Assembly (NCBI GenBank): GCA_032622095.1
Contig: CP136061.1
Coordinates: 168,585,107 to 168,649,106, forward strand
Reading direction: 5' to 3'
Length of the DNA: 64,000 bases
Source: Siphonodentalium dalli
Lineage: Eukaryota; Mollusca; Scaphopoda; Gadilida; Siphonodentaliidae
The notes under the pieces: generated by a model
What the model was told of the DNA's origin: nothing
What the model saw: only the letters and a program-made list of their open reading frames with translations
Databases searched by the model: none
Program-made: the position numbers and the translations under genes
Shown here: piece after piece, positions 1-64,000 of the stretch
Position numbering within the stretch: position 1 is the stretch's first letter
How the letters are laid out: each line of letters begins with the position of its first letter

Positions 1-107
1 TGAGATTAGATACCACGTGATATGTTTAATATATATGCAAACTACATGAGTTGTTAAAGTTGTTTTGCTAGGTTTCTTTGATAAACACCTTATTGTATGG
101 CCACCAA

Positions 108-346
108 GACACGTAAATACCCATTTGTTAGAAGTTGTATAGCCACATAAAAACTAAAGCCACATTACTATTTCTAGCCACATAGGTCGTAGCCACATAT
201 CTACCGAGATAAAAGCGACAGAAGGGAAGCAACTCAAAACACCTAGACACGTAAATACCCATTTGTTAGAAGAAGTTGTATAGCCACATAAAAACTAAAG
301 CCACATTACTATTTCTAGCCACATAGGTCGAAGCCACATATCTACC
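108..346. repeat. two-copy tandem duplication, ~138 bp period
   Basis: A segment at 108-205 beginning GACACGTAAATACCC and ending in ATCTACC recurs at 246-346, with a 3-bp insertion (an extra AGA in TTAGAAGAAG) and a few substitutions. Both copies contain several AGCCACAT words. A third start, ACCCATTTGTT, at about 344 runs directly into the (GTCC)n head of the next repeat. No coding potential is seen. Confidence 0.85.
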
Positions 347-349
347 CAT

Positions 350-3300
350 TTGTTGGTATGTCCGTCCGTCCATCCGTCCGTCAACAATTCGTTGAACATC
401 TTCTCCTCTGAAACCGGAAGACCGAATTGGTTCATATTTGGTGTGGATGTTCCCTAGGTGACTCTCATTCAGATTTGTTCAAATGCGGTCACTGGGTCAA
501 ATAGTTGCGAAGCCAGGGCCATAACTCGATTCCTCCATAGTAATTCTTACAACGACTTCTTGTTCAGAACCATTGGGCAGATTTAGGTAATATTTGGTAT
601 GGAGGGTCCTTGGGTCACTGGTGTTCAGATTTGTTCAAATGAGGTCACCCGGTCAATTAGTTGAGAAACCAGGGCCATAACTCATAGTAATTCTTACAAT
701 AACTTCTTCTAAAAAAATATTTGGCCGATTTAGCTTATATTTGGTACAGAGATACCTTGGGTGACTGGGGTTCAGATTTGTTCAAATGGGGTCACTGGGT
801 CGAATAGGGGCAGAGCCAGGGACATAACTTTAAAAACAAAAAATTTAATTTTTGCATTTTGATCTTTAATTTTTGTTTAGGACACATCACAGCCTCATAT
901 TTTTTACCTAGATTTTTCTTAGCATGTTCTTCATCTTTATGGATTTTTGTATTGTTTATTTAACCCCTTCCACTCTTGTTTTGATATAGAATTCATCCAA
1001 GACAGGATTACTCAAACATTTTTCATCTGATCAACACCAAATTTGGTATATGAATTTTTGACACTTATATACAGATCAAGTTAAAATATGGGTTTGATCC
1101 GATATATTTTAACAGAGTTATGGCCCTTTATAATTCACACCTCTTTGCTATGCACTATTAATTTTTAAGAGAACACTGAAGCCTGTATTATTGAAAAAGC
1201 CAATTTATCATAGTGTGGTCACCCGATACTCTGCTGAAGACTGCTTGCTTCAGACCAGTTTACCATCTGTCATTACAAGACATGACATTAGCTAAACAAC
1301 TATTCTACCAGAGTCTACAAGGAATAGTCCATTGTTCATTTCTCCAAGCCTGGACATAGTGTGTCTGACATTTGCAGAATGAAGTCCCCAGATGGTGAAT
1401 TTAGTGTTGCTACCTCATACAACAGGCTAGCATCACCAAATACACCCTCAATTACCTTATTCTGCTTAGGCCTCATCTTCTGGGACAATTTTTTTTAAAA
1501 CATGTTTTAAAATTTGAAAAAAAGTGACACCATTATATATAACATCTGCAGAGTTATGAAACTTTACTCTTTAATGAAATTATGGAAACATTCCACCCTC
1601 CCCCACCACCCCCTCCCACATGGCCCAGGCCCAACCCTGCCATCAACCAACATCCCTTCCAAGCCATATCACCTCTCAATTTAATACCTCTTCTCACCAC
1701 AGAGGCATATATATCTGTAAAGGTACAGGTCATTAATTATATAAACTGGCCAGATGACATGTATTATTCTAATCTAAACATATCTGTTTGCAGAATGAGG
1801 TCCCCAGAGGGTGAATTTAGTTATGCTACCCTGCACAGCAGTCTAGCATCACCAAATACACTAGCCAGGGTCCTCATTCTGCTTAGGCCTCATCTTCTGG
1901 GAAGTATATAGGCACTTAAATTGACATTTTTACTTACTTTAGCCCTTCTGTTTAGTTTCTATATCCCCTAATTTGTGAATATAAAATGCATAATTGAGGT
2001 GCCCAATGGGAGCACATCACCAACTTTAACTGGAGAACTTCAATCTAATGCTATGTCTCCCATAGCAGTTGAGGCCTACATAGAATGAGGTCCCCAGAGG
2101 GTGAATTTGGTGATGCTAGCCCGCATTGCAGGATTGTGTCATTAAATTCACCCTTTGGGGACCTCATTCTGCAAATGTCAGACACTATGTTCAGACTTGT
2201 CTGTTCGAATATTATGTTCTTAACCACCAGTATCCAGTTGAACTCATTATACCCTGATTTTGCAAAGAAAACTTGGGGGGTATATTGGATTGAATTTGTC
2301 AGTCTCTATGTCAGACTGTTCTCCCATCCATCCATCTGTCATTATGTCTCTATCCGTCCATCAATTGTTTTCTTCTCCAGATACATATTAAAGACCAAAT
2401 GGGTTTATATATTTAGGTGTGGATGTCCCCCAGGTGACTCACATTCAGATTTGTTCAAATGAGTTCATCAGGTCAAATAGGTGAGAAGTCAGGGCCATAA
2501 CTCTTTCCTTCCATAGTAATTCTTAAAACAATTTCTTCTCAAGAACCATCTGGACTATTTAGATTATGTTTGGTATGGAGGGTCCTTCGGTGACTGGGGT
2601 TTAGATTTTTTCAGATTTGGGGTCATTTTAGGAAAATCAGTTCAGTTCAACTCTTAAAATCTAATGTCTGAAATTACCAAATGAATGGATCTCATAGATG
2701 GGGATTCATGTTTGTTCAAATAGGGGCGGAGATAAGAGATTTAATTATCAACCAGCCACCCTACCTGTGCTCCGGCGGAGCTATAGTCATCATTCCTCGT
2801 CCGTCCATCGTCTGTCCGTCCATCCGTCCGACAACAATTATTTGAACATCTTCTCCTCTGGAACCATAAGACCAAATGGGTTCATATTTGGTGTGGATGT
2901 TCCCTAGGTGATTCTCATTCAGATTTGTTCAAATGCGGTCACTGGGTCAAATAGTTGCGAAGCCAGGGCTATAACTCTTTCCCACCATAGTAATTCTTTT
3001 AAACATCTTCAGAACAATAAGACCGAATGGTTTCATATTTGGTGTGGATGTTCCCTAGGTGACTCACATTCAGATTTGTTCAAATGAGTTCACTTGAAAT
3101 AGTTGCGAAGCCAGGGCCATAACTCTTTCCCTCCATAGTATTCTTAAAGTGACTTCTTCTCAAATACCATCAGGCTATATGGGTTCATATTTGGTATGAA
3201 GGATCCTTGGGTGACTGGGGTTCAGATTTGTTCAAATCAGGTCACTGGGTCAAATGTGGGCGGGGCCAGGGACATAACTCCAAATTTTTTGTTTTAGATT

Positions 3301-3431
3301 AAACTCTTTAGATATCTACTTCTTTTAAAGTGATTATGAAAAGTTCTGACTGTTGTGGTCTCCAGAGTCCCAGTCTTATCAGTCTTTGCAGTCTGGTGAG
3401 CGACCCCACAGTCATTGACTGTCTTGTTATT
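350..3431 (+). mobile_element. composite HINE/pearl-like repeat, copy A (~3 kb)
   Basis: The segment starts with a GTCCGTCCGTCC stretch at 358-381. Degenerate monomers follow, each with a TTCAGATTTGTTCAAATG word and an AGGGCCATAACTC word (360-830). Next come a monomer ending AGAGTTATGGCCCTTT (990-1135), three copies of a block around GAATGAGGTCCCCAGAGG (1378, 1794, 2082), another head with monomers (2240-2640), a nested third head at about 2775-3290, and a tail at 3332-3431 ending GACTGTCTTGTTATT. The same blocks occur in the same order at 37666-40205. Microsatellite-like head plus tandem monomers fits the non-autonomous Helitron-related elements of molluscs; that assignment is from memory. 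Several small reading frames inside it are chance products. Confidence 0.75.
2082..2170. repeat. inverted repeat with ~27-bp arms inside composite repeat A
   Basis: AGAATGAGGTCCCCAGAG at 2082 is matched by its reverse complement ending at 2170, with an arm of about 27 bp and a loop of about 35 bp. The equivalent hairpin in copy B is at 38914-39006. The arm sequence also appears unpaired at about 1378 and 1794, so the hairpin probably arose by inverted duplication of a repeat end. Confidence 0.8.
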
Positions 3432-6400
3432 TTAAGACTTAGTGAAGCGACATACGAAAAATCCTGAAAAGGAACGTCCCAAGTGGTAAAATGTATATTA
3501 TTTTAATGACCATATAGAATAATATTTCATATGAACATTAGTTTCACCAATAATACATCTTATCAATTGGAAAAATAAAAGTAAAAAATTTATTCCGCCG
3601 TTCAATGTCATAAAATTCGAACTAAAGTTGTCGCTTGGGATTGGAGCCACGAATGATCGCATAATGCACAGTATTTTGTTTTATTAAATGTAGAATACAC
3701 ATGCAAATTAGCCAGAGAAATTGCCATCCAAATTTGTTATTAAAAGAGTATCATAATCGAAGATGGCTTTCAATATGGCGGCCAATTTTAAATTCAAGAT
3801 TTAGTGAACGGACATACGACAAATTCAGAAAAGGAATGTCCCCAGTGGTATATTATATATAATTGTACTGACTACATAGAATATTTCATATCAAACATTA
3901 GATTCAGCATTGATCTTTATTGTCAATTGATGAAATAATTAGACAAAAACTGGATCACCCCTACAGTCACAAACTTCCACACAAATGGGCCACTGTGGAT
4001 TGTGGTACAGGCCAAAAAGAAATGAGCATACATTTTGGATTTCATTTGTGCTGAATACGATAAAGAAACAAAAAGTTTGAAGTCACACCCACTATTGCGC
4101 CATAATGGCGGCCAATATGGCATTTAAGTTTAATGTCAACACTTTGTAAACAACTAGTACGATATGCGGGCAAATAAACGTCTCATATGGTATTACTTAT
4201 GTGTATGTTTCCATTATTACATGGCAATTTATTGTTTGCGTGATGACGGAGACCAAAATGTGGTGGTCAACTATAGAAACAAAAAATCAGATGAGCTTTG
4301 TCATGTCTCGAATTTATAACACTTCGTGAAAACAAATACGGGAAATCAGGACAAATGACGTCTCCAGTTGTATATATATTGTGTCGATTCATCACATTCA
4401 TTTCATTACAATAGTCATATGAAGTAGTAGTTCTGTTATCAACATATCTTTTAATTTGCGAAATAATAAACACAAAACTCAACATTCCTCATATCGAAAG
4501 TTAAAACAATGCGCACAAAGGTATCTCTGAGAATCATAACCAAGAATAAAACAACAAATGCGCAGTTGTATATGTCATTTAGTGTTCACATGTATTTTTT
4601 TATTATTAATTGTTTATTGTTTTATTATGAATTGTATTGTTAGCATATTGGTGTTTATACAAATAAATCGTTTCGTTTAGTGTGACATAATTATGTTAGA
4701 ACCACACTCGCTATAAGATGGATCTCAAAATACAAGATGGCATCCCATAATATAGATGTCATTTCAATTTTGCGAAGAAGTACAACAGCCAGAAAAAAGA
4801 CTTCCTTTTGTGATGCTTTGCGCTGGATTTGTTGTTGAAGTGTCAGTTGTTTTCAACAACCGTTTGCTCTGGTGCCGATAGTCGATAAGTTAACTTTTCA
4901 ATAATACTATTTTGGAATAGAATAACATTAACATATATGTTATCTTCATAAAGATGAGCAACATTTGCTTTTATCAATCATAAAAATTACATGGCTCTGA
5001 TGGCTTACCATTCAATTAACGTTCAGTGACTAAAGGTTAAACATAACTCCAGTGACGACATGTTTATACAGACAGATGGATCTGAGAAATACAATTATTA
5101 TTCCCATATTTTCATTGAATATGAGTCATACAATGTGATTCTATGCATTCACAGCAATGGGCACTTGAGCATGGCATGTCCAGGTTTTCGTGAGAACAAA
5201 AATGACTATTCTGGGTGAACAACAACACAACACTATACACCAGTGATTTTTAGTTGATTACATCACACTGACTAACACTCAGTTACTTGTATCCCCATAA
5301 AACACCAGATCGACGACGAAGGTGTTATAAATCCCGATTAGTAACACTGATATGAGGTCCATGTTAAGTGAAAATAACTTTCGAATATCTGCCAGTTTGG
5401 GGTAGGTGGCTTATGTATGGACTGAGTATATTGCTTCCGCGGTAAGATCGGCGCTGTCTTTCCGCCACCCATAAGAATACAATGTATGTTGTGATATGGC
5501 CTAGTCGCCATAGACCAAACCGTAAACACAATTTGGATATCTATATATAAAGACTAATGACTAGTGTCTATTGTGAATTGCCTTATGCCTGTCGCCATTT
5601 CAATTGTGTTAATAGCCTACAGCTTTTCATTACTTACCATTTTATCCATTTCAAATGCCACCAGACTCAAAAGAACCGTGGATAAAACAAACGTTTTAGT
5701 GACATTCTGGTTTTCTTGTGAGTTGCGTGATTATGATTAGAATATAACGGCAATCATAAATGCAACACCAATGTGCATGTTCAATGGAGATTATCGCACT
5801 ATAACCTATGTATCAATAAAATGTATTAGCATGAGAGATTGCTATACATGTATAGTCAGACCCACGTCCCTAAGAACTAATACAGATATGATATCCGCCG
5901 AAGATATAGAAGATTGAATTTTAATTAGTCTTGCCCGGAAACTCAATATCTTCTGTTTGTAACATATATGAATCCGATTGACATTCACAACCATTTAACT
6001 CACAACTTAGTCGGGACTTAAATGTCAATGTACGGAAAAACATGCACATCAAGCAACATATGGCGAGAACAACTTATATTCATAGGTATGTGGTGTTGCT
6101 TTCTTGTTTGACGCTGAGCCGAAACTCGAACGATTATACAAAGCAGCAACCTCTCTATCACTATAACGCCTATTTATAAACCATTGTACGCTGATTGCAT
6201 TATATGGACATTGTGGTCCCATGTTATGTCATTAAAGAGAATTTTGTGTGTGCGATGATGAATAATTTCGTGTATCATTAATAGGTAATTACTATGATGT
6301 GTGAACTTTGATTGCTCGTGGACTCATATCCAACTTTGGCAAAACCAGAGATCGATAAGATATCTTATTTACTGGATTTCAAAATGTATGCCATTTTTTG

Positions 6401-8200
6401 TTTTTTTGCGTTACTGCATAAAACAACAGATGGTGATTCTGTTATTTAATGTTTCGTGTGGCCAAAACTGTTGCAAGGCTCTCTGAAAATATTGGTGAAA
6501 ATTCAAAAGGACATGTTAAGGAGCACTGCACATTCAAGACTATCACAATATATTAATGATAGCAATATGTTAGTATTGAACATTACAACATCACTTCGTA
6601 CCGCATCGAGTGCATGATTATTTGTAATGGTCAATGACCATCCTCTATTATTACCAGTTGTCTACATATTGTTAATTCTTTACTTACTTAACGTCCCAAA
6701 ATGACACCAAATGTGTCAAACAATAGTCAAATGTGCATTGGAGATCAATGCACGATACACGATTAGGCAAATTAAACTATTTAAGTCATTCTCGGAATTT
6801 CACTAAGTGTTTTTAATTTTTGGTAGGTTTGTCTTTCTCCAAATATTTTATATAAAGTTCCTGATAATTGTTAATTTAAACCAAACAACCTAAACATTCA
6901 ACAAATTCAAATTTCCATCAAGTATTAATCCTGGCGTCACACCTGTGTCATAGCTAAGGGTGTGACATTTGGAATCTGATGTAGGATACCACCAAACCAA
7001 TGGAAAGACACGGCTTACCCGCCCTTACGGAGCTGATCAACAGTTTATGGAAGTTAATTTGAGACAATCACGTCAAAGCTTTATCTGAAAAAAATGTTGT
7101 CTTACCACCATCACTCAAACAGAACATATCGACGTCTAATATAAACACACAATCTAAACAATATATCGCTTCAAACTGCCGTATGATACATTTTGACCGA
7201 CTTTCGTATTCATTGTTCGCAGCGTGTTGGCATTAAAATTAGCCGTCATATTGGGCGTCATCTTGGATTTTGGTTGTCTACTAAGACCAGATGTGGATGC
7301 AAATTTTACATTTTATGTTTCTTCGTTGTATTCAACACAAAGTAATTCCGAACGATTTGCTTAATTCTTTGCATTCTGGACTATAGTCACAAGTGCCGCC
7401 ATTATGAGGACGTTTGTGACTGGGTGTTGATTAAGTTTTTGTTTACTAATTCTCCAACTGATAAGATAGACTAATGGTGAAACTACTGCACCCTATGAGA
7501 TATCGTCTAGTCACTTCAATGATATACAATATGCCACAGGGGACGTTCCCTTTTAGTTCGTTCGTATGTGCGTTCGCTAAGTGGTACAATTAAAATTGGA
7601 CGCCATATTGGACGCCATTTTGTTGTATCAAACTCTTCTAATAGTGAATATGGATGGAAATTCATACCTGTCACTTCGTATGTGTGTTGTACACTAAATA
7701 AAACAACATACTGCGCCTAATGCTATCACTCGTGGTTCCAATCCCAGTCGATAACTTTATTTCGAATTTTATGACATTGGATGGAGGGATACAGTTCTAC
7801 CTATTAGCTTACCAATTGAAAAGATATATTAATGGTCAAATTAATGTTTGATATGAAATGTTATTCTATGTCGTCACTACCATAATATAGATTTTACCAC
7901 TGGGGACGTTCCTTTTCTGGATTTTTCGTATGTCGCTCCACAGAGTCTTAAAATAAAAGCTGAATGCCATATTGGACGCCATCTTGGATTTTGATACTCT
8001 TCTAATGGTGAATATGGTTGGAAATTTGCATTTTACATTTGTTATACATGTGTGTTCTACACGAAATAAAAGGAAATACTACGCACTATTCTATCATTTT
8101 GGGATCCAATCCCAGGCGATGGCTATACTCAGCATTTTATGACATTGGGGGAGGGGTAAGTTTTCTTCAATTTATTACAATATTAGTAGGGATAGGGTAA
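3432..8200. mobile_element. large inverted-repeat element 1, non-coding, ~4.8 kb
   Basis: The left arm (about 3432-4500) and the right arm (about 7080-8200) are diverged reverse complements. Matching landmarks are GACATACGAAAAATCC with GGAACGTCCC on the left and GGACGTTCC with TTTTTCGTATGTC on the right; AATGTCATAAAATTCGAA and its complement TTCGAATTTTATGACATT; and AATATGGCGGCCAA with its complement. Each arm is itself tandem: landmarks recur at 3448 and 3815 on the left and at about 7203, 7562 and 7926 on the right, a period of about 360-366 bp. The left edge abuts the end of composite repeat A. I found no clear target duplication and no transposase; the middle (4500-7080) has only short chance reading frames. 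Probably a non-autonomous foldback-type transposon. Confidence 0.75.
4500..7080. other. non-coding centre of inverted-repeat element 1
   Basis: About 2.6 kb between the two arms. It is AT-rich and no reading frame longer than about 60 codons looks coding. No domain, splice pattern or internal repeat was recognised. Confidence 0.5.
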
Positions 8201-8686
8201 TAAAGTTAATACCTCCGGGTAGAAAATACTCCATTCTTTCCAAACATATATGACAAGATAGGCTCAATCCAGCGTGCTAGTTTTGTACAGAGTTGACGGG
8301 CGACAGTTTCTCTGAATCATCATGATTTTTTGACGCATAACGTTACGCATAACGTCGTGAAATCTCAAACAAACCAGAAAAAATAAGAACGTTCCAATCT
8401 AGTATCACCATGTACCACATAATAACAAATAAAACGTTCTGTTTTTTGGTGATATGCTTAACTTTTAACCAATTGTGTATAGCTGGCCAACCGCTGAAAA
8501 CAGGCTAATTTTTCGGTAGGGTACCTCCACAAATAGTCTTACCATACATAGCTGCCACCAATTCCGGCAAGGCCAAGAATCATTTTTATAAATGATATAT
8601 ATTTACCTTCCATAAAAGGTTGGTTTCAACTTGTTCTACCGAGGGTAGGGGTATCCGACCACTTTTGGCGTTTGGCCGCTCTTCTA
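8201..8686. other. spacer between two large elements, nothing recognised
   Basis: About 480 bp with no gene. It holds a short direct repeat of GCATAACGTTACGCATAACG type at about 8333-8353 and two loosely inverted GGTAGGGTACC / ACCGAGGGTAGGGG words near 8515 and 8638. The meaning is unknown. Confidence 0.4.
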
Positions 8687-9904
8687 TAATTACAATTAAC
8701 CCCACGCAGTCGGATTTCTAGAGCACGAGGTCAGCACGGGTCCCGACATATTCGTCGTGATTTCATATAAATTGTCATGTTTACCTAATTTCGAGGTGCC
8801 TGGACACTATACAGATATATCCCTGCACATTAGTTGATGCTTAGGTGTAGACAGTGTGACTGCTGGTAATGGAAAACCACCCCACGCAGTTGAAATTTGG
8901 GAAAAGTAGGTCATCACGGACTTCAATACTTCTATGTACAAACCGAACATTATCGCTATTATGGCCCGATTTTAGGTCTCCAGGACACTCCACACGCATA
9001 ACCCACGAACATGATAGGTATGTCATTGTGGTCAACACGTCAGCCCTAATTACAATTTAACCCCACGCAACCTGGATTTCTAGAGAACGCTGTCAGCACG
9101 TGTCCCGACATATTTGTCGTGATTTCATTTAAATGTCATTTTTACCTAAATTCAAGGTGCCAGGACACTCTATAGAGATATCCCTCCACATTAGTTGATG
9201 CATATATGTGTAGACATTGTGACTGCTGGTAATGGAAAACCACCCCACGCAGTTGAAATTTGGGAAAAGTAGGTCATCACGGACTTCAATACTTCTATGT
9301 ACTAACCAAACATTATCGCTATTATGTCCCGATTTTAGGGCTCCACGACACTCCACACGCATAATCCACGAACATGATAGGTATGTTATTGTGGTCAACA
9401 TGTCGGCCCTAATTACAATTTAAACCCATGCAGCCGGATTTCTAGAGAACAAGGTCGGTCAGCACGGTTCCCGACATATTCGTCGTGATTTCATATAAAT
9501 GTCATTTTTACCTAATTTCGAGGTGCCAGGACAATCTAAAGAGATATCCCTCCACATTAGTTGATGCATATGTGTAGTCATTGTGACCGTTGGTAATGGA
9601 AAACCATCCCACGCAGTTGAAATTTGGGAAAAGTAGGTCATCACGGACTTCAATACTTCTATGTACAAACCGAACATTATCACTATTATGGCCCGATTTT
9701 AGGTCTCCAGGACACTCCACACTCATAACACACGAACATGATAGGTATGTGCTTGTGGTCAACACATCAGCCCTAATTACAATTTAACTCCACGCAGCCG
9801 GATTTCTAGAGAATGAGGTCAGCACGGGTCCTGACATATTCGTCGTGATTTCATATAAATTGTCATTATTACCTAATTTCGAGGTGCCAGGAAACTCTAC
9901 AGAG
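8687..9904 (+). repeat. left array of the 363-bp repeat, about 3.35 units
   Basis: The landmark GGATTTCTAGAG recurs at about 8713, 9074, 9436 and 9800 (spacing 361-364). Each unit also contains GGAAAACCACCCCACGCAG and AACATGATAGGTATGT. The array stops inside a unit just after CTCTACAGAG at 9904, where the core begins. Reading frames of 60-90 codons on both strands recur once per unit; they simply follow the repeat. Confidence 0.9.
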
Positions 9905-12670
9905 CCAGTCCAAGGACATCTCCAGGATAGGCCGGGGCACAGTGCAGACCTCGTCCCCGATGATGACACGGGGGATGAACTTCTGCCCCATGCGGTCGGG
10001 CGTTCAGTCATTCTGACCACTCCATCGGAAGAAGCTGTGGTATGTCTGGGCTTTGACCCCACGTCCCCGCATTTGTTTGGCTAGGCGATGGGTGAGGGTA
10101 AACCGAGGGGGTCTCTTACCCGGAAGAGCTCGATCGCTCTTGTGGTCTTGCCACTGCCCCCTCCACCATTAAGGTAGGTCAGCCGGTGCCGGGTCAGTTC
10201 GTCGTTGTAGCTGGGTGCCGTTGATTCGGCCATCGGTTTGGCTTGGCTACAGTATTCTGGCTTGGAGAAGTACACGGCATGTTCCTGCGGCATGTACAAC
10301 TGCTCCCCTTTGTCACGCCACTGAGCGGCATGAACCCTGTCTTGGGCCGGTGGCCTGAGTGTTAGCTCGAAGTGATACCTGAGACAGTTGCAGCAGTTTC
10401 CTGGGAGATGCTCCTCCTGCTCCACCGTCACGCTTCTGCAACGCGGTCTTCTGGAAGTAAATGCTATCAGTGGCCACCCAGACAGCCTCATCGGGTTCAA
10501 ATCTTGCCAGCATATCGAGGAGGTTGATGTGGGCATATGTCAGCATTGAGGCCCTCAGGTAGGTGTACTGGGGCTGCGAGCCATCGTAGTATGTGAGAAT
10601 GTGGCCCAAGGGACACCGTTGGGGTGCGCCAACCAGACTTCCGCTTTTGCGGGTGTCACTTACCAAGAAGTCAAGTTCTCCCTGGTCGACCACAAGCCTC
10701 CGTGTTAGTTTTTGGCCGTCGGCCTTGCTGCCCTGGGTGAACTTGCCTATGATGCTGCAGCCTTGATTACGATCTTCAGGGAGACCTCGGTTTGTTTCTC
10801 AAAGTTGATGATGGCCTCACGGACCATTCAGGCTCTTCAGGAGACCTGACTCAACCAGGAACGTCAGCAGGGGTGTGGAGGCCCAGCCCTGCTCTGCGAA
10901 ATTCTTTCCGAACCAGGTGGGGATGACGGGATGACAGTTAGGGGCGAACTCCCATTCCTGGACCTCGGCGAAACTGGTGCCGATATCTTGGGAGAGGGGG
11001 CCGTTGATTGCGACCCGGGTCATGCGGTGGCTGGGGTGCCCGAATCTGTCAAAATATGGCTTGGCCTCACCGTGATCTTGGAAGCTGGCTTGGTAGCAGG
11101 CTTTCATGTCAATGCTGACGACGTCTGTTGTATCGTAGCCCATCGCATTCCAGAGGCCTCCATGACCATGCTCGACACAGGCTTTCTGAATGTCATCTCC
11201 GAGGTTAGCCAGGGTCGGTTTCCAGCCGTTGTGGTCTTTGGCCATGATACTGGCTGCATGGTTCACCCCGAAGACTCGGTCTGCGGAGCGACTCATCGCC
11301 CAGATCTCTACAGACTTTCTGGAGGTTTTGGTGAGTCTCCTGTGTCCTGTAGGTGCGGCCGTCATGGAGCACAAACTGGTCGACATTGAGCTGCCTGTCT
11401 TGGCCCCCCAGCAGCCAGACTGCAATCGGTTCATCTTGGGTTGCCCCTCTGATTGTTTGCCAGACGTCGCCTTCATAGAAGTGGACCTCCCTGGATTGTG
11501 GGAAGTGCAGGTCTTTGGACATGCATGGCCTTTGTGGCAGATGAGCTCCACTTTACCTCTGATCCCGTTGCCCCCAAGCTGGTATTTCCCGCTGGTGTAC
11601 ATGTCCTCGCCAGCTATGTCCCTGATAATGATCGCTCGCTTCAGTATCTTCTCCAAGTCTGCAACGTCCTCGAGTGTGGCACCTGTTTGATGAACTCGCT
11701 TCTCCCACTCCTCAATTTTCTTTCTCCTCGTGGGCGTAAGTCCCTGCCCTCTCAGAGCACCTTCAAAATGTTCCACCACTCTCTGGGCAACACAGTTGAG
11801 GTCGCCGTCCATCATTGGAGCTAGGTTTGCAGGGTCTGGGTCTCTGAGGTGGTAGATGCCATAGACAGCCGTGGTGACTGGGTAGGCGTTCTGGTAAAAC
11901 ACCTGATCGATTCCGCTCAATGCACCAGGCTTCGTGTCTTGAGTGATTTCAACAATATCTTGGCCCTTCTTCCCCTCTGTTCTGACCGGGTCGAACTTAT
12001 CCTCGACGACCCACCGTCGTTACGCTCACGCAAGTACTTGATTCTTAGGACGAACTCGCCCTCTGATATAGTCGTGAGGAGCTGTTCTGCCCTCTCATTC
12101 GTCATGCAGGCATTTCTGACCCCCGTGGGGACCATTGACATCGTTGGCGTTGACTCCCTCTACTCTCCATGTGGAATAGACTGCGGCTGCGCCGTAGACT
12201 TTAAACTTGTCTTTGGCATCGTTCATCTTGCCAACCCACGGTTCGTCGGCCGGTAACCTCACTGGGTGTGGCACCTGGTGGATATCGAGGTCAAATTTTC
12301 CCCTCTCCCTCAGTTTTCTGAGAACCAGCGGACCGCAGGACATCCCATCGGCTCTTCCTTATACCACCGTGCCTCAACAGTTCTCTTCTCCTGGTTGGTC
12401 TCTTCTCGAGCGCTTTCGCGCGCAGAGACGCTGTAACCTGGCGTCGATCTGTTTAATCTCGCTGTCTCTCTGACTGTGCTTGTGTGGGTTGCCCCAATCC
12501 CCAAGAATGGTCGGGAACCTGCCTGTCTTCTGCGCCCGCCGCAAACGTGATTTTAGCTCCGCACCACGGTGAGATAAAATTGCCTTGATCAAATCAATCT
12601 TTCGAAGTGAGGAATACCCCGTCAAACCAAGATCTTTGGCTTGGGCTCAAAGCTCGCGTACAGTAGACAT
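9905..12670 (-). pseudogene. decayed SAP-like / family B DNA polymerase / SF1 helicase fusion, truncated
   Basis: The reading begins at an ATG at 12670-12668, only 36 bp after the stop of an upstream fragment. The head (residues about 8-30, with GLTGYSSLRKIDLIKA) resembles a SAP or Rho-N nucleic-acid-binding fold. Polymerase motif A is visible at about 11115 (SIDMKACYQASF, with YQ where most relatives have YP) and motif C at about 10460 (VATDSIYF). A conventional motif B was not recognised. A Walker A loop (GGGGSGKTT) follows at about 10160, then helicase motif Ia-like and Walker B-like words (TYHSFFRW and a VII.DE pattern) at about 9940-10040. Motifs III-VI are absent because the array begins at 9904. 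Breaks: in-frame TGA at 12649-12647, and frame changes near 12400, 12350, 12120, 12020, 11530, 11320, 10815, 10700, 10480 and 10080. The core is much richer in G+C than its flanks, suggesting foreign origin. From memory, similar polymerase-helicase proteins are multicopy in some invertebrates and arbuscular fungi. Confidence 0.8.
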
Positions 12671-12706
12671 GTCCTGAATAGGTATACCAATTATAATCGT
12701 ATCTCT

Positions 12707-12803
12707 CTAATAGAAAAATTCAATAGCCACCAGCCGAGCAAATTCCTTATCCATAGCCTCCAACCGAGCAAATTCCTTTTCCGCAGCCCTTTTCTCTCTG
12801 TTA
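12707..12803 (-). pseudogene. C-terminal remnant of an upstream coiled-coil reading frame
   Basis: On the minus strand an open frame enters from the right-hand repeat and ends at a TAG (12709-12707), 36 bp before the ATG of the polymerase gene. Its last ~30 residues are charged and heptad-like, with two copies of KEFARLEA / KEFARLVA encoded by an imperfect direct repeat around 12730-12775. It is cut at the core edge, so only a C-terminus would remain. Tight head-to-tail spacing with the next gene suggests a compact viral- or plasmid-like gene order. It could also be a chance frame. Confidence 0.4.
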
Positions 12804-14553
12804 TGTAGAGTATCCTGGCACCTCGAAATTAGGTAAAACTGACAATTTATATGAAATCACGACGAATATGTCGGGACTCGTGCTGACCTCGGGCTGAATA
12901 AATCCGGCTGCTTGGGGTTATATTGTAATTAGAACTGATGTGATGACCACAATGACAAACTTACCATGTTTGTGGGTTATACGGGTGGAGTATCCTGGAG
13001 CCCTAAAATCTGGACATAACAGCGATAATGTTCGGTTTGTACATAGAGGTATTGAAGTCCGTGATGACCTAATTTTGCCAAATTTCAACTGCGTGGGGTG
13101 GTTTTCCATTACCAGCTGTCACCTTGTCTACAAATATCCTTCAACTAATGAGGAGGGGCATCTGTATATAGTGTCCTGGCACCTTGAAATTACGTAAAAC
13201 TGACAATGTATATAAAATCACGACGAATATGTCGGGACTCGTTCTGGCCTCGAACTGAAGAAATCCGGCTGTGTGGGGTTATATAAGGATTAACTGTCAT
13301 GTGAACTGTTTTTATGGAGATGTAACGGTGAGGTAAGTGGACATAACTTGTGTAAAACCCGAAGGGTTTTACATACAAGTTATGTCCACTTACCTCACCG
13401 TTACATCTCCATAAAAATAGTCCACATGACAGTTAATCCTTATATTTATATACATTTAGCGAAAAAGCCACTTTTGTAAATATATTTAAATCGAAAAGTG
13501 TATCGTGACAAGATCAGCCCAAAATACCCAATAGCACCCTTGGCAAAAGTTAATAGGAACAATTTCTCTTCATGTTGAAACCCGATGATGTATTAAGTCA
13601 ATCCTGCGCGAGTCAAAATGCGCCCAAAGCATTACGCGTTCGTCTTTCCAAACCTAATGACGTATCGATGGTGTAATTAGCTTGGTGTTATGAGGCGTTA
13701 CGCATTCACCGAGAAATAACTGCAACTAGCCACGTGGGCGCCGACCAATCAGAATGCTGGATTTAGTGATGACAACACTTAGTGTGTAAATATATTTTAA
13801 TTAGGACTGATGTGTTGAACACAATGACATACTAACATGTTTATGGGTTATGCCTGTGGAGTGTCATGGAGCCCTAACATCGGGACATAATAGCGATAAG
13901 GTTCGGTTTGTACATAGAGCTATTGAAGTCCGTGTTGACCTACTTTTGCCAAATTTCAACTGCTTGGGGTGGTTTTCCATTACCAGTGGTCACCCTGTCT
14001 ACAAATATCCTTCAACAAAAGTGGAGGGAAATCTCTATAGAGTGTCATGGTACCTCGAAATTAGGTAAAACTGACAATCTATATGAAATCATGACGATTA
14101 TGTCGGGACTCGTGCTGACCTCGAGCTGAAGAAATCCGGCTGCGTGGGGTTATATTGTAATTAGTACTGATGTGGTGACCACGATGACATACTTACCATG
14201 TTTGTGGGTTATGCGTGTGGAGTGTCCTGGAGCCTAAAATCGGGACATAATAGCGATAATGTTCGGTTTGTACATAGTGGTAATGAAGTCCTTGATGACC
14301 TAATTTTGCCAAATTTCAACTGCGTGGGTGGTTTTCCGTTACCGGTGGTCACACTGTCTACAAATATCCTTCAAATAATGTGGAGGGATATCTCTGTAGA
14401 GTGTCCTTGCACCTCGAAATTAGGTATATATGACAATTTATATGAAATCACGACGAATATGTCGGGACACGTGCTGACCTCGTGCTCTAGAAATCCGACT
14501 GCGTGGGGTTAAATTGTAATTAGGGCTGATGTGTTGACCACAAGGACATACCT
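12804..14553 (-). repeat. right array of the 363-bp repeat, inverted, with a ~510-bp insertion
   Basis: The complement of the left-array unit, with AAATCCGGCTG/AAATCCGACTG landmarks at about 12900, 13262, 14130 and 14491. The spacings are 362, ~870 (362 plus an insertion) and 360. The inner edge (12804-12810, GTAGAG) lies at the same point of the unit (CTCTACA) as the inner edge of the left array. Units differ from the left array by roughly a tenth of positions as judged by eye. Confidence 0.88.
13281..13797. mobile_element. insertion with ~82-bp-arm palindrome inside the right array
   Basis: The repeat is interrupted after GGGGTTATAT (13284) and resumes at TTTTAATTAGG near 13797. The first third is a near-perfect palindrome, 13281-13445, centred at about 13363 on CCCGAAGGG; arms start ATATAAGGATTAACTG and end with the complement. 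The remainder (13446-13797) is unique sequence with several CpG-containing words and no reading frame. It is a foldback-type or MITE-like insertion; no clear target duplication was defined beyond AT-rich flanks. Confidence 0.75.
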
Positions 14554-14625
14554 ATAATTATACGATCTGATGGCGATTTATGATCGTGATCGCGGTACGT
14601 GGTTGGCTAACAGAATCGTACATCT

Positions 14626-14692
14626 CTATATATAGATATATATATAGATAATAGATATAGATATAGATATATATATATATATAGATATACAC
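14626..14692. repeat. TATAGA/TA microsatellite
   Basis: Runs of ATATAGATATA and (AT)n directly downstream of the right array. Confidence 0.9.
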
Positions 14693-14749
14693 CTGTATAT
14701 ATTTTTACTCAAGTTCACTGCTTCTGCCACCCTGGTCCCAAAAATAATG

Positions 14750-16005
14750 TTTACTCAAATTCTTGACAGAGAATCATTAATAAGAAGCATTTGCTTTGGC
14801 TCTAACTGGAGGGTATGTCTACACATGTCAAGTGAAATCTGACATTTTCACTAGAACATATTTGGCAAACTTGAAAAGTGTTCTTTGAAAGAACCACCAG
14901 CTCTATTTAGCTCATATTTAATATTGAGGCTCCTTTGGTGATGTGTGATTCAGATTTGTTCAAGTAGGTGCAAGGCCAGCTACATTACTCTTTCTCTCCA
15001 TAGTAATTCATGATATGTCTTCTATGCAAGAATCAAATGGCCTATTTTGCTTATATATGGTATGAAATTACCTTGGGTGACAGATTTGTGAAAATGGGAT
15101 CACAAAGTCGAATAATGGCAGAGCCAGAGACATAACTATTTCACCACATAGTAATTCTTAAAATATGTTTGCAAGAGCCAAGAACTAGTTGGATTATTTA
15201 GCATGGAATGTTCTTGTTTGACTGCAATTCAGATGTTTTTAAATGGAGTCACCTGGTCAAATAGGGACCAAGCGAAGGACAGTTTCCCTCTTAATATGCT
15301 TCCTTCACAAGGACCATCAGGTCTATTTTACTGATATTCAGTATGAAGGGTTCTTTGGGGTCTGGGATTCAAATTTATTCAGATGGGGTCACCAGGGACA
15401 TAACTCTATGTCTCTATAGTAATTCTTAAAATGTGTTCTCAAGAGACGTTGGACTATTTAGCTTACATATACACATGTAGTATGGAGGATCCTTTAGTGA
15501 CTGAGATTCCGATTTTTAACATGAGGTCAACCTGTTAAGAAATGATGGGGCTATGGGGAGTTAACACATTTGTGTCTAATAAAATCATTGAAATACCAAA
15601 TTCATTAAAACATATACCTTGGAACTACCTGACTGATTAATCTGACATACATGTATGGTGTTTTGGGTCCATGGATAATTGGGCTTCAAACATGTCTAAA
15701 TGGTGAGAAAGTTTTAGATGTTGGTTATGAAATTCCAACCTAAGACTTGGGAGTCTGGAACCCGGTCTGGAGGGGACTTGTTGAGCTGGAGGAGTGGGGT
15801 CATCAGTAGTGTACAGTTGGTAATTTCAAGGTGGATATTCACCGATCTACATACATGAAGCCTCTCTAGCCACATATCCTGTTTAGATCTACTTCTTTTA
15901 AAGTGATTATGAAAAGTTCTGACTGTTGTGGTCCCAGAGTCCCAGTCTTATCAGTCTTTGCAGTCTGGTGGGCGACCCCACAGTCATTGACTGTCTTGTT
16001 ATTTA
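14750..16005 (+). repeat. partial, degenerate copy of the composite HINE-like repeat (copy C)
   Basis: It repeats words found in copies A and B: TTCAGATTTGTTCAAG, CCATAGTAATTC and GAGCCAGAGACATAAC, at roughly 140-160 bp intervals. It ends with the diagnostic tail at 15919-16004 (GTCATTGACTGTCTTGTTATT), which is shared with 3345-3431 and 40110-40205. No (GTCC)n head was seen. The copy is visibly older than A or B. Confidence 0.7.
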
Positions 16006-16590
16006 TCTCCTAGCTCAATTTAACCCCCAAAAAAAAAATCATTAAAAAAAAGGTTTTAAATGGAAAAATACCATTCTCTCCAATGTCTATTGTGTATGGA
16101 ATGAGATCTTATCTGACAGTTTAAACAAACAGAACAGGCTATATAATGTTCATTTGTGTAATTCATTTCCATTTAAATTAGATTACTTCCTATGTGCTGT
16201 GATCTATGCAGTTGTACAGGCAGGCGTAACAATAGTATGTTTCTATAGGCTATTCACACCTTTTCATCTATGATAATGATGTGTCATATTTATTTATTAT
16301 GCTGATGATTTCAAGAAACAATTATCAGAGATGCCATTTTGATAACCGTTCCCTAAACTTTGTAACATATTTTAAGGAGAATGAACTCACATCAACTTCT
16401 ATAATAAACCCTTTGAAATTGCTAGATCAATGGATCTCATTGATTGAATTTACATTTGGTTGAAATAGGGGCAGAGATAGGAGATTTAACACTCCCATCG
16501 CACCTACCATATCTATGCTATAAATTCATGTTTGGTACTTATAGATTCCTATATTACATGTAATAATTTTGATATTATACATTTATTGCA
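16006..16590. other. intergenic; fragment related to composite repeat near 16430-16545
   Basis: GAAATAGGGGCAGAGATA at about 16461, with the following TATCTATGCTATAAATTC region, matches 39545-39640 in copy B and about 2710 in copy A. The rest shows nothing recognisable. Confidence 0.5.
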
Positions 16591-16724
16591 TTGTTTCGAG
16601 GTTGACATGAGGATTTATCAACCCGAAGAAGTTAATATTGTTTCGAGGTTGACATGAGGATTTATCAACCCTTTGAATTTAATATTCCTAGGGTTGATAA
16701 ATCCTCATGTCAACCTCGAAACAA
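16591..16724. repeat. 34-bp motif, two direct copies and one inverted copy
   Basis: The motif starting TTGTTTCGAGGTTGACAT occurs at 16591-16624 and 16638-16671, and as its exact reverse complement at 16691-16724. The second and third copies form a 34-bp-arm hairpin with a 19-bp loop containing CCTAGG. Such conservation in otherwise diverged surroundings suggests a recent rearrangement at a mobile-element end. Confidence 0.9.
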
Positions 16725-16873
16725 TTATATAGGGAGCGTTCTCTCCCGTTGTTGATTTCGTTGATCGGTTTCATAAGTGCTGAGTTATGATCGTAGATGT
16801 GCTTCAAAAGGTTAAGGGTCGTACTGGCATGCAAAGATTGTTTGACAGTAAGGGCAGGGTGCATGACCTTCAT
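16688..16873 (-). pseudogene. unrecognised reading-frame fragment ending at the 34-bp motif
   Basis: A minus-strand frame of 61 codons whose last residues (CFEVDMRIYQP) are encoded by the inverted copy of the 34-bp motif. Its upstream end is interrupted at 16882 by the hAT-like element; the sequence resumes beyond 18104. No domain is recognised. It may be the tail of an old transposon protein, or a chance frame. Confidence 0.25.
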
Positions 16874-16881
16874 GTATGTAT

Positions 16882-18104
16882 CAGGGTTGTCAATAGGTAC
16901 TGGTACCGGTACCGGAACCGGCGGTAATCAGGAATTAAATCTGTACCGGTTCTGATGTCGAGTACCGACGGCTCTCGGTACTGATTATTGATTTCTATTA
17001 ATATACATCTTAACAAATATAAAGGGTTAATTAAGCAGCTCAACATCGCGCCAAACAAAACTGCGATTGGTCATCGTGATATCATTAGCACTTTCAAACA
17101 TCAAAGGCACCGTGTGCCGCACTATGACAACTTGTCACTAAATTGACAGAATGCATGTATTGTGTAGGCGCTTGTGATAACTGCATTTCTTGGATGCGGC
17201 TGAAATGCCGCCGGATGCAATTATGCACGTGCCGTTTCGCTGTATAAATTTATGACACATGCATCATTTGAGAGGAGTCTGTTGGGCTGCTTGGGCACCG
17301 ACAAGTTCACAAGGCGCAAAAGTGCCAATTTACCAAACACCCAAATTACCATCGATGGATATATATGATGACATGGATGTTGACACTGTAGAACTCGAAT
17401 GACGGGATATTTGTGACTTGTGAGTCGTGACATGGAGGCATGGGCAACCAGTGCAGAGTTACCAGAGTATTATGACGTAATGATGCTTATGATCACATGG
17501 GTGACATCTATTGAGTTTTATTTTCCCTTGTTTTAACTTTTATTGTGCTATAAAGTTAATGTCACAGACACAGAGAGTATTTGACTATTTTCTCTCTAAA
17601 TCTATTTCAAATTTTCGAACTAGCCAACTACAACTATGCTTACTTGATACGACTTTGGTTTCATTGGGTGACATCATTTATGAAATTACAACATGCGAGT
17701 AATATGGCCGATTAGTGAGTTCTCTAATAAATTTCCACACAAATAAAGTGGTGTACCGTGTATCCAGATAAGTCTACAATGTTAGCCGACCCAGTAGTCA
17801 AACATACATGTCTACATTCGTTCCACTCTGTATTCCGTCTTTTAAAATATCCTCCCTTTGCGACTTGCCGAAAACCGCCGCAGACAACAACTTAATCGTA
17901 AATGTTGTTGAGATTTTCATTTTCGTTCTTTGACTAAACCTTGAACTTAACGAATAATTGATGATGGAACCTCACGAAACAAAAGTTATTTGCTGTATAA
18001 AAGTCCACTCATTGAGTACCGATACCGACCCGGTTTGCGGTACTGAACATCAGTACGGAACCGGTACCGAAAGTTGTGGTACCGTCGGTACTTTGACAAC
18101 CCTG
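16882..18104. mobile_element. hAT-like non-autonomous DNA transposon, 1223 bp
   Basis: The ends are CAGGGTTGTCAA at 16882 and its complement TTGACAACCCTG ending at 18104. The flanks form an 8-bp target duplication with one mismatch (GTATGTAT at 16874-16881, GTTTGTAT at 18105-18112). CAGGG-type ends and 8-bp duplications are hAT hallmarks. Both subterminal regions are full of GGTACCGG-type words (16900-16980 and 18015-18090), probably transposase-binding repeats. No intact transposase is present; a short frame at 17556-17702 (SQTQRVFDYF...) is not recognised. It lies inside the fragment at 16688. Confidence 0.88.
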
Positions 18105-18112
18105 GTTTGTAT

Positions 18113-19260
18113 ACTTCATGACATCCTTGAACATTGGGTATGTAACCCTAGAAAAAACTGATTGTTAGTATACTTTTCAAGATTGTTGATGAAATCATAT
18201 CAAACACTATCAAATTAAATTATCCATGTCTCATTATGAAGCGCAGGCAATCACAAGTCAATTAATACCAGTTTGAAGAGGTAACTCTCCTCATTCAGGG
18301 TAAAATATTCCAATTACTTCTCACCTTGTTGATTGGTAAGTTCGTTACCAAAATGGTGAATTATTTTGGATAACTTTGTCTTAGGTTAGAATATAAAAGG
18401 CAAAAACCACATTTGTAAAGGAAGGCAGATGGGCCCATCACAGAAACTCAGCCCCTTGTTTGTGTTTAGAATTTGTGAACAAGATCGATGCATCTTAATT
18501 TTGGTAGTCCGTCACCATTCAAAAGTGGTATGTCCGTTATGAAAAAGATTTTTTTCATTTTCAAGTGGAATCATTCGGTTTGTACATTTCATATTATCTG
18601 CATATATAGCCACGTGAACATTAAGTTGTGATATTTATGATAGAAAACCCACAAATAATAGGGTAATCATATCAGAAGGTGCATTTTTGTTTCAACATTT
18701 CGGAAAGGTACGTCCATTACCAAAACACGGTACGTCCATTACCGTGAGTCAAATGGTCACCAATGCAGATATAGTGGTCAATCATGCATGAAATCAGGCT
18801 TTTATTATAGAACAGCCATCTGTCCACCCTATAATAGATAAAATGTATGGCTATCAAGAAACAATTCACAGAGTTTGGGGCTTAAGTGAGACAACCCTAT
18901 GGATTTTTATTTCATTGAGTACGTCCATTACCGAAGTCTTAATAGCCCATGTGATCTATAATTTCAATTGGGACGAGAACTATCATACATCATATGAACA
19001 ACCTTGGGGTGAGCTTTGAAAACATTCAATTCTGGCAGTGAGACAAGAAAAATGGACTTGAAATTTAAATTTCTGAATGGTACGTCCGTGGAATTGCCCA
19101 TCTACGAATGCCGTTCTCTGATACAGCGTTACATGTTGATCTAGTAGCAGACGTTTATGACGTCGGGTCACTATTATATAAAGCAGGGGTGGCCATAGTA
19201 TGAACAAGAATAGTAAAAAGGGAAAATAATAAAAGAATCGACTAAAAGTCCTTCTTGTTC
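18113..19260. repeat. region with dispersed GTACGTCCATTACC words
   Basis: GGTACGTCCATTACC or close variants occur at about 18529 (GGTATGTCCGTTA), 18708, 18730, 18919 and 19079 (GGTACGTCCGTGG), all on the plus strand and irregularly spaced. The rest is unique AT-rich DNA; small reading frames show no coding character. Unassigned repeat or element remnant. Confidence 0.5.
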
Positions 19261-19269
19261 ATCCCCAGT

Positions 19270-19696
19270 GGTTGGAGGGTTCGTAGAGTGAAATTCCAAT
19301 GTGATTAGGCTGTGTCACTGGTGACATCGGAGAGTGAAATCTTGACGCCATATCTGAGTGTTAAAGTTGGCGAGGAGGCAAAAATAGAGATAAATCTCCA
19401 GAGAAACGCTTCATCACTCAGATAACCTGCAGTACAGGTCTAGCGCTTTCATTAATGTTTAACTTCATCAGGACCGACTTTGGCGTGTGATTTGCTCACC
19501 TTTTATACTGTTTGTTATGGGTCTCCAATTTGATTGGTCAGTGTAGAAGGGTCAAGGGGTTGTGAGAAGGAGGCTCGGAAGTGCAGGTAACAAATGCAGG
19601 TAAGTGGTTCGTATATGTGTTTAGCCTGTGTGGTGGGGGAGCATTTTGAATGCGGGTAATTGGTGCTGGTAATCAACGTGTTGGTGGTGATTATGC
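19270..19696. other. GC-richer non-coding block with GCGGGTAA / TGCAGGTAA words
   Basis: At 19575-19690, words such as GTGCAGGTAACAAATGCAGG and ATGCGGGTAATTGG recur. Similar words (GCGGGTAACAAGTGCAGGTA) appear at 21062-21210, on the far side of the inserted repeat at 19703. This suggests a degenerate minisatellite split by that insertion. No gene is seen. Confidence 0.45.
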
Positions 19697-19702
19697 ATTT
19701 TT

Positions 19703-20400
19703 ATGTTTACCCATACCATAGTATGGTAAACATAGTGTCGTTGCCCGGATTGACCACTCATCGTTCGTCTGTCTGTCCGTCCGTCTGTCTGTCCGTAGAC
19801 ACTTTACGAGTAATGCGATAACTCAAACATTTTCTATCCGATCGAAACCAAATTTTGTATATGGGTTTCTCATCCCAAAATACGGATCGAGTTCGAATTT
19901 GGGTTTGATCCGAGATTTTGTTACAGAGTTATGGCCCTTTTTCAACTTAGAATTCACGCATTCTGCCATAACTCAAACATTTTTTATCTGATCGGAACCA
20001 AATTTGGTATGTGAGTTTCACAGGCCAAAATACAGATCGAATTCGAATATGGGTTTGATCCGATTAATTTTAAAGGAGTTATGGCCCTTTTTCGAAAAAT
20101 AAATTGAAAAAAAAAATCGATTTATTTTTAACTTTTATAATAATAATATAAAAAATGTCATTGACGTTGTCATTTGTTTCATTTAGATATTGATGATTAT
20201 GATAAAAGTTGATAAAAAGATTTCCAATGTGTGTCCCTTTAATTTTTTTAAACAATTTAAAAAAAAAAAAAATTTAAAAAATTTGATAAACTAACACCAT
20301 CATTATAACTCTGCCAAGGGTACCCCAAATCACCACACCAAATTTGATTAAATCGGTCCAAAATCTTGTGTTATGTACTGGTAAATCTGTTTGGAGCAAC
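19703..20400 (+). mobile_element. HINE/pearl-like repeat with palindromic head
   Basis: It opens with the palindrome ATGTTTACCCATACCATAG and its complement (19703-19733). A GTCTGTCCGTCCGTCTGTCC stretch follows (about 19767-19795), then two ~130-bp monomers, each with CAAATTTGGTATGTGAG-type, GGGTTTGATCCG and GAGTTATGGCCCTTTTTC words (to 20090), then A/T homopolymers. A related single monomer is at 990-1135. No coding sequence. Confidence 0.75.
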
Positions 20401-21900
20401 ATTAAATCCAATTCACCAATTGCCTTTGGACTACTTAGCTATTGATAAGGCTATATTATTTTCTGACGTCTCTTATGCCAATGGGCAAATAATCTGACAA
20501 AGAAGGCAATGGTATCTAATTTAAAATAAAGATTCAACAATAAACATCACATGATATTAACAGTAGACTTGGACATCTGTGCTGCAGAGTTATATCTTCA
20601 GATGGTCTGATATCATTATAATTGTTATTGGTTTAATAGAGAGGTCAGTGTTCAACATAAACAATTCCTGTGATATTTTGACAGCTCTGCTATATAATTG
20701 ATATTAATGGATCAGTGGTGAGGTTGCTTATCTGTATACTAGGACACATTATTATTGTAAACTTAAATTGGACTCTCTTAACCCAAGTATTCCATGTACA
20801 GGTCACACCTACACATTTAACCCATGGGCTTGCTGGCTGTGGCGGTTTAGCATTACAGATCCTGTACCAGTGCATTCTCTTATATAAATGCCAGTGACCC
20901 ATAAATTCCAATAATTTGTGTTATGTACATTTGTCTATAATAGTACATAACAGTATACTCTATAATTCAACACCAAAACTCTCATTTATCCGATCATATT
21001 AAATTTTTATCGCCAAGGGATGGGTTAAAATATGCCAATCGTGATCGGCCTCTCGTTTAAATTGCGGGTAACAAGTGCAGGTATCTGGGGTTTGTGGCGG
21101 GAAAGCATGAAGTCACAGAAGTGGGAGTGGGGATTACAAGGTTTGTGTGGGTATTTGGATGGATGGGTATGCGCATGGTCTGTTTGAGTATATATTTAGG
21201 TATGCGGGTAACAGTGGTTTAGATCCGTAAAATGAGCCATTTGTTCCTGGCTCTGCGCCTTGAAGAAGGACAAGTAGAAGTATGCTGGGCACGACCATGT
21301 CGAGCTTTTCCCAATTTTGCTGTCAGTGTCAGATAACAAAGTTGAAAACTTTCTATAGAGAGTGCCACAATAATTGTCTGGATAGTAATATATCAGGAAT
21401 GAGTCAGGTCTCTTTGCACAAGAATTGCATCAAGCCCAGTCAAGCCACAATAATATAACAGTCGCACAGACTCAGAGTGTTGTGGTGTTGAGAAACACTG
21501 CGCAAACAGTTCTAAACGATGGAATACGAATAGCAGAATATGCTCACAGCCGCGAGAATAAACAGATTGTCTGCTAGAAAAATACAAATATTTTTAAAGC
21601 GTAATAATTTGCAATATTAGCGTAAATTGTTTGAATTGCGATAATAATGCTGAATGCTATTGTTTTCGAGAAGCTATTTAATCGAGGTGAAATGTTATTC
21701 CGGAACTTAAAGAGTTTTCCGAGGTACCGGTAGTAGATTTATAATGATTTCTATTGGACAAAATTATATTCTTGGAATTGTCAGACATTCTCATTGGTTT
21801 ATCCAAGAACAAAGGAAAGCCAAAATGCGGGAGAAACTACGCCTACGGAGAAAATAGATAGTCCCGTTGGCATAGGTTTAAATTAAATTTGGTATGCTTA
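20400..21900. other. intergenic, no gene recognised
   Basis: About 1.5 kb of AT-rich sequence. The only pattern seen is the GCGGGTAA minisatellite remnant at 21062-21210. No exon with both splice signals and coding character was found by eye. Confidence 0.4.
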
Positions 21901-21902
21901 AT

Positions 21903-23037
21903 TATCCCCCGCCAAATTTAAAATTTGCGGGGGATATAGTAATGGGTTCCGTCCGTCCGTCCCGAATTTGTAAGAGTCATAACTTGAACAAATGTAAACA
22001 GATTTAAAAGATTTGTGGTATATGAGTTCACCTGACCATTACCTAGAATGAGTTCGCAAGCCAGGTCTGGCCAGATATTTTTACCGGAGTTATTGGACTT
22101 TGTTTATTATTTTTGTCGAATTTATCAAATAGCAAATAGACAGGGCTCATTTCCACAAATCTCAATGGATTTCAAAGATTTTTGGTTTTGGAGTTCACAT
22201 GAGCAGATATTTGGTATATTAGTTCACCTGACCATTACCTAGAATGAGTTCGCAAGCCAGGTCTGGCCGGATATTTTTACCGGAGTTATTCGACTTTGTT
22301 TATTATTTTTTTGTCAAATTTACCAAAAGCAAATAGACGACGTCACAGGGCTCATTTCCACAAATCTCAACGGATTTAAAAGATTTTTGTTATATGAGTT
22401 CACATGACCAGTATCTAGAACGAGTTCGCAAACCAGGTCCGGTCGGATATTTTCAGCAGAGTTATTGGACTTTGTTTATTATTTTTGGTGCATATGGACG
22501 ATGTCACAGGGCTAATTTCCACAAATGTCAACGGATTTAAAAGATTTTTTGTATATGAGTTCACATGACCAGTACCTAAAACGAGTTCGCAAACCAGGTC
22601 CGGCCAGATATTTTCACCGGAGTTATTGGACTTAGTTTATTTTTTTGTGTGCAAATGGACGACATCACAGGGCTCATTTCCACAAATGTCAACGGATTTC
22701 AAAGATTTTTGGTTTTGGAGTTCACATGAGCAGTATCTAGAACGAGTTCACAAACCAGGTCTGGCCGGATATTTTCAGCAGAGTTATTGGACTTTGTTTA
22801 TTATTTTTGGTACAAATGGACGACGTCACAGGACTAATTTCCACAAATGTCAATGGATTTAAAAGATTTTTGGTATATTCGTTCCCATGACCTGTACCTA
22901 AAATGAGTTCGCAAGCCAGGCTTTTTGACAAATTTCCACCTCTTGTTTAGCACATACTGAGAACGCAAACATTATTGAGAATGCACTTCCCCAACTGCGC
23001 AATTCGGCGGGGGATGCCGCCGTCTGCGACTGCTTGT
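21903..23037 (+). mobile_element. HINE/pearl-like repeat with 5-6 monomers
   Basis: The head is a palindrome TATCCCCCGCCAAATTT and its complement (21903-21936), followed by CCGTCCGTCCGTCCCG. Monomers of about 165-195 bp follow, marked by GAGTTATTGGACTTTGTTTA at about 22078, 22275, 22451, 22620 and 22781. The tail returns to GGCGGGGGATGCCGCC near 23010 and ends at GACTGCTTGTTATAG. Reading frames in the array are repeat-derived. Confidence 0.8.
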
Positions 23038-23349
23038 TATAGCTTATACTGAGTTCTCGTTTACAGCGAGATTAACATGGTCTGCGAGACTTGACGATTG
23101 TAAAAAATAACATGCCAGCATGGTTTTGATAATGCTGGTGAAATATGTTAATTGGCGATTAAAGTTTCTTTATTGGTTTGAACTATGGTAATGAGACTTA
23201 ACTGTAACTGTTAGAGTAACTGTTAGGACCATCAAGTACAAAAAAGGGGGGGGGGCTCTAGATAAACATGATTGGTACTGACTTTTCTGCTACTCTTGAT
23301 GGTTTATAAACCCTGAGAAAGATATGAGACCTTTCTCGAGCAAGATATG

Positions 23350-23498
23350 AGACCTTTCTCGAGCATTAAACTTTTCAACGCGGTCCTAACGTACACTCAA
23401 CGCATTATCAATGCCACGACTGTGTTGCGTTGACGTTACGACACGTTGTTAACGGCTGAGGACCGCGTTAAAAGGGACACTTATTTCGAGAAGGTGTG
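23350..23498. mobile_element. MITE related to the 45.5-48.1 kb element
   Basis: The right end CGCGTTAAAAGGGACACTTA...GAGAAGGTGTGTA (to about 23498) matches the right end of the element at 45498-48136. The left end near 23350 (AGACCTTTCTCGAG) looks like a decayed version of the same terminus. Between them are several CAACGC / GCGTTG words. It is a short internal-deletion derivative. Confidence 0.65.
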
Positions 23499-23819
23499 TA
23501 TGTATTCTTTCCCACGAGACTCCAGTCTCTACTCTTTTATCTATTAGGATTATAAAATGTCAAATGACAGATACACATTTATAAATTCATTTACCATTGG
23601 GTCTGTAGTTGGCTTGACTTTTTGATTGGGATTAGTTCTAACTGGCAGCTTTGAGATTTTTTATTCATGCACTCACCCTAAAAAACGTTACCCCCCCCCC
23701 CCCCTAATAAAAAGAGAAATACTTGAGTTGTTGTGTTCCAATTTGGTACTAATTCATAGATTTTAATGATTATATATTTGTTATTTTATCAGATATTCTT
23801 TCATATGTATATATCAGAT

Positions 23820-24360
23820 TTTAACCCTTTCTGTCTATGCTAATGAGATCTATGTATATTTATTAAATTGAATCCATCAAGGAAGCACGGCGATGCCATG
23901 CTGACTAACCTTTCTCTAAAGTTCATTGCTACACTCGAGGAACATGGGACCAATGAATTCACCTTGACTCCTAAAATGTATGCTCAGAAACCACTAGACC
24001 AGATTTGTTATACTAGGGTGAGCTGGTCAAGAAGGGTCGGGGCTAGGGCACTTACCACTGTCTGTCAAATGAAATTGCTGATATTAAATTCATTAAAACA
24101 TCTTTTCTGTAATCACCTGACTGATTAATTTGACAATTGGTGTGAATGGTCCATGGATAGTTGGGATTCAAATATGTTTAAATGTGGTCGGCTAGTGAAA
24201 AAGGGGCAGAGTTGGACTCTACCCTCTAGTGAAGTTACTGAAAATGCCTTACAAGTTATAACATATTATTACTTAAGTTATTACAGACCATGCACAATGC
24301 ATATTGAGCCCATATTTGCTAAAAGGGGCACTAAGTTAATTCAGATTATATTGGACTAAA
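23820..24360. repeat. fragment of composite repeat (copy D), low similarity
   Basis: AAATTCATTAAAACAT followed by ACCTGACTGATTAAT and GTCCATGGATA (24088-24165) matches 15595-15680 in copy C in order and spacing. The remainder is not recognisable. Confidence 0.5.
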
Positions 24361-24463
24361 AACATGACACTAATGGATTAAAAAAAAAAAATTTGATTAC
24401 AAAACAGCTTTCATATTTTGAGACAACATTTTTAATTGATAACGATTTTCTACTGTCTATCAT

Positions 24464-25072
24464 TATACCCCCACTTTCGAAGAAAATGGGGGGTATACTG
24501 GATTGACTGCGTCCGTCCATCCGTCCGTCCGTCACGCTTTCTCCCTCCGTGTGTCTGGCTTCCGTCCGTCCGTCTGTCCGACCTCATAACTCGAACAACT
24601 ATGAACCGATTTCAATAATTTTGTGTATGCAATCTCTTTAGGACTGCCTCTCCGCATGATGCTAATTACAGTTCGGTCCGACTTTTTTTTTTAAAGTTAC
24701 GCCTCATTTTTGACTTATTTTGACTTAGAAAATTCTGTCTGACTTCATAACTTTAACAAATATGAACCGATATCAATAATTTTTTGTTATACATGCTTTT
24801 CACAATACCCTCTCTACATGATGCGGCTAGGGATTGGCTCAGACTGTTTTTCGTAATATTACACTTCATTTTCGACTTATTTTGACTTGACAAATATGAA
24901 CCAATTTGAATAATTTTTTATGTACAAGTTTCTTGTGACACCATATCGATATTATTAGTCCGAATTTTTCTTTAAAGTTAAAAATCTTTTTTGTTGGGTT
25001 TACGGATAATGCGGGCTGAATTTGCCACGGTGGGTGTATGCTAGCACTCGAGTGCACACCTCTTGTTTTATT
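24464..25072 (+). mobile_element. HINE/pearl-like repeat with TACCCCC hairpin
   Basis: The head hairpin is TATACCCCCA ... TGGGGGGTATA at 24464-24496. GTCCGTCCATCCGTCCGTCC follows. Three monomers each carry CATAACTTTAACAAATATGAACCGATAT-type and CGACTTATTTTGACTT-type words. The tail ends CACACCTCTTGTTTTA at about 25072. The order of parts is the same as in the other copies although the sequence is different. Confidence 0.75.
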
Positions 25073-25299
25073 TAATTAAAAATAAACGCATTTTAAAGAC
25101 AACATCATTTCAATAATCTTTTCTGACCTTGTGACAATATTATTTTTGTAGTTAAAGTATTCTTATACTTTAGTTTTCCAACCAGTAGTTAGTGGAAAAT
25201 GTGTTGTTTTCAGACAAAAAGGTGCATATATTCTCATATTCAGTCAAACTGTTAGCCACATGATTTGACAAGTACTGAATATAGTAAGAAATAAATACA

Positions 25300-25957
25300 T
25301 GCAGTCCAAAAGTTAAAGAAATATTTCTAGTACGGCTCTCCGAATATCTCGTAAATGGTCATCAATCATCTTATTTCTCAGATATTTCTAGAATTATTGA
25401 TAATTACGGTCTTTCATCTCATTTTCTGAATTTCTGTTCTTCGTCATTATTCCCTTCAAAGTTACAGTGGAAACAAATCGTTAAAACTTCACAGAAAGAA
25501 TGCCTTTGTGATGATTGGGAAAGACGCACATCACATGATTCCACATTCAACAGATTTCGTCATGTTCATCTAGATTATTCGCTATCCTCTCTGTGGAAAA
25601 CCTGTCGCAAATACCCAAATTTCTCAGACGATTACCGCATTGTAGCTCAACTAATTTGTTCACCTAATGGTGCCAGTCTGTCTTTCTGTCTTTTTTGACG
25701 AAATTTTGGAATGCGCGTCTCTGAACAAGACAAGAAATGATGTCTGGTATTCAATTCTTGAAAAATTTGGAATTTCTTGTTTTTTAAAACTTAATGCATA
25801 TACTTGTCCAAAACAATTAGAAATTTTCCTGGGAAATTTATCGGATCTACCTCTTGTAGATACAGATCTTGAGTCATATGAAGCTATTCACCTTTTCACT
25901 GTAAGTTGTGCACACTTATGGAGAGAAGCTACATTCCGGAAAGCCAACCGTCCATAG
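25300..25957 (+). pseudogene. LINE (non-LTR retrotransposon) ORF2 C-terminal remnant
   Basis: The frame from about 25300 reads through WKQIVKTSQKECLCDDW and RFRHVHLDYSLSSLWK, then hits a stop near 25699. The continuation is open in another frame from 25667 to a TAG at 25957 (FGISCFLKLNAYTC, FTVSCAHLWREATFRKANRP). The lysine/tryptophan-rich stretch followed by a spaced-cysteine tail is typical of the region after the reverse transcriptase in CR1/RTE-like LINEs. At least one frameshift is present. The 5' part is missing. Confidence 0.5.
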
Positions 25958-26035
25958 ACTCTTATTTTACACAAGAATACATAACTTAGACGTGAATTGA
26001 AATATTTTTACTAAGTTACTTCTGCTTGATGCTAC

Positions 26036-26320
26036 ATTAGCTTAGGGAGCATGTCAAAACCTCTTTCGCATATGCGAAAATAATGTTGATAATGTCGAAA
26101 AACTTTTGACGTAAATGTGCAAAAATGAAATGTCGAAAATGACGAAAAATAATGCGATAACGTCGAAAGCGATTGGCCATAAAACGCTATAACGTCGAAA
26201 CCACAACAGGCTAAACATTTTAGTAAAATGTCGAAACTTTTGACAACGCGAAAGTTACGACGTCGAAACATTGATCGATATTCGCAAACGACGAAAAGTT
26301 AAAACATCGATGCGATGTTG
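26036..26320. repeat. repeat with GCTTAGGGAGCATGTC end and dense GTCGAAA words
   Basis: The end is GCTTAGGGAGCATGTCAAAA at 26039, shared with 33302. The body carries about eight GTCGAAA words on the plus strand between 26090 and 26270, plus ACGAAAA words. The matching element at 33302 has the complementary words (TTTCGAC, TTTTCGTC). No reading frame or clear second terminus was seen. Confidence 0.6.
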
Positions 26321-26749
26321 TTACACTTCATAAATTCGCGCATTTATTTTTGCCTTCCGTGAAATCAGATGCCAGCTGAATTTTGATTGGCTGAACTGTG
26401 TGAAGGAAAATAGTGTTCAGCCAAAGGTTAACATACAAGTACAACGACTTGACAGTTTGACTGTTTTGATAGCTATGAGTTCGCATAACCCTAACTAAAC
26501 AATAGTCAACTCATTCCAAACGTGTGAAGGGGTGACATTTAGCGAAAGGCTATACAAATATATGATGTATACCGGTCCCTCACAACTATGCATGAACTGT
26601 GCGACAGATTTTTGGTGTTGTGATGTCTTCTCAATTAGTGAACAATGGTTTAACTCGTTGGCCAAAACAGCACATTTGATATATAAAATCACAAATCAAG
26701 CGACTTGATGTCATAATAACATCAGTTCAATCATAGCCACGATACCGTG

Positions 26750-27019
26750 ATGAAATCGAATAGATCTATCGTTAGCGGACATAATTTATATGCAGTTGGT
26801 AAATTATTAGACCAGCAGTTCACACAGGTTGACATTGCGAAGTTAGGGTTTTCACAACCACAGATATCACACATCCAATAGAAAAAAGTTGAAATCGATC
26901 AAACAGAAATTTTAAACCAGCTGCACCAACCCACAACGGGAGTGACAACCGTCCATCCAGCAAAACATGGATCCTACATAGAACAAGCCCTCATCACGTT
27001 GTATCAACACCAGACATAG
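26750..27019 (+). pseudogene. small helix-turn-helix protein with one in-frame TAG
   Basis: An ATG at 26750 opens 43 codons containing YAVGKLLDQQFTQVDIAKLG, then FSQPQISHIQ. This is the pattern of an HTH DNA-binding fold like those at the N-terminus of Tc1/mariner and related transposases. A TAG at 26879-26881 interrupts it, but the same frame stays open for another 45 codons to TAG 27017-27019. An AATAAA lies 70 bp downstream (27091-27096). Either a decayed transposase start, or a small gene broken by one point mutation or sequence error. No catalytic domain follows. Confidence 0.4.
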
Positions 27020-27090
27020 AGCCACACCCCTAAGTTCATTGTTTTATAATTATCTATGTATATCATTATCCATGTTTTAATTATTTATTC

Positions 27091-27096
27091 AATAAA
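27091..27096 (+). terminator. AATAAA polyadenylation signal candidate
   Basis: It lies 70 bp after the end of the helix-turn-helix reading frame. A signal this short is common by chance in AT-rich DNA. Confidence 0.3.
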
Positions 27097-27459
27097 GAAT
27101 CGAGAAAAATATAACATTCAACTCCTCTGCCTGTCAATGGTACCCACAAACGTAACTAGGATTGGCCTGGGAAATTACAGTGCTAAAAATAGCACAACAT
27201 AACACGTGCAATTCGTGGAAATTCCAATTTAACAAACTATTATATAATATGTTTTGTATTAACTTAACTTTATAGCATCTGATCGCTGATATATATTTAA
27301 TAAAATGTGTAGATTTGAAATAAAAGTCGCCAACGAATTAATCATGATAACGCTGCGCTTCCGATAATGATTTCATACTTATATTGTGAAAATGAAAGCA
27401 TTGTTTACGACAAAACCACCACCGGGTTTACGGTATTTTCAGAATCCGATAAATAATAA

Positions 27460-28230
27460 AATTTGGTATGTGGGTTTATTAGCCGAAAAGTAAGTTCAAG
27501 TTCGAATTTGGGTTCCGCCCGCCAATTTTCACCGGAGTTATGCCCCTTATTTGACGTTTTTTGACTTAGAAAATCCTTGTAATTTGTTGTCCGGATGATA
27601 ACTTTAGTATAGTTTATCGGAATGAATCCAAATTTGGTATATTACTTTCTCCCACCAAAACACAGGTCAAGTTCGAACTTGGGTTCTGTCCGACCATTTT
27701 TGGCAGAGTTATGCCCCTTTTTCGACTCAGAAAATTCAGTTTTTCTTATGTTTTTTGGTTTCCGGATGATAACCCCGATTTTGGAATATTTATACATATG
27801 TGGATTACATATATCGAAATACAGCTCAAGTCCGAATTTCGTTTTATCCGATAATTTTTGCGAGAGTTATGGCCCCTTTTTTGACGTAATTTGACTTAGA
27901 AAATCCCTGAAATTTGTTGTCCGGATGATAACTTTAGTTAGAGTGAACCGATTTCAATCAAATTTGGTATGTGGGTTTATTAGGAGAAAAGACAGCTCAA
28001 GTTCGAATTTGGGTTCTGTCCGCCAATTTTCACCGGAGTTATGCCCCTTATTTGACGTAATTTGACTTAGAAAATCCCTGAAATTTGTTGTCCGGATGAT
28101 AACTTTACTAGAGCTTATCGGATTCAATGATAATTTGGTATATTACTTTCTCCCACCAAAACACAGGTCAAGTTCAAATTTGAGTTCCGTCCGCCAATTT
28201 TCCCAGTATTTTGCACGCCCAGCGTAGCTC
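27460..28230 (+). repeat. HINE/pearl-like tandem monomers, 4 units
   Basis: Units of about 150-180 bp are marked by GAGTTATGCCCCTT or GAGTTATGGCCCC at about 27535, 27706, 27854 and 28036. Each unit also has TTGTCCGGATGATAAC and AATTTGGTATGTGGGTTT words. There is no (GTCC)n head; the start at 27460 is abrupt, so this copy is truncated. Confidence 0.8.
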
Positions 28231-28239
28231 TTGTATTTT

Positions 28240-29010
28240 AGATACATTAGGTCCCAGCTTTACTTCAGCATTAGTCCTAACAATTTTATAAATTTGAAAA
28301 ATAGACCAACATATTATGGAACTTCAGCCAAATAAATACGTATTATTTTCAATACTGCATTATTAAGTCATACCCAACTATATTTGCAACTGTAACGTTT
28401 ACTTCAGCGATTTGCATTGGAAAACATGTCCATTCAAATTAATCCGACCAATTTTTCTGGACATGTTGTGTGAAGTCAACTGCCAAAATTAATGTGACCT
28501 TCAATTAATAATTCCGTCAGAAACGGTATGGGTAGAAATTGAGTACAAATCTCAGTATAAGCAGGTCATTCACTGACGCACTTGGGTAACTTTGACAAGC
28601 CAATACAGATTACCAATGTGGTCAGTTGATAACCTATATCATATATTTATATCATCAAGAGGAGGTAAACCTATTATATGCCCACTTACAGTAATAATCT
28701 TATGAACATTGCCACAAAAAAAGTTGATAAAACCCCTGATTGGGAACTTGTTAATCGCCGTTATTTTGGCGCGCATCTGTATCTCTCAAATGCCAGGTGC
28801 ACGCGAATTACGTCAGCATTATTCAGAAATTGGGCACGAGGACTGTGTAGCAATCAACATGGTTTGCTACATCGTATACCGTTGTTTGAGTAAACATGAT
28901 TGTATGTCACTTTCTCGGCGATATTCCCTTTCAAGTTTAACCAAAAGTCCACTGACACGATGCCCCGGCTTTGTTTTTATAGTAACTATTGAAAAGATTT
29001 GAACATACAT
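28240..29010. other. intergenic, unassigned short reading frames
   Basis: Two overlapping frames (28678-28893 and 28709-29002) give unrecognised proteins. This may be the upstream part of the LINE remnant at 29021, but no reverse transcriptase motif is seen. Confidence 0.3.
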
Positions 29011-29020
29011 TCAAGAATGC

Positions 29021-29479
29021 ATGGTGGTCAACAATATCGAAATCAAGCAGCTTCGCATTTTACCGGATTATAAAGTCAAATCTGAACGAGAGAATTACCT
29101 ATATCCCTTGATGATAATAGAGCAATTCACAATAATTTACCTTTCCGCACTAGAAACCACAAACTCCCAAAAGAACTCAGGGCTTGGACGAATACGGATT
29201 ATTTGGACAGAATCTGCACTCTGTAATCTCGAAATCGGCTATGAATACCACATGGTACTGAATTGTAGGAAACTTAGCAAACTAAGAATAAAATATCTGA
29301 AACCCTACTTCTATCAGAGACCAAACACTTATAAATTAGTTAAAAACTTGTATTAAGTTTTTATTATAGGATGAAGAAGGTCCTTGAGATATTTAGGTCC
29401 ATATATTGTATTTATATATACAACTCTTCTGTAATGTCTATAATTGACGACCAGAATAAACTTAATTTAATTGAATTGA
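29021..29479 (+). pseudogene. LINE 3' end: ORF2 C-terminus, UTR and short tandem tail
   Basis: Around 29125-29225 one frame reads LPFRTRNHKLPKELRAW, then RICTLCN. After a frameshift the 29021-29356 frame continues LCNLEIGYEYHMVLNCRKL and ends KLVKNLY. This spaced pattern (R.RNHKLP, C..C, E.H..L.C) is typical of the C-terminus of several molluscan LINE families, from memory. About 120 bp of UTR follow, ending AATAAACTTAATTTAATTG and a TTGAATTGAAT-type tail at about 29479. The reverse transcriptase and endonuclease are missing, consistent with 5' truncation. Confidence 0.6.
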
Positions 29480-29480
29480 A

Positions 29481-29826
29481 TAGCCGGGACAACTCTGTTA
29501 GCCGGGACAACTTGGTCCATGTAACAGCATAGATGAAGGAAGGATTTTTAGTCTATGGTAACAGCGAGTTATCCCGGCTAGACATGGAACGTTACACGAT
29601 TTGTTGTGACTTTCATGACGTCAGCCAATAGAATGTTCGCGTCATGTGAGTGACGTCTAATGACCACCCACATTACGCCGTGACTCGTTGATTGACAGCT
29701 AGTTTTGTGCACGTCAACCGAGTAGTCCCGGTTGGCGAGTTGTCTCGACTCATGTAACAGCGCGATCGAGTTGTCCTGCCAGACCGAGTTGACTCGGCTA
29801 GCCGAGTTGTCCCGGCTCATGTAACA
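29481..29826. mobile_element. MITE-like element with AGCCGGGACAACTC ends
   Basis: AGCCGGGACAACTC at 29482 is repeated at about 29499 and occurs inverted (GAGTTGTCCCGGCT) near 29804-29817. GGTCCATGTAACAGC / GGCTCATGTAACA words adjoin. Internal copies occur at about 29565 and 29720-29775. It begins directly after the LINE tail. It is CpG-rich compared with its flanks. No target duplication was defined. Confidence 0.6.
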
Positions 29827-30482
29827 AGCCCCTTAGGTTCATAAAATGTTCGCGGGCGAAAAATACCTTACTACGCAAAAACAATTTTTCATTGTGAAGA
29901 ACATTCTGGGCGGCAGTAAATTCCAAAAGGAGGCCCACATGGGCGGATGTAGTCAATGTAATTTCAAACCAAATAATAGTTTAAATTAGTGTAATTTTGT
30001 TTTTATTTAAACAAGAGAAAACAGAACATCACAATAACAAATGTTTAAACATGAACAAACAGTTCAAAGGAGGGCGGATGCGACAACAAGTCATAATCCT
30101 AGCTTATTTCATAATCAGCCTTAAATGACAGGCTCTTAAAAAGACTGGTGAGTCAATTCTCAGATATGAAGCGATCATTTGTGCATAGGCATTCAAATGC
30201 TTACTTCTGAAATAGACACGTGCTACCAAATCTGTAGGGAGCTTGTTGTCGGCAACATCACATCCGTGTCACCTAATAATTAACAACGGGGACTTCTAAT
30301 CAGGATGGATTATGACACCTTGAGTTTATGACAGTATACCGGTAGGACATTGACTATATACTTATAAGATTATCACACCTTGTCGCCCGACGTATCAGAT
30401 CTCAAACAGACTGAGTAGATTGTCTGGTTAACAATGGGCTCAATCAAACCACATTTATAGTGCCCTCTTTGTGTTTTTCAAC

Positions 30483-30720
30483 ATCATTCTAAAAACGGCA
30501 AGTACACCGCGGCCGAAAGGCAAGTATACCACGGCCTAACGGCAAGTATATCGCGACCGAACGGCAAGTAGGCCTAAACCGCGGCTAAACAGCAATTAAA
30601 CCGCGGACCAACTGCAGTTAGCCGGTGTGGCCGCGATGTTGTTGCAGTTCGGTCGTGGTGGAAACACAAACCGCACCGCGGTTAAGTGGACACTTGTTTT
30701 GTCCAGCGCGGTAGCTAATT
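30483..30720. repeat. degenerate minisatellite, AACGGCAAGTATACCGCGGCC type
   Basis: Five to six imperfect units of about 22-28 bp, each with CGGCAAGTA and CGCGGCC/CGCGACC parts. Complementary words (GTTGTTGCAGTTCGG) and an ACCGCGGTTAAGTGGACACTTG end follow near 30690. That ending resembles the GTTAAAAGGGACACTTA end of the 45.5 kb element, so this may be a related MITE. Confidence 0.55.
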
Positions 30721-30892
30721 GCTTGTTATGGAAATCCCTCATTTAGGTGAGAAGCACCCCAGTATATTGGGGTATATATAAAACGATAATAGTAAAACTA
30801 TTCTGATAAAACTATCGTTGGGGATGACGGGGATAGTCGTTGTGTTGTTTTTTTATAGTTATGTTTTAACTCACCAACACCCCAAAAAATGG

Positions 30893-31510
30893 TATAAGCA
30901 GATAATGTGCGTATTTTCTGGAGAACAGACTGGGAAAATAGGGAAATCTGCATTGGTGTTAACACATCGAAATACTTGAGATACGACTGTTAGCAGATGT
31001 TATACCTAAAATAAGTTTTGTTTATGCAGATAATGTGCGATTGTTAGCAGATTATATACCTAAGATAAGTTTTGTATTAGCAGATAATGTGCTTATTTTT
31101 GGGAGAACATACTGGGAAAATAGGGAAATCTGCATTGTTGTTAACACATCGAAATACTTGAGATACCAATTTTCAAATAGCAAAAGAATGAAATCTGCAT
31201 TGGTGTTAAGACGTAGAAATACTTGAGATAGAAATTTAGTGTGACTAAAACGCTCTTATTTTCAGCACATTATCGACTCAAAATGAAGTCATAGCTAAGA
31301 CACAGACCTTGTATAAGCAGATAATGTGCGTATTTTCGGGAGAACAGACTGGGGAATTGGGAAACCTGCATTGGTGTTAACGCATCGAAATACTTGAAAT
31401 ACCAATTTAGTGTGACTAACTAAAATATAAGTTATGTATAAGCAGAAAATGTGCGTATTTTTGGGAGAACAGACTGGGGAAATAGGCAAATCTGCATTGG
31501 CATTAATATT
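30893..31510. repeat. tandem repeat, ~124-bp monomer, about 4 units
   Basis: GCAGATAATGTGCGTATTTT or close variants begin units near 30898, 31078, 31316 and 31442. Each continues GGGAGAACAGACTGGG, AATCTGCATTGGTGTTAA and CATCGAAATACTTGAGATA. One irregular partial unit is at about 31020. The array has no persistent reading frame. Confidence 0.85.
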
Positions 31511-31810
31511 TACAAATTGAGTGAATGGTTGCTTGGCTTGAGAATGAGGCAAATTAATCGACCAGTCAGCAGGTAATCAGAATGCATTGAAAAAAGGTTC
31601 AAATTGGTGTCAGGCAAAGTTAGTATTTACAAAAGAAGGTAATCAGAATGTATTAAAAAGCTTCAAATTAGTGTCAAGAAAAGTTAATATTTACTAAAGT
31701 ATATTATAATCTCAACAACTTACGACAGAAGGAAAATGTACAAAGAGGCAGTATTTCAGTTATTATCAAATCATCACTGAAATGGAAGATCTGAACATTC
31801 ACAGTATTAA

Positions 31811-32165
31811 GGCAACTAAGCACTGCGGCTCATTGTAAACTATAAAACAGTCTGAATTCGCAATATAAGCGTTGTGTTGATTGTAAAGAAACGGTTCGCT
31901 GGATAAAGAGCGTTATTAGGTTAACCAACCAGAATATGGGAAATATAAAGAGCGTTATTTGTAAGGCAATTTAGCACAGCGGCTCAGTGGATCCGGAGAT
32001 ATGAGTTTTGACGGTGAAGGTCACGCCGCACGAACAAACGGATGGGCCTAGGTTGGTCCTCGTGTGATTCTTCGTGCCCGTACCAAGTTTCGACGAAATC
32101 GGTTTAGCCGTTTTAGAGTCCATCTCGGCCACACACACAGACACACACACAGACACACAAACTTT
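31811..32165 (+). mobile_element. retroelement 3' end with GACACACACACA tail
   Basis: TAAGGCAACTAAGCACTGCGG at 31811 is repeated as TAAGGCAATTTAGCACAGCGG at 31960, and AAAGAGCGTTATT occurs at about 31904 and 31948. The block 32040-32165 contains CCAAGTTTCGACGAAATCGG, TTTAGCCGTTTTAGAGT and a (ACACACAG)n tail. The AAATCGGTTTAGCCGTTTT box just before a simple tail is known from RTE-type LINE/SINE 3' ends in several invertebrate phyla. Confidence 0.55.
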
Positions 32166-32554
32166 CCTCAAATATATATTAGATTGCTTAAACATTTCAA
32201 CTTTCTGCATTCTTTATCCAAATTATCGTTACTTTGACTGTAATGCATGGCAATATCCCCTCTCCAAGTTGAGCTACAGAGTTATTGACATTTACATTGG
32301 AGAAATGTTTTGAAAATTGACAGGCATGTTTAGGATCACTTGAATAAAATTTGAATGACTTGCGATAAAAACACCAGCCATCATGGATTTTACTCTTGGC
32401 TTGACAAACATTTTTCATTCGAAACTTCATTTGGCTCTTCGGATAGACCTCTATAGTATTACTAAAGCATTTCAACTTTTCGCATTCCATTTCGCTTCAT
32501 CATTGGTATTATAATTGCCGAACATGTTATAATTTTTATAATCATATATTTCAG

Positions 32555-32693
32555 GTCACCCTTCTGTGGAATGTATGACTTGTGTCGCCTCAGAAACTCC
32601 ATAGTAAAAATCGGCCTTGACCTTGTCAGCCTACCTCAGAAGGAGAATTCTGTTGATGACATCGAATGTGTGGAATTTGCAATCATGGATTGT
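32555..32693 (+). CDS. candidate internal exon, unknown protein
   Basis: An acceptor (ATATATTTCAG, AG at 32553-32554) and a strong donor (GTGAGT at 32694) bound 139 bp that stay open in one frame: one base, then 46 codons including FCGMYDLCRLRNSIVKIG and VDDIECVEFAIMDC. Codon use looks coding rather than repeat-like. No family is recognised and no neighbouring exon was located, so the gene it belongs to is unknown. Confidence 0.4.
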
Positions 32694-33301
32694 GTGAGTA
32701 TCAGTAGATACAACATATCTTCTAAAAGAAAAATTGACAATTTTTGTCAACCACCTTTTAGAGTGCTATTCACGCAATTGTTTACTTAGGGCAAAAAAAC
32801 AACTTATGTATTTCCTATTACGGTGCCAAATAATTGCAGGTAGGAAGATAGGGATTTTTTGTTTTTTGGTAATATTTAAAAAAAAAAATTCCCGAATAGG
32901 GAAAGAGGGACATTAATGCTTACACTTTACACTTGTGTGAAGGCTGTCCATGTATACTGCAAGTAAACAGTTAATGTAGCACAATAAAATGATAATATTG
33001 TCAGATTTGATATAAAGATGGATATATACTAACACCCTGTCTGATCTACACTGCCAATTTGGTATGTGTCTCGACCATTTTGTTACACCAAGTTTACGAA
33101 CTGGTTATTTGTGCAAGGTCATCTTCGGGAGTTATGAGCGCTTGTACCTATCATGCTGGAGTCAATGAATGATTAGCACAGATTCCTGCATATGTGCAGA
33201 TTGTACACACCCAGTCTCAGGACCAAGGAATAATGCAGACAATTTATAAGCCCTGCATGTTGTTCAGAATATCATGCCCGAATTCCATCAAATGCATATG
33301 T

Positions 33302-33590
33302 GCTTAGGGAGCATGTCAAAACCTTTTTCGCATATGCAAAAAAAAAATGCGGTAAAAGTGTGAAAAATATGGCGTCATTATCACTGCTTTTTTCGATATT
33401 ATCGGAGTTTTTTCGTCATCGCATGCCGTAACGTTGTACGTTTTCGTCAATATTTCGTCATTTTCGTCGTCCTGGTTCGATGTTTTTGCAATTATCGCAC
33501 TTTTGTTTCGCAGTTTCGGAGTTTTGCTCAAATGTTCGCTGTTTTGTTTCGACATTTTTCGCAGTGATTGTTTTTGTCAAGATCGCAGCA
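33302..33590. repeat. second GCTTAGGGAGCATGTC repeat, with TTTTCGAC/TTTTCGTC words
   Basis: It starts GCTTAGGGAGCATGTCAAAA like the copy at 26039 and shares TTTCGCATATGC. The body carries repeated TTTCGTC, TTTCGAC and TTCGCAG words, the opposite strand of the GTCGAAA words in the first copy. A 79-codon minus-strand frame here is a by-product. Confidence 0.6.
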
Positions 33591-33849
33591 TTGTTCCATC
33601 AATATTGCTATAGTGTCGATATGATCGTTTGTGTTACGCCATGTTTGCAAACGGGAAGATGTCGGTGTCCTTGCTGAAATTTCTCAGATAAGAGTTTTTT
33701 GCTGGTAAGAATTTCAATGAACACTTAAAAAACTCTGATTTAATTGGAATTTTTTCCGATATGAAAAAACTCAGATTTGATCGGAGTTCTGTATATTAGT
33801 AAATTTCTCTGATCTTCTAAAATCTTCGATTTGGTTAATATCGGACAAT

Positions 33850-34465
33850 TCAAACCCCGTTTAATTAACTATTATTAATAGAAGTTTAAAGTCCCAAATA
33901 AATGATTCCCAGACCCCGATTTAAATACCGGGTAATAGGATACACATGCTATTTTCCGTGTCACATTTCAAACCTACGTTTTGATGTGGCCGCATATCCG
34001 TGGGTTTACAGTAAAGGTTGAAGCCCCCAATATCTCTTGAAGCAAGTGCTATTAATTGCCACATTGTCGAATTATGACAATACCGTAAACCAGTGCTGTA
34101 GTGGTACAGTAAACAATGCAAATTTTGATTTTGTATAAGTTTTTTGTGTGATTATGTAACTTGTCCTCATTTGGGTCAATGGTCCCGTTTAATTGTGCGA
34201 ACAATTATGAATAAAAGAATACAGGCCCAAAATAAATTATTCCACAACCACGATTTATAGTATACTTTCCGTGTGCCACATAAAGTTTCTACAATTTCAA
34301 TTTGTCTTTCTATATCAAACCCACATTTTAATGTGGACACAAATCAGGGGGTTTACACTACAGTAAAGGTGACAAAGCTCTGAATTTAATTTGCAAAATG
34401 GTTGGATTCTGAGAATACCGTAAACCCAGTGCTAGTAGTGTTGTAAACAATGCAATTATTAACTC
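33850..34465. repeat. diverged tandem duplication, ~325-bp period
   Basis: Unit 1 (33856-34122) and unit 2 (34187-34460) share, in order, CCCGTTTAATT, CCCAAATAAATGATT / CCCAAAATAAATTATTCC, CCGTGTCACAT / CCGTGTGCCACA, ACATTTTAATGTGG-type, GGGTTTACA(GT)AAAGGT, AATACCGTAAACC and GTAAACAATGCAA words. No reading frame. Confidence 0.75.
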
Positions 34466-34481
34466 TTCCTGCCTACTCCCA

Positions 34482-34742
34482 ATGATATCGACAGGTGGTC
34501 GGCTTTTTTCCTGCCAAGGAAAGCCCTCACTGAACTATATGGATTATATCTCCGGCCTTGTGTCATCAGGAGGGTTAAAATTTATTGCCCGTTTATTGCC
34601 TACTCTTGGTCAATCAGTGCTCAGATTAGCCATGCATGAATGCGCCCAGTGTAACTCCCGCGTTCCGACAATCTATTCTGGTCAGTTTTATTTCCCTCCT
34701 GCTGTCGATCAGACGTGGTTACTAAAGGGAGTATTTTTCTGA
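34482..34742 (+). CDS. unidentified 86-codon reading frame
   Basis: An ATG at 34482 opens to a TGA at 34742. The product has 4 cysteines (HECAQCNSR) and hydrophobic stretches. Codon use is mixed rather than AT-biased, which is mildly suggestive. No domain, splice partner, promoter or polyadenylation signal supports it. Treat as hypothetical. Confidence 0.2.
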   Translation: MISTGGRLFSCQGKPSLNYMDYISGLVSSGGLKFIARLLPTLGQSVLRLAMHECAQCNSRVPTIYSGQFYFPPAVDQTWLLKGVFF

Positions 34743-36371
34743 ATTGCGAGTTTATCAACTTAATATTTATTGTTAATAACAAACTTGCAATTTATAAGTT
34801 GCCTACTGGTGGTTAATAAATGCACATACACTTTTCGTTTCATAGAATGCGTTACATAATTTGTTAAAAAATCCGTGTTTTTTATCAACTCAATGTCGTC
34901 TCTAAATTCTGTGATTGGATTCACTTTACAAAATTCAACATAGTTAGCCATTTTGGCATTGACTACAGCCTCACATAATTTACTTGTGGAACACATATAT
35001 TGCATTATTGTGCAACATTATACGATGGGATATCGGACGCCACATGGAATGGTATGTGATTTCGTGCTACACATGTTCTATTTCAATTTTCACGAAGTCG
35101 ACTCATCGCTAAGTTCATATCATGTATACTGCTAAAGCATACATGACACAGCTCTGTTAGTTCACAGTAATTTGCCCAGGACAGAAATGTCTCCTTTGGC
35201 AATAATATACATCATGACTGAATAAAAAAGATAGTCCAATGAAATTTCTTTTGCCTGAACGAATTGTAATGTTGACGTTTAGCAACCGGAACTCAACTGA
35301 CATTTGGGACATGATTATCATAGATCTTAAGGACATCATTATAGATATCCAACAGGTCGTTATCTTTAATTGTGCTTTCACGATTATTACCTACAAATCT
35401 AAGCTAGCCAGAATGTATGAACATGCAGGCTTGTATTTGTTGCTATTGTTGTTTGTATTTGGATACTTGCAACATTATCAAGAATGTTACTGCGACTTCA
35501 AGGTATTTATTGGAAAATCATGACTCATTTCTTGCGATTCCATATCCTATAACTCATTGTATCAGAACAATCGTTAGTAACAAGGCGATTATGTTCATTA
35601 TAATATGTAGAGTATTATATGACCTCTGTTCAAATAATGCTGTGTCGCTATAATAAATAGTGTCTCATTCTTTACATGCATGTACAGTATGACTGACGGA
35701 GTCAGGTTATTACGCATCGGGTGACTGGTTTGATTGGGGCCTAGGATAATATGATACACAAGATTTGGCGACAAAAGAATTTCATTTCAATTATCGAAAG
35801 GAAATATCCATCAATCATAATCCGTCATTTTTCGGTGCACTTGTGTCTGTTTCTTTGCAATCACTCCATTCAGCTTGGCTGCATGGGATTCCATGATCCC
35901 GGTCTGCAAAGATACGTAAGCATATTATTAAACCTGACCGTTCAGCTACAGTTTGCTTAACTATCCAATGATAATTCCGTACGTGGTAAGAAATCTTTGG
36001 AGACATCTGGGATGAGGGCCTTGATGAGAGCTCACTGGCCTACTTGTGCCAAGTCATCATATCCAATGTGATATTGGTACCAAAAGGCATACCGTGTCTC
36101 CCATGCCGAGCGCCTTGTTCTTGCAGGACATGGTCGAAGTATTGAAATGATTCCTTGGCTAGCCAGTGTCATGAAAAATTTCAAGTAAATCAATGTTTAT
36201 ACTTATTCTCATCGGGTTCTCAATTAAAATTGTCTATATTTGTGAGGTACTGCATGTAATCAACGTAACCAAATAGACAACATCTGACCTCTTATCCTCA
36301 GACATTAGTGTTTGTCGATATAGTCAAATTAATTGGGTCCAATAATACGGAAATATTACGGTATCAGTGCC
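34743..36371. other. intergenic, nothing recognised
   Basis: About 1.6 kb of AT-rich DNA with several overlapping chance frames on both strands. No repeats, splice-bounded exons or RNA genes were found by eye. Confidence 0.4.
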
Positions 36372-36641
36372 TCATCGCCATAATACCATACGAACATCAT
36401 AGGCATACAAATGGTGAGCATGAAACATGGTATGGCCAGCGGTAATAGGTTCATACCAATGGCATCCATCAAAGGCACAATGGCGTAAGAACTGACTATG
36501 CATCAATATGCCGACAAGTTTCACCAATACTTCCATACTTCCACTCTTTTCAACCGTGAATAGTAAAGGCGAACTAGTACGCATATATATTGTCACGTGC
36601 CCCAGAGCACTTCCAATAGCCTTTCCAACAGAGTCCTTCAC
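36372..36641 (-). CDS. unidentified 89-codon reading frame, possible exon
   Basis: A minus-strand frame with natural-looking composition (SPLLFTVEKSGSMEVLVKLV, then FDGCHWYEPITAGHTMFHAH). The frame is open for a few codons upstream of the first ATG, so it could be part of an exon. No family is recognised and the neighbouring DNA shows no partner exon. Low confidence. Confidence 0.25.
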   Translation of the reverse strand: MKDSVGKAIGSALGHVTIYMRTSSPLLFTVEKSGSMEVLVKLVGILMHSQFLRHCAFDGCHWYEPITAGHTMFHAHHLYAYDVRMVLWR

Positions 36642-36697
36642 TTGGCTCTTCTATTTACATATATTGAACCTAGGGCCCGGAGAATCGGCCTTTTTTT

Positions 36698-36760
36698 GTT
36701 CGAATCGAATCTCGAATCGAATCAGCCGAATGATATCGAATCGAATCATAGAAAACCTGG
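36698..36760. repeat. TCGAATCGAAT direct repeats
   Basis: Several TCGAATCGAAT / GAATCGAATC words within 60 bp, following GGGCCCGGAGAATCGGCC. Such blocks often mark subterminal regions of hAT-type elements, but no second end was found. Confidence 0.4.
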
Positions 36761-36769
36761 GACAAATTT

Positions 36770-37665
36770 ATAGTGAATAAACATCGATTTTATGAATAAA
36801 AGTTACAAACTATTCATTAGCTAGTTGATTTGTTTTCACCATGTGCGATTATCTGCCTGGAAAAAATATTCAAATAAACGTACTCGGCTAATACCGTACG
36901 CTGTTGGGTCCGTACACAACTGATCACAATTCGTCGTAATATAACTACGCCGCACATCATCAATCACAGCTGGGTATACAGTGCGGCGCCATGCTGGGTA
37001 TACAACTGGCACCGGGACTCGGGAATGCAGTTATTACATTGAGTAATATTGTGACTCAGGGGGGGAAATAAACTGGATAGTTTAATTTATGCAAAATCAG
37101 TCAAGATAATACAACATGAAGTGTGCCAATGTTCGTCGTTTTACACTTTGACAGCAACTGAATTTCATCAAAGGAAATATAAACGCAGTTATTAAAAACT
37201 AAAACATTGACCGTTTTGGTCACTTTGGAAACATTATTTTGTAATGAGTCAACGAAGGGTTAGCTTTCACTGGGGTTTTGGAAAGCGAACGAGACTCAAC
37301 AAGTCATCTCTGCATTTACTCGCAAAAGCTGCGAACTTAGCAGTTAGGACATGTAATCATGTATATATTTGGTATTCAAGCAACCAAACTATTCACTCTT
37401 AATTTCACTGGCTTTTGCATTTTGTACCAGTGACGGAAAGAGTAAGTTCGAGTTGTTGCGGGCCCAGATTAACGTTTCCGCGTTATAGTTGGAGAGACTG
37501 TGCCTTTGGTCCATTAATATGTTCCCTCCAACTGAATTTACTCTCGCACTGGAACAATTCGTCGCTTGAATACCAAGTATATCCTTCGCAGTTTTAGTGA
37601 GTAAAGGCAATGATGCCTGGTTCGATTTCCAAAACTGCAGAGGAGAGTCATCCCTTTTTAGCTGA
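36770..37665. other. intergenic, nothing recognised
   Basis: About 900 bp with no repeat, coding or RNA signal I could support. Confidence 0.4.
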
Positions 37666-40205
37666 CCTGAGACGAAGTCTCCGGTGGAGCTATAGTCATC
37701 ACTCCATCGTTCGTCGTTCGTCTGTCCATCCGTCCGTATGTCCATCCGTCCGTCCGTCAAAAATCATCTTCTCCCGAACCGTAAGACCAAATGGGTTCAT
37801 ATTTGGTGTGGATGTTCCCTAGGTGACTCGCATTCAAATGATGTCACCAGGTCCATTAGTTGCGAAACCAGGGCCATAACTCTATTCCTCCATAGTAATT
37901 CTTAGAACGAATTCTTGTCCAGTACCATTGGCCGATTTAGCTAATATTTGGTATGGAGGGTCCTTGGCTGACTGGTATTCAGATTTGTTCAAATGAGATC
38001 ACCCGGTCAATTAGTTGCGAAACCAGGGCCATAACTCTATTCCTCCATAGTAATTCTTAGAACGACTTCTTGTCAAGAACCATTGGGCCAATTTAGCTAC
38101 TATTTGGTATGGAGAGCCCTTGGGTGACTGGTGTTCAGATTTGTTCAAATGGAGTCACTGGGTCAAAAATGGGCTGAGCCAGGGACATAACTATTAAAAA
38201 AAAAAAATTTAAATTTAAATCCTTGCTCAATTAAAAAAAAAGTCCCACCCTCGCACCTACCCCCCACTCTGCGCCGCCCCTGCACCCACTGTCCAGAAAA
38301 AAATAAATTAGAAAAACAAACACCATTGTAACATCCGCAGAGTTATGAAAATCTTGAATGATAGCATGGAAACTGTCCCTTTCCATCACCATCCCCCCTC
38401 ATGACCCAGACCACCACCCTGCCACCAACCAACAGCACCCCACCCATCTCACCTCTTGCACCAGCAGATTCAGCCAGTGGTATTAGCTCTAGACAGAGAG
38501 AGTTAATAACACACAGTCATAATGAGATGTTATCTGGCAGACAGTTGTAAACAGTAAACAACTGCTTAGTAGTCATGTCCCATGTGTGTCATTAAAATCA
38601 GATCAAAACAAAATGCCTGTGTGTCTGACATTTGCAGAATGAGGTCCCCAGTGGGTGAATTTAGTGATGCTGCCCTGCACATTATGCTAGCATCACCAAA
38701 TACACTCTCCATGGACCTCAGTCTCCTTATGCCTCATCTACTGGGAAGTATATAGGGTCTTAATTTGACATTTTTACTTACCTTTTCCCTTCTGTTTAGT
38801 TGCTATATCCCCCTAATTTGCAGAAGATAAAATGGATAATTGAGGTGCACAATGGGTGCACATCAACTTTAACTGTTCCTACCTGTATGTCTCCCATAGG
38901 AGTTGATGCCTAAGCAGAATGAGGTCCCCAGAGGGTGAATTTGGTGATGCTAGCCCACATTGCAGGATTGCATCACTAAATTCACCCTTTAGGGACCTCA
39001 TTCTGCAAATGTCAGACACTATATTCAGGCTTGGCTGTTCCAATATTATATTCGTAACCACCACCTATCCGGTTGAACTCGTTACACCCTGATTTGCAAA
39101 GAAAACATTGGGGGTATATTTGATTGAATCTGTCTGTCTGTCCTCCCATCCATCCCTCTGTTGGGATGTCTCCATCCTTCCATCAATTTTTTTCTTCTCC
39201 AGATACATTTTAATGACAAAGTGGATTTATATATTTTGGTGTGGATGTCCCCTAAGTGACTCACATTCAGATTTGTTCAAATGAGTTCATCAGGTCATAT
39301 AGGTGAGAAGCCAGGGCCATAACTCTTTCTCTCCATAGTAATTCTTAAAACAACTTCTTCTCAAGAACCATCGGGCCTACTTAGTTTATGTTTGGTATGG
39401 AGGGTCCTTCGGTGACTGATTTTTAAATTTGTATACATGGGGTCATTTTTAGGAAACTTTTGTGGAAAATCAGTTCTCTTTAACTCTTAAAATCTACCGT
39501 TAGAAATTTCTAGATGAATGGATCTCATAGATGGGGATTCACGTTTGTTCAAATAGGGGCAGAGATAAGAGATTTAACTCTCAACCACCCACCCTACCTG
39601 TATCTATGCTGTTTGGTACTGATATAACAATATATAGATTCCTATTGATTTCTAAGCTGCCTGGGTGATGGGCAATGAGGCGGAAGTGTAGAGGGGGGTG
39701 GGGTTTTGACCCCCTACTTTGATCAAAATTTTAAACAGTTGGAAATTTCATCCCTGATACAACATTAGTTGTAGATTTGATTTTTCAACCAGTAAATGTC
39801 CACATTTTCCTACTTCGGGTTAAACTGTTAGACCAAAATGGCCACAAATTTAAACTTTATGGGCGATGTCAGGTTGGTAATTTCCAAGTTCTAGAGATTG
39901 AAGTACTGGTACCAGTTGTAAAATATAATTCTAAGAGGGATGTGCAAAAGGAATTGTGTGAACTTAGGACTGTGGTCTGGTTGTCTTGTTTAAAAAGGGT
40001 TAGGGGTTGGAGATTTGACAGTGGTGTGCAATTGAAAATTTCAAGGTGAAGAGCCTTGCTCATCTGAGAACATCCAGCTATTTCCCTGTTTAGAATTACT
40101 TATCTTAAGTGATTTTGACAATTACTGACTGTTGTAGTCTTCAGAGTCCCGGTCTTCTCAGTCTTTACAGTCAGGTGAGCGACCCCACAGTCATTGACTG
40201 TCTCT
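37666..40205 (+). mobile_element. composite HINE/pearl-like repeat, copy B (~2.5 kb)
   Basis: The head is a hairpin-like AGCTGACCTGAGACGAAGTC ... CCGGTGGAGCT followed by ATAGTCATC and a CCGTCCGTCCGTC stretch (37680-37758). Monomers with AGGGCCATAACTC words run to 38195. Blocks at 38637 and 38916 (GAATGAGGTCCCC), a nested head at about 39085-39500, AAATAGGGGCAGAGATAAG at 39550 and the tail at 40110-40205 (CATTGACTGTCTCTGTTAAT) match copy A (350-3431) in the same order. The two copies are separated by 34 kb, so this is transposition of a composite unit or a segmental duplication. Confidence 0.8.
38914..39006. repeat. inverted repeat, GCAGAATGAGGTCCC arms
   Basis: GCAGAATGAGGTCCC at 38914 and its complement ending at 39006 form a hairpin of about 27-30 bp arms, equivalent to the one at 2082-2170 in copy A. 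Confidence 0.8.
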
Positions 40206-40440
40206 GTTAATAACCCAACACGCGAGTATGCCTCCATTTCCTTGGTTAGCCATACATATAATGAATTGTCACCAGGGTCCAGTACATTGTCCCTCTTGTG
40301 TGCAGCTTCAACGTCATCAAACATAGCGTCAACTAAACTCTCGGTAGGTGGAGTCACCGGTTTAACTGCATTGCCCGTACTGATAGACTGCTCTGTTTCA
40401 TGGAGTCCGTGGTGGGTCAAGCCCTGTTCTAAATATTTCT
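40206..40440 (-). pseudogene. coding-like fragment abutting composite repeat B
   Basis: A minus-strand frame reads from about 40440 (IEKYLEQGLTHHGLHETEQS) through PPTESLVDAMFDDVEAAHKR to EMEAYSRVGLL near 40215. There it runs into the repeat tail. The composition is acidic and protein-like and the codon use mixed, unlike the repeat. No domain is recognised; it might derive from a transposase or a host exon truncated by the repeat insertion. No acceptor site was evident. Confidence 0.3.
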
Positions 40441-40740
40441 CAATAAATTTATAGCCATATCACAGTATGGAGGTATTTAAAAAACATTGTAGACGGAAAT
40501 AGGGCCCAATGAATCCTTGTTCTTGACTATTTAAAAAAAAGCCATTTTGGGGAATTTTTGTCCATTTTAATGATATTTGTGGATATCAATAAGTGTCGAG
40601 TCATTTGTTTCCTTTATGGTCTTTGCTACAAATGGGAGCATATGTGAGTGTTTGTCCCACGCCCCTTTTGTTATAACTATAAACTATAATTAAAGATGCA
40701 TAATCCGATTTAATGCTCGCAAACTATTTCCTTAGCTTTG

Positions 40741-42660
40741 GGGGGGGGGGGGGGGGGGGGGGGTGTACAAAATATTTTATTCGAGTCGATGAACCCACCA
40801 TCAAAGTTCAGAGTGATCAGATATTGATTTCTGAAATCTATTATTTTTCACTATGAAAANNNNNNNNNNNNNNNNNNNNNNNNNNNNNNNNNNNNNNNNN
40901 NNNNNNNNNNNNNNNNNNNNNNNNNNNNNNNNNNNNNNNNNNNNNNNNNNNNNNNNNNNAATCTTATGGTTTTATCGCTTGTTTTGCTAATTTCTCGCTG
41001 TTTCATTACTATATAAAGCAAAATAAGCGATAAAACCATAAGATTATTTTTTTGTCATGTAGGTGCTGGGTGGGGGGGGGGGATATCCTGACCTGGACAT
41101 TTCCCCCCCCCCCCCCCCACCCAAACCCTGACTCAAACAACTTGTTCTCAGAAGAAGTCAATTTCTCGCTGTTTCATGACTATATAAAGCAAAACGAGCG
41201 AAAAAACCATAAAATTATTTTTTTGTCATGTAGGTGCTGGGTGGGGGGGGGAAGATATCCTGACCTGGACATCTTCCCCCCCCACCCAAACCCTGACTCA
41301 AACAACTTGTTCTCAGAAGAAGTTAATTTCTCGCTGTTTCATGACTATATAAAGCAAAACAAGCGATAAAACCATAAGATTATTTTTTTGTCATGTAGGT
41401 GCTGGGTGCGGGGGGGGGGGGGGGGGGGGGGGGTGGAGATATCCTATCCTGGACATTTCCCCCCCCCACCCCAAACCCTGACTCAAACAACTTGTTCTCA
41501 GAAGAAGTTAATTTCTCGCTGTTTCATGACTATATAAAGCAAAACGAGCGATAAAACCATAAGATTATTTGTTTGTCATGTAGGTGCTGGGTGTGGGGGG
41601 GGGGGGGGAAAGATATCCTGACCTGGACATCTTCCCCCCCCCCACCCAAACCCTGACTCAAACAACTTGTTCTCAGAAGAAGTCAATTTCTCGCTGTTTC
41701 ATGACTATATAAAGCAAAACGAGCGATAAAACCATAAAATTATTTTTTTGTCATGTAGGTGCTGGGTGGGGGGGGGAAGATATCCTGACCTGGACATCTT
41801 CCCCCCCACCCAAACCCTGACTCAAACAACTTGTTCTCAGAAGAAGTTAATTTCTGGCTGTTTCATGACTATATAAAGCAAAACAAGCGATAAAACCATA
41901 AGCCTGGACGTTTGAAAGAAAAGAAAAAAATTGAATTAAAAAAAAACATTTTTCTGGTCATTTCATGAACAGACAATCAAATTCGTGAAAAAACTAATTT
42001 TGTCACTTTTTATTTTTAAATAATCTCCAAAAACATTTTTCTGGCCATTTCAGAACCAAACGATATCATATGAGTGAAATTATTTTTTAGCCTGACCTGG
42101 ACATCTTCCCCCCCCCCACCCAAACCCTGACTCAAACAACTTGTTCTCAGAAGAAGTCAATTTCTCGCTGTTTCATGACTATATAAAGCAAAACGAGTGA
42201 TAAAACCATAAAATTATTTTTTTGTCATGTAGGTGCTGGGTGGGGGGGAAGATATCCTGACCTGGACATCTTCCCCCCCACCCAAACCCTGACTCAAACA
42301 ACTTGTTCTCAGAAGAAGTTAATTTCTCGCTGTTTCATGACTATATAAAGCAAAACAAGCGATAAAACCATAAGCCTGGACGTTTGAAAGAAAAGAAAAA
42401 AATTGAATTAAAAAAAAACATTTTTCTGGTCATTTCATGAACAGACAATCAAATTCGTGAAAAAACTAATTTTGTCACTTTTTATTTTTAAATAATCTCC
42501 AAAAACATTTTTCTGGCCATTTCAGAACCAAACGATATCATATGAGTGAAATTATTTTTTAGTCGTATATGGGGGGGGGGGGGAAGATATCCAGGGTGGG
42601 GGGAAGATATCCTAGGACATCTTCCCCCGCGGGGGAAGATATCCTGGGGGGGAAGATGAC
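40741..42660. repeat. satellite of 165-185-bp monomers with facing poly-G and poly-C tracts
   Basis: AGGTGCTGGG recurs at 41061, 41232, 41397, 41582, 41757 and 42231. Each monomer has a G run (7-20), then ATATCCTGACCTGGACAT, then a C run (6-14), then CCCAAACCCTGACTCAAAC and TTTCTCGCTGTTTCATGA. A 470-bp higher-order unit carrying an extra block starting AGCCTGGACGTTTGAAAG occurs at about 41902 and 42373. G and C runs can pair into a hairpin; the G runs could form quadruplexes. A 23-base G run precedes the array at 40741. Confidence 0.9.
40860..40959. other. assembly gap of 100 N
   Basis: Exactly 100 N within the G/C-run satellite. The round number suggests a gap of unknown size, so the array may be longer than shown. 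Confidence 0.98.
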
Positions 42661-42830
42661 GTGTTACACCTGTATGAATAAATAAATAAAAATAATATAT
42701 AATAAAATATTTTTTGTTTAAATAATTAAAGAAATAAATATTTAAAGTAACAAAATTTGAAAAACTAACACCATTATAACTCTGCTAAAGGTACCCCGAG
42801 TCACTGCGGTAAGACAATCAAATGGTAAAT

Positions 42831-43117
42831 ATGAGTGAAACTGTGAAGCCACGCATAGGACCTCTGTCGGATTTGCCGGACAATTTCGATAAAATCTTTT
42901 TTAATTAGGTGGGAACATCTTTAAAATCCCATCAGCAAGGTTTCAGATACTATAGCGAAGGTTATGTCCACAACGTGTCAATAAATAAGTTGGAAAATAA
43001 ACTGTGTGTTGGAGCAAAATGTCACCGAAACCAGAGGAAAAATGAAAGTCCACTCCAGGTTGATTTAGAGGTTGATTCATCGAATATTTCCGATGTCCGC
43101 TGCTCTTGTCAAGCTGG
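42831..43117 (+). CDS. SWIM zinc-finger protein, exon with first half of the finger
   Basis: The frame from an ATG at 42831 reads KPRIGPLSDLPDNFDKIFFN, an in-frame TAG (42906-42908), then GTSLKSHQQGFRYYSEGYVH and onward to RCSCQAG, ending at the donor GTGAGT (43118). The TAG is also a plausible acceptor (TTTTTTAATTAG), so the exon may really start at 42909. The last residues supply the CxC half of a SWIM finger, completed by the exon at 43858. From memory, this layout belongs to multicopy invertebrate proteins that carry a SWIM finger, often with a YqaJ-type nuclease. Either a host-like gene of that family or a mobile-element relative. The upstream flank is a repeat, which argues for decay. 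Confidence 0.65.
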
Positions 43118-43857
43118 GTGAGTGCAATAATTATATCTTTTTAATGCTGCATTATTTTTGTGAATATACAAGTTTGTGCTGTGCAACCCACCATACATTT
43201 GCCGAAACTATACGATCAATATGTGGAATATATATCCGATCCGTAAATTCCGAGCTTATTATTCATAACGAGTGATTTTGATGTTTATATACATTTTAGT
43301 GTTATGTTCGTATGCTATGACGCTCAGAACGTTTGTGTTGCTACTGATTTTGGTCAAGCCGCCCCTCCCGATCAGCGATCAGCGATCGAATTTTGTCATT
43401 GTAACGTACATTTCTTCAAAACGATAGTTTGACATTTTGTAGCTAAATGACAATTTAAATGTAAGAATCAACATTCATTATCACCACCTAAATTTATTGT
43501 GTTTGTCAACACAAATTAGCATCAAGTCTGGTTGGTGTATAAACAATATTTATTTTTTAAAATCAAATAAAAAACACAAACACAATACAATACAAATATA
43601 GAGAAGTCTGTTTGGGTCACCTAATCGCATTTCGATTCGCCCTATAGATCTAGTCGGCCCAATGGTGCTGATACACACTGATTCTGTATTGGTAATTTAT
43701 ATCTATAAAACGTTTAAAACGCGCTGACCTTATATTACCTTTACTCACCCCAAATCCAAAATGTTATATTTGGGGATTTACTTTGTGAAATACATACAAC
43801 CCCCAGCCCTACCCAACAAGCTTGTCATCAGAGGATTTAGTGTTTTTTCTGAAACAG
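43118..43857 (+). other. intron between the two SWIM exons
   Basis: 740 bp from GTGAGT to CTGAAACAG. AT-rich with no repeats or genes of note. Confidence 0.6.
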
Positions 43858-44097
43858 TGGTTGTTGTTCACATGCGGTTGGTGTTATTCTGTCCTTACAA
43901 CAATGGCAACTACATGGATTGAAAGATATTCCATCAAAACTGACATGTACAACTGTTCCTCAACAGTCACTGTGGTCTGTTCCACGTGGTGACAAGATCG
44001 AGCCTGTGGCGATCACCAAGTTATGTGTAACAAAGGCCAGACTTCCAACTGATCGACAAAGAAAGAAGCCAAGTGTGATGAGACTTGTTGATTATAG
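43858..44097 (+). CDS. SWIM zinc-finger protein, following exon
   Basis: The acceptor TTTTTTCTGAAACAG lies at 43843-43857 and the donor GTATAC at 44098. Joining the first base to the two bases left by the exon ending at 43117 keeps the frame and gives CxC followed by CCSHAVGVILSLQQWQLHGL, completing a CxC...CxH SWIM zinc-binding pattern. The rest (VPQQSLWSVPRGDKIEP, KLCVTKARLP) matches the family layout after the finger. The length is 240 bp, so phase is preserved. The downstream exon is not found in the next several kb. Confidence 0.7.
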
Positions 44098-45495
44098 GTA
44101 TACCTGTCATTGAGACAACACATATTATAAATCAATTACTTCACACGTCATTACTAATGCAGCCAGGGTGTAAGTGACACTCTCATTATTTGGCAGACTC
44201 ATTAACAGAGGTGATTATCATGACATGGATCCGGTTAAACATGGTTTTATTGGGCCAGGACTGAGACCCCATTTTGTACATAATTACATCATTACGTAAT
44301 CCCATAATCAGTTGCAGCTCACGAACTGTGAACACACCTCATATGAACTGCCTACTCAAATTTTCTAGCAGTCAGATATAAGAACACAATAACTATTCAA
44401 TTATAATAACATAGTTTGTCAATGTCAACTTTAGGCTTGAATAAAATTCACTCCGATACATCTATCCGGGTATCGATTGTCAGTGTTACACCTCCCATGG
44501 CTACACGTTTTTACCATTTTATGAAAACCCGACTCAGCTTGGAAATATTCTTGTGCACATCGAACAAATTATCCTTATGAACTGTTAATAAAACAAACGA
44601 AACGAAATCTCTCGCCGGGCGTCGAAATTAATCACCAAACCAGGAATAAATGACAACATTTTCTGATTGGATGATAAGGTGATGCACGGATACTTAATTA
44701 CACAAAAAATGATGTTTAATCCGAACAAACATCCGCCGATATTGAGTGTTGCTATGCTATTAACAAACATTGATGTCTTACCGGAAATCACGCTAGGCTC
44801 TCAGTGAAAGATGCCGTTATCTGATTGGATAATGTGGATAATGCCGATATCTGCCGAAGCGTCAATTGGATAGAAATAATAATAAAACGCATACAAGGCC
44901 ATTACAAATTAAAGTCTGGGTTCACAGGCAATTATGTCTAAATTTTTTGATTTAGTATTTATTTTAAATTCTTCAAAACATACTCAAAATCGAATAATCT
45001 TTTTTCATGATTGCAGGTAATACAACTTGTATCTGTGTAATCACATGTATAGCTCAATACTTGGGAATATTCTGACACCTCTGTTGCCCCAATTCCCAAA
45101 GCATGGATCTAAATGGATATTGAGGAAAAGCATAGCATGAGTTTTGTTTGGTTCTATTCATGATAGTGTGAGGGATATGGTTTATAAAGTCAGAACCGCT
45201 CAATGTCTCCCACCAAATATTAGAACTGTACAATGTAACCACACATGTAGAGAAACACATACCACTCAAATTACAAAAAACTTCTGACAGTTTTATTAGG
45301 AATTCTGAGAAAGCTGATTCAAATGTAGCAGTGCCATAAATTGCTCTGCATGTATTTATTTACTGCAATGCCCATGGATATCCACTATCAGGAACAATTC
45401 TCAGTGACACTGATGTTATTTATCTAGTGTTCCACAAGTATCCTATATACCGGTTTATACCATTATACTTTTGTACTGATGGCTGCTGATGTGGG
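44098..45495. other. intergenic or intronic, nothing recognised
   Basis: About 1.4 kb without a supported exon, repeat or RNA gene. It could be intron of the SWIM gene. Confidence 0.4.
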
Positions 45496-45497
45496 TA

Positions 45498-48136
45498 CAG
45501 ACCTTCTCAAAATAAGTGTCCCTCTCAAACGTTGGAACCGCGTTGAGAATTGACCATCAACGCGGTTCTCGTGTTAACGGAACTCGGTCGTAACGTTACT
45601 CCAACGCGGTTGTGATTTTTCTCAACGCGGTTGAGGTAACCGTCAATGCAACATAGCACGGTCGGCATGACTGTCAACGCAACAAACGCGGTCGAGATAA
45701 CCGTCAACGAAACGGAACGTTGCCAACATAATACAATGTTTTCTTGGTGTGGTGGGAGGCATGGATAAAATGATTGATTGGTGTTAAATGTTTTACATTT
45801 TCATTAGAATTTTTCCGGAAAAAGCTTATAAATAAATTTAGATCGCATTGATCGTGCTGCACGAATTAATAGAGAAGCAATTGAGATTTCTAACAACCAA
45901 AACACTTTTGAGTTCACGTCGCAATATACATGTACATGCATTTTTGAATATTTAATATTCAGCGTCACATCCGATTAAAGGTTGATTATCTGTACGCCAA
46001 GGATCCAATGTCATTTGAAATCTTTGTGAGGATATGATAACTCGATAACAGATATACTGTGATGTAAATAATTTTAAAATATTAATTATCCATGTGTTCT
46101 TCAACACCTGCAAAACACGCAGCGCTCTGACGTGGTAACCAATTTTATATGTCATTTTTTCTGACAGGCCGTGGATCAAAAGCCTACCGCGAATGATTGA
46201 CAGCGGTGTCAATGAACTCAAATACAATAGGGACGTGTCTTCGGTGAATCCCGAAGCTTCCAAACGCAATGAATGTACGTACATATTAAACAAGCTAGAA
46301 TATTGGGAAAGCGAGTTTTCAACAGAATTTTGCAGAATAAACGCGACCACAGGTAAGCCAATGAGACAGAGAATCTTCAATTCAATTCAAAATATGACAC
46401 AAACTACATACAACTCCAACGCGATAATAAAATCCGGTATAAAGAACTAAACACACTACCTCCCAGTTTCTTTATTCTATTATCTGCCCCACATGTTCAA
46501 AAACATATTTATCAGAAAATATTTATTAGTATTTGAGAACTCGACATATATAAGAACGATAGTAGGTCACGATGTATTGCAAACAGTGCGCGTCCTTGAC
46601 CTGACTCAATGCATGGGCATGTGCGTGACCCCCATTCAATGACTGCGGTATAATCCCTTTCATGTACCGGTATCTATTGTTGCAACATAGTTAACTGTAC
46701 TCGTTTGCAACTTGTAATTTCTACTGGATGACGTCACATCAAAATGATGTTTTTTAAAGCCCGGAAATGAGCATTATACAAACCCCGACATTGTGAGCTC
46801 ATATTTAATGAGGCAATAGCGCGAACCTGCGCGCGTGAATATATTCAATTTCAAATGACATTGTGCTTTCTAATATCATTTTTCTTCAAATTAGAAATGG
46901 ATAAACATGACATCAAAAGTATACATCTTTTAAATTTACGAAAGGAACCGTGTCATACATGGCTGCCGGTACAGCTGTCCTAGTTTGTCTGACCATGATA
47001 CCGAATTTTCAATTTCGATATGATCCATAGGTTAATGTTTAAAGAGGTCGAAACTCCATGGAATTCCCAGGGAACTCCCATGCGACAGTTGTGACTGCGG
47101 AGTTTCCATTTGTAACACACGGTACGTGCGCCGATGTGCGTTTTCGGGTGTTTATTGCATGACGTCTATATATATGCAATGTGATCGAATGCATATCAAC
47201 ATACTATTTGATCAAATCTGAAACTTTTATGAATTTTAATAATAGCATCACGCTGTTTGTGATCTATACATATAATTATATAAAATAATAGAGAATTTAA
47301 AAAACCAACACACACACCACCACCACATAATTTTCTGTAACTCCTCCCATACTAGTATTTGACAATTGATATTCTAATTGGTCAGATTCACATCCTGAAC
47401 AGAGACTGACATACTGGTGCAGGGATAGACGTCATGCTTATACTGCGCATTTAAAAACTATTATAGTTGACGAAGTTATTCTGGTTTTGTCAACCACGAA
47501 AGCAGAATTTTAGTCAATTGTGGTTTATTTACTGCTACTATTAAGCCTATTAAATGTATTCATCATTCCGTTTGCAATGATCGACATGTTCATATATCCC
47601 AACAGTTCTGTAGCAGACATTTATGGCAATATATTCGTGCGTAGTGTTTTACTCCATACATTGGGAAACACAACCGCACGACCGCTTTGCACGATACATG
47701 TGTTCATTGTACCTATATATATCATAAAAAAGCCTAACACCAGTCAAAAGCTGCAAATAAATTGCCTGATTTGGAACGATCGAATGCGTAGATATGTGAT
47801 TTTCTGTTTTCAGAGAGTGGGGAAATGACACTAAATTAGTCATATGTGATTGTAAATAAAAAAAAAATGGTATAAAATCTACTTACGCGACTCATCGTCT
47901 GTATACTTTTCGGCGCGGTGATTGTAATCTTCGCGTGTTGCGTTGATCCTTGACGCAACGCATTTAATGTAAATGCGGTCTGCGTTAAACTTCAACGCGG
48001 TCGGTTGATTTTCAACGAGTTCGTAACGTACCAACAATGCGTTATCAACGCAACGACCGCGTTGTGTTGACGGTACAACCGCGTTGTTAACTCCTGAGGA
48101 CCGCGTTAAAAGGGACACTTATTTTGAGAAGGTCTG
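45498..48136. mobile_element. DNA transposon with TA duplication and CAACGCGGT subterminal repeats, 2639 bp
   Basis: The left end CAGACCTTCTCAAAATAAGT (45498) and the right end (complement, ending 48136) are identical for 26 bp. Both are flanked by TA (45496-45497 and 48137-48138). Subterminal zones of ~200 bp (45530-45720 and 47900-48110) are filled with CAACGCGGT, AACGCGGTC and their complements. A 2-bp TA duplication fits Tc1/mariner or ISL2EU-like elements. The only coding candidate inside is the exon at 46168. A short relative is at 23350-23498. Confidence 0.85.
46168..46352 (+). CDS. candidate internal exon within the TA-flanked transposon
   Basis: The acceptor TTTTTTCTGACAG ends at 46167 and the donor GTAAGC begins at 46353. 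Between them one frame is open (1 base, 61 codons, 1 base): SLPRMIDSGVNELKYNRDVS, NECTYILNKLEYWESEFSTE and CRINATT. It reads like a real protein segment. It could be part of the transposon's own protein, or a host exon caught between the ends. A 142-codon frame on the opposite strand overlaps and is probably its shadow. No family recognised. Confidence 0.4.
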
Positions 48137-48251
48137 TACATGTCTGTGCATGTGGTTGTCAAAGTGACAGTTCTGATAGATTGGTTGAATTCATTGGGAG
48201 GAACTTCAAAGATTGACAAGAAGAAGAAAGTATTTGTGAATAACTTCATTT

Positions 48252-48524
48252 TTATTTTTCTATTAGATCACCTTTTTTGGCACCAGGAAACACTTTTTGC
48301 CCATTGAAACTACTCGAGTTTCCGATATAGCATTTCGGTTCAATGTATTTCAAATCGTTTGGAATTTTCCGGATTTCGCCAAAATCATCAGATTTATTGC
48401 ATTGTATTGTCGCATATAGTTCACTAACAGATGTTCCTTCGGTTAATCTTCCATATACACTCAACGGTATGATAACTGTGATCCCTGACGTAATGCACAC
48501 AGAAAACAAACTCATTCTTTCCAT
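48252..48524 (-). CDS. hypothetical small secreted protein, 90 aa
   Basis: An ATG at 48524 in good context (AAAATGG) opens 90 codons. Residues 1-25 look like a signal peptide: a short charged start, then a hydrophobic run SLFSVCITSGITVIIPLSVY. The mature part has two cysteines (IQCNKS, PKCYIG) and a basic C-terminus. An AATAAA overlaps the stop codon region (48256-48251). The frame continues upstream to 48590. It starts just outside the TA-flanked transposon. No family is recognised; single-exon status and lack of homologous context keep confidence low. Confidence 0.35.
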   Translation of the reverse strand: MERMSLFSVCITSGITVIIPLSVYGRLTEGTSVSELYATIQCNKSDDFGEIRKIPNDLKYIEPKCYIGNSSSFNGQKVFPGAKKGDLIEK

Positions 48525-48639
48525 TTTATTAGTCCAAAATTGATGAAAAATAGACAAACGATAAAATTTAAGAGCACGTGCTTTTAACACCGGAAGTAAA
48601 TATAACCGGTGCTCTTAAAAATGTGACCGGTGAACCAAA

Positions 48640-49442
48640 AATAAGTCCCTATCCCCAACGTATGGAGGGAGGATTTTTTTGTTTTGATATTGCGATAAAT
48701 AGTTTTGATGCAGCGGACTTTTAGTGATGCACTTGTCCATGCATGCATCTGTTTGTGCGTCCGTATCTACGTCCGTCCGATGTCTGTTCATGTCATAACT
48801 TGAACAGTAGTGCTCGGATCTCAATGAAATTAGGTATGTATGTTCACTACTATGAGGACATTAAATAGAGGGTTCCATCGTTTCGTTCGGATTTTCCATT
48901 CTAGAGTTATTCATCTTTGTTTATCAGGAAATGTTGGCTTTTTGGTCTGTCTGGTGTCTGTTCATGTCGTAACTTCAACAGTTGCACCGGGATCTCAATG
49001 AAATTTGGTATGAATGTTCACTACTATGAGGACATTAAAAAGATGGTTCCATCGTTTTGTTCGGATTTTCCATTCTAGAGTATTGTCAATCTTATACTCT
49101 TATTCTGTCCTTATGGTTATTTGCACCCCAGAGTAATATAGTTAAAGACTATGTTGGCTTTTTGGTCCGTCTGGTGTCTGTTCATGTCATAACTTGAACA
49201 GTAATGCTCGGATCTCAATGAAATTTGGTATGGATGTTCACCACTATGAGGACATTTAATGGAACATTCAACTGTTTGTTTTGTTTTGGTTTTTTGTTCT
49301 ATAGTTATTCATCTTTGTTTGTATGAAAATGCTGATTTTTGGGTCCATCTGTCTGAGTATAGTAGTCATAAGTTATAGATATACCCACACTAGGCCGTAT
49401 GCCACAAGGGAGTATGCACCGGACGACAGTCCATCTCTTGTT
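48640..49442 (+). mobile_element. HINE/pearl-like repeat, 3 monomers
   Basis: The head contains GTCCGTATCTACGTCCGTCCG (48759-48779). Monomers are marked by CACTACTATGAGGACATT at 48843 and 49018 and CACCACTATGAGGACATT at 49226; each also has AACTTGAACAGT and GGATCTCAATGAAATT-type words. The tail ends GACAGTCCATCTCTTGTTTTT at 49443. One internal 60-bp insertion sits near 49090-49150. Confidence 0.75.
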
Positions 49443-50391
49443 TTTAATGGCTTAACTTTAAAAGATTATGCAATATATTAATTAAAAAATAATATAATAC
49501 TACTTGTATTGTTAATAAACAAATCAAAAATAGAAGGTCTCTTCTCACTAGGGCCCAGCAAAACTTCGAGTATTCTATATCGTAGTGAAGCTTCCGATTC
49601 TTATGGATTCAAAATTTTGAATGGTGGGGTCAGACTGACAACCAAACAAATGACCAATGGGCTCACTTCAGTAAAATACACAATCAGTAGAAGATACGTG
49701 AGGCCAAAATAAAAATAAAACATCCATGTTTCCGGTTTGTCTTGCCTCTCAACTGCATACATGGCTTTTTCATTGATTTACCTCCTTGTTTACATTTTCC
49801 CCACCATTCAAGAGCCCTGTGGGGTTTCCGGGAAGTATGCATGGTAGTACTTGTCTAGTCGGTTAGGTATGGACTAGCATACTGAGAAAGAATAGGGCTT
49901 CGGTAACCACTGCTTGAGATAAAAGTCTCTCTTAAAGTGGAGCAGAGACATACATAAATGATCGTCATTGTCTGACTTTGTGCCTCTGTTACGTCATGAT
50001 GTGAGCTTCTGCTTAAAGTGACATAAAACACCAATTAAGAAAACAAACCACCATTCGAGAAATTCAAATGGCTGATTCTATAAACCGATAACTTTTTCAG
50101 AGATTTTAGGGTCCCTTGTGTGCTGTAGAAATATCATACCGTGATGATTTAACACTCAACATGTTTTTGTATTTTTCCTTGCTGGGACAGTTCGCTCGGT
50201 CTAGAATTTCAGCCATTTTACCCTCAAATGTCACTTTATAAAATGTATTCCTGTTTCATCACTTGAAGTTATGTAACTTATAACACACATATGTTGTGAT
50301 TTTCAAAATGCAATGTTAACAAACATTCTCAAACTTGGATAATCGGTCATGGTGGGTATTTTTCCCCATTCTGCAAACGTTGGGGATGTCC
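49443..50391. other. intergenic, nothing firmly recognised
   Basis: A 67-codon frame (49509-49712) followed by AATAAAAATAAAA is the only candidate and shows no domain. Words at 49900-49950 (GGTAACCACTGCTTGAGATAA) recur at 51030-51060 (CACTGTGTGAGGTAAAAGTC), so a diverged repeat of about 1.1 kb spacing is present here. Confidence 0.4.
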
Positions 50392-50395
50392 TTAA

Positions 50396-50724
50396 CCTCT
50401 TCGCTGCTATGACGTCCGTAACTATTACGGACGTAAAAGTGCACGCCGTGTGCTATATGGTCCGTAGGTACTACGGACCTACTACAGCACACTATAAGTA
50501 GGCCATTATACATAACTGGAACTCAGAGATTGGTGCATCGGAATAACTGTATCTCCAAGTTTCTAACAGTGTATGATGTTCCACGATTGTGAACGATAAT
50601 AGCCTTTCAACCGAGTCAGTTTTATAGTTATTGTGGTATTCCCGTTATAGTTTCCCATTGGAAAATGGCAATAACGTCAACAGCCCAGCACACGACGTCA
50701 TAACGTCATTTAGCAGCGAAGAGG
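50396..50724. mobile_element. piggyBac-type MITE, 329 bp, TTAA-flanked
   Basis: TTAA at 50392-50395 and 50725-50728 flank ends CCTCTTCGCTGCTA (50396) and TAGCAGCGAAGAGG (to 50724), perfect inverted repeats of 14 bp. TTAA duplication with CC...GG ends is diagnostic of the piggyBac superfamily. The inside has a CGTCCGTAAC / TACGGACG and TCCGTAGGTACTACGGA palindrome near 50408-50485 and no coding sequence. Confidence 0.93.
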
Positions 50725-51179
50725 TTAAAGAGACACAACAACTTTAACTCAACACAATAAACATAAAGTTTGCCTCAAATTAAGTCCCGTACATCAAATT
50801 GGAACCAACCACAGAGTTGCTTCCATTTAGAGAATGGCTTATTAGAAACCTAGCAAAATTTCTACAGTAGATTGTTTGTGACTACATGTATAGCTATCAA
50901 ATACTGTGAATTAAACTTTCTGAACACAAGGCACCTTTGTATGAGTATTGTTGTAGGATATTTAATTCCCATCAAAGACAAAACTTAAGACACTTTTCCC
51001 TAATATAGGCATAGGCTAACAGACTCAATAACCACTGTGTGAGGTAAAAGTCTCTCGGAGTGGAGCATAGACATAAATGATTGCCATTGCCTGATTGTTT
51101 TTACATCTGTTAGGTCATGCTATGAGCTTCCACTTAAAGTGACATTAACTACATGTAGCTGACTATATAAGTACTTGCC

Positions 51180-51770
51180 TTGGTTGAAACCTTGGATATG
51201 GTCAATTCATGGCCATCACCTATGCAGCCATTGAAATAATTTCCGTGTTATGGGCATTAATTTGCAATAATAATTTAATGGGCATTAAATGTGGTCATTT
51301 GATGGCCATTACCTGTGCGGCCATTGAAATCATGGCCATTAATATTACAACAGTTGTGAGTGATGGGCATTAATTTGCAATAATAATGTAATGGGCATTA
51401 AATGTGGTTAGGTGATGGCCATTACCTATGAGGCCATCGAGATCATGGGCATTAATTTCATGACAATTGTACTTGGCATTAAAAGTATATAAAATCATTG
51501 CCATTAAATTCAGTCAATACAAATTTTAATGGGCTTTAATGGGCATTAGAAAAATAAAATTTGTGTTTAATGGCCAATTCAATGTTTATAATGTTGAACT
51601 GACCATTAAATCTATAAAATTAATGGTGTTTTAATGGGTTCAGTGGAGCCCCATTAAAATTTTGTTACAAGAATTAATGGTATAAACTAATGGTTTTGGC
51701 CAATTTAATGGCATTTGAATGGGATTTTCATGGCATTTTAATGGAATGCATGCACAGTAGTGTATATTAA
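51180..51770. repeat. region saturated with AATGGCCATTAA / AATGGGCATTAA words
   Basis: More than twenty copies of ATGGGCATTAA, ATGGCCATT and variants lie in 550 bp with irregular spacing. AATGGCCATT is palindromic. The region looks like a decayed short satellite or expanded palindromic word. No reading frame. Confidence 0.75.
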
Positions 51771-52784
51771 AGGTGCATGCACATTTTGAGGGGAAATACT
51801 GGGTCAACAAGTAGCAATTGTAGACAGAAATCTACTGTAAATTGAGCATAATATATACATTTGTATTAGTTGTCAGGATGCAGGAATTCGTTCACAAGTC
51901 CACCCATACTACCTTTATTCTTTACCCAAACGTGTACTTATGTATACTGGTATATTACTGCTGTTGGTGCTTCCAAATCTAAGTGGTTTATAACACATAT
52001 AGCATATTATGGTATAATTATTACAATAATTGGCCGATTGTGATCTCGAATAATTGGCAATCGGCACAAGGTTCTTTTTAATAATCGACTCATCACTAGT
52101 ATTTACATATGATCTACATGTATACGTTGACAATCATGCTTCTTCTAGAGACAAAAATAATCGACATGAGACCAGCGAGTTCCACAGAAAAACCATATAG
52201 ACTGGCCCCCAGATGAGGGTAGTATCACATGAAAGGGTAGAAATTTTTACGCTATCTCCAATTATCTTTGCCCCATGGGGGTTCCAAAACACTGAGGTAT
52301 CCAGGGCGGAGCAGGTGGAAAATATATTTTTTGACCTTTTTAGTGTTTTTGACCTGCAAATTTCAGTATAATCAGGAAAACCAATAACACAAAACAAATG
52401 TCGAATAAAATATATGTGAATATCAGATATTTATTCTATCTGGGTTGCTTAACATTAATGATGTGCAATAAATGATATTCACGAAAATGCCCAAAAAATG
52501 CATAAATTCCAGTGCTTTTTAAAAAAAGTTTTACAGAAGATTTTCTATAAACTTTTCATTTTTTGGTATAAAGCCCTCAGTGGTGCATCACAATTTTCAG
52601 CATTATATACCTGATTCATTGATATCAACATCACAACAACTGATATCCAACAAACCGAGATATTTTCAAAAACTTAACCCTCCCCCTAAAACTTATTTTC
52701 TATCTGAAAATACCTGTCAAGTCAGAATAGCCTGTTTTGGTTTCGTTTTGTTAACCAATTCAGAGTATTATCATATATCGTGTA
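51771..52784. other. intergenic, nothing recognised
   Basis: About 1 kb, AT-rich, with no supported gene or repeat. Confidence 0.4.
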
Positions 52785-54484
52785 TCGAGTGGCCATCTTG
52801 GATTTCAAAATTCAATCCATTAGCATGGGCTACAGGCCGGAGTGTTTGTCTGATCATAATGAAATTTGTCGTGGAAGTTAGTCTTTTTGGGGTCATTCGG
52901 CCATAAAACATGGCTGCCGGCAGTCATCTTGGATTTTACTCTTTGTATGACTGAATCCTTTGACACAGGCTACAGGTCGTATCTTTGGTCGGATCATCAT
53001 GAAATTTGTCATGGATGTTAACATTGACATGTATTAAAATGGGAACAAGTCATTTTGGGGTCATTCGGCAAAAAAACATGGTTTCCAGCAGCCATCTTGG
53101 ATTTCAAAATTCAATCCATTAGCACGGGCTACAGGCCATACTGTTTGTCTAATCATCATGAAATTTGTCATTTATGTTAATATTGACATGTAGAAGGGAA
53201 ATGAGTCATTTTGGGGTCATTCGGTCAAAAAACATGGCCGCTAGTAGCCATCTTGGATTTTACTCTTTGCATGACTAAATCCTTTGGCATGGGCTACAGG
53301 TCGTACCTTTAGTAGGATCATCATAAAAATTTTCATGGATGTTAATATTGAAATGTAGATGGGAAGGAGCCATTTTGGGGTCATTCAGCCATAAAACATG
53401 GCTGCTGGCAGCCATCTTGGATTATTCTCTTTGCATAAAAAATGGCCGTCCATCTTCAACATACCATCCTTAGTCATGTACACAAATGCTGCTGGATAAC
53501 CCGCTGTTAGCAACTTGACGGTCCCTTCGTATATTTGGGCTAGCAGTCTGTCGATTTCACGTTTGCGCTATATTGACATTTAGATGGGAACGAGTCTTTT
53601 GGGGTCATTTGGCCATAAAACATGGCCGCTGGCAGTCATCTTGGATTTTGCATGACTAAATCCTTTGACAGGGGGTAAAAGTCGTAGCTTTGGTCCGATC
53701 ATTATGAAATTTGTCATGGCTGTTAGCATTGACATGTAGATGGGAACGAGTCATTTTGGGGTATAAACATGTCCGCTGGCAGTCATCTTGGATTTCACTC
53801 TTTGCATGACAAAATTCTTTGGCACACCCTACAGTCCACTTCCCTCTGCCGATCATCACCAAACTTCATATTAATCTTGATATTGATCTAATAGATGGAA
53901 GTTATCTAATGTTTTTGAATATCATTTGAAAATAGCCGCCAGAACCATCTTTGATTTTACTTTATATATATATCTCTTCATGTTGATAATCTAGTATTAC
54001 TTAGACATTTCAACTTTCCGCATACCTGATCGCTCCATTGACACATGAAATTATTTCCTTTTCAAGTTGAGCTACAGTGTCACTAACACTTTCATTGAGG
54101 CATCTGAGCAATAAGAAGCTTGTCAACATTGGTTTCCAATGTCTCCAGTATATGGGCTTTAAGCAAAATATGTTGATTAAAATCCCAATTTTTTTCTTCA
54201 CAAAACCCATTTTTAGCTCAACTTTACTTTGTAAAGTTTGAGCTATTGCCATGGCTTGGTATTCATTGTCTGTATGTGTGCGTGTATGCATGTGTGCATA
54301 TGGGATTCATCAACAATTTCCTTTAGCACTGGCTACAGGTCGTACCTATGGTCTGATCATTATGAAATTTGTCATAGCTGTTGACATGTATAAAAACGAG
54401 TCATTTTGGGGTCATTCGGCCAAAAAACATGGCCGCTGGTGGCCATCTTGGATTTTTAAATTCAATCCATTAGCAAGCATGGGC
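52785..54484 (+). repeat. tandem array of ~155-bp CCATCTTGGAT monomers (HINE-like)
   Basis: CCATCTTGG or TCATCTTGG starts units at about 52793, 52925, 53092, 53248, 53412, 53637 and 53783. Each continues GGCTACAGGTCGTACCTT, GATCATCATGAAATTTGTC, GTTAACATTGACATGTAG and TTTTGGGGTCATTCGGCC. A second copy with its own head (palindromic AGCTCAACTTTACTTTGTAA..., 54213-54245, then GTGTGCGTGTATGC) starts at 54213. Its array is interrupted at 54487 and continues at 61395. Confidence 0.85.
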
Positions 54485-57400
54485 TACTAGTAGAGGCTCT
54501 TATGTACTCCCGTGTGCACTTTGTGAAGAAATATAGCGACTATGCCAATGACGTTGCTTGATATCTCAGGCACCAGAAAACAAATGTTAGACACCTTGGG
54601 GTCGCGACTGGGTGGATTTATGACATCATCAAGATGGCCGCCATACACAATTTCACAGTATGCACTGAGTCAGTTTGATTAATATCTACTTGTGAATTTA
54701 TTATAATAATTTGATTATCTCACCACTGATGTGAAACTAATACACCATACTTCTATTTGACAGAAAAAGTGGCCACCATAATCCAAGATGGCCACCAAAA
54801 TGGCGACCGAAAATCGGAAAATTTATGATTTTTCACACTTTCCTCTTGAATCATTAACCGATGTTTGAAATTTGTAACGAATAAAGACCTAAATTTGATT
54901 AAATTCTAGTATTATGTGATTCTAGCCAAGAGTTGAACAGAAAATAACTGAATTTGATGAAGATAATGTAAATTTTTTTTAAATATGTGAATTGCCATAT
55001 AGTTACACTGAAAATAGTGCATTTTCGTTTAAGATGGTGGCCAAGATGGCTGCCATAATGGAGAAATCACCAAAATCTGTCCAATTTTTATTGATATCAC
55101 TCATGTGTTGGGGGAAAAGTAAATATATGTGAATATGTGCTACTTTTTCGCGGAAATCAATGGACTTATGGAATAATTTGAAAATTTGGTGAACCATATA
55201 TCTGCTTATACCCGAGAATTCAACAGAATTATATCTCGAAAATTAAGTCAAATCATCTTCATGGCAGCCACACAAAATTGTAGAATGGGCACTGAGTGAG
55301 GAAGTAAATTTAACACAGAAAATGAAAAATATTTCTACGGCAATGATAAAATTGCACCAAGCTTCCTTTTGAAAGAACAAGATTGATAAAAAAACCAAGA
55401 TGGCTGTCAAAATGGCAACCAAAATATATAAATGTGTTGAATTGTTACACATGCCCTTACATCATTTTCGGTTATTTGTAAACTGTGGCGAGTAGGACTT
55501 GTCTTTGTTTTGATCAGTTATGACACCAAGTACTTTGGAAAACATATTATGCTGTAATTTGTGTCTAATTGTTGTCCATACTCCGAAAAATGCAAATTAA
55601 ATAATGCGCTATGTAATTTCACAACTAAACTTGCTTCTCGATGTTCTAGATTAACATTGGACAGAAATAGGCATAATACAATAAACAAAAGTGTACACAG
55701 TTTTAAATATCGTTAGTGTAATCCAATTATACTCGAAATTGATCTATTTGACCCAAGATGGTCGCCAGAATGGCCGCCAAAACTCAGTTATAAAATGTGA
55801 CAAATGTTTATATTCTCAAACGGCATTTAGCAAAGGAGGTTGATATATTCTCCCAATCTAAATTAGATACTATCATGTTAAGGTATATTGTGACTATGTT
55901 TGACCAAACATAGTTTGTTTATAATCGAGAATATATCAGAATGGACTCTTAGAAACCTAACATGAAATTGCCCAATATAATTTAAACGATCCTGCCCGTT
56001 TCCTGGGAAGGAGGTCAAACCGGATATGTGCTGACTGTATCATTATAAGAGCATAACGAGTACTCGAACGCAAAAGAATCCCTGCAGTCATAATACAGAC
56101 AGAAATCCAACTTTATGGCTATATTATTTCGTTTGGGGCAGATCTGCTTTATTCGTTGCCTATTCTTGATGAATTGTTGACCACGTTGATTTCGCCCGGT
56201 CACAAATATTTAGAAGATTCAGGAACAATATCACACCTTGACTTCATCGAAGTCGAAGTTGCATTGCTATCATACTTCTACCGGGAAATATAATTGCTCA
56301 ACTTAGAAATACACAGGCATTACATGTTTGAGAAGTGTGACAATGTCTCAACTATTCAAACGAATTTCGGGTGATGAAACACAGATATGCCAAAAACAAG
56401 AAACTGAACAATGCAATCTCCCCTTATTGTATCTTATTAGACACAACTGTTTCATAATTAGATACGAAATAATGTTTGCACTAACATGATGAAATACCTC
56501 ATCGAAACACCAGAAGCTCATCTTTGGTCCATGCCATATGATGGTGCATCGAAGTAGTGAATACAGTGACGGGTCATCAAGATAATTTAATGGAACGTTT
56601 ATTAAGATTTCTTGCAAAACGTCCACATGGGGACATTCATTAGCATTATACATCAACTGTTAGTTCACAGAAAGTAAAGATCTTCGAATCACAGAAACCC
56701 CACAATCTGGAACGAAATCCTTTAATTGTCCATCGAACAAATGTAGTTTATAGAATTTTCTGGTTGGAAGTAATAGATAACAATGTTATGCTTGAGTTGA
56801 GAGAAGATTGTGGATTGTAAGCTATTTGAAGAGTCCATAAATGAAATTTACTTAAAGGATTTATTCGGTCTAGAAACTACAAAACGCAATCGGAAAGCCC
56901 TCCCTATTGTGATTAAAATGATCCAAGTCCCATTTCGATCGCATAATAAATAACCCGTAAAATAAATAAATAATACCACCACCGGTATTCGGAGATTTCC
57001 GTGACTAAACTACGAGTGACGTACTTGTGGGGAGCAAATTAAAAACACAGATTCGGAGCCGGAGTTTATTATGCAGACTACGATGAGGTAATCGTAAGTC
57101 ATCCGATACTAAAATGCGGAGTTGTATGTGCGCGTGTGGTGTATAGATTACGTTACGCTTTGGCCGTTTATCTGGAATAGAAGACAATAACTATGTGAAT
57201 AACGTAATTAATAGCGCCTAGAATGGTTGTTGTTTTTGTAGCCATTAATAACATGCCGGCACATGTCTGTTTTGGTGAATAGATGGCAGTAATTAGTGCT
57301 TTGATTGTCTTGCGTATTCACTCGGTGATTTGTAATCACTCAGTGACTATTCATCAGTGTCAGTCGCGAACTTGTTTGCACTCTAAAATGCCACAAAGTG

Positions 57401-57572
57401 AATAGAAAGAACATTATCTCTCTGGTCATACATATATAAGAAGCGCCCAAATTTATATAAACACTGGGCTGAATAATGTTAACTCTATTTAGGCGCTTTT
57501 GTTTTGTGTTTGTTTGTTGTTTTACTTTCGATATAAATATCCCGAATATCTGTCATCTCCGCATATTCCAAG

Positions 57573-57662
57573 ATGCCTAGTAGATGTAGTGTGTTCAGTT
57601 GTGGGCGGGCTAGCGATCCATTATTTAGTACCTCCAAAAAGACAACACAGTGCGTAATTTAG
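57573..57662 (+). pseudogene. possible THAP-domain N-terminus, truncated
   Basis: An ATG at 57573 opens MPSRCSVFSCGRASD, matching the start of THAP zinc fingers (M-P-x-x-C, then C after four residues). The frame stops at 57660-57662 after 29 codons, just inside a repeat starting GTGCGTAATTTAG. The second Cys and His of the finger are not present. THAP domains are common in DNA transposases, so this may be what remains of the element's transposase; chance similarity is possible. Confidence 0.3.
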
Positions 57663-57850
57663 AACGCTCTTTATTGTCTACCGCTTTTGGGAGACGGAAG
57701 CATGGACGCTCTTTATATTTAATTGTCACAATACCACATACAAAATCACCCATGACATATCAAAATAGAGCACGTTCATAATTGAGAACGCTCTTTATTG
57801 TCTACACCGCGACGAAAACATGGACGCTCTTTATTAGAGGCAATCATAGG
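57651..57850. repeat. GAACGCTCTTTATTGTCTA direct repeats
   Basis: GAACGCTCTTTATTGTCTAC occurs at about 57662 and 57789, each followed within 45 bp by CATGGACGCTCTTTAT (57702 and 57819). The word AACGCTCTTTAT also occurs in complement near 31904 and 31948. Probably a small inserted repeat that cut the THAP-like frame. Confidence 0.65.
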
Positions 57851-60800
57851 AGTTTTTATACGCTAAAAAAAAAAAAAAATCCTCTCTAGAAAGTCAATAT
57901 GTGCCTCAAAACGTAAAATAAAACGAACAACAAACACAAACTGAAAAACAATGTCAGGCTAGCCTTCAATTAAAAAAAATATCGTTATGCCAAACTGCAG
58001 CCTAATTAATAATTATTGTAGTTTCAACAATCTGTTGTGTATTCGAGTGAATTAATGGCCTAACTTGTATTCTTTCAGAAACAGTTAAATTAGTTTCGCA
58101 CGAAATTCCGCTCGCTCATTGCATTTCTGCATAAATTAATCTCATTTCAAACAACTTTTATCGCCTCAAAGTGCATTTTAGCCATCATTATTCGTTATAT
58201 AATCCAACATTCTAGCAAATCCAGTTCATAATTCAGCACATTCAAACAGTTTTATTCCGTAATCGCTATTTATCGTAAAGGCTTAGGTAATTAACCAGCG
58301 TAATATATCAACTCGTTACGCGATTGGCGGAATTATTTCAAGCTCCACCCATCGCTGTCATCGGTAAGCGTTGATGCAGATGATCGGTCATGTGACCGCG
58401 TTGTGGTCATGTGATCGCACTCACGTGACCGACTTCGGATATTTCCGCGATTTTTTTTAATATCATAATAATAAAAATACTATCTGCTCGATTTTGAATT
58501 TTCTTGGCGAAATGGGCCTGTTAGACATATATTATTAGTATTATGACGATAATTTTTTTTTTTTTTTGACAGACTAATTCCTTTAATCTATTGCTCAGGA
58601 AGGTATAAGATTTCAACGTTTAACGACCTGAGTTTTCTGCAGACCTGATTTCATTGTAGTGGGATATCAAATGTTCCTGTATAGAACATCTGGAATGAAT
58701 ACTACAAACTTTCCACCCAATAATAATACATGTACCTCAACATGTCGGTGAGTTGAATGCCTCTACAGCCAAGTCGAACTGTGCATTGGTGCGAGAAATT
58801 ATTATCAATTTTATCTGGAACATTGCCGATAGCCGATACAATTACAGAAATGCAGGCATTTAAAGACAATTTGTTGTGAATATGTTTCTTGTATGACATT
58901 TTGATGAGACCGCATAACGCAAGCATAAAAGAACTTCGATAACACGTGTGACAAATATGACATGGGTGTATCTAATATAAACTTGATGAGTGCATAAGTT
59001 CTGCACATGAAGATGGGGATCATACACGGAACGAACTTGCAGTATATGCGATGTCCAGAAAACTATCTCTGTGGAACTTAAATACACATGTATACCAATT
59101 GAACTCATTATATGAGGCTATCTTCCTATCCTAGTTCGATCAAAATCAGCCACGCTTTCGCAAATATTGGGTGTGGAGTCAGTGAGTTGACCTATGAGCT
59201 GTCCAGAGCTCCACAGCAGTTTCTGTTTTGGTACGAACCTGAACATAATTTATCTCTAGTCACTATAGATCGCATGTAATAAGCAGAGATCTGGTAGAAA
59301 TTAGCCAATGCGATTCTTCTTCGCAGGAACACATAAAGCTCACATCTGAACGCTCTCATTTGGTAGTCTGCGACAAAGCAATTACTGTCATGTAATCCCC
59401 TGATGCCCACACAATTTGAACTAGATGTTATTCAAGGACGAGCAATTGTAAATTTTCTCAGTTTCCGAAAAGTATACCCAGTGTTTTCGTACATGTATTT
59501 TAATAAGAACAAATCACACAAATATTAGCTCCTATTCTTATATTTGGACTTAAAATACACTAATTATTAATCTTGTTAACATGGAAGATGTCTGTAAATG
59601 TCTGTCTGTATATGCCGCTACTGTTTTGGGTTCTGCATTGTGTGATGTCCATTCAATTAATTTCGTGAGCAGCTGAATTTCGGTAGAATTGAATTAGTGT
59701 GATGGCATTACATGAGCAATACAGGAGTCAAGTGAACAATTCTTATCCAAACCCCATAAGGGGGGCGATATCAAGGGGAAGTAATTAAAGTATTGCTCAA
59801 TACCGACAGCCTTATTGTTGAGGTAGGGATTTTTCTCCAGTCGAGTCACCCAATCAGGACATTTCCGATGTACATGTAATGATGGATGTAATCAGCATAT
59901 ATTCAGATTTGGATATTTTCAAATAGGTTAACATCAGATGAATTTATCTACTTTTCATGGTTGCTGTTTCCATTCTCATGAAATCTCGGAGTTACTGTTT
60001 GCAAAATATTCATATTGTATCAGATTGTATCAGCATTCCTGGCACTTTTGTCAACAGGGGAACAAATGTGTTTACCAGTAGTCACTGAAACCCACCTTAG
60101 GAGCGTTATCAATGAAAACTAGCAAATTTGGATGATTTCTCCATTTTGGTAACCATCTGAGTCACCATCCTGAATTTAGATTCCTATGGATAATAATATG
60201 TTAATCTAACATATCATGGTTGTCGAATGATTAGATAGTATAATTTATTCAAAATAAGGTTGCTAGTAGCCACCGATTTCAAACTGCTGTGAATAATTTA
60301 AGAGGCGTGTGTGAAAAATCATCAATTATTAGAATTTCGGTCGCCGTTTTGGGAGCCATCTTGGATTTTGAGGTCCAAATTGCACCGTCAAGAGGAAGTG
60401 TGATCCAATGGTATTATTGGTCGCGAAACATAATCATTTCACTATCTAAATTTTCCTCCCAGACTCAATGCCAACTCTTAAATTGTTCATGGTTGCTATT
60501 TTGATGATTTCATCTCATTTTCGTCGTTTCATTCTCTCGAATTCTTGAGTATAAACAGCCATTGTTCACAAACTATTCACATTGTTTCATATCTCCATAT
60601 TATTACGCCAACACGGGGCAAATATATTCACCTATATTCACTAAATCGCACGTTACATGTAGGAGTGATATCAAAGAAAATTTGACTAATTTTAGTGATT
60701 TATCAATTTTGGCAACCATTTTGGTTGCCATCTTGAATACAGATGCACTTTTTTGGTTGTAATTATATGGCAATCTATATGTTTAAACCTGTTGCAAATG

Positions 60801-61394
60801 TTTGTCATCAAATTCAGCTATTTTATGGCTAACACTTGGCTCGAATTACAAAATCGATATTTGGTAAAATTTCATAGCATATTTATGAATTCACATTTTG
60901 ACGACATTTTGTAGGAATAAGACCCAAAGTATGACATATTATCATGTTAAAATGGTTAGGTATTCAAATGTATTTAAAATTAAGTTGCTATTAGCCACCA
61001 ATTTCAAACAACCGTGAATGTTTTAAGAGACATGTGTGAAAATTCATCATTTTCCCGAACTTCGGTCGCCATTTTGGTGGCCATCTTGGTTAAATGTGGT
61101 CAATTTTTCTGTTAAAGTGAAGCCTGTTATCATAGTATCACAACAGTAGAGAAATATTATATTTCCTACCATAACTTCACTACTAGCTATTAATCAAACT
61201 GATTCAGTGCCTACTCTGAAATTTTGGATGGCGGCCATCTTGATGACGTCATAAATCCACCCAGTCGCGACCCCCAGGTGTCTAACATTTGTTTTCTGGT
61301 GCCCCAGATATCAAGCAACATCATGAGCATAGTGGCTATGTTTCTTCACAAAATGCACACGGGAGCCAAAAATTGGACATAAGAGCCTCTACTA

Positions 61395-61625
61395 TACAGG
61401 TTGTACTGTTTGTCTGATCATTATGAAATTTGTCATGGATGTTAATATTGACATGTAGATGTAAATGAGTAATTTTGCTGTTGTTCGGCCGATAAACATG
61501 GCCGCCAGCAGCCATCTTGGCTTTTACTGTTTGCATGACTAAATCCTTTGGCACGGGCTACAGGTCGTACCTTTGGTCGGATCATCATGAAATTTGTCAT
61601 AGATGTTAACAATGACATGTTATCT
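61395..61625 (+). repeat. continuation of the CCATCTTGG tandem array
   Basis: Starts TACAGGTTGTACTG, continuing the monomer interrupted at 54487, then one further unit (CCATCTTGG at 61513, GGCTACAGGTCGTACCTT at 61556), ending near GACATGTT at 61620. Confidence 0.85.
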
Positions 61626-61814
61626 ACATCCCAACTTATCTGGAATTATTAAGATAAGTGGAGAAAACTCAGTATTAAACTGAAATTGTGTGCTGATTTC
61701 TTTGTATAATTGTCTTCAAATTTCCACCAACTGGTCGACTAATAATTGACTTGATGCCATCATTTTGGAAATTCTTTTAACATTTCAACTCTAATCACTG
61801 AGTGTGTTTTTCAG

Positions 61815-61934
61815 TGTTCAAAGCTGTCAGATCTTTGTTGTGAAGATCTAGTGGTTGGTTATAATGACCCGCTTGTTGTTCAACCAGCTTCCATTGAGTT
61901 GGCCACAATCAGGAAGAAGCCTAGTGAAGAATTG
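61815..61934 (+). CDS. candidate internal exon, 40 codons
   Basis: The acceptor GAGTGTGTTTTTCAG ends at 61814; the donor GTGAGT begins at 61935. The 120 bp between are open in one frame: SKLSDLCCEDLVVGYNDPLV, then VQPASIELATIRKKPSEEL. Strong splice signals, even length and coding-like composition support a real exon. It could belong to the same plus-strand gene as the SWIM exons (phase does not match directly, so at least one exon would lie between) or to another gene. No domain recognised. Confidence 0.5.
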
Positions 61935-62035
61935 GTGAGTATGCTACAATGTACCCCATGCACCATTTAAAAAAAAATGAACATTCTAAAATTCAGTGAC
62001 ATTTTAATATACATACCAATCGTCAGTATTTATGC

Positions 62036-62323
62036 ATGACTGCATGGGCTTATGATAGACTGCCAGGAACCTTCAAAAACTCATTCGATATTAAACTAGG
62101 AACCAAAAGCAGACAGGCAGCTGCAGGAAACATTAGACCAAAAGTAATACCAAGAAGTTTTAGAACAACATTTTCAGAAAATCTCCCAGAACATTCTTTT
62201 TCAAGTATTTGGAACTCAGTTAATAATAACTATAACAAACTGATGAGTGTAGAATTGATCAACCACTATTCCAATAAAATTGAATGCAAAAACAAATACT
62301 GCCCTGATTGTACTCACAAATGA
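62036..62323 (+). pseudogene. LINE-type ORF2 C-terminal fragment
   Basis: A frame of 95 codons (AWAYDRLPGTFKNSFDIKLG, RPKVIPRSFRTTF, SFSSIWNSVNN, then C...YCPDC) has the layout of the tail of non-LTR reverse transcriptase proteins: a TR-like basic stretch, a conserved W-N-S and a short C-terminal helix. It is open upstream only for a few codons, so the catalytic part is missing. AATAAAG lies downstream near 62497. Moderate to low confidence; no direct motif of the catalytic site is present. Confidence 0.35.
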
Positions 62324-62329
62324 TAACCA

Positions 62330-63680
62330 TATTTCAAATATATATCGTCTATTTGCCACTTACCTTAAATGCTAAAATTGCTTCACATTAAATTACCCGA
62401 GTACTAACATATATAGCATGCAAAATCTCGTCCAATGCCTGGCTGTATATACTATTGTATAAATTGGGCGCTACATATTAACAGCATACAATATAATAAA
62501 GAAGAATAAACATACACTGTTGAGCGGACTTCATATAGTGTGTGAGCAAAGCCTTATTAAATTTCTTTAGTAAATGCAGCCAAGACATACTCCAAGACTT
62601 GTTATGGAGAAAATTGACCGTTGCATATTCATTCATATCCATACATCTAAAACAAATTTGTTTATTCACTGGATACTATAAAAAATCCAATTTAGGCCAA
62701 AAAAAAAAAAGGGTTTTGATTCTCGGGCATAGCCGCGTCTGGAAAAAAGGCCCGCGTTGAAGCATTTTATTACGATTTTCAAATTGACCGATGCTGTCAA
62801 ATGATAACACGAAAATGGGAAACTAGAAAAGAGAAATTAGTTATGTTTCAAACATCGAATATGATAGACATACAATGGTGTATGTGTTGGTATTCAACAA
62901 CAGACACTAGGCAACGATAACTACCAGGTATATTGTCACCACAAGCTACCCAAACACCAAGTTTATGTGTTTCCGTGCTGTAAATAATTATGTGATTTCC
63001 AATTTCGGGAACGCAAACCGGAAAGAAATATGGTGCGTATTGGCGATGTGTATGCTGGTTTAATTTAATATTATTTGAAGTTTTTATGGCTAGCATGTAT
63101 AGTTACTATAGTATAGATGGATAAATATTAAAGTATATAGATAGATATAAAATGTATAATCCCGATTTAAACTTTGATTGTTTTAGTTCCGTTTCCGTCT
63201 TTGTTGTATTCCGTGTTTTATATTACGCAGTAACAGAGAACGAGAATCGAACGGACCTCAAACAAATCTTTCCATGCATATTCTCTTTAATTAAGTTTAA
63301 ATTCACCGATGTTACTGAATATATTTGGCGACAAAATTATCCGAGAGCACCATTTTATAGTGTGCAAATATATTTTTAATCGTTGTATTTTGGCTTGTTG
63401 GAAATAAAGCATGATCCATAACTGAAAAATCGTAATTTTATTTCCAATGATTCAGTGATTTTAGAAATTAGAGACACTCGGTAGTCGATGTCAAGGCCGT
63501 TAATTGTGCATAGATCATAGATGTACTAAACTGTGAATACTACCGAAAGGGTGTGCCTTTGAATGCAGGAAATCAAGAAACAGGTAACTGAGGTGTGGCA
63601 GATGCAAACTAAAATTAAATGCAACAAACAGTCTATGACATTTCAATAAAAAATATGAAGTGTGTTCCATGTTACTGACA
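62330..63680. other. intergenic, nothing recognised
   Basis: About 1.35 kb of AT-rich DNA. A 75-codon plus-strand frame at 63152-63379 has no recognisable features. Confidence 0.4.
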
Positions 63681-63687
63681 TTGAAAA

Positions 63688-63744
63688 AAATCTCCCTATT
63701 TTTCACTAAATCTCCCTATTTCTGAGGACAAATCTCCCTATTTC
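63688..63744. repeat. three copies of AAATCTCCCTATTT
   Basis: AAATCTCCCTATTT recurs three times at ~20-bp spacing (about 63688, 63708, 63730). A second short repeat, TGGAATACGGAATACCA, occurs at 63869 and 63900. Confidence 0.85.
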
Positions 63745-64000
63745 CAATTATGAAAGTAAACAGGTCTGATATAAATAGATATATACTATAAAAAGGTACA
63801 TACATTTATCAAATATACCAACAATATATATATGATGTACGGGTAGTATAATGGAGGCCCCCACCCCCTGGAATACGGAATACCACTTAACACAGAGGGT
63901 GGAATACGGAATACCAGTAACAGCCATATGGAATTTTCCGGATAAATTTTCTATTGCCGTGCGAACGCCGGTCATCCCGCAGTGATAATTATCTAAAATG

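Follow-up and report, generated by a model that had tools for sequence, protein, structure and literature searches.

Inverted tandem-repeat arms around a broken polymerase-helicase gene in Siphonodentalium dalli: a probable foldback-type transposon with a polinton-like middle

The presence of a polymerase-helicase core between two inverted arrays of one repeat unit on contig CP136061.1 of Siphonodentalium dalli raises the question as to whether arms and core make up a single mobile element and, if so, of which kind. A sequence-only reading had noted this arrangement in the window, by which we mean the whole 64,000-nucleotide stretch that was analysed, and both the inverted arms and the core are confirmed here. 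We consider the locus to be, somewhat more likely than not, a decayed foldback-type DNA transposon that carries in its middle part of a polinton-like element's replication gene.

Arms and core of the window element

The left arm (8687..9904, plus strand) consists of 3.35 tandem units of approximately 363 bp, for which TRF gave a period of 364 with 3.4 copies and 90% matches. The right arm is inverted and falls into an inner part of 1.33 units (12804..13284, minus strand) and an outer part of 2.1 units (13791..14558, minus strand), split by a 506-bp insertion (13285..13790) that sits between unit positions 286 and 290. This gives 3.35 and 3.44 units, in agreement with the earlier estimate of about 3.4 on each side. 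Pairs drawn from opposite arms are 78-95% complementary, the long ones 85-92%, and the inner ends of the arms lie at unit positions 46 and 44; the matching unit numbers and this near-equal inner position identify the arms as a true inverted pair. As a background, no inverted pairs of 150 bp or more were found in ten 6-kb tiles of bases 1-60000, tiles that separate the two arms from each other.

The insertion holds a hairpin (13281-13445) with 71-bp arms that are 97% complementary and TATA-rich flanks, and resembles a small snap-back element. Immediately to the left of the left arm, at 7204-8148, degenerate direct repeats are spaced at 357-368 bp, near the period of the arm unit, and gave no blastn match to the 363-bp unit. 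Elsewhere in the window a dense array with long G/C runs (40988-42562) has periods of 165-175 bp and 472 bp, and two copies of its 472-bp unit are 99% alike.

At the outer borders of the element CTATAATTA forms a perfect 9-base direct repeat (left copy 8684..8692 and right copy 14552..14560, both plus strand) which we regard as a candidate target-site duplication, the match having been noticed before the test was chosen and overlapping the arm match. Of 4000 pairs of 22-base windows drawn at random from these 64 kb, 5 had at least 9 bases in common. At their outer ends the arms are inexact inverted repeats whose starts lie 36 unit positions apart, and this locus is the only one at which the 363-bp family is known.

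Between the arms the GC content rises to 55% (10001-12000) compared with 34-41% in tiles outside the element. Here a minus-strand match running from 12295 to 9902 aligns at 57% identity with residues 23-830 of an intact relative (P0121, 1160 residues), and marks a broken fragment of a pPolB-SF1 helicase gene (9902..12295, minus strand; residues ~23-830 of 1160) which lacks the C-terminal half of the helicase and the HNH-like end. The fragment contains stops and frame changes and is truncated at both arm edges, so that the core is no unbroken self-replication gene, which weakens the earlier interpretation. Its open reading frame pieces, all on the minus strand, include one with the helicase Walker A motif (GGGGSGKTT; 10081..10539), one with polymerase motif C (ATDS; 10313..10798) and a 400-aa piece (10817..12019) with LNCVAQ, which may hold a vOTU cysteine, together with polymerase motif A (SIDMKACY); this last piece has 251 homologues with E no higher than 0.01. 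A Rho_N (SAP-like) domain (Pfam E 1.6e-6) lies in a further piece upstream of the polymerase gene (12374..12646, minus strand). The window pieces gave no polymerase or helicase match in Pfam, PHROGs or the PDB sequences, one of these searches being made with a single piece; such matches came from relatives and from a fold model. The Pfam DNA_pol_B_2 profile, put forward earlier as a check, matched neither the six window pieces nor the relatives scanned, and it is the motifs together with the predicted fold of a relative that support the family B polymerase claimed for the core.

At the left junction (9902..9909) the coding match stops at residue ~830 (9902) and the match to the arm unit reaches 9903. 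On the other side a 5' region common to other core copies (12296..12803, minus strand) carries the homology approximately 508 bp before the coding match, to ~12803, where it ends at the start of the right arm; several other core copies have a further ~270-490 bases in common beyond the corresponding point. Fuller copies extend past the truncation points of the window core in both directions.

One reading of the locus is that of chance neighbours, with an inverted satellite happening to enclose a dead polymerase-helicase copy. The window does contain many other tandem arrays, and the 363-bp unit was found at 0 of 29 other core loci in fetched flanks of about 1.5 kb. However, the arms are equal in unit number and inner position, the core is truncated at both of their edges, a candidate 9-bp duplication lies at the outer borders and a second repeat family, whose ends are defined, follows the same plan, all of which makes chance association very unlikely. 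The equal size of the arms with their nearly identical inner position, and a core cut off on both sides while other copies continue, speak for the foldback reading.

The core protein and its polinton-like parent

The core protein is of the published 'Tlr1-like helicase' (pPolB-S1H) kind, a fusion already described in PMC11071308. Both parts of the fusion are found, namely a predicted protein-primed family B polymerase palm and a C-terminal superfamily 1 helicase. The polymerase identity draws on the motifs and on the fold predicted for a relative, modelled from 94 sequences with a pLDDT of 85.8; a model built on 20 close sequences had reached a poor pLDDT of 53. The described fusions have no 3'-5' exonuclease domain, and the fold alignment to phi29 polymerase spans phi29 55-500, a start which we take to lie inside the phi29 exonuclease domain. 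C200 and H282 are invariant in 13 sequences and may belong to a vOTU domain, in a region barely covered by fold matches, and the fold lists reported no match for the N-terminal part, a part barely probed. HNH matches in relatives fell below the cut-off (E 0.02-0.4; PacI E 0.22).

Among named records, those of Elysia, of a coral and a shark, of clam-symbiont bins and of the fungi Gigaspora, Diversispora and Rhizophagus contain relatives with the pPolB-S1H-HNH order, and a scan of the viral_contigs, genome_contigs and phages sequence sets found none. PMC11071308 lists polinton-like viruses, transpovirons and Tlr1 as holders of the fusion, and its main text does not use the words metazoa, mollusc or invertebrate.

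In transpovirons, which are reported to use a core of the pPolB-S1H kind, the terminal inverted repeats measure 380-520 nt and a tandem repeat lies centrally (PMC7031253), and the window element might accordingly be a linear replicon, similar to a transpoviron or a plasmid, that became integrated and has the arm repeats as its ends. Among viral folds the relative P0122 matched H6WBE3 best (E 3.8e-29 across 1101 columns, TM only 0.21-0.23), which points the same way. Parent copies, however, carry an rve integrase, the armed copies are chromosomal and flanked by target-site duplications and the window core is broken, and we hold a linear replicon to be highly improbable here, although the parent itself might be one.

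Many copies of the parent are present in the 2.23-Gb host assembly, where at least 74 matches to P0122 were found with 40 of 750 candidates scored, genome counts of the core being lower bounds. In the loci of relatives an rve integrase gene (Pfam rve E 1.4e-7; its 32.1 bits fall slightly short of the 32.6 cut-off) lies convergent to the polymerase-helicase gene, and it adjoins the core in at least 11 of 30 loci, most flanks having been read short; nine were found with short flanks and two more among seven loci re-read as 9-10 kb stretches, the other five of which gave no integrase match. The earlier remark that no integrase was seen thus holds for the window, which gave no rve match, but not for the relatives of its core.

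Downstream of the integrase L036/L043 and L044 have further coding-looking sequence in common, a stretch that may have capsid-like features; seven open reading frame pieces from this part of L036/L043 gave no significant Pfam match. Several of the loci contain other features nearby. L044 has an array of a 462-bp unit in 3.3 copies (1377-2916) downstream of the integrase, L036 has a 488-aa open frame (644-2110) upstream of its core copy with features presumably of a LINE-type reverse transcriptase, and in L035 a 356-bp array (2 x ~176 bp; 7674-8637) lies about 2 kb upstream of the core copy on one side only.

A sister family with a 390-bp unit

Sequence of a second unit, of approximately 390 bp, was found in the fetched flanks of 12 of the 30 core loci (in L005 only ~100 bases), and it is unrelated to the 363-bp unit, matches between the two ending at 13-14 bases. 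Neither unit, nor the 390-family terminus described below, occurs in the 10-kb stretches of the fuller copies L034 and L036; L043 and L044 were checked for tandem arrays and stood outside the searches for the 390-bp unit and terminus. The core does therefore occur elsewhere with unrelated ends, an outcome that the sequence-only reading had itself set beforehand as counting against it.

Arms of the 390-bp unit are inverted on both sides in L032, L038/L041 and L040. In L032 they enclose core residues 18 to ~845, and in L038 with L041, and in L040, core residues ~257-277 to 1159 together with the integrase. In L039 the arms flanking the core differ, one being long and the opposite one short, and L031 and L033, near-copies of L032, have the array on one side only in the 9 kb read. 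The right ends of the armed copies L031 and L032 abut an array of ~352-362 bp (7887-9000 and 7866-9000 respectively).

The ends of the 390 family read AGCAGCGTGAATT..GTTACTTATTCC, also written AGCAGCGTG. Its terminus AGCAGCGTGAATTNNGTTACTTATTCC occurs in 280 exact copies in the genome, 146 forward and 134 reverse, with a reversed control giving 0 in either direction, and the first 100 of these places include 18 plus-minus pairs less than 30 kb apart and 0 minus-plus pairs. We scored target-site duplications in 18 elements, a different set from the 18 terminus pairs, and found 8 perfect 9-bp duplications, 4 matching at 8 of 9 bases, 1 perfect 8-bp duplication, 1 matching at 7 of 8 and 4 elements with none; those of G7, L066 and L067 were read by eye, and L032 and C2:202 Mb have the same flanks and are not independent counts, likely as parts of a larger duplication. 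The outer flanks of L067 (C2:228.78 Mb) are inverted rather than direct repeats (GAATTTGACA / TGTCAAATTC), and 390-bp arrays also lie inside it.

Nine of the 18 terminus pairs carry pieces of the gene set, seven of them as read (L004, L039/L042, L040, L045, L050, L065 and L067) and two by the places of genome matches (C1:112 Mb and C3:29 Mb). A further five (L046-L049 and L066) have arms without a gene-set match, so that the set is carried by 9 of the 14 known interiors. At L004, C1:112 Mb, C3:29 Mb, G15 and G7 the gene set lies in armed units 8-13 kb long that are flanked by perfect 9-bp duplications. L038 and L039 lie 54 Mb apart and have cores that are 99.7% alike over 5.5 kb with different 9-bp duplications, which argues for recent movement; G7 and G15 are likewise 99.7% alike over 5.5 kb. 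With its inverted arms, defined ends and 9-bp duplications, including those of polymerase-helicase carriers, the sister family establishes that arms and core are a real mobile plan.

What is in dispute is whether the arms belong to the genes. The tandem-unit arms could be the native ends of a Tlr1-like self-synthesising lineage with pPolB-S1H-HNH and an rve integrase, whose known copies are internal-deletion derivatives, whose arms turn over fast enough for the 363-bp and 390-bp families to be two of its branches and whose own integrase joins the target. This is a serious rival because all nine core-bearing pairs, half of the 18, have the same gene set, and free capture by a foldback element would predict varied cargo, although the interiors were compared with that gene set only. 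The 390-type copies together also span residues 18-1160, the integrase and the downstream sequence, the armed units with perfect duplications described above carry the set, and in Tetrahymena the Tlr1 element has inverted repeats that are long and accompanied by tandem repeats. Against native ends, each armed copy read is truncated at the arm edge and at differing residues (~257-277 in the G type, ~845 in L031-L033 and ~830 in the window), the G type also ends within coding-looking sequence that runs on in L043 and L044, the fuller L034 and L036 have no 390-family terminus in their 10-kb stretches and Polintons make target duplications of 6 bp. We therefore find native ends possible but doubtful.

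A fuller version, in which an undescribed animal lineage of such elements has fast-evolving arms that serve as repeated binding or replication-start sites, the two unit families being branches and the copies being deletion derivatives that were mobilised in trans and duplicated 9 bp of the target, strikes us as improbable. The earlier interpretation is upheld in so far as the plan of arms and core is mobile, but the window core is broken, the fusion is published, the core has unrelated ends elsewhere and an integrase adjoins it in relatives.

It is the truncation of armed copies at differing residues and the absence of these ends from the 10-kb stretches of L034 and L036 that favour a foldback element holding polinton-like genes. 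The sister family, with its terminus, plus-minus pairs and 9-bp duplications, and the 5 of 18 pairs whose arms lack the gene set, point in the same direction. The uniform cargo stands against it, as do the overlap of the candidate duplication with the arm match, the inexact arm ends of the window element and the 4 of 18 sister elements without a direct duplication. The foldback element would have long terminal inverted repeats made up of tandem units and would duplicate 9 bp of its target site, and its variable middle would be a segment of a pPolB-SF1 helicase-HNH gene from an integrase-bearing polinton-like parent with many copies in the genome. A transposase acting in trans on the arms, for a foldback transposon expected to be of the Mutator or P type, may move the whole unit, unequal exchange or replication slippage may cause the tandem units to grow and shrink, and polinton-like pieces may have entered the middle through replication or repair and been truncated at the arm edges. 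We infer the trans-acting transposase, the capture and a 363-bp family behaving like the 390-bp one.

Comparison with known systems

The locus joins two kinds of element that are treated apart, foldback transposons, which often have no enzyme assigned to their movement, and polinton-like elements, which come with a polymerase of their own. Literature searches, judged by titles and the starts of abstracts, gave no account of foldback arms around a pPolB-S1H core. With many copies of defined ends in one genome, counting can decide between native arms and gene-holding traps, and the family is a good test case for the joint travel of arms and replication genes. The pPolB-S1H-HNH fusion is in addition placed in records of animals and mycorrhizal fungi.

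Mavericks/Polintons end in simple terminal repeats with a 6-bp duplication and encode capsid proteins and a packaging ATPase. The window element has the family B polymerase in common with them, as relatives of its core have the rve integrase, but its polymerase belongs to a fusion with a helicase and an HNH-like domain, its arms consist of tandem units and its candidate duplication is 9 bp. Helentrons are transposons of the rolling-circle type. Satellite-carrying Helentrons of oysters (PMC7492417) likewise place short satellite-like arrays on mobile elements in a mollusc, yet the element described there is a non-autonomous Helentron whereas here array pairs are inverted and target sites duplicated.

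The described Tlr1-like helicases (PMC11071308, PMC12721341) have the same order of polymerase palm and superfamily 1 helicase, followed in some members by a C-terminal HNH or GIY-YIG nuclease where the relatives here have an HNH-like end. The first Asp of their motif C is replaced, as it is here (ATDS), and a vOTU domain is described upstream, where we find an invariant Cys and His. Tlr1 has an rve integrase (PMC4642659), as is found near relatives of the window core. In contrast to these the window copy is truncated within the helicase, and its relatives are in animal and fungal records.

In overall plan the locus resembles the foldback transposons Tetris, FB and Galileo, which have the same terminal inverted repeats with internal tandem repeats and a variable middle and make duplications of 8-10 bp, a range into which the 9-bp candidate of the window would fall; inverted arms with internal tandem repeats are found both in the window and in the sister family. 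Tetris of Drosophila virilis (PMC4079207) carries tandem repeats of ~220 bp in its arms with 8-10 bp duplications, compared with units of 363 and 390 bp here, and where the three complete Tetris copies described have no conserved ORF the middle here holds polinton-like genes.
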